Below, piece after piece: positions 1-64,000 of a DNA stretch of 64,000 bases (its first letter is position 1; each line of letters begins with the position of its first letter). The DNA comes from an uncultured Sphingomonadaceae bacterium. GTDB taxonomy: Bacteria > Pseudomonadota > Alphaproteobacteria > Sphingomonadales > Sphingomonadaceae. Under the pieces are notes generated by a model that worked only from the letters and a program-made list of their open reading frames with translations, was not told the origin of the DNA and ran no database searches. The stretch covers positions 806,001 through 870,000 of the forward strand of contig CANMFX010000001.1 in assembly GCA_947497315.1 (NCBI GenBank), in the 5' to 3' direction. Both the position numbers and the translations under genes were made by a program.

Positions 1-391
1 TATCCTTCACCGTTTCTGCATTAAGTTCCCGGACAAACGGTGTTTCCAGTTTGCGTAGCGAGGCATTGTGAATTTGCGGTTTGTCACGATATTCCATGAC
101 TGTCATTCCGGCTGGCACTGTCAAAGCCGCAAGGGCCTGAGCATCTTCGTCGCTCGCGAGATGCGCGAGCACCGGAATGCCGTCAAAAGTAACTATGGTT
201 CCCAGATTGTCATGAACGTGCTGAATCCACTGTGGATCAAAAGCAAATGTCATGTTTATCCATAGACTACCGCTGATATTACCCTGCAATTTTTCGACCA
301 GGCGGCGTCCCCGTTCCGCGTTGGTCATTCCCCATATCAGCGTGTCATTTTTGCCATGCAGCAAAAGAGTCACACCGTTTTTGGTCTGCAT
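1..391 (-). CDS. CDP-alcohol phosphatidyltransferase family protein, N-terminal part (cut by window edge)
   Basis: An open frame runs from ATG at 391 leftwards off the window, giving 130 residues without a stop. An AGGA ribosome site lies about nine bases before the ATG. The visible part has no membrane segment. It ends with residues resembling RKLETPFVRELNAETVKD, which I recognise from sphingomonad proteins annotated as CDP-alcohol phosphatidyltransferases, where this stretch sits just ahead of the membrane catalytic domain. The catalytic domain itself is outside the window, so the function (phospholipid head-group transfer) is inferred from the N-terminal resemblance only. It is divergent from sdhB. 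Confidence 0.55.
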   Translation of the reverse strand, partial: MQTKNGVTLLLHGKNDTLIWGMTNAERGRRLVEKLQGNISGSLWINMTFAFDPQWIQHVHDNLGTIVTFDGIPVLAHLASDEDAQALAALTVPAGMTVMEYRDKPQIHNASLRKLETPFVRELNAETVKD

Positions 392-696
392 ATGAATTGT
401 TCCTGTCGTAATTTGGGTGATTTGGGCGTTATCTTCGTAAATACCAGTGATTTGTATGCGTTAGCAGAAAAATGGGGCATTTTAGAATCGAAAAAGAGGC
501 AAATCGTGCAAATCGCAAGAGTGCGAGCGCTTATCAAAATTACCAGCACCACATGTTTTGCTGGTTTTGCAGGGCCTAGGGGTGATTTGGCCGCGTATTT
601 CAGGCATTGAGTTTGCCGAGAAACTGGCTATGAAAGGCGGAACATAACCGACTACCAACGCGACATCTATTATTTCGCCAACACAAGAGAATATTG
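392..696. other. gene-free divergent control region
   Basis: About 305 bases lie between the outward-facing phosphatidyltransferase-like gene and sdhB. Short open frames exist here but have no ribosome site or recognisable protein. Both neighbours' promoters must lie here. I see no strong hairpin or palindrome. Confidence 0.5.
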
Positions 697-1479
697 ATGG
701 CAACCTTTACGCTTCCGAAAAACAGTAAAATCCGTAAGACCGGCGAAGTGCATGAGGCGCTGAGTGGCGGAAAGGCGCGCGCGTTTAAAGTCTATCGCTA
801 TGATCCGGATAGCGGCGAAAACCCGCGCTATGACACGTTCAAGATCGATACGGATGACTGCGGGCCAATGGTTCTCGATGCGCTGATCAAGATGAAAAGC
901 GAACAGGATTCTACCCTGACCTTCCGCCGGTCGTGCCGTGAAGGCATTTGCGGGTCCTGCGCGATGAATATCGACGGTAAAAACGGTCTTGCCTGCACCA
1001 CCGCGATTGAGGATTGCGGCAAGGAAGTCAAAATAACACCGCTGCCACATATGGAAGTGATCAAGGATCTGGTCCCTGATTTCACCCACTTCTATGCGCA
1101 ATATGCATCCATCCAGCCATGGCTGAAAACCGTGACGCCGACGCCTTCCGGTAAAGAACGGCTGCAGTCGCCCGAAGATCGCGCCAAGCTGGACGGCCTT
1201 TATGAGTGCATCCTGTGCGCTTGCTGCCAGACCAGCTGCCCAAGCTATTGGTGGAATAGCGACAAGTTTCTTGGTCCTGCCATATTGTTGCAAGCCTATC
1301 GCTGGCTTGCCGATAGCCGGGATGAAATGACCGGTGAGCGGCTTGACGAACTGGAAGATCCCTTCCGCCTCTATCGCTGCCACACGATCATGAACTGTGC
1401 CAATGCCTGCCCCAAAGGTCTCTCCCCCGCAAAGGCAATTGCCGAGATCAAGAAGATGACGGCCGCGCGCGAAGTTTAA
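697..1479 (+). CDS. sdhB: succinate dehydrogenase iron-sulfur subunit
   Basis: SdhB carries electrons from the flavoprotein SdhA to ubiquinone through three iron-sulfur clusters at the cytoplasmic face of the inner membrane (TCA cycle, complex II). The 260-residue product has the family's normal length. The [2Fe-2S] cysteines are at about 80, 85, 88 and 100 (CREGICGSC motif). The [4Fe-4S]/[3Fe-4S] motifs [11 protein letters not shown] (from about 171) and [14 protein letters not shown] (from about 228) follow. ATG 697 was chosen because AAGAGA lies seven bases upstream; a TTG directly before it is less likely. sdhC, sdhD and sdhA are not beside it, so the other subunits must be encoded elsewhere. 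Confidence 0.97.
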
Positions 1480-1562
1480 GAAGCATTCTTACAGGCCGTA
1501 TTGCAATCTCATCACCGCGGCTCTGAACAGTCTGCAGAACATGAATATGGTGGGCATGAGGA

Positions 1563-2594
1563 GTGGCAGATACTCCATCCTTATATTTTGGCGGGACCGG
1601 TTTTCCCGAACGCCATTTGCGCAATATATTGGAAGCGCGCGTCCATGCTGTTCCGCCGGGCGGAGAGATTGTCTGGACTACCTATTATTTCCGTGATCGG
1701 GAACTGGCAAAGGCCCTTGTAAAAGCTGCTGAGCGCGGTGTGCAGGTCTACATCCTTATGGAAGCCGAACCGCGATACGCCGGTGCGAATGACAATGTTA
1801 TTGCCATTCTGAAAAGTAATATGCATTTGCCGGGCCTGACATTGAGCCTCTGGAACTCAGTTCTGTCCAAAAAGCTGGCGGCGCATCTGCACAGCAAGAT
1901 TTACTGGTTCTCGCATCCTGTACCAACGGCATTTGTCGGCTCTTTCAACCCGTCAACCGATATACCGGAGGATGAAGCGATCATTGCGGCCATTGGTGAT
2001 CAGGATCGGGGCCATAATCTGTTGTTCGAGACTCAGGATGATGCGATTTGCACCGGACTGAGAGCTTATTCGCTCAAAGGGTTTTCGCCGCTGCAACGTT
2101 TCCACCGCGTACAGAATGAAGTCATTCATGGTGATGCGCTGTCGCTCTGGTTCTTTCCGCGTATCAATAGCCGGGTCGTGCATGACCGGCTGAAACAGGT
2201 CGGCTCGAATGCACGGATTTCGCTGGCCATGTCTCATTTCAAGGACGTTGAAATCCTCGGCCGGCTGGAAGATGTGGTGCGCCGGGGCGGTGAAGTGCGG
2301 ATGATCGTGCATCATACCGAGCGACGCGTGCCAGAAGCTATCGTCGCACAGGCACGTAAGGCCGGGATAAACATCCGCCGCTATCGCCATAGGGATGCGC
2401 TGCCGATGCATAGCAAATATCTGCTGATAGAAACCGCCAACAGGCAGGAAAGCTGGCTGGGGAGTTTGAACTACAACTGGCGCTCTCGCTATATCAACCA
2501 TGAGATTTTGCTGCGATCGACAGAGCCCGATATTCAGGACGCGCTAGCCCGCAATTTCGATACTATCTTTAGCGAATGCACCAATCCAGAATAG
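1563..2594 (+). CDS. phospholipase D-like domain protein with atypical HKD motifs
   Basis: The 343-residue protein has two phospholipase D-type repeats. Each carries the His-x-Lys pair and the later Gly-Ser-x-Asn of the family: H110/K112 with GSFN near 126, and H283/K285 with GSLN near 300. The aspartate expected seven residues after each histidine is replaced by Ser117 in the first repeat and Glu290 in the second. Whether the protein is a phosphodiesterase or transphosphatidylase is therefore uncertain. No signal peptide is visible. The only good start is GTG 1563, where GAGGA touches the start codon; an in-frame TGA at 1557 excludes a longer form. It follows sdhB by 83 bases on the same strand. 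Confidence 0.8.
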   Translation: MADTPSLYFGGTGFPERHLRNILEARVHAVPPGGEIVWTTYYFRDRELAKALVKAAERGVQVYILMEAEPRYAGANDNVIAILKSNMHLPGLTLSLWNSVLSKKLAAHLHSKIYWFSHPVPTAFVGSFNPSTDIPEDEAIIAAIGDQDRGHNLLFETQDDAICTGLRAYSLKGFSPLQRFHRVQNEVIHGDALSLWFFPRINSRVVHDRLKQVGSNARISLAMSHFKDVEILGRLEDVVRRGGEVRMIVHHTERRVPEAIVAQARKAGINIRRYRHRDALPMHSKYLLIETANRQESWLGSLNYNWRSRYINHEILLRSTEPDIQDALARNFDTIFSECTNPE

Positions 2595-2668
2595 GTCATG
2601 GTGACAGACGTTAAGCACAAGATATTAAAGGTCGATATTCCAGAGCGGCCAGATTACAGTGGCGGGAT

Positions 2669-3142
2669 ATGACTGAAGCAGACAAGAATTTTTTCACCAG
2701 CGATCCCGATCCAGACCATCCCGGTTGGTATCAATGGAAGTTGAAAGACCCGGAATGCTATAACAGCTTTCTGGGGCCCATGATTGTTCGCCGTGGTGGC
2801 GATGGTATCGCGGACAATATTGCCCGGGTCCGCATGTTCCCTGAACGACAGCACCGCAATCTTGGTGACGCCGTTCACGGTGGTACAATGATGGGTTTTA
2901 TCGACTGCGCACTGTTCGCCGCGATGCGGGTTTTGGAAATCGGACCCTCGGGATTTGCGGTGACGCTGGAATTGCAGACCCATTTTATCGGTGCGGCTCG
3001 GCTCGGTGAACCGCTTGAAGCACAGGTTGAGGTGGCACGGGAAACCGGTCGTTTCCTGTTTCTGCGCGGGCTGGTGGTGCAGGGCGACGGCAGCGAGAAT
3101 ATGGCCTCCTATACGGCTATCGTCAAAAAAGCACCCCAATGA
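2669..3142 (+). CDS. PaaI-family hotdog thioesterase
   Basis: A 157-residue protein with a single hotdog-fold acyl-CoA thioesterase domain. The motif around residues 71-82 (DAVHGGTMMGFIDCA) is the usual HGG-x-x-x-x-x-D active-site helix of PaaI/YdiI-like enzymes, which hydrolyse acyl- or aryl-CoA thioesters in the cytoplasm. The substrate cannot be read from sequence. The stop overlaps the start of zapE as ATGA, so the two are probably co-translated. The start ATG at 2669 is close behind GGCGGG. Confidence 0.88.
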   Translation: MTEADKNFFTSDPDPDHPGWYQWKLKDPECYNSFLGPMIVRRGGDGIADNIARVRMFPERQHRNLGDAVHGGTMMGFIDCALFAAMRVLEIGPSGFAVTLELQTHFIGAARLGEPLEAQVEVARETGRFLFLRGLVVQGDGSENMASYTAIVKKAPQ

Positions 3143-4260
3143 CGGGTTTTTACGCGCGCTATCAGGCGTTGATCGCAAATGGAGAATTGAGACCCGACGC
3201 GGATCAGGACGCCTGCGCACAGCGTTTGTCCCAATTGCAGGAAGAGCTTGAGGCAGTTCCGCCACGTGGCAGCGTGCTGTGGCGGATGTTCTCGAAAAAA
3301 CCAAACGCGCCGCGCGGCCTCTATATGTGGGGCGGTGTCGGGCGCGGCAAGTCTATGCTGATGGACCTGTTTTACGACAGTCTTCAGATCAACCGCAAGA
3401 AACGCGCCCATTTTCATGAGTTCATGCTGCTCGTGCACGATATGATGCGGGCGTGGCGGGAAGCCGATCCCGGTGATCCGATCCCCAATGTGGTGCGCGA
3501 TCTGGCACAGGATGCCCGAGTCCTCGCCTTTGATGAAATGGTGGTGAACAACAGCGCTGACGCGATGATCATGTCGCGGCTGTTTACCGGCCTTGTCGAA
3601 GCTGGGGTGACCCTGATTGCAACGTCCAATCGCCCGCCGGTTGATTTGTACAAGGACGGCCTCAATCGTGAACATTTCCTTCCTTTCATTGATTTGCTGG
3701 AAAATCGTCTCGACGTCATCTCGCTCAACGGGCCGACCGACTATCGCCGCGAACGATTGGGCGGTGTTGATCTTTGGCATGTGCCCAATGGCGACGCCGC
3801 GACCAAGGCGTTGAGTGAGGCCTTTTTCCGCCTGACCGACTATCCTCCGGAAGACCGTACACATGTGCCATCAGAAGAACTGCCGGTGCAGGGCGGCCGG
3901 TCGATGCATGTGCCCAAAGCCTTGAAAGGCGTCGGTGTTTTCTCGTTCAAACGGCTTTGTACCGAGGCGCGGGGTGCGCCCGACTATCTCGCCATTGCGC
4001 GCCATTTTCACAGTGTCATCATTGTCGGCATTCCGGTGCTTTCAAAGGAAAACCGCAACGAAGCGGCACGCTTTGTGACGCTGATTGATGCGCTCTACGA
4101 ATATCGCGTCAAGCTGCTGGCCAGCGCTGACGCGGAACCCGATGCGCTCTATCCCGAGGGCGACGGGTCATTCGAATTTGTCCGCACCGCCTCCCGACTG
4201 GTCGAGATGCAGTCGGATGATTATCTGGCGCTTGGGCACGGCACCGGTGAAGCGCTTTGA
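3139..4260 (+). CDS. zapE: cell division protein ZapE (AFG1-like ATPase)
   Basis: This 373-residue P-loop ATPase belongs to the AFG1/ZapE family, which associates with FtsZ rings in the cytoplasm. Walker A is GGVGRGKSM at about residues 61-69, and Walker B is LAFDEM near 132. The C-terminal SKENRNEAARF block is typical of the family. Length is normal. It begins inside the stop of the thioesterase gene (ATGA). It ends one base before the stop of the convergent phosphotransferase gene. In related alphaproteobacteria zapE often lies near mdh; here mdh is 2.8 kb downstream with a minus-strand gene pair and repeats in between. Confidence 0.95.
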   Translation: MTGFYARYQALIANGELRPDADQDACAQRLSQLQEELEAVPPRGSVLWRMFSKKPNAPRGLYMWGGVGRGKSMLMDLFYDSLQINRKKRAHFHEFMLLVHDMMRAWREADPGDPIPNVVRDLAQDARVLAFDEMVVNNSADAMIMSRLFTGLVEAGVTLIATSNRPPVDLYKDGLNREHFLPFIDLLENRLDVISLNGPTDYRRERLGGVDLWHVPNGDAATKALSEAFFRLTDYPPEDRTHVPSEELPVQGGRSMHVPKALKGVGVFSFKRLCTEARGAPDYLAIARHFHSVIIVGIPVLSKENRNEAARFVTLIDALYEYRVKLLASADAEPDALYPEGDGSFEFVRTASRLVEMQSDDYLALGHGTGEAL

Positions 4261-4261
4261 T

Positions 4262-5326
4262 CTAAAGCAGGCTCAAACTGTCAAGATCGAGCGCCATCTG
4301 CGCCGGGCGTTCCGCCATTGCCGCGAACATCCGGTCGCCGCGATCCGTTTGCTCGACATGCAGCGACGCGTTAATGGCCATGATGAAGCCGGCAAAGGCA
4401 TGACGGCGATATTCCTGCCAAAACTGATCAAAACCAAAGGGCAATCTCCATTTCTCTTCACGCCGATGGAGATAGTCTTGGACCAGTTTTTCCTCATGCT
4501 GGCGGCGCATCGCTGGATCCGCAAAGCTGGTGCCGATCATATAGGCAACGTCATTGGCAGGGTTACCGAATGTGCAAGTCTGCCAGTCCACCAAAGCGGC
4601 TAATTGTCCATCTTCATAAAACAGAATATTATCCAGCCGCATATCACCGTGCGTAATGGTCTGTTCGAGAGGTTCCTGCCCGACATAGGACCCGATCCGA
4701 TCCACCAGTTGCTGGCCAATATCCAGTATCTCAGGCGAGAGTAGATCGGCGAATCGCTGTTTGAAAACGGGATAGCCATTGGTCAGGGTCTGCTCGGTAA
4801 ACGCCACATTCTTCGCGGCATGGTGCAGCCATGCGAATTTCTCAAAGCCACCATCTGGCCTGAAGCCGTGGAGGCCAGCAGCTTCTTCCAGAGTCGTCTC
4901 AACCTGGACAAGTGTTGCTCCTGCCAATTGATCGCCTTGCTCTGCCGGTGCCATGTCTTCCAGCATCAGGACAAATTCCTGTTCATTGTCGGCAATGGCA
5001 GCGTGGTAGCATTTCGGGCATTTGACACCAGAGCCGCCAGCCACATCGCGGTACCATCCGACTTCCATATCATAGAGATGGAAAATGGCGGCCGCGCTGC
5101 GACTGATCTCGTCGGCGCTTGGACATTTGGCGATGAACGTAGACGGCCGCGTTAACTCATCTTGGCCTTCTGCCCACTCGCAACGAAAGCGGAAGCTGTC
5201 ACACACTTGCCCAGTTCCAACCGGTTTATAGGTCAGAGATGTTAGAGCGCCCGATGGCGCCCCAAAAACCTTCTCGACAAAGGCTTTTCCAAAATCTTCC
5301 GGGCGAAGCGGGAATTCCGCGCTCAT
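4262..5326 (-). CDS. phosphotransferase family protein (APH/EcKinase-like)
   Basis: The 354-residue protein has the protein-kinase-like fold of aminoglycoside/choline/ecdysteroid kinases. The Brenner motif HGDMRLDN is near 227 and the metal-binding Asp of LVDWQTC near 249. This family phosphorylates small molecules; members in proteobacteria are often found with acyl-CoA dehydrogenase or steroid-degradation genes. The start ATG overlaps the stop of the upstream AttH-like gene as ATGA, so the two form one transcript. The substrate is unknown. The end lies one base from zapE, on the opposite strand. Confidence 0.88.
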   Translation of the reverse strand: MSAEFPLRPEDFGKAFVEKVFGAPSGALTSLTYKPVGTGQVCDSFRFRCEWAEGQDELTRPSTFIAKCPSADEISRSAAAIFHLYDMEVGWYRDVAGGSGVKCPKCYHAAIADNEQEFVLMLEDMAPAEQGDQLAGATLVQVETTLEEAAGLHGFRPDGGFEKFAWLHHAAKNVAFTEQTLTNGYPVFKQRFADLLSPEILDIGQQLVDRIGSYVGQEPLEQTITHGDMRLDNILFYEDGQLAALVDWQTCTFGNPANDVAYMIGTSFADPAMRRQHEEKLVQDYLHRREEKWRLPFGFDQFWQEYRRHAFAGFIMAINASLHVEQTDRGDRMFAAMAERPAQMALDLDSLSLL

Positions 5327-6423
5327 GGTGCGGGGTGCAGCAGGTCGGTGAGCCCGCTGGTCTTGTGAGGTCCGACGAACAATTGTTCGACAATGCCGAT
5401 GCCTTCATGGCTGTCGTCGCCACTGGTCAACACCGTGTCACTGAGCGCCTGAATATGGATATAGAGCATGTCATGATCCGGCACATTGGCGAGATCTATT
5501 GCATCATAAGCGGTTTCCAGCGGGCCATGGTCCATGCCGTGTCCCCATTCGGGGTGCATATAGCCGAGGCCGGACATATAGAAGGTCCGCGTCGCGTCTC
5601 CCGTGCGCGGGGTGATCGACAATGTGCCATTGGTCGTTTCCAGGTCGAGCTGTTTCACGCGCCGGGTGCCGCTACGATAGCTGAGACCAAAGCTGGCCGG
5701 CTCGAATTCCTGTCGCGCACCGTCTATGGCATCCACGACGCCACGCCGGTTCCACGGCAAGCCTTCGCCATCATCATTGCTGTGAAAGAAACAGGCGTGA
5801 TTTTCGAAATTGAGCGGCGTCCATAGCCACCAGAATTGCGGCAGGGCCCCGGCAGGGGGAGGCTGCGATTCCGGTGAGCCGACGGGGCGAATACCCCAGC
5901 TGCGATCCCGCGTGCCGCGATGGCTTTCCGGCGAAAGCGCCAGCGCTTGATCGCCGACATACAATGTCCCGGACCACCCGCCATTTTGGGTCAGGCGGGT
6001 ATAGTCCATCACCATGCGCGGGCCGTCGCGCCGAATGAAGCGCGGTTCCTCAATCGGTGCGTGGCGCGCGGTGAAGCGGATATCGGCGGTGATCGGACTG
6101 TCGTTGTCGGTGACGATCAGGCGCAATTCTTGCAGCGGCTCGACTATCTCCACCATGATCGGACCGACGCTGAGGTCCATCCGCTCGCTGCCCATGCGTT
6201 TCGAGGCGCGCAGGTTATGCTGCTTGCCGTCTATCGACACACAGAAGGCCGCATCCATGATATCGAGCTGCGGATATACGCCCAGGGCAGCGGCGAAAAA
6301 GATACTGCCATCCGCGCTATAACCGTTGAAGAAATAGCGGTCATAGAAATTGCGGTTGTCGCCGGACACTGCCATCGGCTCCGGCGTCTGGTGCAGCGGA
6401 TAATCGTCGCCTTTGCTCAGCAT
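5323..6423 (-). CDS. AttH/CrtC-like (DUF7064/DUF7065-type) protein of unknown function
   Basis: A 366-residue soluble protein without signal peptide. It resembles the lipocalin-like AttH/CrtC fold used by proteins annotated DUF7064/DUF7065. The central HRGTRDRSWGIRPVG block (about 169-183) and the FWWLWTPLNF block that follows are the recognisable parts. CrtC-like relatives hydrate or bind hydrophobic isoprenoids, but no catalytic role can be assigned here. It is translationally coupled to the phosphotransferase downstream, which suggests both act on the same hydrophobic or alcohol-bearing compound. AGGAGAGA lies about ten bases before ATG 6423. Confidence 0.65.
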   Translation of the reverse strand: MLSKGDDYPLHQTPEPMAVSGDNRNFYDRYFFNGYSADGSIFFAAALGVYPQLDIMDAAFCVSIDGKQHNLRASKRMGSERMDLSVGPIMVEIVEPLQELRLIVTDNDSPITADIRFTARHAPIEEPRFIRRDGPRMVMDYTRLTQNGGWSGTLYVGDQALALSPESHRGTRDRSWGIRPVGSPESQPPPAGALPQFWWLWTPLNFENHACFFHSNDDGEGLPWNRRGVVDAIDGARQEFEPASFGLSYRSGTRRVKQLDLETTNGTLSITPRTGDATRTFYMSGLGYMHPEWGHGMDHGPLETAYDAIDLANVPDHDMLYIHIQALSDTVLTSGDDSHEGIGIVEQLFVGPHKTSGLTDLLHPAP

Positions 6424-6468
6424 GGGCCTATTCTCTCCTGATTTCTTTTTTTTGCATCATGGCGCGCC

Positions 6469-6783
6469 ATGCCGGTCTTGGCAAAGCAAAAGATGCTTGG
6501 ACAAGGGGGGCGAAGTTTACAAAGTGGACATGGTTCTTTTGGGTGGATTTGAAGCGGCCAGGCCCAGTCAAAGTTCACACACATCACAGGGTCTTTATTC
6601 TCCTCTCCACCGCCGTGCTCCGCACTTGATGCGGAGCCCAGGGTAGACGGGCGCGACAGCCGTCCTAGGCTCCGCATCAAGTGCGGAGCACAAAACGGCA
6701 GGGACATTTGATATCCTCGCACTGACAACGCGGCCCAAAGTTCACACAAATCACACCCTGCCAAATGCCGGTCTTTGGGAAGG
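6469..6783. repeat. two-part direct repeat flanking the inverted hairpins
   Basis: Two motifs occur twice in the same orientation. ATGCCGGTCTT is at 6469-6479 and 6765-6775. CAAAGTTCACACA-x-ATCACA is at 6569-6588 and 6736-6755, with one mismatch in 20 bases. The order of the two motifs is the same in the first copy and reversed in the second. They look like pieces of a dispersed intergenic repeat and not coding sequence. Confidence 0.65.
6615..6691. repeat. REP/BIME-like inverted pair of palindromes
   Basis: A 24-base arm at 6615-6638 is matched perfectly, in inverted orientation, by 6668-6691. Each arm is itself a hairpin: GCTCCGCA and TGCGGAGC separated by five bases. ACGG/CCGT inside the 29-base spacer extends the pairing. 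This is the layout of a bacterial interspersed mosaic element. I do not see a transposase of the REP-associated type nearby. Confidence 0.85.
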
Positions 6784-6892
6784 ATTGTTCGTTCCTTTTG
6801 GCCAGATTCAATCGTGCAAAACATCTGTGCTGATCCTGTTCAAAACGAGAGAGATATCCGAGCGAAAGACTATCACGGTCCAGCCCGTGTAG

Positions 6893-8025
<1,133 letters not shown>

Positions 8026-8026
<1 letters not shown>

Positions 8027-8307
8027 TGAACTTTACTGTCATTTTCTTTATGGCTGGATTGCTGGTGTACGGAGCAATTGTCTTTTGGTCTGGTATGCGC
8101 GGACTTTGGTGGCTGGCGATATTGTTGAGCTTGCCCTCAGTAATGGGGGGCATCATGTCTTTATCTATTGACATGTCTGGCTCTTCTTCGCCGCTGTTTC
8201 AAAATTTTGGATGGGTTGTCATCGGTCAAATCATAGTAGGTCTGCTGGCTTATTGGGCTGGGAGCACCAAAAAAACAAAAACGGATAACTCGAAGGGTTT
8301 CAAATAA
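8026..8307 (+). CDS. small membrane protein of unknown function inside the TCA operon
   Basis: A 93-residue protein with three predicted membrane segments (about residues 4-20, 26-46 and 60-80) and a short basic Lys/Thr-rich tail. I do not recognise its family. Both ends are TAATG junctions: it starts on the last base of the mdh stop, and sucD starts on the last base of its own stop. It must therefore be co-translated with both enzymes. The base composition (more A/T than its neighbours) and the membrane character are unlike the rest of the operon. In the mdh-sucC-sucD order of many alphaproteobacteria, this is where sucC sits. Confidence 0.75.
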
Positions 8308-9197
8308 TGAGCATTTTAATCGACAAAAACACCAAAGTTATCACGCAGGGCATGACCGGCAATACCGGCACGTTCCATACTGAACAGGCTTTGGCTTATG
8401 GAACGCAAATGGTCGCAGGTGTGACCCCCGGCAAGGGCGGAACCACCCATATCGGTCTGCCTAATTACGATACCGTGGCTGAAGCCAAAGACGCAACCGG
8501 CGCGACCGCTTCGGTGGTTTATGTGCCGCCGCCATTTGCCGCGGACTCGATCCTCGAAGCGATTGATGCCGAGATTGAATTGATCGTCGCGATTACCGAA
8601 GGTGTTCCGGTGCTCGACATGGTGCGGGTGAAGCGGGCGCTGCAGGGCTCGAAGTCGCGGCTTATCGGCCCCAACTGCCCCGGCGTTCTGACCCCTGACG
8701 AATGCAAGATCGGTATCATGCCCGGCAGCATCTTCAAGAAAGGCTCGGTCGGCGTGGTTTCGCGCTCCGGTACGCTCACCTATGAAGCGGTGCATCAGAC
8801 TACAGCGGTTGGCCTTGGCCAGACCACAGCGGTGGGCATTGGCGGTGACCCGGTCAACGGCACCAACTTTATCGACGTGCTCGAGCTGTTCCTCGCAGAC
8901 GATGAAACCAAGTCGATCATCATGATCGGCGAAATTGGCGGCAGCGCGGAAGAAGAAGCGGCGCAATTTATCGCCGACGAAGCCAAGAAGGGCCGCAGCA
9001 AGCCGATGGTTGGCTTTATCGCAGGCCTCACGGCGCCTCCGGGCCGCCGCATGGGCCATGCGGGCGCGATTGTTTCCGGCGGTCAAGGCGGCGCGGAAGA
9101 CAAGATTGCGGCGATGGAAGCGGCGGGCATTCGCGTGTCACCTTCGCCAAGCGAACTGGGCACGACGCTCGACGCGATGCTGAAAGAAACGGTCTGA
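8307..9197 (+). CDS. sucD: succinyl-CoA synthetase alpha subunit
   Basis: SucD binds CoA and carries the phosphohistidine of succinate-CoA ligase (TCA cycle, substrate-level phosphorylation). The 296-residue product shows the N-terminal Rossmann CoA-binding region with [10 protein letters not shown] (about 16-25), the IGPNCPG motif, the [11 protein letters not shown] motif, and the active-site histidine in [10 protein letters not shown] near 250. The enzyme needs the beta subunit SucC, which is not encoded in the window. The start overlaps the small membrane gene's stop as TAATG. A CCCCTGC/GCAGGGG palindrome follows the stop. Confidence 0.97.
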
Positions 9198-9209
9198 AGA
9201 TAGTCTAGT

Positions 9210-9229
9210 GCCCCTGCGCAGGCAGGGGC
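9210..9229. repeat. intercistronic palindrome between sucD and sucA
   Basis: A perfect 8-base stem, GCCCCTGC/GCAGGGGC with a four-base loop, lies in the 54-base sucD-sucA gap. No T run follows, so it is not a terminator. It resembles short GC-rich palindromes scattered through sphingomonad genomes and may stabilise or punctuate the operon transcript. Confidence 0.75.
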
Positions 9230-9251
9230 CGCCCTCCCCAAGGAAATGATC

Positions 9252-12041
9252 ATGGGACTTGAAGGTCAGGAATTTAACGGTTCACCGGAAACGGAAGAAG
9301 GCCCGAGCTGGCAAAAGAAACATTGGCCGATTGATGATGCCGATGAACTGAACAGCGCACTCGACCCCACGCAAATGGGTGTCGAGATCAAGGCGGCTGC
9401 GGCGAAATCCGGCAAGTCCATGTCCGATGCCGAAGTGGCTTTGGCCGCGGAGAAATCGATTCGGGCGATGATGCTGATCCGCACCTATCGGGTGCGCGGG
9501 CATCTCGGTGCCAATCTGGATCCGCTGGGATTGTCCAAACTGGAGGAACCCGCTGATCTGACCCCTGAATTTCATGGCTTCAAGGCGGATGAGCTGGACA
9601 AGCCCGTTTATCTGGGCGGCGTATTGGGTTTTGAAACCGCGTCGATCAAGGAAATTGAAGCGGTGCTCAGGGCCAATTATTGCGGCTCGGTTGGCCTCGA
9701 ATATATGCATATTGCCGACACGGTGGAGCGGCGCTTTCTGCAGGACCGGATGGAGGGCAAGGACGCCGCCATCCAGTTTACCCCGGAAGGCAAGAAAGCG
9801 ATCCTCAACAAGGTGATTGAGGGCGAGGAATATGAAAATTTCCTCGGCAAAAAATACGTAGGCACCAAGCGTTTCGGCCTCGACGGCGGCGAAGCGATGC
9901 TGCCGGCGCTGGAAAATGTCATCAAATATGGCGGTCAGTCGGGCGTGCGCGATATTGTCTATGGCATGGCCCATCGCGGGCGTTTGAACATCTTGGCCAA
10001 TGTGATGGCCAAACCTTACAAGGTCATCTTTCACGAATTCCACGGCGGCTCGGCCAACCCGGATGAAGTGGGCGGTTCGGGCGATGTGAAATATCATCTC
10101 GGCACCTCCACCGACCGCGAATTTGACGGCATCAATGTACACATGTCGCTGGTCCCCAATCCCTCGCATCTCGAAGCGGTGGATCCGGTGGTGCTTGGTA
10201 AGGTCCGGGCGCAGCAAGTGGCGCGTGATGATCTGACCAAGCATGAGCAGGTATTGCCGGTGCTGATCCACGGCGACGCGGCCTTTGCGGGTCAGGGCAT
10301 TGTCTGGGAATGTCTCGGTTTTTCCGGCATTCGCGGTTATAATACTGGCGGCTGCATCCATTTCGTAATCAACAACCAGATCGGTTTCACGACCAGCCCG
10401 CAATTTGCCCGCAGCTCGCCTTATCCAAGCGACGTGGCGAAAGGCGTGCAGGCACCGATTTTCCACGTCAACGGCGATGATCCCGAAGCGGTGACCTTTG
10501 CCTGCAAAATCGCGATTGAATTCCGTCAGCGCTTTGGCCGCGATATCGTCATCGACATGTGGTGCTATCGCCGCTTTGGCCATAATGAAGGCGACGAGCC
10601 AAGCTTCACCCAGCCAATCATGTATGCCGCGATCAAAAAGCATCCCAAGGTCAGCAAGCTCTATGAGCAGCGGCTGATCGAGGAAGGCGTGATCGACGCG
10701 GATTGGGGAACCAAGACCCGCAAGGCTTTTGCCGACCATCTCGAAGGCGAATTCAAGGCGGCGGATGATTATGAGCCGGACAAGGCCGACTGGTTTGGTG
10801 GCCGCTGGCAGGGGCTGCATATTCCCGCTGACCCTGAAACAGCGCGGCGCAATGTTGAAACGGCAATAGATGCAAAATTGTTCGAAAGTCTCGGGCGGAC
10901 ACTGACCACGGTTCCCGAGGGGCACAAGATTCACAAGACATTGGGCCGCGTGCTGGATGCCAAGGCGAAAATGTTCCAATCAGGCGAAAATTTTGACTGG
11001 GCGACCGGCGAGGCGCTGGCTTATGGTTCGCTGGTTGCCGAAGGCTATAATGTCCGCCTGTCCGGTCAGGATAGCGGGCGCGGCACCTTCTCTCAGCGCC
11101 ATGCCGTCTGGGTCGATCAGGAAACCGAAGAGAAGTTTGTACCGCTCAGCACTGTGCCGCATGGCCGGTTTGAAGTGCTCGACAGCCCGCTTTCGGAATA
11201 TGGCGTGCTGGGCTTTGAATATGGCTATGCCGGGGCTGACCCAAAAACACTGGTACTCTGGGAAGCGCAATTTGGTGATTTCGCCAATGGCGCACAGATC
11301 ATGATTGATCAGTTTATCGCATCCGGTGAAGCCAAATGGCTGCGCGCCAATGGCCTCGTCATGCTCTTGCCGCATGGCTATGAAGGGCAGGGGCCGGAGC
11401 ATAGCAGCGCGCGGCTCGAACGCTTTCTTCAGCTATGTGCGCAGGATAATATCCAGGTCGCGAATATCACGACACCAGCCAATTATTTCCACGTGCTGCG
11501 CCGCCAGATGCTTCGCAGTTTCCGCAAGCCTTTGGTCATCATGACGCCCAAGTCGCTGCTGCGCCACAAGATGGCAGTGTCGAGCGCCGAGGAGTTTCAG
11601 GGCGATCATCATTTCATGCGGATCAAGTCGGATACCAATCCGCCAGCGGACAAGGATATCAAGCGGTTAGTGCTCTGTTCGGGTAAGGTCGCTTATGACC
11701 TGATCGAAGCACGCGATGCGGCGAAGGATAAAAATACTTCGATTGTCCGGATCGAGCAACTTTATCCTTTCCCGGCCGAGCCCTTGGTCGTGCGCCTCAA
11801 GCGGATGAAAAATCTCGAGACTCTGGTTTGGGCACAGGAAGAGCCGAAAAATAACGGCAGCTGGGATTTTGTCCGGCCCTATCTGGAGGATTGTCTGGAA
11901 CAGGCAAAAGTCGGGCCGACTGACCCCGTCTATGCCGGGCGCGTGGCATGTGCTTCGCCAGCAACGGGGCTGGCCTCTCGGCATGTAGAACAGCAGGAAA
12001 AGCTGGTTGCTGAGGCTTTGGGGCATCCGGTAAAAAAGTGA
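9252..12041 (+). CDS. sucA: 2-oxoglutarate dehydrogenase E1 component
   Basis: The thiamine-diphosphate-dependent E1 decarboxylates 2-oxoglutarate and transfers the succinyl group to the lipoyl domain of SucB. The product is about 929 residues, normal for the family. It shows the N-terminal SucB-interacting segment, the MAHRGRLN motif, the ThDP motif beginning GDAAFAGQG and ending NNQIGFTT, and the C-terminal LPHGYEGQGPEHSSAR block. AAGGA at 9240-9244 is seven bases from ATG 9252, so I prefer that start; an in-frame ATG at 9246 is only one base from it. Transcribed with sucD, sucB and probably lpd. Confidence 0.97.
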   Translation: MGLEGQEFNGSPETEEGPSWQKKHWPIDDADELNSALDPTQMGVEIKAAAAKSGKSMSDAEVALAAEKSIRAMMLIRTYRVRGHLGANLDPLGLSKLEEPADLTPEFHGFKADELDKPVYLGGVLGFETASIKEIEAVLRANYCGSVGLEYMHIADTVERRFLQDRMEGKDAAIQFTPEGKKAILNKVIEGEEYENFLGKKYVGTKRFGLDGGEAMLPALENVIKYGGQSGVRDIVYGMAHRGRLNILANVMAKPYKVIFHEFHGGSANPDEVGGSGDVKYHLGTSTDREFDGINVHMSLVPNPSHLEAVDPVVLGKVRAQQVARDDLTKHEQVLPVLIHGDAAFAGQGIVWECLGFSGIRGYNTGGCIHFVINNQIGFTTSPQFARSSPYPSDVAKGVQAPIFHVNGDDPEAVTFACKIAIEFRQRFGRDIVIDMWCYRRFGHNEGDEPSFTQPIMYAAIKKHPKVSKLYEQRLIEEGVIDADWGTKTRKAFADHLEGEFKAADDYEPDKADWFGGRWQGLHIPADPETARRNVETAIDAKLFESLGRTLTTVPEGHKIHKTLGRVLDAKAKMFQSGENFDWATGEALAYGSLVAEGYNVRLSGQDSGRGTFSQRHAVWVDQETEEKFVPLSTVPHGRFEVLDSPLSEYGVLGFEYGYAGADPKTLVLWEAQFGDFANGAQIMIDQFIASGEAKWLRANGLVMLLPHGYEGQGPEHSSARLERFLQLCAQDNIQVANITTPANYFHVLRRQMLRSFRKPLVIMTPKSLLRHKMAVSSAEEFQGDHHFMRIKSDTNPPADKDIKRLVLCSGKVAYDLIEARDAAKDKNTSIVRIEQLYPFPAEPLVVRLKRMKNLETLVWAQEEPKNNGSWDFVRPYLEDCLEQAKVGPTDPVYAGRVACASPATGLASRHVEQQEKLVAEALGHPVKK

Positions 12042-12083
12042 TGATGAGCGGAAAATTCCGCCGATGAAAGTGAGCATAAGACT

Positions 12084-13307
12084 ATGGCAACAGATGTAAA
12101 AGTCCCCGTATTGGGCGAATCGATTACCGAAGCGACTGTGGGCGAATGGCTCAAACAGCCGGGTGACGCGGTCGATGCAGATGAGCCGATTGCGAGCCTG
12201 GAAACCGACAAGGTTGCGCTGGAAGTGCCAGCTCCCGAAGCGGGTACTTTGAGTGAGCATCTGGTTGCCGTCGGCGATACTGTGGAGGTGGGCGCGATTA
12301 TCGCGAAGATTGAAGCCGGCGGTGGTGCTGCGGCGTCGGCAGCTAAAGCTGCTCCGGCACCGGCCGCCGCCAAGGCAGAACCAGCAGCGGATGCATCCTC
12401 TATAACCCTGTCACCGGCGGTCCGCCGTCTGGTGCTGGAGCATGGCGTCGACCCCAGCAAGATTAAAGGCACCGGCAAAGATGGCCGCCTGACCAAGGAT
12501 GATGTCGAGCAATATGTGAAAACCGGTGCCGAGGCGCCGTTGGTTGAGAAGGGTACAGCAAAAGGCGCCGAGGTTCCGACCACCGGGCCAGCAGCTGGCG
12601 GCACCCGTAATGAAGAGCGCGTGCGGATGACCCGCCTGCGCCAGACGGTCGCCAAGCGCCTGAAAGAAGCGCAGGATACTGCTGCGTTGCTGACGACTTT
12701 CAACGATGTCGACATGACCGCCGTGATGGAAACGCGCAGCAAATATAAAGAGCTGTTCGCGAAGAAACATGGTGTGAAGCTGGGCTTTATGGGTTTCTTT
12801 GCGAAGGCAGCCTGTCTTGCATTGAAAGACGTGCCGTCGGTCAACGCGCAGATTGATGGCGATGAAATTGTCTATCACGATTATGTCGATATTTCGGTCG
12901 CGGTGAGCGCGCCCAATGGTCTGGTCGTGCCAGTCATCCGTAACGCTGAAACGATGAGCTTTGCCGATGTCGAGAACACAATCGGCGATTTCGGCAAGCG
13001 CGCCAAGGACGGCACGCTTACCATGGCAGACATGAAAGGCGGCACGTTCACGATTTCGAACGGCGGTGTGTTCGGTTCCCTGATGTCGACCCCGATTATC
13101 AACCCGCCACAATCTGCGGTCCTTGGATTGCACCGGATCGAGCAGCGTCCGGTGGTGATGCCCGATGGATCCATTGAAGCGCGTCCGATGATGTATCTGG
13201 CGCTGAGCTATGACCACCGTCTGATCGATGGCCGTGAGGCCGTGACCTTCCTGGTGCGGATCAAGGAAGCGATTGAAGATCCGACCCGGCTTTTGATTGA
13301 TTTGTAA
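12084..13307 (+). CDS. sucB: dihydrolipoyllysine succinyltransferase (E2 of 2-oxoglutarate dehydrogenase)
   Basis: The 407-residue E2 core forms the centre of the 2-oxoglutarate dehydrogenase complex. In order it has one lipoyl domain with the modified Lys43 in ETDKVALE, an Ala/Pro-rich linker (about 90-120), a peripheral-subunit-binding domain (about 113-150), a second flexible linker, and the catalytic acyltransferase domain ending with [12 protein letters not shown]. It begins 42 bases after the sucA stop. Confidence 0.97.
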
Positions 13308-13328
13308 TCTAGGTAACAACCCTAACTC

Positions 13329-13386
13329 GTCATGCTGCACGTGTTTCAGCATCTACTAAGGTCTCGGAACAAGTTCGGGACGACGA
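13329..13386. repeat. imperfect inverted repeat of the CGTCATGCTG type
   Basis: The sucB-lpd gap contains a degenerate inverted repeat. The left arm, 13329-13355, begins CGTCATGCTG and contains GTTTCAG. The right arm, 13364-13386, contains GAACAAGTTC and ends GACGACG. Relatives of this element (TCATGCTGAACTTGTTTCAGCA type) are common in sphingomonad intergenic DNA. Its place between two operon genes suggests it is tolerated as a transcribed hairpin. Confidence 0.65.
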
Positions 13387-13401
13387 ACCAAGAGGCAGAA
13401 T

Positions 13402-14811
13402 ATGGCTAACAGTGAATTTGACTATGATGTTCTGGTAATCGGCTCTGGCCCCGGCGGTTATGTCGCGGCTATTCGCGCCGCGCAGCTCGGCTTGAAAACC
13501 GCTTGTGTAGAGAGCCGCGAGACACTGGGCGGTACCTGCCTCAATGTCGGCTGCATCCCTTCCAAGGCGATGCTGCATGCGTCGGAGCTTTATCACGAGG
13601 CCCATTCGGGTGCGCTGGAGAAGTTCGGTATCAAGCTGACCGGTGCGAAACTGGATCTCAAACAGATGCACGCGGAAAAATCCAAAGCGGTGGAAGAGCT
13701 GACCGGCGGTATCGAATTTCTGTTCAAGAAGAACAAGGTCGAATGGCTGAAAGGGCGCGGCGCATTTGAAAGCGCGAATAGCGTCAAGATCGGCAACAAG
13801 ACGGTTACCGCGAAAAACATCATCATCGCGACGGGGTCTTCGGTCACACCGCTGCCGGGCGTCGATATCGACAATAGCAAACATGTCGTTGTCGACAGCA
13901 CCGGCGCGCTCGAACTGCCGAAAGTACCCAACCATATGGTCGTCATTGGCGGCGGTGTCATTGGCCTGGAGCTGGGCAGCGTTTGGCTGCGGCTTGGTGC
14001 CAAGGTGACAGTGGTGGAATATCTCGACAAGATCCTGCCCGGCATGGATGGTGACATCCGCAAGGATGCCGCCCGCATTTTCAAGAAACAGGGCTTTGAC
14101 ATCAAGACCGGCACCAAGGTGACCGGTTGCACCGTGAAAGGCAAAAAGGCGACTCTGACCGTGGAACCAGCCAAGGGTGGCGATGCTGAAACGATTGAAG
14201 CCGATGCAGTGCTGGTGGCCATTGGCCGCAAGCCCAATACCGATGGACTGGCGCTGGAAAAGGCAGGTTTGGAAACCAACAAACATGGCCAGATTGAAGT
14301 CGGTCATGATTTCCAGACCGCTGTCAAAGGCGTCTATGCCATTGGCGATGTCACCCCCGGACCAATGCTCGCGCATAAGGCTGAGGATGAAGGCATTGCA
14401 GCAGCGGAATTTGTCGCGGGTCAACAAGGCATCGTGAACCATGATCTGATCCCTGGGGTGGTCTATACCTATCCGGAAATTGCCAGCATTGGTAAGACCG
14501 AGGAAGAGGTCAAGGAAAGCGGTGTCGCTTACAAAGTTGGTAAATTTCCGTTCGCAGGCAATAGCCGCGCGAAGACCAATCGCGACACTGATGGCTATGT
14601 AAAGGTGATCGCGGATGCGGAAACCGATCGGGTGCTGGGTGCGCATATCATTTCATCGCTGGCCGGGACCCTGGTCGCGCAAGTCACGCAGGCGATGGAA
14701 TTTGGCACGACCAGCGAGGATATCGCCTATACCTGTCACGCCCATCCGACGCACAGCGAAGCGGTTAAGGAAGCAGCGATGGCAGTGCAGGGCAAACCCA
14801 TCCACATGTGA
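13402..14811 (+). CDS. lpd: dihydrolipoyl dehydrogenase (E3)
   Basis: Re-oxidises dihydrolipoamide with NAD in the 2-oxoglutarate (and possibly pyruvate) dehydrogenase complexes. The 469-residue flavoprotein has an N-terminal FAD site GSGPGGY (14-20), the redox disulfide C46/C51 in GGTCLNVGC, a second dinucleotide site GGGVIGLE, and the catalytic His-Glu pair in HAHPTHSE near the end. It is separated from sucB by 94 bases holding a repeat, and may also have its own promoter. Confidence 0.96.
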   Translation: MANSEFDYDVLVIGSGPGGYVAAIRAAQLGLKTACVESRETLGGTCLNVGCIPSKAMLHASELYHEAHSGALEKFGIKLTGAKLDLKQMHAEKSKAVEELTGGIEFLFKKNKVEWLKGRGAFESANSVKIGNKTVTAKNIIIATGSSVTPLPGVDIDNSKHVVVDSTGALELPKVPNHMVVIGGGVIGLELGSVWLRLGAKVTVVEYLDKILPGMDGDIRKDAARIFKKQGFDIKTGTKVTGCTVKGKKATLTVEPAKGGDAETIEADAVLVAIGRKPNTDGLALEKAGLETNKHGQIEVGHDFQTAVKGVYAIGDVTPGPMLAHKAEDEGIAAAEFVAGQQGIVNHDLIPGVVYTYPEIASIGKTEEEVKESGVAYKVGKFPFAGNSRAKTNRDTDGYVKVIADAETDRVLGAHIISSLAGTLVAQVTQAMEFGTTSEDIAYTCHAHPTHSEAVKEAAMAVQGKPIHM

Positions 14812-14861
14812 TTTGACGGCACCATTGTTATCGGCGCATATGCTGTAGCGGAGAGAAATAT

Positions 14862-16196
14862 ATGACAATCCCTTCCCTTACAGATCAACCGAGTGCGAAA
14901 GCTGCGGCAGCCGATATCGCCGCAGGAAAACTATCGGCGGTAGAAGCGACAGACGCCGCCATCGATCGGATTGAAAAGCTAGACGGGCCGATTAACGCCG
15001 TGGTCGTGCGCGATTTTGAGCGCGCCCGGCAAGCCGCACGCGATGCCGATGCGCGGCTTGCAAAAGGCGACCAAAGCCCCCTGCTGGGCGTTCCAATGAC
15101 GGTCAAGGAAAGCTTTAACATTGCCGGACTGCCGACCAGTTGGGGCATGGAAGCGGCCGCTGGCAATATTGCCGATACAGATGCTATGGTGGTCCAACGC
15201 CTCAAAGCCGCAGGTGCCGTCATCCTTGGAAAAACCAACGTCCCGCCCATGCTGGCCGATATGTTTTCCGAAAATCCTATCTATGGGCGCACCAGCAATC
15301 CCCATGATCTGGGCCGCTCGCCCGGCGGGTCATCCGGAGGCGGTGCCGCTGCTGTGGCGAGCGGGATGGTAGCAGTGGAATATGGTTCGGACATTGGCGG
15401 TTCGATCCGCGTCCCCGCCCATTATTGCGGTATCTGGGGGCACAAGCCAACCTATGGTGTGGTGAGCGGCGAAGGCCATTTCATGCCGGGTTTTCAGGAG
15501 GGGGCTTTTCGGCCGCTTTCCGTGGTCGGACCGCTGGCCCGCAATGCTGATGATCTGGAGCTGCTATTCGAACTGACACTGGACCGGCCCCTGCCCAAGC
15601 AGTCGAAACCCTTGAGCGATACGCGCATATTGCTGCTCGCCGACCATCCTTGCGTAACCATGGGGGAAGGTATGCGGCAGTGTATGGAAGCTGTCGTCGC
15701 CCGCTTCGAAGATAGCGGCGTTGAGGTGGCGCGCTCCACCACGTTGCTGCCGGATCTGGAACAGCAGCATCGCGATTATCTGCATATGCTCAACGTTATT
15801 ATGACGGCCGGAGCGCCGCGGCCGGACGGTACTGTGGTGACAGCGGCCGATTGGTTCGGCCTGCTCGATGCACAGGCCCGCAACCAGCGGCGATGGCGGG
15901 ATTTATTTGCGGAATATGACTATGTGATTGCTCCGCCATCCAGCATGCCGGCATTTCCCCATGATACCCGACCGATGAAGGATCGAACGCTGGCGATTGA
16001 TGGTGTCGATTACCCCGCTGCTGAACAATTGGCATGGTCTGGATTGGTAACATTTCCGGGTCTGCCAGCGACGGTCCTTCCCATCGGGCAAGTCGATGGC
16101 TTGCCGGTTGGAATGCAGGTTATTGCCGATCGCTATCAGGATCATAGCACCATAGCCGGCGCGCGTCAGATCGGCGCGCTTCTGGCCAGCGAATAG
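14862..16196 (+). CDS. amidase (amidase-signature family)
   Basis: A 444-residue amidase-signature enzyme that hydrolyses an amide bond. The Ser-cisSer-Lys triad is visible: Lys82 in TVKES, the cis-serine Ser157 in SPGGSSGG, and the nucleophile Ser181 in GSDIGGSIR. GatA-type fusion or signal peptide is absent, so it is likely a free cytoplasmic enzyme and not the tRNA amidotransferase subunit. The substrate is unknown. The GGAGAGAA ribosome site is at 14849-14856. It is three bases ahead of the PepSY-like gene. Confidence 0.9.
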
Positions 16197-16199
16197 CCG

Positions 16200-16877
16200 A
16201 TGCACAGAAAATTTTATCGTTGGCATATTTGGCTCGGCTGGCTGATTGGTGTGCCGATCATATTATGGACCGCTTCCGGCCTGTTGATGGTGTCGCAGCC
16301 CATCGAGACCGTGCGCGGCAATCATTTGCGCAGCGAGCAGCCTGCGCTTGATCCGATCATACCGGTTGTGCCTGTTCTGGAAGGCCGAAAAGCGAAAAGC
16401 CTGACTTTGCAGCAAACTACAAACGGTCCATTTTGGGTGATTGCTTATGCCGATGGCGGTAAAAGGCGAGCTGATGCCGAGACCGGAAAATTGCTGCCAC
16501 CGATTGCTGCTGCGGAAGCCAGTGCGCTGGCTATTGCGGCGCGGTCGGATGCTGCTGCGATACAGTCCGTTGCAAAATTTTCGGCAGGCAAAGCACCGTC
16601 GGATTTGCGACGGGATCGCCCATCTTGGCAGGTTATTTTTGAGGATGACGCCCGTTTCTATATCGATGCGGATACCGGTGAATTGCTCGCAGTCCGCACG
16701 CAATTCTGGCGTGTTTTCGATTTCATGTGGGGCTTGCACATCATGGATTTGCAAACCCGTGAGGATACCAGTCATCCGATCCTGATCGGGTCGGCTGCAC
16801 TGGCTCTGTTCGGTTCGATACTGGGCTTCGTGCTGCTGTTCACGCGTGGTGCCCGTAAAAGACGGAAAAGAGATTGA
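16200..16877 (+). CDS. PepSY-domain membrane protein
   Basis: A 225-residue protein with an N-terminal membrane segment (about 9-30), a periplasmic region holding two PepSY-like halves (YADGGKRRADAETGKLL and FYIDADTGELLAV segments), and a C-terminal membrane segment (about 195-215) followed by a basic tail. The layout matches small PepSY_TM relatives that sit in the inner membrane, some linked to metal or redox traffic. The exact role is unknown. The stop overlaps the TTG start of the TRIC gene. Confidence 0.7.
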   Translation: MHRKFYRWHIWLGWLIGVPIILWTASGLLMVSQPIETVRGNHLRSEQPALDPIIPVVPVLEGRKAKSLTLQQTTNGPFWVIAYADGGKRRADAETGKLLPPIAAAEASALAIAARSDAAAIQSVAKFSAGKAPSDLRRDRPSWQVIFEDDARFYIDADTGELLAVRTQFWRVFDFMWGLHIMDLQTREDTSHPILIGSAALALFGSILGFVLLFTRGARKRRKRD

Positions 16878-17506
16878 ATAGCGCGGTCCTTTATAACGCG
16901 CTGGGCTGGCTTGACCTGTTCGGCATCGCAGTCTTCGCGATATCGGGTGCTCTGGTTGCCGCGCGCAACGGGCAGACTTTGATTACCTTTGCGTTTTTCG
17001 CACTCGTTACCGGTGTCGGCGGCGGTACCGTGCGTGACCTGCTGATCGGGGCGCCGGTGTTCTGGGTCCAGGACAGCCGGGTGCCGATCCTGTGTTTGGC
17101 AATCGCGCTGATTGTATGGACAACGCCGGTGCGGATTTGGCGTCCGGCGGCTGTGGACTGGTTTGACGCGATTGGCCTCGCGGCTTATTCCGTCTTCGGT
17201 GCAGCCAAGGCGCTACAACTTGGCATTGATCCGGTACCCGCCGCGATCATGGGTATCATCACCGCTAGCGTGGGCGGCGTCATTCGCGATTTGATTGCCG
17301 GCGAACCGTCGATCATCATCCGACCAGAGCTTTATGTCACAGCCGGCGCTCTATCGGCCTTTGCCTTTGTCGGGCTGGCGCAGACCGGGATGCCCGGAAT
17401 TGCCGCCGCCCTCATCGCCTTTGTCGCCGGCTTCGCTTTGCGGGCGTTAGCGATTGTTAAAGGGCTGTCTTTGCCGACTTATCGCGGTGCCGAGGACAGC
17501 GAATAG
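16874..17506 (+). CDS. trimeric intracellular cation (TRIC) channel family protein
   Basis: A 210-residue integral membrane protein with about seven segments and the two family repeats GGGTVRDLLIG (about 50-60) and GGVIRDLIAGEPS (about 133-145), as in YadS/YicG. Bacterial TRIC proteins form cation channels; the physiological ion here is not known. The start is TTG 16874 overlapping the previous stop by four bases. The last 28 bases overlap the end of the convergent sppA gene. Confidence 0.88.
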   Translation: MNSAVLYNALGWLDLFGIAVFAISGALVAARNGQTLITFAFFALVTGVGGGTVRDLLIGAPVFWVQDSRVPILCLAIALIVWTTPVRIWRPAAVDWFDAIGLAAYSVFGAAKALQLGIDPVPAAIMGIITASVGGVIRDLIAGEPSIIIRPELYVTAGALSAFAFVGLAQTGMPGIAAALIAFVAGFALRALAIVKGLSLPTYRGAEDSE

Positions 17507-19365
17507 CTTCTGAGCAAATCGAAAAGGGCAGGTGTGCTGCTATACAGCCTCGGGCTGGTTCCGACGCATTCCAGACATAATGCCTGTACATCTTCGCGAG
17601 CCATCAAACCGCGGGCAGTCTGCAGCGCTTGAGCAAAGCTTGCCTTTTGCTGCCGCGCGACCCAACCGACCATGCCGGTTACCGGCGTGGCTTTGGCCTC
17701 CCCAAAAGGCGTTCCGCCGAGCGGCAGCCATTTGAACGCTGGTGTCTCCTCAAGATATTTTGCATGATAGTCGCCTTCTTCAAGCCCCGCGCGTTTCGCT
17801 GCTTCGGCCAGTGCTTCTTTCATGCCGCCAAAACTGTCGACCAGTCCCAGCTGCCGGGCGGTACCGCCGTCCCAGACGCGGCCCTGACCGATAGTATCAA
17901 CCTCGGCATTGGTCTTGCCGCGTGCCTTTCCGACGAGGCTGAGGAAATCCTCATAGCTATGCTCTACTCCTGATTGCAGGACGGTGTTGAGATCTTCGCT
18001 GAAACCACCAACAAAATCCGGTTCACCGGACAGGGGTGTCGTCTGCACGCCATCGGCGGTCACGCCCCATTTGCCCAAGGCTTTTTCAAAACTGGGCAAA
18101 ACGGCAAAGACACCAATGGACCCGGTAATCGTATCAGGCTCGGCTATGATATGATCGCCTGCCGCGGCAATCCAATAGCCGCCGCTGGCCGCGACATCCC
18201 CCATGGAGATAACAATGGGAATCTCGGCTTTCTTAATGTCGGCAAGTGCTAACCGGATTTCTTCGCTGGCAAAGGCGGATCCTCCAGGCGAGTTTACCCG
18301 TACAACGAGTGCCTTGATCTGCTTTTCTTCGAGCGCCTTGTAAATCTGTTCGGCAATTCGGCCGCTGGCGGCAATACCGGGTCCAGCGTTGCCGCTGACA
18401 ATTTCTCCGGCGACGGTGATGACACCAATCGCGTCACCGCTGCTGCCTTCAGGGTTGGCGGTGACGAAATTGTCATAATCGATGCTTTTGAAACTATCCG
18501 GTGACGGTTTTGTATCTTCGCCTACTTTTTCCGCAACATAGCGACCAAAGGCCACCCGGTCGCCAATTTTATCGACCAGCTTTTGCTCAACTGCGATCTT
18601 TGTATAGTCGCCTCCGGCGATCTTGATAAGCGTTGCCGGATCATTGGCGTAGGTTTCAATCACCGCTTGTGGACGCGCCTTTTTCACTTCCCCCAGCCAG
18701 CTGTCCCAGAGAACGGAATAGAGTGCGGCTGATGCTTCCTTGGCTTCAGGCGACTGATCGGCACGCATGTAGGGCTCCACCGCACTCTTATAGGTACCGA
18801 CGCGGTATATATTGGCAGTAATGCCCAGCTGGTCGATCAGATTTTTGTAATAAAGCCTGTTACCACCGGGGCCGGTAAAGACAATGCCGCCCATCGGGTC
18901 CATCCAGATCTCATCGGCATGAGCCGCCAGTTGATAACTGTCATCGCTGTAGAAATTGGCGTAGGCATAAATTGGTTTTTCGGCCTGTTTGACCTGCGCG
19001 AGCGCTTCGCCCACGGCATTGAGACTGGTTTGTCCGGCGCCCATGAAAGTGCTCAGGTCAAGAACCACAGCTTTCACCCGGTCATCCTCTGCCGCCGCAT
19101 CAATGGCGCGGACCACATCCCGCAACCGATATTCGCGTACGGTATTCTCGTTATTCGTGAACATGGCGGTAAAACCCTGCTGTGCAGGTTGTTCGACAAT
19201 GACGCCATTGAAATCGAGCAGTAATGCGCCGTCATTAATTGCTGCCACATTGGGGCGGACCGAAAGAGCCGCATAAAGGACAGCGAAGAACAGCAACATT
19301 GCGATCAGGACCAAAGCGTCTTTGATCGCTACCAGAAATTTCCAAGCTGCACGGGCAAACTGCAT
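17479..19365 (-). CDS. sppA: signal peptide peptidase SppA, 67K type
   Basis: SppA is an inner-membrane serine protease that degrades cleaved signal peptides. The product, about 628 residues, has an N-terminal anchor (about 18-37) and two tandem SppA domains as in the E. coli enzyme. The catalytic Ser is in GDVAASGGYW (about 400) and the general base Lys in the N-terminal domain near YRVGTYKSA (about 200). The start is chosen at ATG 19365, ten bases after GGAG and matching the usual family N-terminus; ATG 19374 and TTG 19383 are alternatives. The gene ends inside the TRIC coding region by 28 bases. Confidence 0.93.
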   Translation of the reverse strand: MQFARAAWKFLVAIKDALVLIAMLLFFAVLYAALSVRPNVAAINDGALLLDFNGVIVEQPAQQGFTAMFTNNENTVREYRLRDVVRAIDAAAEDDRVKAVVLDLSTFMGAGQTSLNAVGEALAQVKQAEKPIYAYANFYSDDSYQLAAHADEIWMDPMGGIVFTGPGGNRLYYKNLIDQLGITANIYRVGTYKSAVEPYMRADQSPEAKEASAALYSVLWDSWLGEVKKARPQAVIETYANDPATLIKIAGGDYTKIAVEQKLVDKIGDRVAFGRYVAEKVGEDTKPSPDSFKSIDYDNFVTANPEGSSGDAIGVITVAGEIVSGNAGPGIAASGRIAEQIYKALEEKQIKALVVRVNSPGGSAFASEEIRLALADIKKAEIPIVISMGDVAASGGYWIAAAGDHIIAEPDTITGSIGVFAVLPSFEKALGKWGVTADGVQTTPLSGEPDFVGGFSEDLNTVLQSGVEHSYEDFLSLVGKARGKTNAEVDTIGQGRVWDGGTARQLGLVDSFGGMKEALAEAAKRAGLEEGDYHAKYLEETPAFKWLPLGGTPFGEAKATPVTGMVGWVARQQKASFAQALQTARGLMAREDVQALCLECVGTSPRLYSSTPALFDLLRSYSLSSAPR

Positions 19366-19440
19366 TGTCGTCATTCTCCACAAGAAAGGCGGCTGATCAT
19401 CGCTGACCGCCGCCTTTTATATGGTTATGCCTGCCGGAAA

Positions 19441-20082
19441 TTACCAGCGGATAAGATGCGGTACGATAAATCTTCCGATCAGAGCACTGACCAGTACCGG
19501 CAGGGTGAACCATAATCCGATATAGTAAATGTCGTTAAACGGGCAGAAAATATTGTAAGCAGCCGCTCCCAGAGCGCCGGATGCGATGCCGACCAGCCAG
19601 CCAGCGCGTTCCGGAGAGGTTGGCGCACCTTGGCGTAACCAGGTGGTCAGACCGCCGCCAATGACCAAAGCTGACATCATGCTGACCGTCAGGCAGCGCA
19701 GACCTTCAGTGGGTCGCAACGCTTCTACTGGCGGCATGTTGATCGCGCTCATAATGGCCGCTGTCAGCGGGAATAGAGCAGCCGTAACCAGCGCCCAAAT
19801 CCAACCGCGATTGAGATTGCCAACACCGGGTCGAGCCATATTGGCCGCTGCAAAAGCCGTTGCAATACCAAGCATCAAGAGCACGCCGCTGCGCAGGAAG
19901 AACATCTGATGCGCCATGCCCATCGCCAGATCACCGCGTACGCCCAAAAAGAAGGCGACACTGGAAGAGACGGCCAACATCAGGATCGCTGTCACCGCCA
20001 TACCGCCTGAAGGTTTCAGGGTACGGACCGGGGCAAGATCATCGACCAGATCATCGATCAGACTATTTGCTACTTCACTCAT
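19441..20082 (-). CDS. nrsF: NrsF family (DUF1109) anti-sigma membrane protein
   Basis: A 213-residue protein with six membrane segments and a short cytoplasmic N-terminus (residues 1-27) that would bind the sigma factor. NrsF proteins hold their ECF partner inactive at the inner membrane; in Caulobacter this controls genes induced by heavy metals, including bufferin operons. Conserved cysteines expected to sense metals are visible at LRCLTVS (about 130) and NIFCPF (about 183). ATG 20082 is two bases after the sigma stop; GTG 20091 is an alternative. Last gene of the bufferin operon. Confidence 0.85.
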   Translation of the reverse strand: MSEVANSLIDDLVDDLAPVRTLKPSGGMAVTAILMLAVSSSVAFFLGVRGDLAMGMAHQMFFLRSGVLLMLGIATAFAAANMARPGVGNLNRGWIWALVTAALFPLTAAIMSAINMPPVEALRPTEGLRCLTVSMMSALVIGGGLTTWLRQGAPTSPERAGWLVGIASGALGAAAYNIFCPFNDIYYIGLWFTLPVLVSALIGRFIVPHLIRW

Positions 20083-20083
20083 C

Positions 20084-20608
20084 TCATTCACTCTCGATAA
20101 GGGCGCTCATTTTCTTGAGCCCCCGATGGATATTTACTTTCACCAGTGATTCCGACTGGCCGGTTTTTGCCGCGGCTTCGGCAATGCTTAATCCTTCAAT
20201 CTTTACCATGGCGATAACATCGGCCTGTTTATCAGGGATCATTCCCAGTAAACGTTCCAAACTCACCTTGGCGGTTACGTCCTCATCCTGTGGATCGGCA
20301 ACCAGTTCTTCATTCAGTTCGCCATGCTCGTGGCGATAGATTTTGCGCAATCCGTCAATCCAGCGATAGCGCCCGATGGCGGCAAGCCAGGGAAGGAACG
20401 CCTTGGTAGGATCATAGCTGGCCCGCTTTTTGTGCAGCGAGATCAACGTTTCCTGCACCAGATCATCGACTTCCGCTGGATTGATCTTGCGCGCATAATA
20501 GCGCCGCAGCCATTTTTCGCACTCGGTCAGCAGACTGGCATAGCATTGCTTGTCGCCGCCCTGCGCCTTGACCATTAAATGACGCAATGTTTCTTCATTG
20601 GCGATCAT
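20084..20608 (-). CDS. sigF: ECF RNA polymerase sigma factor, SigF type
   Basis: A 174-residue sigma-70 family protein with only regions 2 and 4. Region 2 includes DDLVQETLISLHKKRASYD (about 48-66) and the WLAAIGRYRWID segment. Region 4 includes the helix-turn-helix GLSIAEAAAKTGQSESLVKVNIHRGLKK near the end. Its neighbour NrsF is the expected anti-sigma factor. The pair probably drives the operon they lie in, from the promoter at 23151-23179. It follows the DoxX gene by 24 bases. Confidence 0.92.
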   Translation of the reverse strand: MIANEETLRHLMVKAQGGDKQCYASLLTECEKWLRRYYARKINPAEVDDLVQETLISLHKKRASYDPTKAFLPWLAAIGRYRWIDGLRKIYRHEHGELNEELVADPQDEDVTAKVSLERLLGMIPDKQADVIAMVKIEGLSIAEAAAKTGQSESLVKVNIHRGLKKMSALIESE

Positions 20609-20632
20609 GGCTGCTCTCCCCGACGGCCCAGC

Positions 20633-21073
20633 TTAACCCAGTTTCCCGCCGACCAGCTTGTCGAGGGAGAATAGGCCGCCGCCACGCGTAATCAGGACCA
20701 GCGCTAAGGCTACCCAGATAATATGCACGGACCACCAGGCTTCAGGATAGACGAAAAACTGGATGACCAAGGTCATGACTAGCAGCCCGGCCGCGCCAAA
20801 GCGGGTTGCAAGGCCCAATACGAGTAGAATCGGGAAGAAATGCTCGGCATAGGTAGCGATCAAACCGGTGATTTCGGGAAAAGGCATGCCATATTCATCA
20901 CGGAACAGATCGACGGTCAGTTCTTTCATCGTCAGAAAGCTGCCATCTTCGACCTTTGTGCGGGCAGAGCGCCAGAATATGCCAGCCAGTGCCACGCGGG
21001 CAAAGAGGAGCGCGATCGCTTCTGGAAAAGCGCCGCTTACTAGACCAATTGCTTTTTTAATCAGGTTCATCAT
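20633..21073 (-). CDS. DoxX family membrane protein of the bufferin operon
   Basis: A 146-residue protein with four membrane segments and the DoxX-type start of the first helix (LFARVALAGIFWRSARTKV). DoxX genes are regular companions of bufB-bufC operons (sometimes called bufD), where their role is not settled; a part in redox or membrane quinone handling has been suggested for the family. It lies 25 bases after bufC and 24 before the sigma gene. Two adjacent ATGs (21073, 21070) are possible starts. Confidence 0.88.
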   Translation of the reverse strand: MMNLIKKAIGLVSGAFPEAIALLFARVALAGIFWRSARTKVEDGSFLTMKELTVDLFRDEYGMPFPEITGLIATYAEHFFPILLVLGLATRFGAAGLLVMTLVIQFFVYPEAWWSVHIIWVALALVLITRGGGLFSLDKLVGGKLG

Positions 21074-21098
21074 TTCGGTTACCCCGTTAAATCATTCA

Positions 21099-21830
21099 TT
21101 ATATTCTCATTATCACGCCGCTTTGGATCAGCTTTATGATCCTCTCCATTGCAGTGTCTTCACCATCCAGTTCGATGGCTGCTGCCAAAAGGTTACCCAT
21201 TGTTGAAATATTTGCAATTTTTTCCGCAATATCATGCTCTAACTGGGTGAGCAGGTGAAATAGAACTTCGGCTTCTGGGCGTGCGACCATCAGTGCATCC
21301 GGCGTGCCATCTCCTAATTCTGCCAGCTCCGGCGAAAGTGCTCCGGTCAGGTTGACCAACCGCATTGCGGGATGCGCGCCGATCTCAAGGCCGAGAAGGC
21401 TTTCTTCATCCAGTGTCGCAATGTCATTAAGCGCAAGCGGCGTAGCCTCGGCGCTATGGTAGCTTTTGATCCACGCCCATTCTATCCGGGCCAGATCCAC
21501 TTCGGTTTCGCTGAACTCCTGTTTTGCGAGAAAATCCCCAAAATCTGCGGCAATATTGTTCATATCACAGGTCAGGATGTGGTCCTGCTCGATATAATCC
21601 CGGGAAATGGCGTGAAAAGGCTCATGGCCCATATGTTCGTGCAATTTGGGATAGGCGTTTTCGAGCGCGACGAGCCTGGCATGAGAAACGGTATTGGCGT
21701 GAGCCTTCAGGCCCAGAAGTGCACGGTCCGCGCTCTCGCTGAACAGATCATCTGGGAAATGGGCCGGGCCTTTTTGCAGGCAGGCGATGAAGCGAGACTG
21801 GCCGTCAGCTAACGAGGGCATGCTGTTCAT
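21099..21830 (-). CDS. bufC: BufC/HvfC-type partner of the MNIO enzyme (DUF2063)
   Basis: The protein of about 243 residues has the N-terminal DUF2063 'putative DNA-binding' domain of HvfC/BufC (PSLADGQSRFIACL start, then LVALENAYPKLHEHMG) and a C-terminal winged helix-like part. BufC is thought to present the precursor peptide BufA to BufB for modification and is not believed to bind DNA. It overlaps the 3' end of bufB. The start is uncertain: ATG 21842, 21830 or 21821 are all in frame with weak ribosome sites; family N-termini fit the last two best. Confidence 0.87.
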   Translation of the reverse strand: MNSMPSLADGQSRFIACLQKGPAHFPDDLFSESADRALLGLKAHANTVSHARLVALENAYPKLHEHMGHEPFHAISRDYIEQDHILTCDMNNIAADFGDFLAKQEFSETEVDLARIEWAWIKSYHSAEATPLALNDIATLDEESLLGLEIGAHPAMRLVNLTGALSPELAELGDGTPDALMVARPEAEVLFHLLTQLEHDIAEKIANISTMGNLLAAAIELDGEDTAMERIIKLIQSGVIMRI

Positions 21831-22734
21831 CTTGCAAAACATGGCTGTTCAGCACCGTTTCAACTTTTGAAACTTCTGCCATTAACACGCAATATTCGGG
21901 AATATCCGTGTCCCATTCGATCAATGTGGGCTTGGGACCAGCGCGTTTGATGAAGCGTTCATACAGCCGCCAGGTAATATCGCTGACAATCGAGCCATGA
22001 TCGTCAATCAGTAATGGGCCATCGTCATGCTCTTCACGTGCATGGCCAGCAAGATGCATCTCCCCGACAATATCCGGATCAATCGCGTCAACATAGGCTT
22101 CCATGTCCAGCCCGACATTGGTGGCCGTTACTTCGACATTGTTGATATCGAACAACAGTCCGCAACCGGACTGTTTGCACAGCGCAGATATAAAGTCAGT
22201 CTCACTCATCTCATCATCACGGTAGCTGAGATAACGCGACGGGTTTTCGATCAGCATCAGACGTTTCAGCCGATCCTGTACTTTACCGATTTCGGTCGAG
22301 AAATGATCCAGCGCTTCTTTTGTATAGGGAATGGGGAGCAGATCAGGATAGCGATCATGGGCATTGCCGCTCCAGCTGAGATGGTCAGATACCATGGCTG
22401 GTTGGTAGCGATCACAAAGATCTGCGATTTTATCGAGATCATATTCATTGAGCCCGTCAGCCGAACCAAGGGAGAGCCCGACGCTGTGAAAGCTCAATGG
22501 ATAGTCTTCGGCGATGGCGGTCAGCCAACGATGTAGCGGGCCACCATCACCGAAGTAATTCTGCGGATGTACCTCGACCCATCCGGGTTTTTTTGATCCG
22601 ACTTCTTCGGACAATACATCATTATAATGTACTGACTTCAAACCTATGCCACCTGATGGAGGGAGGGAGTGAGGCACAGGCGTCTTCATAACGGACAGAC
22701 CAAAATTTGAGGTTTGAGTAGAGGTAACATCCAC
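21805..22734 (-). CDS. bufB: MNIO-class (DUF692) peptide-modifying enzyme BufB
   Basis: A 309-residue TIM-barrel protein of the multinuclear non-heme iron oxidase family. Iron-ligand candidates are visible in SFHSVGLSLGS, VSDHLSW, LIENPS, FDINNVEV, GEMHLAGHA, DDHGSIVSD and LIEWDTDIP. MNIO enzymes convert cysteines of a precursor peptide into thio-oxazole-type groups; in bufferin systems BufB with BufC modifies BufA so that it chelates copper. It is 57 bases behind bufA, with a hairpin in the gap. The start at 22734 lacks a clear ribosome site; Met16 is an alternative. Confidence 0.93.
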   Translation of the reverse strand: MDVTSTQTSNFGLSVMKTPVPHSLPPSGGIGLKSVHYNDVLSEEVGSKKPGWVEVHPQNYFGDGGPLHRWLTAIAEDYPLSFHSVGLSLGSADGLNEYDLDKIADLCDRYQPAMVSDHLSWSGNAHDRYPDLLPIPYTKEALDHFSTEIGKVQDRLKRLMLIENPSRYLSYRDDEMSETDFISALCKQSGCGLLFDINNVEVTATNVGLDMEAYVDAIDPDIVGEMHLAGHAREEHDDGPLLIDDHGSIVSDITWRLYERFIKRAGPKPTLIEWDTDIPEYCVLMAEVSKVETVLNSHVLQDEQHALVS

Positions 22735-22749
22735 AAAACTTAGCGTAGA

Positions 22750-22781
22750 ATCACGTTTTGCGCCAGAGGTTTGAACGTGAT
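22750..22781. other. hairpin between bufA and bufB
   Basis: ATCACGTT at 22750-22757 pairs perfectly with AACGTGAT at 22774-22781 around a 16-base loop in the 57-base bufA-bufB gap. No T run follows in the direction of transcription (leftwards), so it is more likely an mRNA-processing or stabilising structure than a terminator. It could protect an abundant bufA message relative to the enzyme genes. Confidence 0.6.
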
Positions 22782-22791
22782 CAAAGGGGGT

Positions 22792-23088
22792 TTAACCTCT
22801 CTGCGGTACTGGCTTCTTGTTGCCTTTTTTCGCGGTCAGCGAACCACCGGCTTTAACGCAGGCACCCTTGGCGGTGTATTTCCAGGCATTGCCCTGATAG
22901 TCGGCGGTTGAAGTACCGGCACAGCTTGTGCCTGGTCCTGCGGCACAATCATTCTTGCCCTTCAGCGCGATACCGAAACATTTCTCTTTGGCACCAGCCG
23001 CAACGGCAGTGGTTGGCGAAATAGCAATAGTCGCAGCAGCGGCGAGGGCAGCAGCAGCGGCAGTGGCTTTGATCATGGAGTTGGACAT
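22792..23088 (-). CDS. bufA: bufferin precursor BufA (DUF2282), secreted copper-binding RiPP
   Basis: A 98-residue protein with a signal peptide (alanine-rich helix to about residue 31), directing it to the periplasm. The mature part has exactly four cysteines (37, 48, 56, 77) in the [13 protein letters not shown] ... SCAGTS ... KGACV pattern of the DUF2282/BufA1 family. In Caulobacter such peptides are modified on cysteines by BufB/BufC and sequester copper. The start ATG 23088 has GAGAGG upstream; the longer open frame to 23511 overlaps groES and is not coding. The sigma-F-like promoter at 23151-23179 gives a leader of about 55 bases. Confidence 0.92.
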
Positions 23089-23150
23089 TTGATTTTCCTC
23101 TCTTGGAGATTGGGTAATAGGGGCGAACCTGTCATGCAGGCTCATCATAT

Positions 23151-23179
23151 GTTTCGATGGAAGGACCCGGCTGGTTACA
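23151..23179 (-). promoter_or_regulatory. SigF-type ECF promoter of the bufferin operon
   Basis: Read on the minus strand, TGTAACC (complement of 23173-23179) is followed after exactly 16 bases by CGAAAC (complement of 23151-23156). This fits the GTAACC-N16-CGAA consensus I recall for SigF of Caulobacter. It lies 63 bases upstream of bufA and points into the operon that encodes the sigma factor, making an autoregulatory loop likely. Confidence 0.75.
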
Positions 23180-23286
23180 TCTCTTTTTCCAAAGTCCGGA
23201 AAAACTGGTGCGGGATTTTCCAAAAATGCCGTTTTTCTAGTAGATACAGCCTGCAAAAAAGATTCTGAATTTTTTGCGGCTAAGCC

Positions 23287-23316
23287 TTGACGATTGCTCA
23301 GAATAGCCCATATGGG
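23287..23316 (+). promoter_or_regulatory. probable housekeeping sigma promoter of groESL
   Basis: TTGACG at 23287-23292 is followed after 17-18 bases by ATATGG/TATGGG (23310-23316). Transcription would begin at or just before the CIRCE element, so HrcA bound to CIRCE would block initiation. Confidence 0.6.
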
Positions 23317-23321
23317 CGTCG

Positions 23322-23348
23322 TTAGCACTCGACTCAAGGGAGTGCTAA
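23322..23348 (+). promoter_or_regulatory. CIRCE operator (HrcA binding site)
   Basis: TTAGCACTC at 23322-23330, nine bases, then GAGTGCTAA at 23340-23348: a perfect CIRCE inverted repeat, upstream of groES. It is the operator of the heat-shock repressor HrcA. hrcA itself is not in the window. Confidence 0.98.
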
Positions 23349-23431
23349 TCCTCCATTTGAATATATCTTGATGGCTCGGGCTAAAGGAGCGGGGCCGCAG
23401 GAAAGTAAATTTGGACAAGAAAGGCAAACTT

Positions 23432-23719
23432 ATGAAATTTCGTCCACTACATGATCGTGTACTGGTTAGCCGCGTAGACGCGGACACGAAAACCGCTGGC
23501 GGCATCATCATTCCTGACAGTGCTCAGGAAAAACCATCCGAAGGCAAAGTTGTTGCTGTTGGCAATGGTTTGAAAGACGACAATGGCAAGTCGACACCGC
23601 TCGATGTCAAAAAAGGCGACAAGATCCTGTTCGGCAAATGGTCCGGCACGGAAGTCACCGTTGAAGGCAAAGACCTGATCATCATGAAAGAAAGCGATAT
23701 CCTCGGTATCATCGAGTAA
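23432..23719 (+). CDS. groES: co-chaperonin GroES
   Basis: The 10-kDa lid of the GroEL folding chamber. The 95-residue product starts with [12 protein letters not shown] and contains the mobile-loop region ([16 protein letters not shown]) and the C-terminal half ending GIIE, all typical. ATG 23432 is preceded by AAGAAAGG; an in-frame TTG at 23411 is rejected because family proteins begin at this methionine. It is read from the CIRCE-controlled promoter and followed by groEL after 50 bases. Confidence 0.98.
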
Positions 23720-23754
23720 TCGCATTCCATTTCACTAAACATTCATTCCCATAA

Positions 23755-25425
<1,671 letters not shown>

Positions 25426-25458
25426 ACCCGACCACCCGGCTAACGCTGAAAAACATAA

Positions 25459-25488
25459 GGGGCTGGAAGGAAACTTCCGGCCCTTTTT
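25459..25488 (+). terminator. rho-independent terminator of groESL
   Basis: A ten-pair stem (25460-25469 with 25474-25483, one G-T pair) with a four-base loop is followed by TTTTT at 25484-25488, 33 bases after the groEL stop. Confidence 0.93.
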
Positions 25489-25586
25489 CATTTATGGATT
25501 CTATCGACTCATCCGCGATGTTTCCAAAATCGCTAGACTGTGCCATGTCGTTTCCAACGTAACTTCTTGCACGGGGATTAAGCGGC

Positions 25587-27443
25587 ATGACCAGGTTTCT
25601 TAAGTTAATATTGGCTTCCACCACTTTGGCAGGGATCGCAGCAGCGGCTCCCGCAGTTCATGCCCAAAATGCTGCGCCAGCAGTTGCGGATGCGATGGAG
25701 ACAGAGACGGATCGTCTCAACATTTGGTTCGATAATAAATTTGAAGAACAGCTGGCTTTCAGTCCGATCCGCCAGACCCTGTTGGGCCGCAGGACCGCTT
25801 ATGATCAGATTGATGATTATTCGATTGCAGCCGCGGACCGCCAACTCGCATGGATGCGTGTGGCGACGGCCGAGCTGAAGCGTGACTTTGATTATGAGAA
25901 GCTAACGCCGGATGCGCAGATATCCTGGGACATGTGGCTGTTCCGACTGGAGCAGGCGGAGGCTGGCGTGCCGTTTCGACAAAATGGTTATGTCCTGCAT
26001 CAATTTAACGGTCAGCAATCTTTCTTCCCGACCTTTCTGATCAACCAGCACCGCGTTGCAAGCGAGTCTGATATGGTCGCCTTTATCGAACGGCTCAAAG
26101 GCAGTGCGCGGGCGCTGGACCAGCTACTCACGCGCGCGCAGGGCAATGCCGAGTCCGGAACACGGCCACCACGCTTTGCCTATGAAGGGGTGATCGAGCA
26201 GTCCGAGAAAATCACTACCGGCGCACCTTTTGATGATGGCAAACCGTCGGCCCTTTGGGAGGCGACCGAGAATAAATTGGCGGCTTTGGTGAAAGCAGGC
26301 ACGATTACGCAAGGCCGGTCGGACGAATTGAAGGAGCAGGCGCGGGCGGCGCTTACCGGATCGTTGAAACCGGCCTATGAGCGGATCATCACCTGGTTCA
26401 AACAGGATCTGCCCAACACAAAAGAGGCACCCTTTGGTGTTTCCGAGCTGCCCAATGGCGAAGCCTTTTATAATTACCGCCTGGCCAATCAGACCACCAC
26501 GGACCTGACGGCGGAAGAAATTCACACTATCGGTCTTGCCGAAGTCGCCCGTATCCGCAGCGAGATGGAAGCGATCAAGGACAAGGTGCAGTTCAAGGGC
26601 GATTTGCAATCCTTCTTCACCTTCCTGCGGGAAGATGATCAATTCTATTTCTCGGAAGATGACAAGGGCGCGCAGGATTATATCGATACCGCCGAAAAGC
26701 ATCTGGCATTCATCAAGACGCGCCTGCCTGACTTTTTCGGAACGCTGCCAAAGGCTGATCTGGTGGTGAAACGCGTCGAGCCCTTTCGCGAACAGGATGG
26801 CGCGGCGCAGCATTACCGGCCGGGCACGCCTGACGGCACTCGCCCCGGCACCTATTATGCGCATTTGTCTGACATGCGCGCCATGCCCATCCACAGCCTG
26901 GAAGTAATTGCCTATCATGAGGGCAATCCGGGCCATCACATGCAAAGCTCGATTGCGCAGGAACTGACAGGCATTCCGAAATTCCGCGCGCAGGGCGGTT
27001 ATATCCCGGCCTTTGGCGAAGGATGGGCGCTCTATTCCGAGCTCTTGTCCAAAGAAATGGGGGCCTATGAAAATCCCTATTCGGACTTTGGGCGGCTAAC
27101 TACGGAAATATGGCGCGCGATCCGGCTCGTTGTGGATACCGGACTGCACACCAAAGGCTGGAGCGAAGAAAAGGCCGTGGCATATTTCCTCGCCAATTCG
27201 CCGATTCCGGAAACAGCGGTGCGCAGCGAAGTACGGCGCTATCTGGTGATGCCAGGCCAGGCTACCAGCTATAAAATCGGCATGCTGAAAATTCAGGAAC
27301 TGCGCGCCAAGGCGGAAAAAGAGCTGGGTGATGATTTCGACATTAGAGGTTTTCATGACACCGTATTGGGAGGTGGTTCGGTCCCGCTGAGCATATTGGA
27401 AAAGCAGGTCAATCAATGGATCGCCAAGATGAAAAAGTTGTAA
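25587..27443 (+). CDS. exported DUF885 family protein (putative metallopeptidase)
   Basis: A 618-residue protein with an N-terminal signal peptide (cleavage likely after VHAQ, about residue 27), so periplasmic. DUF885 proteins share a zinc-peptidase-like core; here HEGNPGHH (about residue 445) and FGEGWALYSE (about 475) provide the HExxH-like and glutamate ligands, although the first motif is not a strict HExxH. Many genomes annotate these as uncharacterised; peptidase activity is an inference. It is followed at six bases by sdaA. Confidence 0.85.
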   Translation: MTRFLKLILASTTLAGIAAAAPAVHAQNAAPAVADAMETETDRLNIWFDNKFEEQLAFSPIRQTLLGRRTAYDQIDDYSIAAADRQLAWMRVATAELKRDFDYEKLTPDAQISWDMWLFRLEQAEAGVPFRQNGYVLHQFNGQQSFFPTFLINQHRVASESDMVAFIERLKGSARALDQLLTRAQGNAESGTRPPRFAYEGVIEQSEKITTGAPFDDGKPSALWEATENKLAALVKAGTITQGRSDELKEQARAALTGSLKPAYERIITWFKQDLPNTKEAPFGVSELPNGEAFYNYRLANQTTTDLTAEEIHTIGLAEVARIRSEMEAIKDKVQFKGDLQSFFTFLREDDQFYFSEDDKGAQDYIDTAEKHLAFIKTRLPDFFGTLPKADLVVKRVEPFREQDGAAQHYRPGTPDGTRPGTYYAHLSDMRAMPIHSLEVIAYHEGNPGHHMQSSIAQELTGIPKFRAQGGYIPAFGEGWALYSELLSKEMGAYENPYSDFGRLTTEIWRAIRLVVDTGLHTKGWSEEKAVAYFLANSPIPETAVRSEVRRYLVMPGQATSYKIGMLKIQELRAKAEKELGDDFDIRGFHDTVLGGGSVPLSILEKQVNQWIAKMKKL

Positions 27444-27449
27444 CAAGCC

Positions 27450-28826
27450 ATGGTTGCCAGTACATTTGAGCTGTTTAAAATCGGCGTCGGACCTTCAAGT
27501 TCTCATACCATGGGGCCGATGTTGGCGGCAGCGACCTTTGCAGCGCGTCTTGCCGATCAGAATCTTTTGGATCAGGTCACGCGGACGGAGACCAAACTTT
27601 TCGGTTCGCTTGCACTCACCGGCAAGGGGCATGCGACGGACCGTGCTGTTCTGCTGGGCTTGTCCGGACAGGTGCCGGAAAATATCGAACCGGATGCCGC
27701 CGATGCTCTGGTTGCACAGATCAGGAGCGAGAAACGGATCCAGCTGAACGGCACGCAGGCTATCGGCTTTGACGAAGATGCGGACGTTATATTTGATCAA
27801 CGCAAGCGGCTGGACTTCCACTCCAACGCCATGCGGTTCACGGTCTTTAAAGGTGAGGAAGAGCTGGCGAGCCGGGTCTATTATTCCGTTGGCGGCGGCG
27901 CGATACTGGATGAAGACCAGATCGGTGCCAATGATCCGGAAAACGGTCTGTGGGACGTTCCGCATCCCTTTTGCTCTGGTGCCGATCTGCTGAAAATTGC
28001 TGAGGAAAAAGGCCTGTGCATCGCCGATATCATGCGCAACAATGAACGCGCCGCCAAAACCGATGAAGAAATCGGCATCGGCATCAGGCTGATTGCCGAT
28101 GCGATGTCGGCCTGCATCGATAGAGGTATAAAGTCAGAGGGAATCTTGCCGGGCGGCCTGAACGTGAAACGCCGGGCGCCCCTGATCCATGCGCGCTTGA
28201 TGGAGCGACAGGAACGCGCTTTGTCCGATCCCTTGACGGTGCTCGATTGGGTTAACCTGTGGGCACTGGCGGTGAATGAGGAAAATGCCGCTGGCGGCAA
28301 AGTGGTGACCGCACCGACAAATGGGGCGGCGGGGATTGTTCCCTCGGTGCTGCGTTTTTACGAGCGCTTTTCCCCGAAAGCGGATGTTGAGGGCATTGAG
28401 AAATTCCTGCTGACCGCAGCGGCCATCGGATCTTTGTTCAAGGAAAATGCCTCCATCTCCGGCGCAGAAGTTGGCTGTCAGGGCGAAGTCGGTGTCGCCT
28501 GTTCAATGGCAGCTGCTGGTTTGACGGCGGCCTGGGGCGGCACGCCGCTGCAAGTCGAAAATGCCGCCGAGATTGGCATGGAGCATAATCTTGGCCTGAC
28601 CTGTGATCCGGTTGCGGGGCTGGTCCAGGTGCCGTGTATCGAACGCAATGCGGTTGGTGCGGTCAAAGCGATAGAAGCAGCGCGACTGGCGATCATGGGC
28701 GATGGCACCCACCGGGTGAGTCTGGATGAAGTGATTGAAACCATGCGCAAAACCGGTCTGGATATGAGCGAGCGCTACAAGGAAACATCGCAAGGCGGTC
28801 TGGCCGTCAATCTGGTGGAATGTTAA
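27450..28826 (+). CDS. sdaA: L-serine ammonia-lyase (iron-sulfur dependent)
   Basis: Converts L-serine to pyruvate and ammonia in the cytoplasm. The 458-residue protein is the single-chain bacterial type. The N-terminal domain begins with GPSSSHTMGP, and the C-terminal domain carries the [4Fe-4S] cysteines in AEVGCQGEVGVACSMAA and DPVAGLVQVPCIERN. ATG 27450 starts six bases after the previous stop. Confidence 0.97.
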   Translation: MVASTFELFKIGVGPSSSHTMGPMLAAATFAARLADQNLLDQVTRTETKLFGSLALTGKGHATDRAVLLGLSGQVPENIEPDAADALVAQIRSEKRIQLNGTQAIGFDEDADVIFDQRKRLDFHSNAMRFTVFKGEEELASRVYYSVGGGAILDEDQIGANDPENGLWDVPHPFCSGADLLKIAEEKGLCIADIMRNNERAAKTDEEIGIGIRLIADAMSACIDRGIKSEGILPGGLNVKRRAPLIHARLMERQERALSDPLTVLDWVNLWALAVNEENAAGGKVVTAPTNGAAGIVPSVLRFYERFSPKADVEGIEKFLLTAAAIGSLFKENASISGAEVGCQGEVGVACSMAAAGLTAAWGGTPLQVENAAEIGMEHNLGLTCDPVAGLVQVPCIERNAVGAVKAIEAARLAIMGDGTHRVSLDEVIETMRKTGLDMSERYKETSQGGLAVNLVEC

Positions 28827-28853
28827 GGTCGTAAAACGCGATCGGAGGAACGC

Positions 28854-29948
28854 ATGAGCAAGTCCAAATTTTTTAACAAGCGCCGGCTATGGGGCTTGGC
28901 CATCGGCATCGGTGTCATTGCGAGCGCCATATGGCTTCTCCGTCCGGAAATAGGAGCCCGGCTTTTTGCCAATGCCGTGGAAACGGCGGTTAGCCGCGAC
29001 GTGATAGGCGATTTGCCCGAAGGCATGCATCTGGCCTTATGCGGCACCGGATCACCCTTGCCAGACCCCAGTCGGGCGGGGCCCTGTTCCGCAGTAATCA
29101 TCGACGGCAAAATGTTCATCGTCGATATAGGTGGCGGAGCGGTGCGCCGGCTGGGTGAAATGGGGCTTAGCCCGGGCCGGGTCGAAGCGCTGCTGCTGAC
29201 CCATTTTCACAGCGACCATATTGACGGCATGGGTGAACTGTTATTGCAGCGCTGGGCTGGCGGTGGCCATGACGAGCCATTGCCGGTTATCGCACCTGAG
29301 GGCGTAGCGCCGATTGTCGACGGGATAAATGCCGCCTATGCCGCCGACGCCCGCTACCGCGTGGCGCATCATGGTGAAGATATCATGCCGCCATCCGGTA
29401 TCGGCGGGATTGCACGTCCCTTTGCCTTGCTCGCAGACGATGCCGAACAGATTATTTATGATCGGGATGGCTTGAAAATCACGGCCTTTGCGGTCAATCA
29501 CGAACCGGTTGTGCCGGCGGTCGGCTATCGCTTTGACTATGAGGGCCGCTCCATCGTGTTTAGCGGCGACACAGCCCGAAGCATAGCGGTTGAGAGGGCT
29601 TGCAATGGCTGCGACATATTGGTGCATGAAGTACTAAACGCCGAGATGGTCGCCATCACCGAGGCGGCAATGAAAAAAGCGGAGCGGCCGAGGCTTGAAA
29701 AAATCATGGCGGATATTCCCGATTATCATGCGACGCCTGCCCAAGCGGTGGAATCGGCCAAGGCTGCCAAAGCGAAAATGCTGGTCTTCTCCCATATCGT
29801 TCCGGCGGTGCCGATCAGCCTTCTGGAAGCCTATTATCTGAAAGATGTGACTGCGGGCTTTCGCGGGAAAATGGTGATGGGCAAGGATGGTATGCTGTTC
29901 ATTCTCCCTGCCAATAAGGATAATATCGAGCGGCGGGATTTGCTCTAG
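28854..29948 (+). CDS. membrane-anchored metallo-beta-lactamase-fold hydrolase
   Basis: A 364-residue protein with an N-terminal hydrophobic segment (about 12-27) that is a signal anchor or signal peptide. An MBL domain follows with the metal motif HFHSDHIDG (about 121-129), a later FSGDTA aspartate and a final histidine in VFSHIVP. The overall shape resembles the RNase Z/arylsulfatase subgroup, but the exported location argues against a tRNA-processing role. Substrate unknown. It begins 27 bases after sdaA. Confidence 0.85.
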   Translation: MSKSKFFNKRRLWGLAIGIGVIASAIWLLRPEIGARLFANAVETAVSRDVIGDLPEGMHLALCGTGSPLPDPSRAGPCSAVIIDGKMFIVDIGGGAVRRLGEMGLSPGRVEALLLTHFHSDHIDGMGELLLQRWAGGGHDEPLPVIAPEGVAPIVDGINAAYAADARYRVAHHGEDIMPPSGIGGIARPFALLADDAEQIIYDRDGLKITAFAVNHEPVVPAVGYRFDYEGRSIVFSGDTARSIAVERACNGCDILVHEVLNAEMVAITEAAMKKAERPRLEKIMADIPDYHATPAQAVESAKAAKAKMLVFSHIVPAVPISLLEAYYLKDVTAGFRGKMVMGKDGMLFILPANKDNIERRDLL

Positions 29949-29976
29949 ACTGCACCCTGAAAAGGGGAGACAGGCA

Positions 29977-30981
29977 ATGACGACAAACCGTTTCTGGCAA
30001 TTGAACAAGCGCCCTGAGGGTGACGATGTCGCCAGCGCGCTGTCGTTGGAGAACGAAGCGATGCCGGAACTGGCCGAGGGTCAAGTGTTGGTCAAAGCCG
30101 CTTATCTGTCGATGGACGCTGGCACCCGCATGTGGATGACGGAGCGGGAAGACAGCTATCAGCCGCCGCTAGAACTGGGTACCAAGATGGTTGGCCTCGT
30201 GCTGGGTCATGTTGCTGCGTCGCGCCATGATGGATTTGCCGAGGGCGATCTCGTGCGCGGTTTTGGCCAATGGGCTGAGCATGCGGTGATCGAGCCGGAG
30301 TTGGCCGGGCTGGTCAAGGTTGATGCCAATATTGACGATATCAAACAGCATTTTGGAGTGCTCGGGTTCAATGGCTGGACCGCCCTTTGGGGGCTGCAGG
30401 AAACAGCTGGCGTTGAGGCCGGGCATAATGTTCTGGTTTCGGCAGCTGCAGGGGCGACCGGTGTGCTGGCTTGTCAGATCGCAAAAATATTGGGCGCCAA
30501 TGTCTATGGCCTGGCAGGCGGGCCGGACAAATGCCGCTGGCTGGAGGAAGAACTCGGGATCACCAAGGCGATTGATTACAAGAATGATGACATCGCGGCG
30601 GAGCTGGCGAAAGTCGAGGGTGGGATCAATGCCTATTTCGACAATGTCGGCGGGCCTATTCTCGACGAAGTGCTACCCAATATGGCGCTTTATGGCCGCG
30701 TGGCCCTATGTGGTTTGCTGGCCCAATATAAAGGGGATGGACGCGGACAGGGACCGGAGAGTTTTGACCAGATCCTGATGAAGCGATTGCGCGTCGAAGG
30801 CTTTTTCTCTCCTGATTTCATGGATCAGGGGGAGCGGTTGACCACGCAGCTGAAGGACTGGCTGGAACAGGGTTTGATCGATACGCCCTTTGATGTGACA
30901 GACGGAGTAGAAAACGTCCTGACCGCTTATGGCAAGCTGTTCATCGGCGGCAATATCGGCAAGGTGCTCGTTCGTATTTGA
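29977..30981 (+). CDS. NADP-dependent oxidoreductase of the MDR superfamily
   Basis: A 334-residue zinc-free medium-chain reductase like prostaglandin reductase/YncB/CurA. It has the N-terminal substrate domain (YLSMDAGTRMWMTE), the Rossmann motif AAAGATGVLACQIAKILGA, a phosphate-binding GGPDKCRWL loop and the FDNVGG segment. It likely reduces the C=C bond of an enone or quinone with NADPH. ATG 29977 follows AAAGGGGAGA; an in-frame ATG at 29887 would lie inside the previous gene and is less likely. Confidence 0.88.
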   Translation: MTTNRFWQLNKRPEGDDVASALSLENEAMPELAEGQVLVKAAYLSMDAGTRMWMTEREDSYQPPLELGTKMVGLVLGHVAASRHDGFAEGDLVRGFGQWAEHAVIEPELAGLVKVDANIDDIKQHFGVLGFNGWTALWGLQETAGVEAGHNVLVSAAAGATGVLACQIAKILGANVYGLAGGPDKCRWLEEELGITKAIDYKNDDIAAELAKVEGGINAYFDNVGGPILDEVLPNMALYGRVALCGLLAQYKGDGRGQGPESFDQILMKRLRVEGFFSPDFMDQGERLTTQLKDWLEQGLIDTPFDVTDGVENVLTAYGKLFIGGNIGKVLVRI

Positions 30982-30984
30982 GCG

Positions 30985-31422
30985 CTATTGCGTTTTTTGT
31001 TCCGGAAAATACCACACCCGGCGGATCAACCGATCTGCAATCTGGTAAACCGCCGTGGCGCTTTGTGCCCGGCGCTTCCCTTTGCTGTCCAACCAGGATG
31101 CAGTTTCGATCACGGAGACATAATCGCCATTAACCGACCAGCCGCCGAGGCTGCTGCTAATGCGGGTTGGGCTTTTGAAATATGATTCCATCTCGCTGAC
31201 CATCAGCTCCTTTCCATCGGTCGTGACTTTGGACTGGTCCCCGCTGATCGTGATCCATTGAATGCCGGGATGCATTAGCGCAGCCATGGCGTTGACGTCT
31301 CTGGCATTGAAGGCAGCTGTATATTTTTCGACCAGCTGCTGATGTTCGGAAGGCTCAGCAGGTGTCTCAGCGGCGATCGAAACCGGCAATAGCAGGAGCA
31401 TCATCATCAACAGCTTTGGCAT
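30985..31422 (-). CDS. exported NTF2/SnoaL-like protein (DUF4440 type)
   Basis: A 145-residue protein with a signal peptide (residues 1-18, leucine/methionine rich) followed by a single NTF2-like cone domain (YTAAFNARDVNAMAALMHPG). Such domains bind or modify small ligands; no catalytic residues can be named. ATG 31422 follows GAGGGAGA by six bases; TTG 31437 is in frame but contains the ribosome site. Its end is three bases from the convergent reductase gene. Confidence 0.78.
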   Translation of the reverse strand: MPKLLMMMLLLLPVSIAAETPAEPSEHQQLVEKYTAAFNARDVNAMAALMHPGIQWITISGDQSKVTTDGKELMVSEMESYFKSPTRISSSLGGWSVNGDYVSVIETASWLDSKGKRRAQSATAVYQIADRLIRRVWYFPEQKTQ

Positions 31423-31474
31423 CTCGTTCTCCCTCAAGGCGGTAGCTTGATACTCCGCGCAGCCGGCAGATCTG

Positions 31475-32617
31475 TCAAGTTTTGTGCAGCCGCTGTCCCC
31501 AAATTGCGAGCACCATGATCAGGCTGGCGAAGACCATCGATATACCTGCAATGGCGTTCCACTGCCCCCAGGCATAGGCCGCCGTACCGAGCCAACTTGA
31601 AAGTCCGCCGCCCAGAAACATGATGACGATATAGATGGTCATCAACCGGGTGCGGATTTCCGGATTGCGGTTGAACAGGATCGTACGGTTGGCAACGTCC
31701 ATCGATGCCCCGCCAAAATTGCTGAACAGGATCGGCAGAATCAATATCCACAGGCTTTCGCCAGCAAAGATCAACAGAATCGCGCCAATAAGCTGGGAAA
31801 TTGCGAAAAACATGCGGGCTTTTTCAGCACCGATACGGTCTGCCAAGCGTCCCGACCATGGTGCGATGAAGACATTCATCCCAGCCAGCAGCGCGAGATA
31901 ACCGACGACATCGACACCATAGCCCATTTCCGGGCTGGTAACATGCAGCCCGATACCCAGCCATAAGGCGAGGAAAAATCCGAAGGAAAGAGCTTGCAGC
32001 AATCCCGCAAGCAGCACATCCGGCATGGTTTTGACAATTGGCCAGAGCGAAGCGATCAGCGCGCGATAGCTTTCCTGAGGCTCGCTATCATCGCGCAGCT
32101 TTTCATCTTTTTCCATTATCATGGGCAAGATGATGAGCAGCGTCAGGGTCAATGCGGTGCCAACCCAATAGGCTGATCGCCACCCGAGATAATGGCCCAG
32201 CACGCCTGCGCCTGCGCGGCTGCCGAGCAGGCCAACCGTAATGCCAGCTGTCAAAATGCCGGTAACATGCCCGATACGGTCCGGTCGCACCCGCTTGGTG
32301 ACATAGGCGGGCAGCAAATAGGGCGTGATGGTGGCGAAACCGAGCAGTGAAGATGCGGCGACGAACAGGCGAAAATCTTGTGCCGTGGCCATGGCGAGCA
32401 GCGCCAGAAACTGGCCTGCGACAAAGGTGGTGACCAGCTTGCGGTTGTTAATCCGGTCACCAAGCGGCAGCAGCAATAATATACCCAGGGCCAGAGCGAT
32501 CTGGTTAAACGCTGGCACTAGCCCTAGCAAAGTTCCGCTCACGCCAAAATCATCGCCGACGGGCGCTATGAGCGGATGGATATAATAGCCGTTCGCCACC
32601 GCCACAGCACAAGCCAT
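31475..32617 (-). CDS. MFS transporter with an unusual 5' end
   Basis: A major facilitator permease of about 380 residues from ATG 32617, with about 12 membrane segments and the family loop RIGHVTGI after segment 4. The substrate is unknown. The first segment seems to begin before this ATG: the upstream in-frame codons read RRISEAKLFLFS, a plausible cytoplasmic tail and membrane start, and the frame is open back to the TAG at 32705-32707. That stretch has no ATG, GTG or TTG. A CTG at 32692 is the only near-start. Either a rare start codon is used or the start codon has been lost. Confidence 0.85.
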   Translation of the reverse strand: MACAVAVANGYYIHPLIAPVGDDFGVSGTLLGLVPAFNQIALALGILLLLPLGDRINNRKLVTTFVAGQFLALLAMATAQDFRLFVAASSLLGFATITPYLLPAYVTKRVRPDRIGHVTGILTAGITVGLLGSRAGAGVLGHYLGWRSAYWVGTALTLTLLIILPMIMEKDEKLRDDSEPQESYRALIASLWPIVKTMPDVLLAGLLQALSFGFFLALWLGIGLHVTSPEMGYGVDVVGYLALLAGMNVFIAPWSGRLADRIGAEKARMFFAISQLIGAILLIFAGESLWILILPILFSNFGGASMDVANRTILFNRNPEIRTRLMTIYIVIMFLGGGLSSWLGTAAYAWGQWNAIAGISMVFASLIMVLAIWGQRLHKT

Positions 32618-32770
32618 GGAAAAGAGAAACAGTTTCGCTTCGCTAATCCGGCGCGGCGCGGTTTTGGTAGAGGATGTGGCGGCGTCGGTCAGTTTATCGG
32701 CTTTCTATCATGGGCCACTAAGAGCTTGCGATGCCCATGACGAAAGCGGAGCCCCAAGTCCTCTATTTGT

Positions 32771-33454
32771 TTAGCTAGCGTCGATCACCTTTTGCAACTC
32801 TTTCAGCACGTCGCCATAGTTCCGATCGTTGAGCAATTGCACGAGCTTGGGATCGGCGACGCTGGGATTGCCGCTGTTGAACGGCGGATGAGGATCATAT
32901 TCCAGCCCGAGCTGCACCGCCTCGGCAAATTGCTGTCCGGCAATTTCGGCAATCACGGTCAGGGCAAAGTCTATGCCTGATGTGACCCCGCCAGCGGTAA
33001 TGACATTGCCATCTTTAACGACACGGGCGGCTTCATAAGTCGCGCCGAATTTTTCGAGCAATGACGTATAGGCCCAATGGCTGGTCGCGCGCTTGCCTTT
33101 GAGCAAGCCGGCCGCACCCAGTGCCAGCGATCCGGTGCAAACAGAGGTGACATATTGCGCCTCCGCTGCCTGATCGCGCAGGAATTGCAGTGTTTCTTCA
33201 TCTTGCATGACATCGCGTGTGCCAAAGCCGCCCGGGACGCAGAGCAGGTCTGCTTGCGGACAATCGGTCAGGTTCGTGCTGGGCAGCATCGCAAAGCCGC
33301 TATCGGTTTGAATGGGCTGCACGGCCTTGGCCGCCGTATGGACAATGGCTCCCGGCATGCGTGCTAAAAATTGCGCTGGCCCGGTAAAATCAAGCTGCGT
33401 GATGCCGTCGAACAATAGAAAGACGATGTGGAAAGGTTTTTGTGTGTCGGTCAT
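32771..33454 (-). CDS. DJ-1/PfpI family protein (isonitrile hydratase-like)
   Basis: A 227-residue single-domain protein of the class I glutamine amidotransferase-like superfamily. It has the nucleophile-elbow cysteine in TSVCTGSLALGAAGLL (about residue 103) and the early acidic residue in LLFDGITQLDF that pairs with it. Lack of a C-terminal AraC domain separates it from GlxA-type regulators; closest in layout to isonitrile hydratases. Activity not proved. GGAGA lies seven bases before ATG 33454; ATG 33460 is an alternative. Confidence 0.85.
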   Translation of the reverse strand: MTDTQKPFHIVFLLFDGITQLDFTGPAQFLARMPGAIVHTAAKAVQPIQTDSGFAMLPSTNLTDCPQADLLCVPGGFGTRDVMQDEETLQFLRDQAAEAQYVTSVCTGSLALGAAGLLKGKRATSHWAYTSLLEKFGATYEAARVVKDGNVITAGGVTSGIDFALTVIAEIAGQQFAEAVQLGLEYDPHPPFNSGNPSVADPKLVQLLNDRNYGDVLKELQKVIDAS

Positions 33455-33622
33455 GAGCATGTCTCCTTCGGTTCAAGAAATGCCCAGGCGCCCGACTGAA
33501 AATTGCATCTTTGACAATGCACCCGCTCCCCGGTGGTGAACCACCCTATCGCGCCAGTTGCGAGCAGATTGCAGATAACATTCCTGAGCCACTTATGGCA
33601 ATCTGGAAATATTCAACCAGAA

Positions 33623-34876
33623 TCATTCGGTGCGCAACGCCTCGATCGGCGATAGACGCGATGCGCGCACGGCCGGATAACCACCGAATAGCAAACCGAT
33701 AAACGCAGAGAATATGATCGCACCAACGCCGACGCCAACACCGATAGGCACCGGGAAATCGGCATAGACAGTCAGCGCTGTGCCGCCCGCTATAGCGAGT
33801 ATCAGACCCATAGCACCGCCAATCACGCAAAGCACGGCTGCCTCTACCAGAAACTGGTTGCGGATATCGCTTCGCTTGGCACCCAGAGCCATGCGCAGCC
33901 CGATCTCACGTGTCCGTTCGGTGACGCTGACCAACATGATATTCATGATACCAATCCCACCGACCAGCAGCGAGATAGACGCAATGGCGACCAGCACGAT
34001 CTGGAAAATACCGGTTACCTGCGCAGATTCTTTCATAAATTCTTCGGTCGTACGGATGGTGAACGGATTGATATCCTTGCCGCGCACCCGATAGCGTTCG
34101 CGCAGCAATTTTGTCATCTCGCGCTTCGCTTCTGGTAGCGATATTCCATTCTGAAAGCCGACGAACAACAGTTGCAAATCATCGGGCCCCGCAAGGGAGT
34201 CCCCGGAAAATCGTTGGCGCATGGTACTGATCGGCATCAGTGCGATATCGTCATTATCATTGCCAAAGCTGGACCCCTTGGACTCGGTAATGCCAATGAC
34301 AGTAAACGGCGCGCGGTTGATGCGAATAGTCTCTCCAACCGGATCAAAATCACCGAATAATTTTCGTGCGACCGTGGGGCCGAGTACTACGACACGCGCA
34401 GCGGAGCGAACATCGGCTTCGCTGATGAAGCGGCCGTTCTCGGCGACAAGATTGGAGACTTTGCCATAGCCCGGGGTTGTACCAACCGCATTGGTTGATG
34501 CATTGCGTCCGGCGACAATGAGTTGAATGTTTGAGCGCAATTGTGGAGCGATGTCGTCAATTCCGCTGATCTGCTTTTGGATCGCGCGTGCGTCGCGCAT
34601 CGTCAGCCGTCCGCGATCAAAGGAACGTCGGCCGCCTTCCCCGGTATCGGGTTGCGGAAATATCAGCGCCATGTTGGAGCCTAGCGCGTTGATTGATTGC
34701 ATCACGGACACCTGCGCGCCGGAACCAACTGCCACCGCCAATGTTACAGCGAACACGCCGATCATGACGCCCAGCGTGGTAAGAATCGAGCGCATCAAAT
34801 TGGTGCGCAGCGCCGTCATCGCGATGGCGACATTGACCAGCCATCCGGATGCCTGTTGTCTGAAATTGCCGATCAT
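33623..34876 (-). CDS. MacB-like ABC transporter permease
   Basis: A 417-residue FtsX/MacB-type permease. It has one N-terminal membrane segment (about 32-55), a large periplasmic MacB_PCD domain, and three C-terminal segments containing the SLLVGGIGIMNIMLVSVTERTREIGLRMALGA block. The ATPase is a separate gene whose stop overlaps this start by ATGA. With the adaptor gene upstream it forms a MacAB-like tripartite exporter that would work with an outer-membrane TolC-type channel, not encoded here. The cargo is unknown. Confidence 0.92.
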   Translation of the reverse strand: MIGNFRQQASGWLVNVAIAMTALRTNLMRSILTTLGVMIGVFAVTLAVAVGSGAQVSVMQSINALGSNMALIFPQPDTGEGGRRSFDRGRLTMRDARAIQKQISGIDDIAPQLRSNIQLIVAGRNASTNAVGTTPGYGKVSNLVAENGRFISEADVRSAARVVVLGPTVARKLFGDFDPVGETIRINRAPFTVIGITESKGSSFGNDNDDIALMPISTMRQRFSGDSLAGPDDLQLLFVGFQNGISLPEAKREMTKLLRERYRVRGKDINPFTIRTTEEFMKESAQVTGIFQIVLVAIASISLLVGGIGIMNIMLVSVTERTREIGLRMALGAKRSDIRNQFLVEAAVLCVIGGAMGLILAIAGGTALTVYADFPVPIGVGVGVGAIIFSAFIGLLFGGYPAVRASRLSPIEALRTE

Positions 34877-35577
34877 GAACTGACCTTCTGGCTATTGTTC
34901 ACTGCGACATCCTCGATCACCTTGCCGTCACGAAACTCGATCCGGCGCTTAGCATGGTCAGCAATTTCCGCTTCATGGGTAACAACGATGATGGTGATAC
35001 CCTGTGCGTTCAGGCTTTCAAAAATCTGCATAATGTCTTCGGACGTCTTGCTGTCGAGCGCGCCTGTTGGTTCGTCGGCCAGCAGGATCACTGGATCGGT
35101 GACCAAAGCGCGGGCAATTGCCACGCGCTGTTGCTGACCACCTGACAATTTGGCCGGGCTGTGATCCAGCCTGTCGCCAAGTCCCATTTCTTCCAGTTTC
35201 GCCTTCGCTTTTTCCCGCCGCGCCTCCGTACCAAGACCGGCATAGATGAGCGGTACTGCTACATTGTCGAGTGCGGTTGTGCGCGCGAGCAGATTAAACT
35301 GTTGAAATACGAACCCAATTTTCTGGTTGCGCAATTCGGCCAGCGCATCACTGTCGCGATCACTTGTCGCGATGCCATCAATGCGGACAATACCTGATGT
35401 GGGGATATCCAGACAACCAATCATGTTCATGAAAGTCGATTTGCCGGAGCCACTTGCCCCCATGATGGCAACATATTCACCGCGTTCGATGGACAACGAA
35501 ACCCCATCGACTGCCCGTACCGTTTCGCCGCCTAGCTCATATTTTTTTACCAGATCCTGGGTTTCAACAAGGGCCAT
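34873..35577 (-). CDS. MacB/LolD-like ABC transporter ATP-binding protein
   Basis: A 234-residue ATPase with Walker A GASGSGKST (about 40-48), signature LSGGQQQR (about 144-151) and Walker B VILLADEPTGALD (about 163-175). These match the LolD/MacB ATPase group that drives mechanotransmission-type exporters. It lies between the adaptor (three-base gap) and the permease (ATGA overlap). Confidence 0.95.
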   Translation of the reverse strand: MALVETQDLVKKYELGGETVRAVDGVSLSIERGEYVAIMGASGSGKSTFMNMIGCLDIPTSGIVRIDGIATSDRDSDALAELRNQKIGFVFQQFNLLARTTALDNVAVPLIYAGLGTEARREKAKAKLEEMGLGDRLDHSPAKLSGGQQQRVAIARALVTDPVILLADEPTGALDSKTSEDIMQIFESLNAQGITIIVVTHEAEIADHAKRRIEFRDGKVIEDVAVNNSQKVSS

Positions 35578-35580
35578 TAT

Positions 35581-36834
35581 CTAAGTGTTCCCGCGCGCAA
35601 ATTCGTCCTCTTCTTCGTCCTCTTCATTTTCGAGATTCTTGGAGCGGACGAGGACTTTCTCTTTTTCCGTCACCCCCTTGATGATTTCGACAAAATCTTC
35701 TCCGGCAAGGCCGATGGTAACGGTGCGTGGGTTCGGCTTGTAAGGATCATCGCTGGCCAACCAAATATTGGCGGTGCGGTTCTTGGACTTATCTTTGGAA
35801 ACCGGCTTCTGATCTTTTTTGTCTTCATCGGGCCGGTCATCTTTGCGCGGGCGAAAGCGGATGGCGGGTGCCGGAACGCGCAGCACATTCGCCTTGGTAC
35901 CGGTTACAATCTCAACATTGGCGGTCATGCCGGTCAGCAACTTCCCTTCCTTGTTATCGACATCCAGGATCACGAGATAGCTGACGACATTCTGCTCTTC
36001 GGTGGCTGACTTGCGTATCTGCCCGACCTTGGCGACAAATGTGTCATCGGGATAGCTGTCGACGGTAAAGCGTACCAGCTGATCCACCCGGACTTGTCCG
36101 ATATCCGCTTCATCGACCGAGGCTTCGACTTGCATGCGGCTGGTATCGGCCGCGATTTCAAACAGATTTGGTGTCTGGAAACTGGCAGCCACGGTGGTGC
36201 CAGGCTCGACCAGCTTGTTGATCACCACACCGCTGGTCGGCGCAATGATGCGTGTGCGGTTGAGGTCAAGCTGGGCAGAGGATAGTTCAGCCTCGCTCTG
36301 GGCAATCTGTGCGCGCCCACTTTGAACCTGCGCTTTTGCCGTGCTGAGCGACGCTCTGGCATTGGCCACTGCATTGCGGGCCTGATCAATCCCAGCCTTG
36401 GAAACAAAGCCTTTGTCCGCCAGCTGCTGCTGCCGCTGATATTCGCTGCTCTGCACCTCATAATCGGTTTGCGCCCGGATAACCGAGGCTTCTGCCTGTG
36501 CCAGCGTCGCACGAGCCGAGGCTACCTGTGCCCGTGCCTGGGTAACGCGCGCTTCAATGCGGGTTGGGTCTATCCTCGCAAGGACCTGTCCCGCCGTGAC
36601 CGGCGAATTAAAATCGACATAAACATCAGTGACTTGCCCCGAAATTTCCGAACCAACATTGATGGTGTTGAGTGCCCGCAACTTCCCGCTGGCCGATACG
36701 ATGCGGGCAACATCGCCACGAGATACCGGTTCAGTGACATATTCATATGTCTGTGCGGACGGGACAATGATCTTGTAAAGTATTGCCAGGACGACAATAG
36801 CGATGAGGCCTGAGGCGTAGGGATGGAGACGCAT
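35581..36834 (-). CDS. MacA-like periplasmic adaptor subunit
   Basis: A 417-residue membrane-fusion protein. It has an N-terminal anchor (about 8-25), barrel-sandwich halves around SGKLRALNTINVGSEISGQV and the APTSGVV segment, a long alpha-helical hairpin between them (about 95-205), a beta-barrel domain, and a charged linker and tail rich in Asp, Glu and Lys. It bridges the inner-membrane MacB-like pump to an outer-membrane channel. The start at ATG 36834 has no ribosome site, whereas an in-frame ATT at 36858 is preceded at five bases by AGAGGTG; the true N-terminus may be eight residues longer. Confidence 0.9.
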   Translation of the reverse strand: MRLHPYASGLIAIVVLAILYKIIVPSAQTYEYVTEPVSRGDVARIVSASGKLRALNTINVGSEISGQVTDVYVDFNSPVTAGQVLARIDPTRIEARVTQARAQVASARATLAQAEASVIRAQTDYEVQSSEYQRQQQLADKGFVSKAGIDQARNAVANARASLSTAKAQVQSGRAQIAQSEAELSSAQLDLNRTRIIAPTSGVVINKLVEPGTTVAASFQTPNLFEIAADTSRMQVEASVDEADIGQVRVDQLVRFTVDSYPDDTFVAKVGQIRKSATEEQNVVSYLVILDVDNKEGKLLTGMTANVEIVTGTKANVLRVPAPAIRFRPRKDDRPDEDKKDQKPVSKDKSKNRTANIWLASDDPYKPNPRTVTIGLAGEDFVEIIKGVTEKEKVLVRSKNLENEEDEEEDEFARGNT

Positions 36835-36936
36835 CCATGCAATTGCTTGTTTGATAATCGCTTCACCTCTGTATTAGCTAACTAAGTCACTATGGCAGGT
36901 TGTGTGTGCGTAGGCAATATGCCGCTCAATCAAAGG

Positions 36937-37869
36937 TTAGCCAGCAAATGGTGCGACATTATGGCGCTCACCGATCATGAAGGCATCTGCGGTCAGTTTT
37001 AACGGCGCGAGATCAACGTCGGACTGACCATTTTGCATTAATTCGACAAATCTTGCGTAGATCATCGAATATTCCTCATCGGCATGCTGCTCCAGCACGG
37101 TTTCACCATCAATTTTCAACAAGCTGCCGCCCTGCTCCAGGCGGAGCAAATGGGTCTTGGTTTTGACTTCGATCGTCCAGATTTCATCACCGGTTGTCCG
37201 AAAGTCGAATTCGGCGCTGGCATTTTTGGCAAAGGTGCCTGAGAAACTGATATTCGCGGCGATAGGGGCTTGATGATTCTCTGCGACCAAAAGACTGGCC
37301 TGATCGACATGAAAGTCCACCGGGATAATTTTGGTGGCGATGGACAGGGCATTGATACCCGGATCAAAAACACCAAAGCCACCTGCTTGCCACAACCATG
37401 TCTGCCCGGGATGCCATTTGCGAACATTTTCGCGCCAGTTTATTGCAAAGGAGCTTATCTCTTGATCGGCCAGAAAGGCGGCGGCTTTGTCGACCGCTGC
37501 ATTATATTGCGCATGCCATGTCGCGAAAAGCGTGTGGCCGGTTGATACGGCATAACCGGAAAGTTGTTCAACCTCCAGTATGGTCGCACCAGGTGGTTTT
37601 TCTAGCAGGACATGCCAACCGCGGCTCATCGCCTCCCGGGCAATATCTGCGCGGCCTTTGGGCGGTGTACAAAGCGCAACCGCGTCGACTGCGATGTCGC
37701 TTTCCGCCAGCTCGAGCAGAGAAGAAAATACTGGAATCCCGTCCGGAGAGTCGCCGCGGCTGCTGACAATGGCGACCAGCTCGGCCCTGTCGGTTTTTGT
37801 GATCGCCGGGACATGTTGATCCTTTGCGATCTTGCCATAGCCCATGATCGCGATGCGCTTATTGCTCAT
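36937..37869 (-). CDS. D-galactose 1-dehydrogenase (Gfo/Idh/MocA family)
   Basis: A 310-residue NAD(P)-dependent oxidoreductase with the N-terminal Rossmann motif GYGKIAKDQH (about 10-19) and the EKPPGAT motif (about 90-96) with the catalytic-type lysine. Similarity to Pseudomonas galactose dehydrogenase is read from the EKPPGAT and ATWHAQYN segments. It would oxidise D-galactose to galactonolactone, the first step of the De Ley-Doudoroff pathway whose remaining enzymes follow divergently. L-arabinose could also be a substrate. Confidence 0.85.
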   Translation of the reverse strand: MSNKRIAIMGYGKIAKDQHVPAITKTDRAELVAIVSSRGDSPDGIPVFSSLLELAESDIAVDAVALCTPPKGRADIAREAMSRGWHVLLEKPPGATILEVEQLSGYAVSTGHTLFATWHAQYNAAVDKAAAFLADQEISSFAINWRENVRKWHPGQTWLWQAGGFGVFDPGINALSIATKIIPVDFHVDQASLLVAENHQAPIAANISFSGTFAKNASAEFDFRTTGDEIWTIEVKTKTHLLRLEQGGSLLKIDGETVLEQHADEEYSMIYARFVELMQNGQSDVDLAPLKLTADAFMIGERHNVAPFAG

Positions 37870-37914
37870 AGTGAAGTCAACCCTGGGTTTGTGCCGGACA
37901 TTCGGCTTGCATAA

Positions 37915-37930
37915 ATCATATCAATATGAT
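37915..37930. promoter_or_regulatory. candidate operator in the galD-dehydratase divergent promoter
   Basis: ATCATAT-CA-ATATGAT is a 7-2-7 inverted repeat between the divergent galactose dehydrogenase and dehydratase genes. Its place and size fit a GntR/FadR-type operator for the regulator encoded at 41614-42330. No experimental motif supports this. Confidence 0.5.
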
Positions 37931-37978
37931 CATGTGAATGACGGTTTGGCGCAGCTTTTGTCAAGCTTTGCTGACGGT

Positions 37979-39730
37979 ATGGCAATCGTGATGGGAAAAC
38001 AGGTGACCGACAAAAAGGCCCGCAGAAGCGCCGCTGTTTATGGCAAGCGTGACAGAGATGGCTTCATCCACCGTAGCTGGATGAAAAGCCAGGGGCTGCC
38101 CGATGACAGTTTTGATGGTCGTCCGATTATCGGCCTGTGCAACACCTGGTCGGAGCTGACGCCCTGTAATGCCCATCTGCGCATATTGGCAGAACATGTG
38201 AAACGCGGTGTCTGGCAGGCTGGCGGGGTCCCGGTGGAATTTCCGGTATCTTCTCTGGGTGAAACCCAAATGCGGCCAACTGCGATGCTGTTCCGCAACC
38301 TCCTGGCCATGGATGTCGAGGAAGCGCTGCGCGGTTATGCGATGGACGGTGTGGTGCTATTGGGCGGTTGCGACAAGACAACACCAGGCCAGTTAATGGG
38401 CGCGGCGTCGGTTGATCTGCCCGCTATTGTCGTGTCTTCCGGTCCGATGCTCAGTGGGAAGTTTCGCGGCGAAACCATTGGATCTGGCACTGACGTTTGG
38501 CGTCTGAGCGAAGCGGCACGCGCCGGCGAGATTAGCGAAGAAACTTTCTTCAGTGCGGAAGCCGCCATGTCGCGCAGCGCCGGTGTCTGCAACACAATGG
38601 GCACGGCTTCGACCATTGGCAGTTTGAGTGAGGCTCTGGGTGTGGCGCTGCCTGGCAATGCCTCAATTCCCGCCGTCGATGCGCGTCGTCGGACGATGGC
38701 ACACGAAGCTGGACGGCGAATTGTCGCCCTGGTCGAGGAAGATAAGCCGCTGTCCACTTTTTTAAGCCGCGCCGCTTTTGAAAATGCGATATTGGTCCAT
38801 GCCGCTGTTGGTGGCTCGACCAATGCGGTCGTCCATCTGCTGGCCCTGGCCGGGCGATGCGGTATTGATTTGCAGCTGGAGGATTTTGATGAATTGTCCC
38901 GGGATATCCCGCTGCTCGCCAATCTCTTGCCGTCCGGTAAATATCTGATGGAAGATTTCGATTATGCTGGCGGGATGCCAGCGATCATGAACCGCATTGA
39001 AGGTCATTTGCGCAGCAATGCGCCAACGGTCGGCGGTACCAGCATTGGAGAAATTGCGGCTTCGGGCCAATGTTTCAACGATGAAGTTATTCGCCCGCTG
39101 GACAATCCGGTGCAAAGCTCATCCGGCACATGGGTATTGCGGGGCAACTTGTGTCCCGGTGGAGCAATCATCAAACCGAATGCCGCTACGCCCGAATTGC
39201 TGACGCATGAAGGGCCAGCCGTGGTCTTTGAATCGATTGAGGATTTTAAAGCACGGGTGGATGATCCCGATCTGGAGATCACAGAAGACTCTGTGATGGT
39301 GCTGAAGCAATGTGGTCCCAAAGGTTATCCCGGAATGCCGGAAGTCGGAAACATGCCGCTGCCCAAAAAGCTGCTCCAAGCCGGGGTGCGTGACATGGTG
39401 CGGTTGTCGGATGCCCGGATGAGCGGAACCGCTTATGGTACCGTCGTCCTCCATATATCACCCGAATCCCATCTCGGTGGCCCATTGGCCTTGGTGCAAA
39501 ATGGTGACCGGATCAAACTTGATGGGCCAGCGCGGTCCCTGTCTCTTTTGGTGGACGATGCCGAACTGGAAAGGCGTAAAGCGGATCTGCCAGCACCGCC
39601 GATGCCGCCCAATAGTGAACGAGGCTATGTCCACTTGCACGTGAGCCATGTGGAGCAAGCGGACAAAGGCTGCGATCTCGATTTCCTGGTCGGCAAGAGC
39701 GGTTCGACGGTTACCCGCGAATCTCACTAA
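37979..39730 (+). CDS. IlvD/Edd-family sugar-acid dehydratase (probable D-galactonate dehydratase)
   Basis: A protein of about 583 residues of the iron-sulfur dehydratase family. The cluster cysteines are in GLCNTWSELTPCN, GGCDKTTPGQ and AGVCNTMGTAS. The sugar-acid subgroup is indicated by the N-terminal RRSAAVYGKRDRDGFIHRSWMKSQG segment. Because its neighbours are the galactose dehydrogenase, lactonase, KDGal kinase and aldolase, galactonate dehydration to 2-keto-3-deoxygalactonate is the likely reaction. The start is uncertain: ATG 37979 and 37991 both lack a clear ribosome site, and the open frame to 37844 overlaps the divergent gene. Confidence 0.88.
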   Translation: MAIVMGKQVTDKKARRSAAVYGKRDRDGFIHRSWMKSQGLPDDSFDGRPIIGLCNTWSELTPCNAHLRILAEHVKRGVWQAGGVPVEFPVSSLGETQMRPTAMLFRNLLAMDVEEALRGYAMDGVVLLGGCDKTTPGQLMGAASVDLPAIVVSSGPMLSGKFRGETIGSGTDVWRLSEAARAGEISEETFFSAEAAMSRSAGVCNTMGTASTIGSLSEALGVALPGNASIPAVDARRRTMAHEAGRRIVALVEEDKPLSTFLSRAAFENAILVHAAVGGSTNAVVHLLALAGRCGIDLQLEDFDELSRDIPLLANLLPSGKYLMEDFDYAGGMPAIMNRIEGHLRSNAPTVGGTSIGEIAASGQCFNDEVIRPLDNPVQSSSGTWVLRGNLCPGGAIIKPNAATPELLTHEGPAVVFESIEDFKARVDDPDLEITEDSVMVLKQCGPKGYPGMPEVGNMPLPKKLLQAGVRDMVRLSDARMSGTAYGTVVLHISPESHLGGPLALVQNGDRIKLDGPARSLSLLVDDAELERRKADLPAPPMPPNSERGYVHLHVSHVEQADKGCDLDFLVGKSGSTVTRESH

Positions 39731-39734
39731 GGCC

Positions 39735-40637
39735 ATGACGAAACCGGCCTTTATCGCAATCGACTGGGGTACCAGTAACGCACGGTTCGCGCTCGTTGAT
39801 GATAACGGCGCGATGCTGGAGGAAAGACAGGGGCAGGGCATAGCAAAGATTGATGACGCGGCTGCCATCGAGTCTACATGTTTTGAGGCGATTGCCGATT
39901 GGATCACATTGCACCCGGCGCTGCCGGTTTTGATGGCTGGAATGGTCGGGTCGAATATTGGCTGGCGTGAAGCCGCTTATGTTGAAACGCCAGCTTCGAC
40001 CCGGGAAATCATATTGGCCGCTAACCTGTTCGAAGCACGAGGTACAAGATTTGCAATCCTTCCAGGTGTGAAGACAGAGCGGCAAGCCGATGGCCTGCCA
40101 GATCTGATGCGCGGCGAAGAAACGCAAATAATCGGCACCGCAAAAGATGGCCTGATATGCTTGCCGGGGACCCATTCGAAATGGGTGCGCTTGACGGACC
40201 GAGCGATTGCGGCTTTTCATACTGCGCAAACCGGTGAGCTGCTGGAATTGCTCGGCAAACACAGTATTTTATTGAATCCACGTCGAGCGCCCACAGCCCA
40301 GATTGGGTCGTCATTCAAGGACGGCGTAGAAACCGCATACAGAAACGCGCTGGGACTGGAATCTTTGCTCTTCACCGTACGTAGCCGGCAAGTGACAGGC
40401 GACCTGCCGGCGGAGGAAGCCGACTCCTATCTGACCGGGTTGGTTATAGGGAGCGAAATTCGCTCTGCTCTTATCTCGCATGACGATAATGAAACGGTGC
40501 AGCTAATCGGATCGCCCAGCTTGACGGCGCTTTACGCTGCAGCACTTGATGTTGGGGGAAAACGATCAACACAGGTGGACGGACAAACCGCCAGCCTTGC
40601 TGGACTAGCCAGAGCTTATCAGGATATATTTGGATGA
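39735..40637 (+). CDS. dgoK: 2-dehydro-3-deoxygalactonokinase
   Basis: A 300-residue DgoK-type sugar-acid kinase that phosphorylates 2-keto-3-deoxygalactonate at position 6. It has the N-terminal phosphate-binding motif IDWGTSNARFAL (about 8-19) and the GTHSKWV motif (about 144-150) with the conserved Lys. ATG 39735 lies four bases after the dehydratase stop. Its stop overlaps the start of the lactonase gene as ATGA. Confidence 0.95.
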   Translation: MTKPAFIAIDWGTSNARFALVDDNGAMLEERQGQGIAKIDDAAAIESTCFEAIADWITLHPALPVLMAGMVGSNIGWREAAYVETPASTREIILAANLFEARGTRFAILPGVKTERQADGLPDLMRGEETQIIGTAKDGLICLPGTHSKWVRLTDRAIAAFHTAQTGELLELLGKHSILLNPRRAPTAQIGSSFKDGVETAYRNALGLESLLFTVRSRQVTGDLPAEEADSYLTGLVIGSEIRSALISHDDNETVQLIGSPSLTALYAAALDVGGKRSTQVDGQTASLAGLARAYQDIFG

Positions 40638-41521
40638 CCATCAATGATCCAATGAAAGCACTAGATGTCAAAAACCGGCTTGGGGAATGTGTGATATGGG
40701 ATGCTCGCGAAAATGCGGTGCTGTGGACCGATATTGAATCATCCTTGTTCTGGAAATGGCATTTCCCGGATGCTGAGCCGCAAAGCTTCCCCTTGCCTGA
40801 GAGACTAGGCAGTTTTGCCCTCACGGATAAAATGGGGACTTATCTGGGTGCGTTTGAAAGCGGGTTTGCGATGTTCACGCCATCCGAAGGAAAGTTTCGG
40901 CTGACCGCTCCCGTGTCGGCCGATCAAAAGCACCTGCGGATGAATGACGGGCGCGTGGATCGTCACGGCCGCTTCTGGGCTGCAACGATGGCAGAGCAGG
41001 ACCCGGTCGGCGATGAACCCTGGGGGACCCTGTGGTGCTATGATGATGGTGAAACGACGCCAAGTCTGTCGGGTTTCAAAATACCAAACAGCCTGTGCTG
41101 GAGCCAGAATGGCCAGGTCATGTACTTCGCCGATTCCCCGCAAAACACCATTTGGCGCTATGCTTTCGACCAGGAAAAGGGACCGATTGGCGATCCCGAA
41201 ATATTTGCAAAGACCGAGAAAGGCGTTCATCCTGATGGCAGCCTGATCGATAGCGAAAACCATTTGTGGAATGCGCAGTGGGGCGCAGGCGAGGTCGTTA
41301 GGTACAGACCGGATGGAAGCATCGAGCGGCGAATAGAACTGCCAGTCAGCCAGCCCAGTTGTGTTGCCTTTGGCGGTCCGGATCTCGATATATTATTCAT
41401 CACGACGGCGCGTGTTGATCTCAGCGAAGAACAGCTCGTGGATCAACCGCTTGCTGGTGCATTATTCGCCTATGAGACTGACATAAAAGGCCTTCCGGAG
41501 ATGATTTGCCAATCCGTTTGA
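40634..41521 (+). CDS. SMP-30/gluconolactonase family lactonase (galactonolactonase)
   Basis: A 295-residue six-bladed beta-propeller of the SMP-30/LRE family. Metal-ligand candidates are Glu in LGECVIWD (about 17), Asn in PNSLCW (about 150) and Asp in HPDGSLIDSENHLWNAQWG (about 205). In this locus it would open the galactonolactone made by the dehydrogenase. Translationally coupled to dgoK. The 92-base gap after it holds the regulator's ribosome sites. Confidence 0.92.
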   Translation: MTINDPMKALDVKNRLGECVIWDARENAVLWTDIESSLFWKWHFPDAEPQSFPLPERLGSFALTDKMGTYLGAFESGFAMFTPSEGKFRLTAPVSADQKHLRMNDGRVDRHGRFWAATMAEQDPVGDEPWGTLWCYDDGETTPSLSGFKIPNSLCWSQNGQVMYFADSPQNTIWRYAFDQEKGPIGDPEIFAKTEKGVHPDGSLIDSENHLWNAQWGAGEVVRYRPDGSIERRIELPVSQPSCVAFGGPDLDILFITTARVDLSEEQLVDQPLAGALFAYETDIKGLPEMICQSV

Positions 41522-41613
41522 AAATGCCTGCTATTGTTAAAGGTGTAGATGACACTTGCAACGGATAGGCAGGACCCGCAAAGATAGTGTCTCAGGAGGA
41601 AGGAACCAGAACT

Positions 41614-42330
41614 GTGGCCCGAACGCCAAAAGGGAATCTGACCGATCATGTGGCGACATCGCTGGGCCAGTCTATCGTGTCCGGCGAATATGTTCCGGGT
41701 TCGGTTTTCCAGATCAATGACCTGTGCGAAACTTTTGACGCCAGCCGCACGGTCATGCGGGAAGCAGTAAAAGCGCTGACTGCCAAAGGTCTGGTGACCT
41801 CGCGCGCCAGTGTCGGCAGCATTGTCCAGAAAGAAGAGAGCTGGAACCTGTCTGATCCGGATGTGCTGGATTGGTTTCTGCACGTAAAGGGCAATACCGT
41901 GCCGCTGATCCGCGAGTTTATGGAATTTCGCCTTGCGATCGAGCCGATGGCGGCCATGCTAGCGGCGGAGCGTGGTGACAAAGCCGCTATCGACAAAATA
42001 TATATCGCGCTCGACCGGATGAAGGCCGCCAAAAACGGCGAAGATGATGCGCTGGCCGCGGATATAGAATTTCACGTCGCCATTTTGCATGCGAGCGGCA
42101 ATCGCTTTTACATTAACATGCGGCACACCGTTGACGTGGCCCTGAACATCTCGATCCGCGTGACCAACCGATCAAAAGGCGTGTCCCGGGCCAGCGTGTC
42201 AGATCATGCCAAAATAGCAGATGCAATTCAGGCCGGCGATGGCGAGACCGCGAAACTTGCAATGCAAAATCTCATCATGGAGGCGCAGCAGCTATTGCAG
42301 GGCAAGGTTCCCGCTTTGGAAAGCATTTAG
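41614..42330 (+). CDS. FadR/GntR-family transcriptional regulator of galactose catabolism
   Basis: A protein of about 238 residues with an N-terminal winged helix (DHVATSLGQSIVSGEYVPGS and TFDASRTVMREAVKALTAKGLV) and a C-terminal FCD ligand-binding domain with metal-ligand candidates in FMEFRLAIEPMAA and DIEFHVAILHASGN. This matches DgoR-type regulators, which sense galactonate or KDGal and repress the pathway. GTG 41614 is nine bases after AAGGA; a second stronger AGGAGGA lies at 41594-41600; GTG 41587 is an alternative. The stop directly abuts the aldolase stop. Confidence 0.92.
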   Translation: MARTPKGNLTDHVATSLGQSIVSGEYVPGSVFQINDLCETFDASRTVMREAVKALTAKGLVTSRASVGSIVQKEESWNLSDPDVLDWFLHVKGNTVPLIREFMEFRLAIEPMAAMLAAERGDKAAIDKIYIALDRMKAAKNGEDDALAADIEFHVAILHASGNRFYINMRHTVDVALNISIRVTNRSKGVSRASVSDHAKIADAIQAGDGETAKLAMQNLIMEAQQLLQGKVPALESI

Positions 42331-42960
42331 TCAGCGCAGCATGTCAGCAAAAGCTTTTGCGCTGGCTCCGACTTTGGCAGCGCTATCTCCTGCGCGGTAT
42401 ATCGATCCGCCAATACCAAATCCTGTTGCGCCGGCATCACGATAAGCCTGCAGGTTGTCAGTGGTGACACCGCCAACGACAAGCATTCTGGCCTTGGGCG
42501 GAAGTACGGCCCGCATTGCTTTGACCCCAGCAGGCGGTACGAGTTCTCCGGGGAACAATTTCACCGCATGAGCCCCGGCATCCAGCGCATCAAAGGCCTC
42601 GCTGGGCGTCAGGCAGCCCGGCGTGGAGATCATGCCACCAGCGACGGTTGCCTTGATAACCTCTGGCCTCATATTGGGTGAAACGATCAACTGACTTCCA
42701 GCATCTTTGCAGCGCTGAACATCCGCGGTGTTGAGTACGGTGCCGGCGCCAACTATGGCACGATTGGCAAAACAACGCGCCATTACCTCGATCGATGCAA
42801 GTGGATCCGGCGAATTGAGCGGCACCTCCAATATCGTGATTCCGGCAGCGATAATAGCTTCGCCGACCGCCTCGATCTCATCCGGCCGGATACCGCGCAG
42901 GATAGCGACCACTGGCATGACGGAAAGCTGGCTTTCAAACACGTCGGTTAAATCTGTCAT
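42331..42960 (-). CDS. dgoA: 2-dehydro-3-deoxy-6-phosphogalactonate aldolase
   Basis: The final enzyme of the De Ley-Doudoroff route, splitting KDPGal into pyruvate and glyceraldehyde 3-phosphate. The 209-residue class I aldolase of the KDPG/KHG family has the Schiff-base Lys in HAVKLFP (about residue 133), the Glu in TILEVPLNSP (about 45) and the phosphate loop near GGVTTDN. It is convergent with the regulator gene with no base between the two stops, and 29 bases downstream of the symporter gene. Confidence 0.95.
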   Translation of the reverse strand: MTDLTDVFESQLSVMPVVAILRGIRPDEIEAVGEAIIAAGITILEVPLNSPDPLASIEVMARCFANRAIVGAGTVLNTADVQRCKDAGSQLIVSPNMRPEVIKATVAGGMISTPGCLTPSEAFDALDAGAHAVKLFPGELVPPAGVKAMRAVLPPKARMLVVGGVTTDNLQAYRDAGATGFGIGGSIYRAGDSAAKVGASAKAFADMLR

Positions 42961-42989
42961 CTCGATGCCTCGCAGAGCAAATGGAAAAT

Positions 42990-44513
42990 TTAGGCTGCCT
43001 CAGCCGCGCGCTGCGCTTTGCCCTCGCTGCTGAAGATAAAGACCGCGCGATTACCGAATAGCAAGCGGTTTACTGCCAAGGCAAATATCACTGACGTCAC
43101 CAGCACCACGACCATGACATCAATATAGTGCAGCCATGGAATACCGATATACTGGTAAACTGTCTCGCCTTCATAAATCAGACCGGGTTTGTAGAGGACA
43201 AAATTATGGAAGGCGTAGAGCGCAAAGCCCCACAAGAGTCCTGCAATAGCCGCACGCGCATCGACATGCCGGAACAGCAGGCCAACAATGAAGGTTGAAA
43301 GGATTGGCATGGAGAGTAACCCGTTCAGCTCCTGCAGCAAATTGATGATGCTTTCGGCGCTGGCAAATAGCGGCACCAGCGCAATGGCAACAAGTGATGC
43401 ACCGACGCCGACGATCTGGTTGATCCGCCCGGCATTGGCATTGGGGTTGATAAACTGACGGTGGAAATCGATCGTGTACAATGTGGTGGTTGCATTGAGC
43501 ACAGCGGAAAAGGTGGTCAGCACGGCTGCCGCAATCATAGCCGCGAATAGTCCGCTGGTCCAGCTGGGCAGTACCTGAGCCACCAGCATGCCATAGGCGC
43601 GGTCTCCAACATCGCCGAACAGTTTGAATGCGACGACGCCGGGCACGACGACGATTGCGGGAATGATCAGAAAGCGGATCAGGGCCGCTGCCATCACGCC
43701 CTTTTGAGCTTCTTTGACGGTGGGCGCGGCCAATGCTTTTTGGGTGATATTCTGATTGGTGCTCCAATAGAAAATCTGGATGAAAATCATTCCGGTGAAC
43801 AGCGTATGAAAGGGAATGGGTGAGTCATTCGACCCGATCATCGTAATTCGCTCTCGCGGCACATCGGTGACAATGTCGAAATTGACAGCCTGAAGCGCGA
43901 GGAAGACGACGATGAGCGCCAGCCCCAAAATACCGACGCCGCTATAGGTGTCGAGCACCGCCACCGCGCGCAGGCCGCCTAATATGGCATAAGCGGCCCC
44001 GACAGCCGCGAAAACGGCGGCAATCACGGTGAGAGGGATGTTAACGCCAAATAGCGACTGCATGAATAATGCGCCGCTATAGATTACCGCGGGCAGATAG
44101 ATCACGACATTGCCGATCAGAAACAATGCGGAAATTGTCGTGCGGATATTGCGCTTGTTATAACGCTTTTCGAGCAGCTCGGTGACGGTCGTACAGTTAT
44201 TGCGATAATAGATGGGTACAAAAACAAAGGCCAAAATCGTCAAGCCGACAATGGCGGAAAGTTCCCACCATGCGAGCAGCAACATTTGATTGCCATTCAT
44301 GCCGACAAGCTGGTCGGTCGACAGATTTGTCAATGTGATCGCACCGGCAACGAAGAACCAGCTAAGGCCTCCACCGGCAAGAAAAACATCCTTGGCGGAA
44401 CCGTCCCGGCCAGCACCCTTGCCGCGCACTTTCAGATAGGTGAACAGGCCCAGCAAGACCATGATTCCCAAAAATACGCCGATCTGGACCGCCGACACTC
44501 CCCCACTATTCAT
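42990..44513 (-). CDS. sodium/sugar symporter of the SSS (SGLT) family
   Basis: A 507-residue inner-membrane permease with about 13-14 segments. It contains the SGLT-type NLSTDQLVGMNGNQM block in the first core helices (about 63-77), the LTVIAAVFAAVGAAYAILGGLRAV segment and the FYWSTNQNITQKAL block, all typical of the SGLT group. In this locus it most likely takes up galactose or galactosides with sodium. ATG 44513 is seven bases after GGGAGAG; the longer frame to 44633 enters the divergent gene and is not used. Confidence 0.93.
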   Translation of the reverse strand: MNSGGVSAVQIGVFLGIMVLLGLFTYLKVRGKGAGRDGSAKDVFLAGGGLSWFFVAGAITLTNLSTDQLVGMNGNQMLLLAWWELSAIVGLTILAFVFVPIYYRNNCTTVTELLEKRYNKRNIRTTISALFLIGNVVIYLPAVIYSGALFMQSLFGVNIPLTVIAAVFAAVGAAYAILGGLRAVAVLDTYSGVGILGLALIVVFLALQAVNFDIVTDVPRERITMIGSNDSPIPFHTLFTGMIFIQIFYWSTNQNITQKALAAPTVKEAQKGVMAAALIRFLIIPAIVVVPGVVAFKLFGDVGDRAYGMLVAQVLPSWTSGLFAAMIAAAVLTTFSAVLNATTTLYTIDFHRQFINPNANAGRINQIVGVGASLVAIALVPLFASAESIINLLQELNGLLSMPILSTFIVGLLFRHVDARAAIAGLLWGFALYAFHNFVLYKPGLIYEGETVYQYIGIPWLHYIDVMVVVLVTSVIFALAVNRLLFGNRAVFIFSSEGKAQRAAEAA

Positions 44514-44532
44514 CGTCAAACTCTCCCGGTTC

Positions 44533-44548
44533 ATACTATTAATAGTAT
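44533..44548. promoter_or_regulatory. 16-base palindrome between symporter and alpha-galactosidase genes
   Basis: ATACTATTAATAGTAT is a perfect palindrome in the 102-base divergent promoter region. It is a candidate operator for the FadR-type regulator, comparable in length and A/T character with the palindrome at 37915-37930 but not identical. Confidence 0.55.
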
Positions 44549-44615
44549 TTTTTGGCGACGCATGCCAGAACGGTTTTCCTTTTTGCAAAAAAGAAAACTC
44601 TATTACGAACAGATC

Positions 44616-46778
44616 ATGGCCGGAGAAATGCAAATCAACAATCGCGAAGACATGATCCGCTTTGATGCAGGGGAAATGTCTTTCATTCTCTCATGTACCA
44701 TCGGCGAACCGCCTTTTGTCATATACTGGGGCCCCCGGCTTGCCTCTGATACGCTAGCCGAGGAAGTCGCTCTTCTGCAGACGCGGCAAAGCGCACACGG
44801 AATAGAAGATAGTATTTTACGGCCCTCTTTGGCGATGGAACCTGGTATCGGATATACCGGGCCATGCGGTTTTTCCGCCCATCGCGAGGGTCGCGATTGG
44901 GGTAGCCGGTTCATTGTTTCGCAGATGGATCAGACGCCGACTGGCTGCCGGATAAGCTGCCTTGATGAGCGGACTGCTATCGGCCTAGATTATGACATCG
45001 CCGTTGACAGCCAAACTGGGCTGCTAACCTTTTCGTCGGTGATCACCAATCGCGGAGATCAGCCGCTCAACCTGATAGACATGGCAACCATCTGTTTGCC
45101 GATACCGCGACATATGACGGATATCATCGGCTTTACCGGCCGCTGGGCCCGCGAATTTCAGATGGAGCGGATCAGCCGTTTTGCCGGTTCTTATGTGCGA
45201 GAGAACCGTCGGGGCCGAACTTCTCATGACTGTTTTCCTGCACTTATCCTGTGCGAAGATAAGACAAGCGAACAAGCCGGTGAAGCCTATGGCCTGCATC
45301 TGGCATGGAGTGGCAACAGCCGGATGCGCGTTGACAGCAATGGTGACGGCCGTGTCTTCACCTCCATGGGCGCATTGTTGTTCCCGGGTGAAATCGTTCT
45401 GGAATCGGGTAGAAGTTTCAAAAGTCCGGACGTAATCGGCGCCTTTTCATCTTCCGGCCTCTCAGCATTAAGTCGTCAGTTTCATGATCATGTGCGCCGT
45501 AACTTGTTACGTTCCTCCACGCGATCACGCGCCCGGCCGGTCCATTATAACAGCTGGGAGGCGGTGTATTTTGATCATGATCCGGAACGGCTAAAGGCTT
45601 TGGCATCGCGCGCTGCCGATATTGGTGTCGAGCGTTTTGTCCTAGATGACGGCTGGTTTGGCGCGCGGCGCAATGATCGGGCAGGACTGGGGGATTGGCA
45701 TGTTTCCGATGCAGTCTACCCCGATGGACTGAAACCGCTGATTGACCATGTTACAGGTCTCGGCATGGAAATGGGCATCTGGTTCGAACCGGAAATGGTC
45801 AATCCCGACAGCGATCTGTTTCGCGCTCACCCTGACTGGATACTGACGCTCGATGGTATCGATCAGGTGTCGTTTCGCAATCAATATGTGCTGGATATAT
45901 CGCGGCCGGAAGTATCGGATCATCTGTTCGAACGGGTCAGCGCGATATTGTCCGATCATGACATTGGTTATGTGAAGTGGGATATGAACCGCGATCTGAA
46001 CCACCCCGGTGGTGATCACGGCTTTGCCAAAGCGCATGCGCATGTGCTGGCACTTTGGGCCCTGATTGATCGCTTGCGTGATGCTCATCCGGACGTTGAA
46101 TTTGAAAGCTGTTCCTCCGGCGGCGGACGGGCTGATTTCGGGATATTGGCCCGTACTGATCGCATCTGGACGTCCGACAGCAACGATGCGCTTGATCGCC
46201 AGACCATCCAGCGCGGCGCATCGCATTTTCTGCCGCTTAGCGTAATGGGTGCCCATGTTGGCCCCCGCCACTGCCATATTACGGGACGGACCTTGTCGAT
46301 GGCGATGCGTGCGGGCACTGCGTTAATGGGGCATATGGGGCTGGAGCTGAATTTGCTGGAAGAACCAGCTGACGAGCTGGAGGAGCTGAAAGCTGCTGTT
46401 GCGCTTTACAAAATCCATCGCGAGCTGTTGCACGCTGGCGATTTTTACAGGATCGACAGTTCGGAATATCTTAACATTATCGGAGTGGTCGCGCAGGATA
46501 AATCCGAGGCGCTTTATTCAATCTCTTATCTGACAGGACATGTCCCTGCATTACCCAGCCGGTTACATCTGGCCGGACTTGATCTGAAAGCCTCTTATCG
46601 GATACGCCAGATTTGGCCGCAAAACTGGGCCAGCGAAAAATCGCCGTCCATTGTTGAAGCTATGGATTTAGCAGGCGCGGGAACAGTGGTTTCGGGTGAG
46701 GCTTTGACCAAAGCGGGAATGCAGCTTCCGGTTGCACCGCCGGAATCGGTGTTGCTGTTTTACTTGTGCACCGACTAA
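44616..46778 (+). CDS. alpha-galactosidase (glycoside hydrolase family 36)
   Basis: A protein of about 720 residues with the GH36 layout: an N-terminal beta-supersandwich, a TIM barrel, and a C-terminal beta domain. The nucleophile Asp is in YVKWDMNRD (about residue 456) and the acid/base Asp in WTSDSNDALDRQ (about 520). The substrate pocket SCSSGGGRAD is between them. No signal peptide is present, so galactosides must be imported before hydrolysis. ATG 44616 has no clear ribosome site; ATG 44628, with GGAGAA three bases ahead, is an alternative. Its galactose product feeds the adjacent pathway. Confidence 0.94.
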   Translation: MAGEMQINNREDMIRFDAGEMSFILSCTIGEPPFVIYWGPRLASDTLAEEVALLQTRQSAHGIEDSILRPSLAMEPGIGYTGPCGFSAHREGRDWGSRFIVSQMDQTPTGCRISCLDERTAIGLDYDIAVDSQTGLLTFSSVITNRGDQPLNLIDMATICLPIPRHMTDIIGFTGRWAREFQMERISRFAGSYVRENRRGRTSHDCFPALILCEDKTSEQAGEAYGLHLAWSGNSRMRVDSNGDGRVFTSMGALLFPGEIVLESGRSFKSPDVIGAFSSSGLSALSRQFHDHVRRNLLRSSTRSRARPVHYNSWEAVYFDHDPERLKALASRAADIGVERFVLDDGWFGARRNDRAGLGDWHVSDAVYPDGLKPLIDHVTGLGMEMGIWFEPEMVNPDSDLFRAHPDWILTLDGIDQVSFRNQYVLDISRPEVSDHLFERVSAILSDHDIGYVKWDMNRDLNHPGGDHGFAKAHAHVLALWALIDRLRDAHPDVEFESCSSGGGRADFGILARTDRIWTSDSNDALDRQTIQRGASHFLPLSVMGAHVGPRHCHITGRTLSMAMRAGTALMGHMGLELNLLEEPADELEELKAAVALYKIHRELLHAGDFYRIDSSEYLNIIGVVAQDKSEALYSISYLTGHVPALPSRLHLAGLDLKASYRIRQIWPQNWASEKSPSIVEAMDLAGAGTVVSGEALTKAGMQLPVAPPESVLLFYLCTD

Positions 46779-46807
46779 GCCTTTGATTTAGCTTCTCGCC
46801 AGAGCAA

Positions 46808-46833
46808 TAAAGGCCGCCATCTGGCGGCCTTTA
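46808..46833. terminator. bidirectional terminator between alpha-galactosidase and TonB receptor genes
   Basis: An 11-pair perfect stem (46808-46818 with 46823-46833) around ATCT, with A-rich and T-rich ends. It lies between two convergent genes and can end transcripts from both. Confidence 0.9.
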
Positions 46834-46857
46834 TCGTCCAAATATAATTGTTGTCGA

Positions 46858-49800
46858 CTAGAAGTCCACTTCGACACCGGCATAGAAGAACCGCCCGGTG
46901 TTGGTAAAAATGCCGCCACCTTGGCTCGTGCCATCCAGGTCCAAAGGGGGAAGGCGGTCAAAAACATTGTCAATACCGGCGTAAAAACGGAAGCGCTCTT
47001 CCACGTCCATGCCCAAACGGATATCGTGATAGAACACGTCTGGGTAGAATACTCGCGGAAAAGCATCTGGATCCCTTGGTGGTTCTCCATCGAAGGCATT
47101 TTGGGTCTCATATTCGGTGGCGATGGTCTGTTTGCCAATATAGCGCAAATCATATGAGACATCGAAATCACCGAAATCAAGCGCGACGCGGAATGTGCTT
47201 GTCCATTCCGGATCGCCCAGTTCGCTCTTTAACCGATCAGCAAAATCTGGCTGGGTGATGTCGGTGAACTGGGTCCGGTCAATGAGATAGCTTGTCAGCC
47301 ACCGCGTGCTGAGCTGCACGCCGTCAAATATCTCTCCAGTGTAAGAAATGTCAAAATCGATACCCGAGGTTTCGAGCCTGGCGAAGTTAAATGGCCCGGC
47401 GCGGAAGGAATCCCCTATAACAGGTAGACTGATGACGTCGGCACCGATCCTGCGATCCGATTGTCCGGTAAATGTACCATCGGGTCGCCGTGAAATCGCA
47501 TCACAGAACGGATTGTCGATACCGCCTGGATTATCATAGCATTGATTAACGATTGTCTGCCCGAGCAACGTGAAAATCACATCTTTCACGGTGATGTCAT
47601 AATAGTCGACAGCAACGGTCAGGCCTGGCGCAAAGCTCGGTTGATAGACGGCTCCGATGGTCAGGCTTTCACCGCGCTCCTCTGTCACATTGGGGTTGCC
47701 TGCATTCAGGCCCCGAACCCCGGAATTGGGTATATTTGTAAATGGCGTGACGCCGTCTGGGTTGAATGCGGGCACATTTGGATCAGCCAGGCAATTGGCT
47801 CTGCGATTGGGGTTGTTTTCAATATTCTGTGCACTGCACGGGTCCTGAAAGTTGTTGGCAAAAGTTTGTGACCCTGCATCAAACTGATCTGAGAGGGTTG
47901 GCGCGCGGACAGACTCTGCATAGCCGACCCGCAGCCGAAGATCACTGATCGGCGCATAGGTACCGGAAAGGTTGTAAGCGAATACTGTACCGACCGCTCC
48001 TTTATAGTCGGAAACCCGGCCAGCGGCTTGGAACGTGAGTTCTTCGGCGAATGGTACATCGGCAAGAATAGGCAGGTTTATCTCGCCATAGGCTTCCCAG
48101 ACCTCTGCGGCTGGCGGATCGAACTCGGCGATCGCGTTCAGGAAAGTCGCTCCGCTTTCTGTTACATCATCAAATTTTGAAAATGCCGTATCACGGCGAT
48201 ATTCACCGCCGATGACAAAACTGACCGGTCCGCCGGGTAGTTCAAACAAATCAGACGTGTCGCCGGCTACAAAGGCCGTTGCGCTATATTGTTCAGCCTT
48301 TTCATCGCGTGACGAGGTAAACAAAAAATAGTCTTTCGATGCCTGCGAAACATTACCCACGCCGAACAGATTGGCTGGTGCACATGCTGGATCGTCATTG
48401 GTCGGATCGGCATCGGCATTAATAGCGCACACAATGTCGCCACTGGCGTTGCGCACTGCATCTCTCGCATTGAAAAATTCGTTTATGAGGATATTGCCTC
48501 TGGTTTCGTAGAACGTATCGAGGCGGCCATAGTTAAACGCGACCTCATATTTCCAGTCATCGTTAAAAGTACCGTCGACGCCAACTACGATGCGATAGGT
48601 TTCGCGTCGGTGATCTTCACCGCGTCCACCGAAATCAGTATCGAAGCGAAAAGCATTAAAGTTAGTTACCCCATCAGGTAAGCTGGACACCAGAAGATCA
48701 CGGCTTTCGGTGTCAAGAAAAGGGTTGTCGATGCTGAACGGGTTGTTGAAAAAAGTCGCTTGCCCTTCCTGGACGGCGTCAATGCGGACATATTTTGCTT
48801 CGATAAAGGGACGAAATGCATCGGATATTTCATAGCTACCCAGGAAATTGACCGCATAGCGCTCCAAGCCGGCCTGCAATAATCCTGTGTTGTTCAAGGT
48901 AGAGCCCAGGCCGCCGACCGCATTATTCGAACCAACTGGTCGCAGGTCCTGAATAACCGGGTTGGCAATAAGGCGTCCATTTTCGTTGAAAACAAAAGTT
49001 CGACCCAGTTCGTTATTTCCTCCGCCAGCGGCAAACAAGCCGGTACAATTGACCGCCCTGCGCCTGTCTATTTGAGCAAAATCGGGATCCGTGGGATCAA
49101 CTGCCTCGGGACAGCTGGATGTGTAAAGTCCGCCATCCGAGATATTGTTATTACGTATGCCCCGAATAAAAGCCCGATCCGGAACGCCATTGCCGGTACT
49201 CGGTTCGCCAATTCGGTCTTCGACAATCTGGAATTGATTACGACCAGAAAACGCCCCCGTTAAATTGTCTCGTTGTCGGTTGAAGAGCGGGTCTGAATTG
49301 GCATATTCCAGTGCTATGGCAACATTGCCACGTTCATCTCCGAAATTCTCACCAATTGTCAGACTCGCAAATTGCGATGCCCGGTCGCCTTCGCTGGAAA
49401 TGCCGGCCTGTCCTCGAAACCGGATGCCTTCAAAGTCGCGTTTCAAAACAAAGTTGACGACACCAGCAACAGCATCGGCACCATAAATGGCCGAATTGCC
49501 GCCGGTGACAATATCCACACGTTCCACCAAATCCGTCGGGATTGTATTTACATCGACCCTAAAATCGCCAGGTGATGAAGTGACATGACGGCGCCCGTTG
49601 ACCAGTACCAGGGTTCTGAGTGTTCCAAGGCCGCGAAGATCGAGCAAGTTGAGCCCGGCTGTACCAATGAATCGTGTGGAATTGCCTTGGCTGAATGTTG
49701 AACGCAATGCTGGCAGTTCATTGAGGGCATCGCCCAGAGAGACATTGCCAGTAGCCACCAAATCTTCAATCTCGACGCTTGTAATCGGTACTGGCGAAGA

Positions 49801-49995
49801 AACGTTCGGGTTCTGAATCCGGGTGCCGGTCACCACAATTACGGAATCATCTGCATCCGATTCGCTTTGTTCGGCCTGAGCTTCGTCGTCATTTGCACTT
49901 TGAGCTTCGGCAGTCGTTGCCGAAATTGCCATCGCCATAATCGCTGCTGAAGCAAAAAAATGATGCACGGTTTTCGTTTTATAATTGGATTGCAT
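46858..49995 (-). CDS. TonB-dependent outer-membrane receptor of the galactoside locus
   Basis: A 1045-residue receptor. It has a signal peptide (to AEAQ, about residue 32), a short acidic stretch, a TonB-box-like SVIVVTGTRI (about 51-60), a plug domain with LLDLRGLGTLRTLVLVNGRR and IYGADAVAGVVNF, and a long barrel ending with aromatic Phe (YAGVEVDF). Its size is at the upper end of the family, with cysteine pairs in extracellular loops. Because it is next to an alpha-galactosidase and symporter, galactosides are the likely substrate, but the family also includes siderophore and B12 transporters. Confidence 0.93.
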   Translation of the reverse strand: MQSNYKTKTVHHFFASAAIMAMAISATTAEAQSANDDEAQAEQSESDADDSVIVVTGTRIQNPNVSSPVPITSVEIEDLVATGNVSLGDALNELPALRSTFSQGNSTRFIGTAGLNLLDLRGLGTLRTLVLVNGRRHVTSSPGDFRVDVNTIPTDLVERVDIVTGGNSAIYGADAVAGVVNFVLKRDFEGIRFRGQAGISSEGDRASQFASLTIGENFGDERGNVAIALEYANSDPLFNRQRDNLTGAFSGRNQFQIVEDRIGEPSTGNGVPDRAFIRGIRNNNISDGGLYTSSCPEAVDPTDPDFAQIDRRRAVNCTGLFAAGGGNNELGRTFVFNENGRLIANPVIQDLRPVGSNNAVGGLGSTLNNTGLLQAGLERYAVNFLGSYEISDAFRPFIEAKYVRIDAVQEGQATFFNNPFSIDNPFLDTESRDLLVSSLPDGVTNFNAFRFDTDFGGRGEDHRRETYRIVVGVDGTFNDDWKYEVAFNYGRLDTFYETRGNILINEFFNARDAVRNASGDIVCAINADADPTNDDPACAPANLFGVGNVSQASKDYFLFTSSRDEKAEQYSATAFVAGDTSDLFELPGGPVSFVIGGEYRRDTAFSKFDDVTESGATFLNAIAEFDPPAAEVWEAYGEINLPILADVPFAEELTFQAAGRVSDYKGAVGTVFAYNLSGTYAPISDLRLRVGYAESVRAPTLSDQFDAGSQTFANNFQDPCSAQNIENNPNRRANCLADPNVPAFNPDGVTPFTNIPNSGVRGLNAGNPNVTEERGESLTIGAVYQPSFAPGLTVAVDYYDITVKDVIFTLLGQTIVNQCYDNPGGIDNPFCDAISRRPDGTFTGQSDRRIGADVISLPVIGDSFRAGPFNFARLETSGIDFDISYTGEIFDGVQLSTRWLTSYLIDRTQFTDITQPDFADRLKSELGDPEWTSTFRVALDFGDFDVSYDLRYIGKQTIATEYETQNAFDGEPPRDPDAFPRVFYPDVFYHDIRLGMDVEERFRFYAGIDNVFDRLPPLDLDGTSQGGGIFTNTGRFFYAGVEVDF

Positions 49996-50482
49996 GTTGG
50001 GGGCTCCCTGCTTGGTTGCAAGGGTAACTATATAATATTAGGAGATTTTCATCAATAAAATAAAAAAAAGTACAAATATATAAGTTTACAATATTGTATA
50101 ATTTAACTATTTATTTACATTAATGTAAATTACCAAATGTAATATGATAATGCATCTATATGCCTGTGTGAAAAGAGAAATATCTTCCGTTTTTGGGAAT
50201 TTTGCGGTCGAATATTTTTGCATTTCCAGTCGGAACGGCAGGCTTCACCCGTTAGCGGAAAGCCGGTCTATTCTGGTGCATATTGACGCAAGAGCCATTG
50301 CGGCTGTTTGTAATCCACAAAGCAATGGCAGCCATATATCCGAGCATACAGCGTCAAATAACTAGCCGTTAACGCAGGTCGTAAGGCAGGACGAAGTGGT
50401 CAGCAAAAAGCTGAAGGACCACATTACTTTTTCGGTTCGGATCTATATCGCATCACTCCGAAGAGCGGGCGAGAGCAATACT
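49996..50482. other. gene-free AT-rich control region
   Basis: Between the receptor gene and the MucR-like gene. Positions about 50030-50150 are much more AT-rich than the rest of the window and hold two palindromes (listed separately). At 50396-50422 a GTGGTC/GACCAC hairpin is followed by ATTACTTTTT, possibly a weak terminator. I see no convincing gene; a 73-codon frame at 50144-50365 has no family or ribosome site. Confidence 0.55.
50087..50130. promoter_or_regulatory. palindrome pair upstream of the TonB receptor gene
   Basis: TACAATATTGTA at 50087-50098 and ATTTACATTAATGTAAAT at 50113-50130 are both perfect palindromes within the AT-rich tract about 90-135 bases upstream of the receptor start. 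They are candidate operators for a repressor, or curved AT-rich sites for the neighbouring MucR-like protein. Confidence 0.5.
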
Positions 50483-50887
50483 CTATTTCCGGCCCAAACC
50501 AATTTTTGTAGCCAGGCCGCTGCGAACTTTTGAATAATTTGAAGATACCATCGGATAATCCGGTGCAAGACCCCACTTGGCCCGATATTCCTCAGGTGTC
50601 ATATTATAGCTCGTCATCAGGTGCCGTTTGAGCATTTTGAATTTTTTACCATCTTCCAAACAAACAATATGATCCGGCTGGATGGAATCCTCAATTGGCA
50701 CTGCCGGTTCTTGTTTCGTCTTGGTCGGCGCTGATTTGCCAGCAAGCTCTGACATTGCCCCATGCACACTATTGATCAGCAATGGTAGGTCAGAGACCGC
50801 AACGCTATTGTTATTAACATGAGCCACGACAATTTGTGACGTCAACGCGATTAGTGTTTCGTCCATCCGATTGTTAGTTTCTGTCAT
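50483..50887 (-). CDS. MucR/Ros-family transcriptional regulator with altered zinc site
   Basis: A 134-residue protein with the N-terminal oligomerisation region of MucR (about 8-50), a flexible linker, and the Ros/MucR DNA-binding domain (HIVCLEDGKKFKMLKRHL then YNMTPEEYRAKWGL). The expected metal ligands map to Cys76, Asp79, His89 and Ser93: the last histidine is missing, as in the zinc-free Ml proteins of Mesorhizobium. MucR proteins bind AT-rich DNA like H-NS. The AT-rich tract 350 bases away in front of the receptor gene is a natural target. Confidence 0.9.
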   Translation of the reverse strand: MTETNNRMDETLIALTSQIVVAHVNNNSVAVSDLPLLINSVHGAMSELAGKSAPTKTKQEPAVPIEDSIQPDHIVCLEDGKKFKMLKRHLMTSYNMTPEEYRAKWGLAPDYPMVSSNYSKVRSGLATKIGLGRK

Positions 50888-51073
50888 TTCCGCCCCATTT
50901 TCCCCATTTTATAATTTATATCCATTTCGGATATAAAAATCTGATGTCCTTTGCGGAAACATAAATCAAGTGCTTATTCACTATTGAATCGGGTAGAGAG
51001 CCAACAATCGGTCGTTGTCCGTTTTCAGGACAATATTTCTTGACCTTATTGCAGAATAATATGCGCTAAATTC

Positions 51074-51709
51074 TTATGCAATATAAGCGGCCGTTGTTTT
51101 CTGGGCGACATCCTCCGCGGAGACACCTGGAGCCAGTTCAATAAGTTTGAAGGGGCTGTCATGATCAACACGGTGGAACACCGCAAGATCGGTAATGATC
51201 ATGTCAACGACATTGGCGCCGGTTAGCGGCAGTGTGCATTCCGGTATGAACTTGGGACTGCCATCCTTGGCGCAATGATCCATTACCACGATGATTTTCT
51301 TTACACCCGCTACAAGATCCATCGCACCGCCCATGCCCTTGATCATTTTTCCCGGGATCATCCAGTTGGCGATATCGCCATTTTGAGCGACTTCCATGGC
51401 ACCTAATACAGTCAGATCAATATGCCCGCCGCGGATCATCGCAAAGCTGTCGGCGCTTCCGAAATAGCTGGAGGAGGGAAGCTCGCTAATGGTTTGTTTG
51501 CCAGCGTTGATCAAGTCGGCGTCAACTTCATCCTCATAAGGAAACGGACCAATACCAAGCATCCCGTTCTCGGATTGTAGTGTGACCTCGACACCATCAG
51601 GAATATGATTGGCTACCAGCGTGGGGATGCCGATACCCAAATTGACATAATAGCCGTCTTGCAGCTCTTGCGCCGCACGCGCGGCCATTTGATTTCTATC
51701 CCACGGCAT
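51074..51709 (-). CDS. scoB: 3-oxoacid CoA-transferase subunit B
   Basis: The 211-residue beta subunit carries the catalytic glutamate in [12 protein letters not shown] (about residue 48), which forms the CoA thioester. With ScoA it transfers CoA from succinyl-CoA to acetoacetate or another 3-oxoacid. The family length is normal. It is read after scoA and the DUF5076 gene, 54 bases beyond the latter. Confidence 0.95.
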
Positions 51710-51763
51710 GAATCTTGTCTTTCATCTTGGTTGTCAGCTCTGACATCTTAGGAAGCCTAGACT

Positions 51764-52096
51764 TCAGTCTGGTTTCTGGTAATTTTGCACGGTGTCGAGG
51801 TCCGTTGTGTTACGGTTCCGTTCGGCATCCAAACCGGCCCATATCCGATCAAGCGCCTCCGCCTCCGAAATATCTTGCGCCTGCGCATAAGCCCGCGCAC
51901 CATGCCGAATGGAATCTACCATTAGCATACCGTACATTTCCGGCATTTCCAGATTTTCGGGTTGGATGATGCAGGTAGCTCCTCCACCATCTTCCACCCA
52001 CAAACGGGCGACTTCGTGCGATTGATCAAGGAAATCAAACTGGTCGACTGAAATGGCATTGTTGAAACGCCCGCCCCGTTTTTTGTTACCGAACAT
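51764..52096 (-). CDS. DUF5076 domain protein between scoA and scoB
   Basis: A 110-residue soluble protein that I place in the DUF5076 family (ISVDQFDFLDQSHEVARLWVEDGGGATCIIQPENL core). Function unknown. The start ATG 52096 shares a base with the scoA stop (TGATG), so it is co-translated with scoA. Its conserved position inside a CoA-transferase operon in related genomes, as I recall, suggests an accessory role, not proven. TTG 52099 is a less likely start. Confidence 0.75.
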   Translation of the reverse strand: MFGNKKRGGRFNNAISVDQFDFLDQSHEVARLWVEDGGGATCIIQPENLEMPEMYGMLMVDSIRHGARAYAQAQDISEAEALDRIWAGLDAERNRNTTDLDTVQNYQKPD

Positions 52097-52803
52097 CAAG
52101 CTGTCTCCCGTTCTCTTGTCATGCGAAATTCGATTTTCTTGTCATAGGGTGCGCCTTTGATAAGGCGTTTGACATAGATGCTCGGCAGATGGATGGCGTC
52201 TGGATCGAGTTCACCAACCTCAACAATTTCCTCGACCTCTGCGACGCAAATCTTTCCGGCGGTCGCCATTGGTGCGTTGAAATTGCGGGCGGTTTTGCGA
52301 AAGATCAGATTGCCTGCCTTGTCCGCTTTCCACCCCTTGATCAGGCACAAGTCGGCGTAAATGCCGCGCTCGAGTATATAGTCTTCACCATCGAAGCTCT
52401 TCACTTCCTTGCCTTCAGCGACCTGCGTGCCGACGCCGGTTTTCGTATAGAATCCCGGTATGCCTGCCCCGCCAGCACGGCAACGTTCGGCCAAGGTTCC
52501 TTGCGGGCAGAATTCCACCTCCAACTCGCCTGACAAAAATTGCCGCTCAAATTCCTTATTCTCTCCGACATAAGAAGAGATCATTTTTTTCACCTGCTTG
52601 GAGCGCAGAAGCTTGCCGAGGCCTTCATTGTCAATGCCCGCATTATTCGATGCAATGGTGAGATTTTTCACCCCGTCTGCCTGAAGCGCATCAATCAGGC
52701 GCTCGGGAATTCCGCATAACCCAAACCCGCCAACGCACAAGTGCATGCCATCAAATAACAGCCCGTCGAGTGCCGCGGCTGCATCGGAATAGATTTTCTT
52801 CAT
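52096..52803 (-). CDS. scoA: 3-oxoacid CoA-transferase subunit A
   Basis: The 235-residue alpha subunit with the glycine-rich CoA-binding motif [18 protein letters not shown] (about 22-39), and segments [24 protein letters not shown] and FNAPMA typical of the family. It forms the transferase with ScoB; the two genes are separated here by DUF5076. The head of the operon; 90 bases separate it from the divergent phytase-like gene. Confidence 0.96.
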
Positions 52804-52893
52804 AGAAGCGCCTTTTTCCTGTTCTTTCGGCCTCCTAGCCCAAGTTTCGATCTATCGTCCAGATTAGAATATATTTGCGCTCACAGATCGGTT

Positions 52894-54006
52894 ATGGGCG
52901 CGATTGTGATCCGAATATTCGCCTGTATCTCGTTGCTCTTTTTCCTTGTCCCAGTGACCTATGTTCACGGGCCGGCACCGGACAAGAATGACAGTCAATT
53001 CATTGAGTTGGAGCCAATCAGTTTTGACTCGGACGACCCCAAGCGAACCAAGTCGGGCAGACTTGAGTTTTTGCGTGGTTGGAAGCTATCGAGTGATAAT
53101 GCTGATTTCGGCGGTGTCTCATCAATGTTGGCACTAGCTGACCATCGCTTCTTCATGTTGAGTGACGCGGGAATCCTGATCGGCTTCACGCTTGATGAGC
53201 AGAAGGGGCAGGTCAAGCGGCCGTTCATCGCGCCACTGCCGGATGGGCCGCCGGCGGACAATGAATTTGCCAAAAAAAATTGGGACGCTGAGTCACTGGT
53301 TCATGATCCGGAGACGGGCCAATATTGGGTCGGCTATGAACGCTATCATGGCGTGTGGCGCTATGGCCCGTCCTTTGCGCGAAAAGAGGCAGAGCATAAG
53401 GTCAAGGCGATGCAGAAATGGCCCAAGAACGGAGGCGCAGAAGCCATGTTGCGCTTGCCGGGTAATGATGACGATCCGGACCGCTTTCTGGTTTTCTCGG
53501 AATCCGCCGATTATAGCAAAGGCGGTTATCAGGCGCTGATTTTTGACGGCGACCCGGCTGAAGCGGATATAAAGCCCAAGCTGTTTGGATATCGCCCTCC
53601 AAGGGGATATGAGATCACGGATGCGACGTTGTTGCCCGATGGCCGCGCGCTATTGCTGCATCGTCGTTTCACACCACTGGAGGGCGTGTCAGCGATTGTG
53701 TCAGTTGGTGATTTATCTGAGATCGCTGCTGGCGAGGTGTGGACATCGCAGCGGATTGCGTCGCTTAAACCGCCGATGAAGGTTGACAACATGGAGGCGT
53801 TGGCAGTCACTGTAGAGGATGATGAAACAATAATATGGATCGCATCGGATGATAATTTCAATGCGTTTCAGGAAACCCTGTTGATGAAGTTCCGGTTGCT
53901 GCCGGGTAAGCGCAAAAGGACGAAGGGCAAGGCCGATACGCCGGCATCCGGAGCCCAAAACGAAAAAGCCGAGGCAAGCCCCGGCTTTTCATCAATTACC
54001 AACTAA
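52894..54006 (+). CDS. exported esterase-like protein of the phytase family (PF13449 type)
   Basis: A 370-residue protein with a signal peptide or anchor (about 5-25), followed by a beta-propeller-like domain. The segments GGVSSMLALADHRFFMLSDAG and MEALAVTVEDDETIIWIASDDNF are typical of the 'esterase-like activity of phytase' family. No substrate is known. The C-terminal tail is basic, then low-complexity; its last codons include the terminator of rpmB on the other strand (53964-53989). Confidence 0.82.
   Translation: MGAIVIRIFACISLLFFLVPVTYVHGPAPDKNDSQFIELEPISFDSDDPKRTKSGRLEFLRGWKLSSDNADFGGVSSMLALADHRFFMLSDAGILIGFTLDEQKGQVKRPFIAPLPDGPPADNEFAKKNWDAESLVHDPETGQYWVGYERYHGVWRYGPSFARKEAEHKVKAMQKWPKNGGAEAMLRLPGNDDDPDRFLVFSESADYSKGGYQALIFDGDPAEADIKPKLFGYRPPRGYEITDATLLPDGRALLLHRRFTPLEGVSAIVSVGDLSEIAAGEVWTSQRIASLKPPMKVDNMEALAVTVEDDETIIWIASDDNFNAFQETLLMKFRLLPGKRKRTKGKADTPASGAQNEKAEASPGFSSITN
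53964..53989 (-). terminator. rpmB terminator embedded in the opposite coding region
   Basis: On the minus strand, an 11-pair stem (one G-T pair, loop CTTG) is followed by TTTTTCG, 35 bases after the rpmB stop. It lies inside the last codons of the convergent phytase-like gene; on the plus strand the stem has one A-C mismatch. Confidence 0.8.
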
Positions 54007-54023
54007 ATACCAAAAAAAGTATT

Positions 54024-54311
54024 TTAAGCAGCAGCCTGCTTCTTGGCGATTTCTTTTTTGAGGCGGCGCACGCGCAGGCTCAACTTATCGTCGGATGTTT
54101 TCAGCAGCCAGTTATCCAAGCCGCCAACATGCTCCACCGAACGGAGGCCGTGGGTTGATACACGCAGCTTCACGCCTTTGCCGAGCGCGTCGGACAACAG
54201 GGTCACATTTTGCAGGTTCGGTAAAAAGGTTTTCTTGGTACGGTTTTTGGCGTGCGATACGTTATTGCCTACCAGCCGAGTCTTACCTGTCAGTTCGCAA
54301 ATCCGCGACAT
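54024..54311 (-). CDS. rpmB: 50S ribosomal protein L28
   Basis: A 95-residue L28 with the normal start [10 protein letters not shown] and the [12 protein letters not shown] and [11 protein letters not shown] segments. The ATG 54311 is used; a longer frame to 54365 has no family support. It ends near a strong terminator at 53964-53989. Confidence 0.97.
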
Positions 54312-54548
54312 CTTACTTGTCCAATTTCTTGTTAATGAGTGATTCCCGTAGGAAAGACAGCGCACCTAACCGCAAAAGCGCCATCCGTCAAGCATCAGCC
54401 AACTAGATTATTTACCTTTATCACCACCAATCCAGCTGCGGCTTCGGAAGAGACAGAACGGTATTTTTGGGATCAGCGTGATTGTTTGAAGGCTTGCTTC
54501 GCCGGATTATATGGCTTTGGGTCGCAAACCGGGCTAATATTCTACGCT

Positions 54549-55007
54549 ATGGCGATAGATAAAGCCCGTACATATATGCGCCAAGCGCTCTCACTGGCCC
54601 ACGAAGCCGCTGCGGCCGGTGAGGTCCCGGTTGGCGCAGTTGTCGTTCACAATGGCCAGATTATAGCCGAAGCGCATAATCAGCCACGTGCAACCGGTGA
54701 TCCTACGGCCCATGCAGAAATAGTCGCCTTACGTGCAGCTACTGCGAAACTGGGAACGGAAAAGCTGATGCAGTGCGACCTTTGGGTGACTCTGGAACCG
54801 TGCACCATGTGCGCGGGGGCTATTTCCCACGCGCGGATCAAACGGCTCTATTACGGGGCCACTGATCCAAAAGGCGGAGCGGTAGACAGCGGCGTGAATT
54901 TCTTCGCCGCTGCCACCTGTCATCACGCTCCCGAAGTCTATGCCGGTTTCGACGAGGTCGAATCGGCTAACTTGCTCAGGGATTTCTTTAAAAACCGCCG
55001 TTATTGA
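54549..55007 (+). CDS. tadA: tRNA-specific adenosine deaminase
   Basis: A 152-residue zinc deaminase that converts A34 to inosine in tRNA-Arg(ACG). Zinc ligands and the catalytic Glu are in TAHAEIVAL (about 53-61) and EPCTMCAGA (about 82-90). The ATG 54549 starts MAIDKARTYM; upstream open frame to 54339 is not conserved with the family. It is convergent with the response-regulator gene. Confidence 0.94.
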   Translation: MAIDKARTYMRQALSLAHEAAAAGEVPVGAVVVHNGQIIAEAHNQPRATGDPTAHAEIVALRAATAKLGTEKLMQCDLWVTLEPCTMCAGAISHARIKRLYYGATDPKGGAVDSGVNFFAAATCHHAPEVYAGFDEVESANLLRDFFKNRRY

Positions 55008-55018
55008 TGGCCGGTGTG

Positions 55019-55819
55019 TTAATGCACGAACCGCGCTACGACATCGCGATAGCTGCGACTCACTTTGACCTGCGCGCCTGATCCCAGGATCAGGAAGCAT
55101 TCGCCATTGGTGTGCGGTTTGACCTCACGAACCTGGCCCAGATTGACAATGGTAGACCGGTGCACCCGCTGAAAATTTCGCGGATCAAGACGCTTTTCGA
55201 GATCTTTCATCGTTTCGCGCAGGATCAGGGAATTGTCCGCAGTATAAATGCACATATAGTCGCCAGCAGCGTCAATCCGTTCAATCGTATCGACATCAAC
55301 CCGGAAAATCTGACCACGATCTTTCACATTGATGAGCTTTTCATAGCGACTGGCGGCTGCTGGTTCTTCGGCATTTTCCAGATCAGCCATAGCGTTGGGT
55401 GCGACTTCGCTGAGCACGTTTTTAAGCTTTTCAATCTCTTCTGCGCCGCGTTTTTCGGTAAGGCGGTTGCGGACGCGTTCCAGGGCATCGGCAAGCCTGT
55501 CGGGTTCTACCGGCTTCACCAGATAATCGACAGCCTCCGCTTCAAAGGCACGGACCGCATGGTCAGCAAAGGCGGTTACAAAAATGAACAGAGGTGGTTC
55601 GATCTCCATGATACCCTGAACGACCGAAAAGCCATCGAAACCAGGCATCTGGATGTCGAGAAACACCAGATCAGGCTTCAGTGTCTTGATCTTGCGAATA
55701 GCTTCGCGTCCATTGCTGCAGGTATCGATAACTTCGATATCTTCAAATTTTTCGAGACGAATCTGAAGGCCCTGAATGGCCAGTTTTTCGTCATCGACTA
55801 ATATCGTTTTTATCGTCAT
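55019..55819 (-). CDS. LytR/AlgR-family response regulator (LytTR)
   Basis: A 266-residue regulator with an N-terminal receiver domain (DDE near 9-11, phosphoacceptor Asp in LVFLDIQMPG at about 55, Lys in YLVKPVEPD) and a C-terminal LytTR DNA-binding domain (DYMCIYTADNSLILRETMKDLE, then FQRVHRSTIVNL). Its start overlaps the kinase stop as ATGA, so they form one two-component operon. Confidence 0.95.
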   Translation of the reverse strand: MTIKTILVDDEKLAIQGLQIRLEKFEDIEVIDTCSNGREAIRKIKTLKPDLVFLDIQMPGFDGFSVVQGIMEIEPPLFIFVTAFADHAVRAFEAEAVDYLVKPVEPDRLADALERVRNRLTEKRGAEEIEKLKNVLSEVAPNAMADLENAEEPAAASRYEKLINVKDRGQIFRVDVDTIERIDAAGDYMCIYTADNSLILRETMKDLEKRLDPRNFQRVHRSTIVNLGQVREVKPHTNGECFLILGSGAQVKVSRSYRDVVARFVH

Positions 55820-57045
55820 GGGTTTATATCCTTTTGGTGCGATGAAGCCACAGCGGGGGCGGTGACGAGACCCCCATGGCTTGTATCGGATGCATGCTCC
55901 CCAAATATGGCTTCGTTCCTGATTTGACCGCTCGTTATGTTATCCCGTGCGGCCTCTTTTTCAATCTGTTCCCTGGTCTCAAATGGCAATATTATGATCA
56001 CAGAGAATCCGCCTCCTGCTGAAGATTTAATCTCGAACTGGTGCGCTTCTCCATAAGCTTGGTTTAATCGCTCCTGAATATTTCCCAAACCTACCCCGGT
56101 GGAATCTGTGTTTTTGTCGATTGGGCCATTTTTTCCTGGTCCGGTGTCCGACACGATTATCCGCACTTTGTCATTCTCAAGTCGGGCAGATACAGCAATG
56201 TCCGCGCCTTCTTCCATTGGTGTTACGGCATATTTAATCGCATTTTCGACCAAGGGTTGTAGCAATAGGGAAGGCAGCAAGGCATCGCGAACCGCCGGAT
56301 CAATGTCGAAGTTGGGGCGCAATCGTTCCTCAAAGCGCATCTTTTCAATATCGAGATAGAGATGCAGCGTCTCGACTTCTTGCGCCAAGGTTACGCGGCT
56401 ATGGACTTCATTCACCAGCGTATGGCGCAGAAACGACGACAGGCGGGACAGCATCGCATTGGCAGGCTCAGTCTGTTTTAGCAGTACCAAAGTTGAAATG
56501 CTGTTCAATGTGTTGAACAGGAAGTGCGGATTCAGTTGATATCGCAACATGGTCAGTTGAGCGCGGGTTGCCTGGGCTTCCAACCGCAAAAGTTGGTCAT
56601 TTTGTTCTTCGACCCGCAAGAAGAAATTGATCGCAAAATAGAGCGCTGACCATGCGCCGAGCAAGGTGAAATCAACAAAGACATAGCCGACAAACAGGCT
56701 GGCAAAACCACTTTCGATCGTTGGGTTCTGGATAAGAAACACCCAAGCATCGATAAAAGCGAACAAAGCTGCCGCCACCGACAGAACAATAATAGTTGTG
56801 ACCCACGTAATGATCGGCTTTTGGTGAATCAGATTCTTGTAGATGACCGACAGGAGCAGCGAAATCGAATAGCCGGTAATCGTCGAAATGATGATCGGCA
56901 ACAAGAAGCTGAGCGGCTGTCCATTGGCGATACCGGAAATCCCGCGCAGCGCCAGTGCACCGGCCCATCCTGCGGACTGCAAGTTCCAGAACGCTCGGTT
57001 TTTATTGCCAAAAAAGGGCTGGGGGCGGATTTCCATGACGGCCAT
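55816..57045 (-). CDS. LytS-type sensor histidine kinase
   Basis: A 409-residue kinase with about five N-terminal membrane segments (to about 150), a short coiled region, the His_kinase domain (LNPHFLFNTLNSIS, His near 173) and an ATP-binding domain (PLVENAIKYAV, DTGPGKNGP, GVGLGNIQERL). The C-terminus has a low-complexity tail. The signal is not known. It is divergent from an HD phosphohydrolase gene, 108 bases away. Confidence 0.94.
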   Translation of the reverse strand: MAVMEIRPQPFFGNKNRAFWNLQSAGWAGALALRGISGIANGQPLSFLLPIIISTITGYSISLLLSVIYKNLIHQKPIITWVTTIIVLSVAAALFAFIDAWVFLIQNPTIESGFASLFVGYVFVDFTLLGAWSALYFAINFFLRVEEQNDQLLRLEAQATRAQLTMLRYQLNPHFLFNTLNSISTLVLLKQTEPANAMLSRLSSFLRHTLVNEVHSRVTLAQEVETLHLYLDIEKMRFEERLRPNFDIDPAVRDALLPSLLLQPLVENAIKYAVTPMEEGADIAVSARLENDKVRIIVSDTGPGKNGPIDKNTDSTGVGLGNIQERLNQAYGEAHQFEIKSSAGGGFSVIIILPFETREQIEKEAARDNITSGQIRNEAIFGEHASDTSHGGLVTAPAVASSHQKDINP

Positions 57046-57153
57046 ATTACCTATCTATAGCGTGCCATTGCCGTTTGGGAAAGAATCGCATAACATCTGA
57101 CCGTTAAGCGCACAGACCAAATAGGTAGAAGACAAGCGCAAGAGGAGAGCGAT

Positions 57154-57735
57154 ATGGGCGGCCCCAATGAAGTCAGAGCAAAATTCCCTTCGATGGAAGA
57201 GGGGACCAAGGAAGACTGGGACATTATTGGCGGCCACTACATGCCCTTTGCCAGCAAGGTCGCGGACCGGGTGCTCGATCATTTGCGCCTGCTGGATGGC
57301 GATTATGGCGGTTTTCCTGTCGACCGGCTGGAACACAGCCTGCAAACGGCGACCCGTGCGCATCGCGATGGGCGGCCCGATGATTATGTGGTGATGGCAT
57401 TGCTGCATGATATTGGGGATACACTCGGCACTTTCAATCACCCCGATGTTGCAGCAGCGATCCTGAAGCCTTTTGTCAGCGAAAAACTGCACTGGATCAC
57501 TGAGAAACACGGGATTTTCCAGGGCTATTATTTTTTCCACCATCTCGGCCAGGACCGTGACATGCGCGAGGCATTTCGCGGGCATGAGCATTTTGAAGAT
57601 TGCGCTGAATTTTGTGAAAAATATGATCAGTCGGCTTTTGATGCCAATTACGAAAGCGCGCCGCTGGAATTTTTTGAACCGATCGTGAAGCGGGTGATGG
57701 CGCGGCCGATTAACAGCATTTATGTGAACGAATAG
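57154..57735 (+). CDS. HD-domain protein (PhnZ/MIOX-like phosphohydrolase)
   Basis: A 193-residue HD-superfamily protein. Metal ligands are visible as LEHSLQTATRAHRDG (about 59-73), LLHDIGDTLG (about 84-93) and FHHLGQDRDM (about 129-138). The layout, with tyrosine-rich EKHGIFQGYYFFHHL before the third ligand group, resembles the PhnZ/MIOX oxygenase-hydrolase branch more than nucleotide phosphatases. Substrate unknown. It starts 108 bases from the divergent kinase gene. Confidence 0.78.
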   Translation: MGGPNEVRAKFPSMEEGTKEDWDIIGGHYMPFASKVADRVLDHLRLLDGDYGGFPVDRLEHSLQTATRAHRDGRPDDYVVMALLHDIGDTLGTFNHPDVAAAILKPFVSEKLHWITEKHGIFQGYYFFHHLGQDRDMREAFRGHEHFEDCAEFCEKYDQSAFDANYESAPLEFFEPIVKRVMARPINSIYVNE

Positions 57736-57754
57736 GCGCCGAACCGAAAAAATA

Positions 57755-58255
57755 TCATTTTGACGGATCGGGCCCGAGGTCACGACTTACAATCATCCAT
57801 GATCCGACAACGAGAGCACATAATTTTTCGGTTTGTCGGTTGATGAATCTGGTTTCAACAACTCCAAGTCGGCGTGAGCGATTCACGACGTGGCTCTTAA
57901 CGTCAATTATTTCATCTGCCTTCATAGGCCGGAAAAACCGCGTAGCAAAATCTACAGTTGAAAATGTCTCGGGTTTTTGGCTGGTTGTCGAATAGGCAAA
58001 TGACTGACCGGTATCTGCAATAACGTTTACAATACCGCCCTGAACCATTCCGTCATAATGCGTAAGATGCTGTCCAATGGTCCATTCCATGTCAAACTCT
58101 CCAACCGCAACACGTTTGAACTTTAGTCCGCTCAAATTCATCCCCCTGACGAAAGGGGGAGCCATAGACATATCTGGCCCCTGTTCGTCATTTTCAGGAG
58201 CGCTATCTATCATCATTTGAATGTTCGCGATTGGGTCAAATACTTGTTCGGTCAT
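57755..58255 (-). CDS. PaaI-family hotdog thioesterase
   Basis: A 166-residue hotdog protein with the MVQGGIVNVIADTGQSFA active-site helix (about 69-86), where Gln-Gly-Gly replaces the more usual His-Gly-Gly. It is distinct in sequence from the thioesterase at 2669-3142. CGGAGGG lies eight bases before ATG 58255. It converges with the HD gene with a 19-base gap. Confidence 0.83.
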   Translation of the reverse strand: MTEQVFDPIANIQMMIDSAPENDEQGPDMSMAPPFVRGMNLSGLKFKRVAVGEFDMEWTIGQHLTHYDGMVQGGIVNVIADTGQSFAYSTTSQKPETFSTVDFATRFFRPMKADEIIDVKSHVVNRSRRLGVVETRFINRQTEKLCALVVGSWMIVSRDLGPDPSK

Positions 58256-58443
58256 CACAAGGCCCTCCGTGGATTAACGTAGGCCACTCTATTCATCTCG
58301 CGCAAGAGTGTCGACTTTGGGCTAAAATGCCTCATCCGCTGGGCATGACGAGCAATCACAATTCACAGAACCAAGCTGAGGTTCCCGCTATTGATGATTT
58401 GAATTGTTGTCTGATTTACTGCCGGATATCGGAAATTTTGCCC

Positions 58444-58995
58444 TCAGGCAGCGGAGGGTTCGCCAATTTCCTTCAGATGGCGAACAACCATATCGCCTCT
58501 GTCGTTATCACTGGTTGAAGCACCGGACGCATGATTGCGCAGTTCTTCTTCATCAATCCAGCATAGATCTTCGAGGCCGAGGATGCGGTCGTCATGGGCG
58601 CGCAGGGTGATCCGGCTAATCGGTTGACGATCTCTGGCATCAGCCAATATCGGGTTTGACGGTACGCCGGTTTCCCATTTTTCGCCCCATTGGCGAATCG
58701 CAACAATGACAGACAATAGATCGGCGCCTTTGTCGGTCAGGCGATATTCGACCTTGCGTTTGTCATGATCGCAGGGCCGCCGGGACATGATGCCTGCATC
58801 GACCAGCCGGGTCAGCCGGTTTGCCAATATATTCCGGGCAATCCCGATTTCTGACAGAAAGTCCTCAAAATGACGGACGCCGTTAAACGATGCGCGCAAG
58901 ATCATGAAGCACCAACGCTCACCGATCACCTCCAGAGAAATGGGTAGCGAACAGCCTGTTCCGAGTTCCGAGAGATTTTCCGTCAATTTATCCAT
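58444..58995 (-). CDS. HxlR-family transcriptional regulator
   Basis: A 183-residue protein with the HxlR winged helix: the conserved Cys in GTGCSLPISLEVIGERW (about 15), then FEDFLSEIGIARNILANRL and LTDKGADLL. A C-terminal extension of about 70 residues, ending acidic, has no known domain. HxlR proteins sense aldehydes or redox signals. A perfect AGTTGCAACT palindrome lies 52 bases upstream and could be its operator. Confidence 0.9.
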   Translation of the reverse strand: MDKLTENLSELGTGCSLPISLEVIGERWCFMILRASFNGVRHFEDFLSEIGIARNILANRLTRLVDAGIMSRRPCDHDKRKVEYRLTDKGADLLSVIVAIRQWGEKWETGVPSNPILADARDRQPISRITLRAHDDRILGLEDLCWIDEEELRNHASGASTSDNDRGDMVVRHLKEIGEPSAA

Positions 58996-59047
58996 GTGCC
59001 AACCCTAGACCAGTTTCTGATAATACCAAAAAAAAATATAAGTTTTT

Positions 59048-59057
59048 AGTTGCAACT
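59048..59057. promoter_or_regulatory. candidate HxlR operator
   Basis: AGTTGCAACT is a perfect ten-base palindrome in the 183-base HxlR-CC_3452 divergent region, followed by a second TTGCAA at 59095-59100. The position fits autoregulation; not supported by known motif in this genome. Confidence 0.45.
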
Positions 59058-59178
59058 TAAAACCTAATAAACTAAGTACTGATTCGCAACCTAAATTGCA
59101 AGCTGCTTTTCCCTCACTTTTTCTCCCCGGGAATATCGGCGCAGATCACGGGTTGAATAGATTTGAAAGGAAATAAAA

Positions 59179-59547
59179 ATGCTTCTCTCCCAAAGCCCAT
59201 TGCGCAACATTTTCATGCTGTTCGTCGCCATGCTCGTGACCACAGTGATCTTTACCGCCAGCGCCGCAGATGCACGCAGCAAACCGGTAGCCTATACTGC
59301 GGAGCTGCAACAACCAGTTGAGGCTTCACGCCACATCATCAAAGGTACGGTGATGCACTGTACGGGCACCGAATGCAAAGGAGCCAAAAGCGGTTCATCA
59401 GTAAAAACTGTTTGCGCCCGTTTATCCCGCAAGGTCGGCCCTTTGGCCTCTTTCACCTATAAAGGGGAAGCTGTTGATGCCGAAGCCCTGGCCCAGTGCA
59501 ACGGTGACAAAAAAGGTTCGAAGCAACGGATCGCGAACCGCCGGTAA
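59179..59547 (+). CDS. CC_3452 family exported protein
   Basis: A 122-residue protein with an N-terminal signal peptide (to about 33) and a small basic domain with conserved cysteines (MHCTGTECKG and VCARLSRKVGPL). It matches the alphaproteobacterial CC_3452 family, of unknown role. ATG 59179 has AAGGAAATAAAA upstream. It is followed by the terminator at 59631-59681. Confidence 0.82.
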   Translation: MLLSQSPLRNIFMLFVAMLVTTVIFTASAADARSKPVAYTAELQQPVEASRHIIKGTVMHCTGTECKGAKSGSSVKTVCARLSRKVGPLASFTYKGEAVDAEALAQCNGDKKGSKQRIANRR

Positions 59548-59630
59548 AACCGCAAGTAATCACGTCTTCACGACCGGTCACTCAATCCCGTTATGGCCAT
59601 GCAAATGGCCGACCGGTCCAACTAAAGCGT

Positions 59631-59681
59631 TGAAGCTAATGCCTTTCACCCTCGAAGGCTTTGCTTCAGCGCTATTTTTTT
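59631..59681 (+). terminator. terminator after the CC_3452 gene
   Basis: TGAAGC (59631-59636) pairs with GCTTCA (59663-59668) and GCCTT (59641-59645) with AAGGC (59655-59659). A T run at 59675-59681 follows. It lies between the CC_3452 gene and rsh and overlaps any rsh start upstream of 59718. Confidence 0.75.
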
Positions 59682-59717
59682 GTTGCTCCTGCGCGCAAAG
59701 ACAGACAGTTTACGAGG

Positions 59718-61808
59718 GTGTTGAGGCAATATGAACTTGTAGAGCGGGTGCGCAGCTATGACCCGGAGGCGGATGAGGATCTGATCAACCGCGCCTATGT
59801 GTTCTCCGTGCAAAAACATGGCAGCCAAAAACGCGCAAGCGGAGACCCGTATTTCAGCCATCCGATCGAGGTGGCTGGTTTGATGACCGATCTCAAGCTC
59901 GACCAGCAGACTATCGTTACGGCCCTGCTGCACGATACGGTTGAAGACACGCTGACCACGACAGAAGAAATTCAAAAACTGTTCGGGGTCGATATTGCCC
60001 GTTTGGTCGACGGCGTAACCAAATTGTCCAAGATAGAAGCGCAGACCGATAATGAACGCGCCGCCGAAAATCTGCGGAAATTCCTGCTTGCGATGTCGGA
60101 CGATATCCGGGTGCTCCTGGTCAAACTCGCCGACCGGCTGCACAATATGCGCACCTTGCATTTCATCAAGAGTGAAGAGAAACGTCGGCGTATTGCCCAT
60201 GAAACAATGGATATATATGCGCCCTTGGCGGAACGCATCGGTATGTACGAATATATGCGTGAGATGCAGCTGCTTGCCTTCAGCCATCTGGAGCCAGAGG
60301 CTTATGAGACAATTACAGGGCGGCTTAATACAATCAAGAAAGGTGATGAGGGGCAGGTCCACAAAATCGCCCGGTCGCTGGAAAAGACGCTGGCAGCTGG
60401 CGGGCTGGCGGCAGAGATTAGCGGACGGGAGAAGCATCCCTATTCAATCTGGCGCAAGATGCAGGAGCGCCATGTCAGCTTCGAACAGCTGACCGATATC
60501 ATGGCCTTTCGCGTGATTACCGATAATAGCGCAGAATGTTACCGCGCGTTGGGCATTCTGCATCAGAAATGGAAAATGGTTCCGGGGCGGTTCAAGGATT
60601 ATATCTCCACACCGAAGCGTAATGGCTACCAGTCGCTGCACACCACAATCATGCACGGCAATAATATGCGCGTGGAGATACAGATCCGCTCGGAACGGAT
60701 GCACCGCGACAATGAATATGGGCTGGCGGCGCACTGGGCCTATAAACAGGGTGACGGGCCGGACGGCCAAGCGGGCTGGATTCGTGATCTTATCGAAATT
60801 CTCGACCATGCTGGTGATGCCGAAGAGCTGCTCGAAAATACCAAGCTCGCCATGTACCAGGACCGGATATTTGCCTTCACGCCCAAGGGCGCGTTGCTGC
60901 AAATGCCGCGCGGATCAACCACTGTTGATTTTGCTTATGCGGTGCATACCGACCTGGGCAATCAGGCAGTAGGGGCCAAGGTCAATGGCCGTCACGTTCC
61001 GCTGCGGACACAGCTGACGAACGGCGACGTTGTCGAAATCCTGAAATCAGATGGTCAGGAACCGCAACCTGGCTGGTTGTCCTTTGTCATTACCGGCAAG
61101 GCGCGCGCCGCCATCCGCCGGTTCGTTCGCCACAAGGAACGAGACGAGATTGTCGAGATTGGGACCAAACTCTATAACGAGATTGTCCAGCGCTTGCCCG
61201 GGAAAGTTGGCAAGAAAGCAATGAAAGCCGCCCTCAAACGGCTTGATCTCGACAGTGATGATGATTTGATGATCGCGATTGGCACACGGGAACTCAGCGA
61301 CCGCGAAGTCATGGAAGCGTTGATGCCCGGCAGCGTCAATGACAATGACGATGATCGCGAATGGCCGGAGCAGGACCGCGCGATCTCGATTAAAGGGCTT
61401 ACGCCCGGTGTTGCCTTTGACTTGGCCGAATGCTGTCATCCCGTCCCCGGTGACCGGATTGTCGGCCTGCGCCGCAGCGGCGCCAATGTGGAGGTGCATA
61501 CGATTGACTGCCTGAAGCTGGCGGATGGCGTCGATGCGGACTGGGTGGATCTTAGCTGGGGAATGGAAACCGATGGTGCGGCGGCGCGGCTGATGGTGGT
61601 GCTACACAACAAGCCAGGTACTTTGGCGGAGATGGCAGGTATTTTTGGTTTCCACAATGCGAATATCCTGAGACTGAGGATGACCAATCGTGACGCGCCA
61701 TTCCACACGTTCGAGGTCGATCTGGAGGTTCACAACGTCCATCATCTGATGCGAATATTATCCGCTCTCAGGGCCTCGGAAGCAGTGGCGCAGGCAGAGC
61801 GGCTCTAG
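59718..61808 (+). CDS. rsh: bifunctional (p)ppGpp synthetase/hydrolase
   Basis: The 696-residue Rel/Spo protein makes and degrades the alarmone (p)ppGpp. In order it has an HD hydrolase domain (HPIEVAGLMTDL, LLHDTVEDT), a synthetase domain (RVITDNSAECYRALG, FKDYISTPKRNGYQSLHTT, EIQIRSERMH), a TGS domain (FAFTPKGALLQMPRGSTTVDFAYAVH) and a C-terminal ACT domain. GTG 59718 is preferred because family proteins begin LRQYELVERV. GAGG touches the start codon, an unusual spacing. TTG 59661 lies within the terminator and is rejected. Confidence 0.96.
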   Translation: MLRQYELVERVRSYDPEADEDLINRAYVFSVQKHGSQKRASGDPYFSHPIEVAGLMTDLKLDQQTIVTALLHDTVEDTLTTTEEIQKLFGVDIARLVDGVTKLSKIEAQTDNERAAENLRKFLLAMSDDIRVLLVKLADRLHNMRTLHFIKSEEKRRRIAHETMDIYAPLAERIGMYEYMREMQLLAFSHLEPEAYETITGRLNTIKKGDEGQVHKIARSLEKTLAAGGLAAEISGREKHPYSIWRKMQERHVSFEQLTDIMAFRVITDNSAECYRALGILHQKWKMVPGRFKDYISTPKRNGYQSLHTTIMHGNNMRVEIQIRSERMHRDNEYGLAAHWAYKQGDGPDGQAGWIRDLIEILDHAGDAEELLENTKLAMYQDRIFAFTPKGALLQMPRGSTTVDFAYAVHTDLGNQAVGAKVNGRHVPLRTQLTNGDVVEILKSDGQEPQPGWLSFVITGKARAAIRRFVRHKERDEIVEIGTKLYNEIVQRLPGKVGKKAMKAALKRLDLDSDDDLMIAIGTRELSDREVMEALMPGSVNDNDDDREWPEQDRAISIKGLTPGVAFDLAECCHPVPGDRIVGLRRSGANVEVHTIDCLKLADGVDADWVDLSWGMETDGAAARLMVVLHNKPGTLAEMAGIFGFHNANILRLRMTNRDAPFHTFEVDLEVHNVHHLMRILSALRASEAVAQAERL

Positions 61809-62278
61809 TGCAGACCGCACCATCCCGCCCCGACCTCTCTGCACGGCCATTGCAGATGACTTGCGAGTACACGTTAAACGCGAAGCCGGATGAGGTTTAC
61901 ACTGCCTGGACTGTCGGACTGGACACCTGGTTCGCTCAGGCCGGCACGCTTTTTTTGGTACCGGAGCCAGGGCGACCCTATTTCTTTTACAATAGAAACG
62001 AATGGGGCAGGCATCCCCATTATGGTCGGATTCTTGAACTGATAGAAAACCAGCTTATCGAGATGACATGGATGACGGGTAACGGTACAGCCGAGGGAAC
62101 AGAAGGAGCCGAGACTATCCTTCGCATCGAACTCATTCCCGAACGAGCTGCAACACAAGTCCGCTTGACCCATTCCGGTTTTGTCAATGAAAGGTCCCTT
62201 GCTGGACACCAGGAGAACTGGCCTCTGGCCTTAAAAATATTGGACGAAGCACTCGGCGGTGACGTCAAAGCCAACTAG
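61808..62278 (+). CDS. SRPBCC/AHSA1-like lipid-binding fold protein
   Basis: A 156-residue protein of the START/SRPBCC fold, similar to AHSA1-type domains (TCEYTLNAKPDEVYTAWT, then ATQVRLTHSGF and HQENWPLALKILDEAL). The role is unknown. GTG 61808 shares its first base with the stop of rsh (TAGTG), so expression is probably coupled. It ends seven bases before the convergent FKBP gene. Confidence 0.82.
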   Translation: MQTAPSRPDLSARPLQMTCEYTLNAKPDEVYTAWTVGLDTWFAQAGTLFLVPEPGRPYFFYNRNEWGRHPHYGRILELIENQLIEMTWMTGNGTAEGTEGAETILRIELIPERAATQVRLTHSGFVNERSLAGHQENWPLALKILDEALGGDVKAN

Positions 62279-62285
62279 TGGCAGC

Positions 62286-62870
62286 TTACTGGCCGGGTAT
62301 GCCGGAGGGCGGGCCGCCGGGGATGCCTTGTTGCTGCATTTGTTGCTGCAGTGCCTGCATCTGTTCGGCCGAGATAAAGTCGAGCAGGGACACGTCGAAA
62401 ATCAAGACCGAGTTGGCAGGAAGCTCAGGGCCGGGGGATTGTTCGCCATAGCCGAGCTCTGACGGGATCCAGATGCGGTACTCGCCGCCTTTTTGCATGA
62501 GTTGCAGCGCTTCGGAAAAACCGGGAACCACGCCGCCAACGGGCATCGGAGTTTGTTCATTGGCATCAAAGACACTGCCGTCGCGCAGCCGGCCCTCATA
62601 TTTAACCAACGCCGTGTCGGTCGCGGTTGGTGACGGGCCTTCGCCAGGCTTCAGCACTTTATACTGGAGGCCCGATGCGGTCTTAACGATACCATCCTTG
62701 TCTGCATTACAGGCAAGAAACATGTCATTGGTACCGTTCTCGCAAATAGCTTTTCCAGTCCCGGTCCATGCCAGTGCCGCAGCCACCACTAGAACCACAG
62801 CCAGTCCGATCCACAATTTGGTCAGCGACCCTTTTTTGATCGGCCGGATGGGAACAGTGGTTACGGACAT
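62286..62870 (-). CDS. membrane-anchored FKBP-type peptidyl-prolyl isomerase
   Basis: A 194-residue protein with an N-terminal anchor (about 19-38), a linker with two cysteines, and one FKBP domain (VKYEGRLRDGSVFDANE, GVVPGFSEALQLM, IPSELGYGEQ, LIFDVSLLDF) facing the periplasm. The C-terminus is Gln/Gly/Pro-rich. It follows rpsU in the same direction with a 46-base gap. Confidence 0.93.
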   Translation of the reverse strand: MSVTTVPIRPIKKGSLTKLWIGLAVVLVVAAALAWTGTGKAICENGTNDMFLACNADKDGIVKTASGLQYKVLKPGEGPSPTATDTALVKYEGRLRDGSVFDANEQTPMPVGGVVPGFSEALQLMQKGGEYRIWIPSELGYGEQSPGPELPANSVLIFDVSLLDFISAEQMQALQQQMQQQGIPGGPPSGIPGQ

Positions 62871-62916
62871 AGTGGACTACCTATTACGTGAAAGTCTGTA
62901 TCGAAAAGAAACGGTC

Positions 62917-63123
62917 TTAAATCGTACCGTCGCGTTCCATCCGCTTGCGCTCCATTTTGCGGGCGCGGCGTACAGCGGCCGCCTTTTCACGTGCACGCTT
63001 TTCAGAAGGCTTTTCGTAATGCCGGCGCAGTTTCATTTCGCGATAGACGCCTTCACGCTGCAATTTCTTTTTGAGCGCCCGAAGGGCCTGATCAACATTA
63101 TTGTCGCGAACCATGATTTGCAT
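62917..63123 (-). CDS. rpsU: 30S ribosomal protein S21
   Basis: A 68-residue S21 with the family core [21 protein letters not shown] and a basic C-terminal half of the alphaproteobacterial type. It is upstream of the FKBP gene in the same transcript direction. Divergent from the class II aldolase gene. Confidence 0.97.
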
Positions 63124-63418
63124 AAGACTGAGTAACTCCGTTCAATATCGTCTTTGGACCGGGTATATTCATAACCGGCCGAAAATTTATTTAAGCCATA
63201 AAAAAGGGTTTGCAGATGATTCGTTCAGCTGCAGTTGGAGCGCGCCTAACAGGCTAATCCTCCGATTTCAAGCATTTCCGACTTTATATTGTGGCATTTT
63301 TACCCCGGTTAGCTCCTGATTATCCGCCGAATTTCGATCTTGAAAGCCTTTTGATTATCAACTGGGTCTGTGTCATATCCGTTTCAAAGTGCAATTTAAG
63401 CGAATCAGGAGACGAAAA
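63124..63418. other. divergent control region rpsU-aldolase
   Basis: About 295 bases with no supported gene. It must hold the rpsU and aldolase promoters; I see no strong palindrome. The AGGAGA ribosome site of the aldolase gene is at 63407-63412. Confidence 0.5.
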
Positions 63419-64000
63419 ATGGCCACCGCAATCAACGTCCAGTCAAGCTGCAGCGAAGAGGAATGGAAAGCGCGTCAGCGGCTGGCCGCCTGTTACCGGA
63501 TATTTGCGCATCTCGGCTGGGATGAGCTGATTTTCAACCATGTTACGCTGAAAGTACCCGGCGAGGATGATGCGTTCCTGATCAATCCTTACGGCCTGCA
63601 TTTCAGCGAGGTGACGGCTTCGACGCTGGTCAAGATCGATATTGACGGCAATACGCTGGATGGATCGACTTATCCGGTCAACAAAGCCGGTTTCACGCAG
63701 CACAGCCTGTTTCACCGCGAGCTGCCGGATGTTCACGCCATTATCCATACCCACACAACCGCGACTATGGCGGTGGCTTCGCTGGAGGGTGGATTGCAGC
63801 CTTTGAATTTTTATGCTGCGGCTATTGTTCCGCGCCTTGCCTATCACAAGTTTGAGGGTGTTACTGTGCATGCCGAGGAAGGTCCGCGTTTCCTGGCGAG
63901 CCTGGGCAATAAGCGCATGATGCTGCTGGAAAATCATGGCCCGGTGGTAATGGGTAAAACGCTGGAAGAAGCTTTCCTCAACCACTGGGTATTGCAGCGT
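63419..64000 (+). CDS. class II aldolase/adducin family protein, N-terminal part (cut by window edge)
   Basis: The frame from ATG 63419 runs off the window at residue 194. It shows the class II aldolase fold with the SEVTASTLVKID substrate segment, metal-ligand histidines in AIIHTHTTATMA (about 107-118) and a third in LENHGPVVMG (about 171-180). Members are sugar-phosphate aldolases, epimerases or decarboxylases; the specific reaction cannot be told from this part. AGGAGA lies seven bases before the ATG. Confidence 0.9.
   Translation, partial: MATAINVQSSCSEEEWKARQRLAACYRIFAHLGWDELIFNHVTLKVPGEDDAFLINPYGLHFSEVTASTLVKIDIDGNTLDGSTYPVNKAGFTQHSLFHRELPDVHAIIHTHTTATMAVASLEGGLQPLNFYAAAIVPRLAYHKFEGVTVHAEEGPRFLASLGNKRMMLLENHGPVVMGKTLEEAFLNHWVLQR

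Follow-up and report, generated by a model that had tools for sequence, protein, structure and literature searches.

A Buf1 bufferin operon in a sphingomonad genome is probably run by its own ECF16-like sigma factor, SigF, through two predicted promoters, P1 ahead of bufA and P2 inside bufC, together with targets in trans. Judged from sequence, sphingomonads are likely to carry a dual-coding ECF16 promoter within the bufC frame that is selected at the DNA level even where the protein changes and that sets the output of the sigma/anti-sigma pair and DoxX apart from that of the bufferin. In the same reading, the sigma factor also controls a Buf1 bufferin anchored in the membrane, whose maturation falls to the one MNIO acting in trans, and the envelope enzymes MsrA and MsrB.

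Operon Layout and Gene Families

The window, i.e., the whole 64,000-nt stretch of DNA analysed, contains six co-directional, contiguous genes, bufA-bufB-bufC-doxX-sigF-nrsF, on the minus strand from 23088 to 19441. All six have strong family matches, in agreement with the original prediction of a contiguous bufferin operon read in one direction. The features are:

P1, 23153..23178, minus strand: predicted SigF promoter for the bufA operon, GTAACC-N16-CGAA, 64 nt upstream of the bufA start codon
bufA, 22792..23088, minus strand: DUF2282 (Buf1) bufferin precursor of 98 aa with a signal-peptide-like N-terminus
bufB, 21805..22734, minus strand: MNIO bufferin maturase
bufC, 21099..21842, minus strand: DUF2063 partner protein, 38-nt overlap with bufB
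P2, 21171..21196, minus strand: predicted intragenic SigF promoter for doxX-sigF-nrsF, GTAACC-N16-CGAA, in the 3' coding end of bufC
doxX, 20633..21073, minus strand: DoxX-family membrane protein
sigF, 20084..20608, minus strand: ECF sigma factor, 8-nt overlap with nrsF
nrsF, 19441..20091, minus strand: anti-sigma factor with Cys133 and Cys183
Hairpin, 19385..19417, minus strand: possible operon end 3' of nrsF, with a weak T tail

In profile searches the DUF2282, MNIO, and NrsF proteins all score over the Pfam curated cut-offs. BufA has an N-terminus that by eye resembles a Sec signal peptide, carries four Cys (positions 37, 48, 56, and 77) and matches DUF2282 (PF10048) with 77.6 bits (cut-off 22.4), as expected of the four-Cys DUF2282 precursor that had been proposed; with the NCBIfam BufA2 model it reaches 28.7 bits, below the cut-off of 60. 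BufB, rightly taken for an MNIO enzyme from the start, scores 312.1 bits with MbnB_TglH_ChrH (PF05114; cut-off 25) and 339.9 bits with the NCBIfam bufferin maturase model MNIO_BufB (NF050167; cut-off 310). BufC matches DUF2063 (PF09836) with 40.3 bits (cut-off 27.2) and DoxX matches PF07681 with 60.6 bits (cut-off 23.6). SigF matches Sigma70_r4_2 with 47.6 bits (cut-off 25.7) and Sigma70_r2 with 45.5 bits (cut-off 24). Scores with the NCBIfam equivalogs of the Hvf metallophore system lie below threshold (HvfB 213.6 vs. 360, HvfC 25.9 vs. 142, HvfX 56.9 vs. 80).

NrsF matches PF06532 (DUF1109) with 147.3 bits (cut-off 26.8) and scores 79.4 bits, against a threshold of 300, with the NCBIfam equivalog AntiSigF_NrsF; it is a relative of this equivalog outside the narrow group. 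Its Cys133 and Cys183 are 50 residues apart, a spacing equal to that of C131 and C181 in Caulobacter (PMC3511200), and a Cys pair 46–54 residues apart is present in 68/68 NrsF frames over 100 bits. The label ECF16-like for SigF derives from the anti-sigma factor and the promoter motif.

The closest named relative of BufB is that of Sphingorhabdus sp. EL138 (95%, in a comparison from which the window's own record was possibly left out), with those of Parasphingorhabdus marina and flavimaris at 80%; these named relatives support the sphingomonad placement that had been proposed. The hairpin 3' of nrsF has -22 kcal/mol (window positions 19384–19440; z -4.1) and is not called by a simple, generic sigma-70 and terminator scan, whose counts were at chance level.

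The locus is a Buf1-type bufferin cluster of the ordinary kind that carries a SigF/NrsF (ECF16-like) pair. Such a system is not in itself new: earlier work describes sigma and NrsF genes within Buf1 clusters (PMC12452194), and the regulon has been worked out in Caulobacter (PMC3511200, PMC8224329). By homology, its function would concern copper and its peptide would be modified at Cys.

Predicted SigF Promoters

The site pattern GTAACC-N16-CGAA is the published Caulobacter SigF promoter consensus (PMC3511200). Perfect matches to it number exactly two in the window, P1 and P2, against 0.08 expected, and two sites occurred in 0/100 shuffles. P2 lies 97 nt upstream of the doxX start codon. The originally predicted operon range, 19441–23179, happens to take in P1. 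The operon had been described as a minimal closed regulatory loop: the consensus SigF sites support its self-regulation, but the loop is neither minimal nor closed: the intragenic P2 is predicted to feed doxX-sigF-nrsF, and the same site also precedes an unlinked lipoprotein bufferin, msrA, and msrB.

Across the genus, GTAAC-N17-CGAA is found upstream of 27 of the 30 bufA-type matches over 60 bits, the three misses being a stand-alone copy (L145), a degenerate-looking MAG copy (L147), and a copy cut by a contig end (L148). Among 105 non-redundant bufA or lipo-bufA genes with sigF in the locus, 93 have the P1-type N16 spacing and none has N15 or N17.

Second Bufferin and Wider Predicted Regulon

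Profile searches of the own genome found one MNIO (BufB), one NrsF (the operon's), and two DUF2282 proteins. The second DUF2282 precursor is an unlinked lipoprotein bufferin with a SigF-type site upstream; as the genome has one MNIO, the single BufB is taken to serve both precursors. Nine of the 31 genus lipo-bufA matches are without an exact site. SigF-type sites precede exported msrB and msrA in 29/30 loci each, with the same genome, G161, as the lone exception in both. G161 is also the only one of 32 genus genomes in which DUF2282 is missing, and it has no NrsF over cut-off; the stretches ahead of its msrA and msrB are in the assembly, yet site-free. G161 is a fragmented MAG, and the missing operon could be a gap. 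Its genome total is two sites, with similarly low totals in G160 and G164; G164 (87% complete) has no NrsF match, yet keeps the msrA and msrB sites.

Over the 32 genus genomes TGTAACC-N16-CGAA occurs 286 times, against 71 for the reversed control. The own genome has 40 matches with N15–N17 spacing (21 N16, 7 N15, and 12 N17), and the frames downstream of 32 of these were inspected. Further predicted targets include DUF2147, DUF1223, a VTT/FAD oxidoreductase, a redoxin, and three family-less proteins. The sole PF00174 (MsrP) gene (G000:C2:434646) has no exact site nearby in the own-genome list, and the Caulobacter msrPQ link is therefore not seen here.

Conservation of P2 and Alternative Explanations

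The P2 site is kept in all 28 bufC genes of the genus. Across the genus, family, and named sets, 68 of 71 non-redundant sigF-linked loci carry GTAAC-N17-CGAA within the final 260 nt of bufC, against 1.49 expected from synonymous recoding, a null that ignores ancestry; since the loci share kinship, these are not 68 independent events. The exceptions are L319, L341, and L355 (doubtful 26-bit sigF). Gene overlap was rejected as the cause of codon conservation at P2, which overlaps neither bufB nor doxX. Conserved bufC-frame codons 12 and 14 do fall within the bufB/bufC overlap.

The same motif could in principle be kept for the BufC protein (Gly-Asn-Leu-Leu...Glu), with little codon drift, in a standard operon served by P1 only. 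The GNLL stretch is indeed constant in 28/28 genus sequences, the loci share ancestry, and loci without linked sigF, where the site is found in 4/24, are a weak negative control, as 18 of the 20 site-less ones have distant bufC (22–52 bits), mostly from other lineages. The codons argue against this explanation. In a ranking of synonymous conservation over 526 codon columns (six genes, 70 loci), CTT220 and GGT218 of P2 take ranks 1 and 2, TTG221 rank 6, and AAC219 rank 15. These loci generally use CTT, GGT, and TTG as minority codons, but at P2 the genus has them almost without exception (CTT 28/28 vs. 2.5 expected, GGT 28/28 vs. 6.1, TTG 26/28 vs. 4.8). Although the TT of CTT is immediately outside the Caulobacter consensus, it agrees with the GTAACCTTTTT found in two ECF16 promoters of Brucella (PMC8315932). 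Moreover, GTAAC stays in five loci (L167, L177, L179, L189, and L195) where the Gly of GNLL became R, S, or C, and the 16-nt spacing equals that of the published promoter. An operon with P1 only is very unlikely. That P2 is a SigF site mainly for doxX, the bufferin's membrane partner, with sigF-nrsF passively downstream, is also unlikely, though less so. Six close bufC genes (100 bits or more) are without linked sigF; four of them, in doxX-bearing loci of the Blastomonas/Sphingomonas ursincola group (L181, L189, L317, and L322), retain the site before doxX although sigF is not found within 2.5 kb, and the genomes of two such loci (G001 and G095) have NrsF elsewhere. The only site-less ones are L184, which lacks both doxX and sigF, and L315, which is truncated at a contig end. 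P2 may therefore serve doxX as much as sigF. Against a role mainly for doxX, sigF lies downstream in 68 of 72 non-redundant site-bearing loci, and the terminator scan called no minus-strand terminator between doxX and sigF.

Methionine can be oxidised by copper itself, so that copper and oxidant readings of the operon are not exclusive. That oxidants, for instance hypochlorite, and not copper are the main signal for the operon, with bufferins as an arm of an ECF16 oxidative-repair regulon, is rather doubtful. It is favoured by the predicted SigF sites before exported MsrA and MsrB and a redoxin in the own genome, by the HOCl response of the Brucella ECF16 system, and by the Msr genes common to several ECF16 regulons (PMC8315932). 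In Caulobacter, however, copper induces the SigF genes and mutation of sigF makes cells sensitive to it (PMC8224329), and two tested SigF-regulon genes were induced at most twofold by peroxides, paraquat, and diamide (PMC3511200).

Proposed Regulation

In the favoured model, with self-regulation through P1 and P2, stress in the envelope from metal (probably copper) or oxidants would be sensed by the two NrsF cysteines, by analogy with Caulobacter and Brucella, and SigF would be freed. SigF-RNA polymerase would then produce BufA and its maturases, BufB and BufC, from P1, and an extra doxX-sigF-nrsF transcript from P2, which would make the supply of DoxX and of the sigma/anti-sigma pair independent of the genes further upstream. 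In trans, this SigF would also drive the lipoprotein bufferin, matured by the genome's single BufB, and two exported methionine sulfoxide reductases, MsrA and MsrB.

Bufferins have been described only recently, and the published regulation found is mainly that of Caulobacter. P2 is a predicted dual-coding ECF promoter; an intragenic ECF precedent is published for Caulobacter sigV (PMC13171946), and none was found for bufferin operons in a literature search that covered few subscription papers and is no proof of absence. If the model is true, a conserved promoter in coding sequence would be how an ECF feedback loop survives with the sigma gene at the operon's end, and P2 would be a clean case of codons selected for transcription. 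The maturase-less lipoprotein Buf1 suggests one MNIO modifying both soluble and membrane-anchored chelators, and the site-based regulon would couple metal chelation with envelope repair of oxidised methionines.

Comparison with Known Systems

One of the closest known systems is the SigF-NrsF regulon of Caulobacter crescentus with bufferin operons CC3254-3257 and CC2907-2905 (PMC3511200, PMC8224329), which has the same gene families, the GTAACC-N16-CGAA consensus and the equally spaced NrsF Cys pair (PMC3511200), another DUF2282 precursor controlled by that sigma factor as well, and methionine sulfoxide repair in the regulon. Its sigF-nrsF is, however, a unit of its own with an upstream promoter, whereas here these are the operon's last genes, with a SigF site inside bufC. 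In Caulobacter the second precursor comes with MNIO and DUF2063 genes of its own, unlike the unlinked, maturase-less lipoprotein here, and the site-bearing repair genes are MsrP there and MsrA/MsrB here. Caulobacter sigF is described as not strongly self-regulated under chromium (Kohler et al., PMC3511200) and is raised by copper (log2 2.2–4.7; PMC8224329).

Cabp-sigV of Caulobacter vibrioides likewise has a self-activated ECF promoter in the 3' coding end of the preceding gene, from which transcription starts 87 nt ahead of the start codon of the sigma gene (PMC13171946). It differs in its unrelated upstream gene (for a calcium-binding protein) and sigma, SigV, and in having no bufferin genes; the site here lies two genes before sigF, ahead of doxX. 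Buf1 clusters surveyed in PMC12452194 share the DUF2282-MNIO-DUF2063-DoxX core, sigma and NrsF genes, and stand-alone precursors; the main text of that survey does not contain the words "promoter" or "intragenic," and mentions lipoprotein signals once, for ~16% of Buf2.

An ECF sigma/anti-sigma pair also stands beside bufferin-type operons in Sinorhizobium meliloti (RpoE7-EcfR7; PMC6180224), where targets likewise have TGTAAC...CGAA sites, and in Cupriavidus (gigPABT-rpoQ-rsqA; PMC10304878). In both, unlike here, the sigma gene is divergent from the operon and has its own upstream promoter (RpoD-dependent for rpoQ). The Brucella ECF16 system BcrS-AbcS has an NrsF-family anti-sigma factor (C129/C179), self-regulation, Msr genes in its regulon, and the consensus (T/C)GTAAC-N17-CGAA, like the sites here, whereas its described target operon, bcrXQP, is of Msr type, not bufferin, and HOCl-responsive (PMC8315932).

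The bufferin operon

The predicted six-gene, co-directional bufferin operon is borne out, and reads bufA-bufB-bufC-doxX-sigF-nrsF on the minus strand, with small gaps or overlaps between neighbouring genes:

bufA, 23088-22792, minus strand, DUF2282 precursor
bufB, 22734-21805, minus strand, MNIO (maturase) family
bufC, 21842-21099, minus strand, DUF2063 partner
doxX, 21073-20633, minus strand, DoxX family
sigF, 20608-20084, minus strand, sigma factor
nrsF, 20091-19441, minus strand, NrsF anti-sigma
P1, 23153-23178, minus strand, predicted SigF promoter upstream of bufA
P2, 21171-21196, minus strand, predicted SigF promoter inside the 3' end of bufC

All six proteins exceed the curated Pfam cut-off, each in its own family, including the DUF2282, MNIO and NrsF profiles proposed as a check. 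BufB also exceeds the NCBIfam bufferin-maturase cut-off and resembles solved DUF692/MNIO structures (best 3bww, 9e-36). A strong hairpin lies 3' of nrsF; a simple scan called no terminator after this gene. The bufA operon is divergent from groES-groEL, before which lies a perfect CIRCE-type element, TTAGCACTC-N9-GAGTGCTAA (23322-23348); groES adjoins bufA in the other genus loci having the operon, bar one cut by a contig end.

DUF2282 is present in 31 of 32 genus genomes and in 46/149 sampled family genomes. Type Buf1 is defined by DUF2282, with a core of MNIO, DUF2063 and DoxX, and sigma and NrsF genes are reported within its clusters (PMC12452194). Because these clusters and the Caulobacter SigF regulon (consensus GTAACC-N16-CGAA; PMC3511200) are already published, the operon as first described belongs to a known kind; it is real and ordinary in kind, and its noteworthy parts are the predicted intragenic promoter and a lipoprotein bufferin encoded in trans.

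SigF sites and conservation of P2

Across the 64-kb window the SigF consensus is matched perfectly at exactly two places (0.08 expected), both in the operon and on its strand: P1 ends 64 nt upstream of the bufA start codon, and P2, within bufC, 97 nt upstream of doxX. Counting sites that lie ahead of an open frame or in its 5' portion, an N16 site occurs in 93/105 non-redundant frames of bufA or lipo-bufA (its lipoprotein form) from loci with sigF, and an N15 or N17 site in none of the 105. At loci without sigF, 37/80 such frames have the N16 site, including unlinked genus lipoprotein genes.

P2 is present in 28/28 genus bufC genes, with the first-leucine codon CTT (2.5 expected) and the glycine codon GGT (6.1 expected) in every one. 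Pooling the genus, family and named sets gave 118 bufC loci, 95 without near-duplicates. In linked loci, where a sigma gene follows on the same strand within 2.5 kb, the final 260 nt of the bufC reading frame contain the site in 68/71, against 1.49 expected from codons redrawn from local usage, a null that ignores the ancestry of these related loci; its codon phase is identical in 68/68. Among 526 codon columns (six genes, 70 loci), CTT (52/67, expected 8.2) and GGT (52/56, expected 11.1) of P2 are the two most over-conserved. GTAAC is retained where the glycine is substituted (L167, L177, L179, L189, L195). Judged from these codons, P2 is conserved as DNA.

Three linked loci have no P2 site (L319, L341, and L355, whose sigma match is doubtful). 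Loci without linked sigF have it in 4/24, a weak control in which 18 of the 20 site-less members are distant bufC genes (22-52 bits), mostly from other lineages. Six of the 24 are close, and the four with doxX (L181, L189, L317, L322) retain the site, so P2 may act for doxX in addition to the sigma pair; in two of the four genomes NrsF is located elsewhere. L184 has no site, with neither doxX nor sigF detected, and L315 is truncated.

In a second sphingomonad layout, bufB points away from bufA-doxX-sigF-nrsF, and the space separating them holds two SigF-type sites, likewise divergent (L153, L156, L157, L159, L160 and similar family loci). In G001 (Blastomonas / Sphingomonas ursincola group), NrsF adjoins a second bufA/bufB-like pair with back-to-back SigF-type sites (L364), apart from the bufC operon.

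Predicted targets outside the operon

The original reading of a minimal closed regulatory loop is partly supported: consensus SigF sites at the operon favour self-regulation, but the same site stands before unlinked genes, so the loop is not closed. The genome has two DUF2282 genes, one MNIO and one NrsF. Unlinked genes with sites are:

L003 6939-7286 (G000:C3:415938-416285), minus strand, second DUF2282 precursor, marked as a lipoprotein by an LSAC box; a perfect site precedes its start by 60 nt
L008 1557-2063, exported-looking MsrB; conserved site 28-32 nt upstream
L017 1739-2476, exported-looking MsrA; conserved site 186-226 nt upstream

No MNIO lies near the second precursor, which occurs through most of the genus; of 31 lipo-bufA matches compared, all but one, a fragment, show L[S/A]AC (30), and GTAAC-N17-CGAA lies upstream of 22. 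Both msr genes have matches in 32 genomes, and among 30 genus loci examined for each, 29 msrB and 29 msrA loci carry the site. Both misses are in G161, the only genus genome without DUF2282 (1/32) and one of two without NrsF. This joint absence, in one MAG, is what would be expected of sites that depend on SigF to function. The other genome without NrsF, G164 (87% complete), retains both msr sites, which either counts against any simple rule or stems from the missing part of that genome. Across the 32 genomes TGTAACC-N16-CGAA occurs 286 times, versus 71 for the reversed pattern; G161 has two, a total shared by G160 and G164, both incomplete.

Seven further genes of the window's own genome begin 20-60 nt past a SigF-type site (L016, L014, L029, L152, L013, L032, L012): a VTT/FAD oxidoreductase, DUF2147, a redoxin, DUF1223 and three proteins without family match.

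Comparison with known systems

In Caulobacter, copper induces the SigF regulon and a sigF mutant is copper-sensitive (PMC8224329), and the NrsF cysteines are C131 and C181 (PMC3511200); by analogy with such relatives, transcription, inducer and peptide chemistry would be similar here, where the sequences themselves show the sites, their conservation and the joint absence in G161. Sigma output is predicted to increase from P1 read-through plus P2. The TT after GTAACC in P2 is outside the Caulobacter consensus but occurs in two Brucella ECF16 promoters (PMC8315932). The sigma pair is described as divergent from the bufferin-type operon in Sinorhizobium (PMC6180224) and Cupriavidus (PMC10304878), whereas in these sphingomonads it ends the operon. 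Caulobacter sigF is described with its own upstream promoter (PMC3511200), whereas in the sphingomonads the feedback promoter of the pair appears, from sequence, to sit inside bufC. The device has precedent, since a self-activated intragenic ECF promoter of Caulobacter sigV is described inside cabp (PMC13171946); what the present analysis adds is its location in a bufferin operon and the breadth of its conservation.
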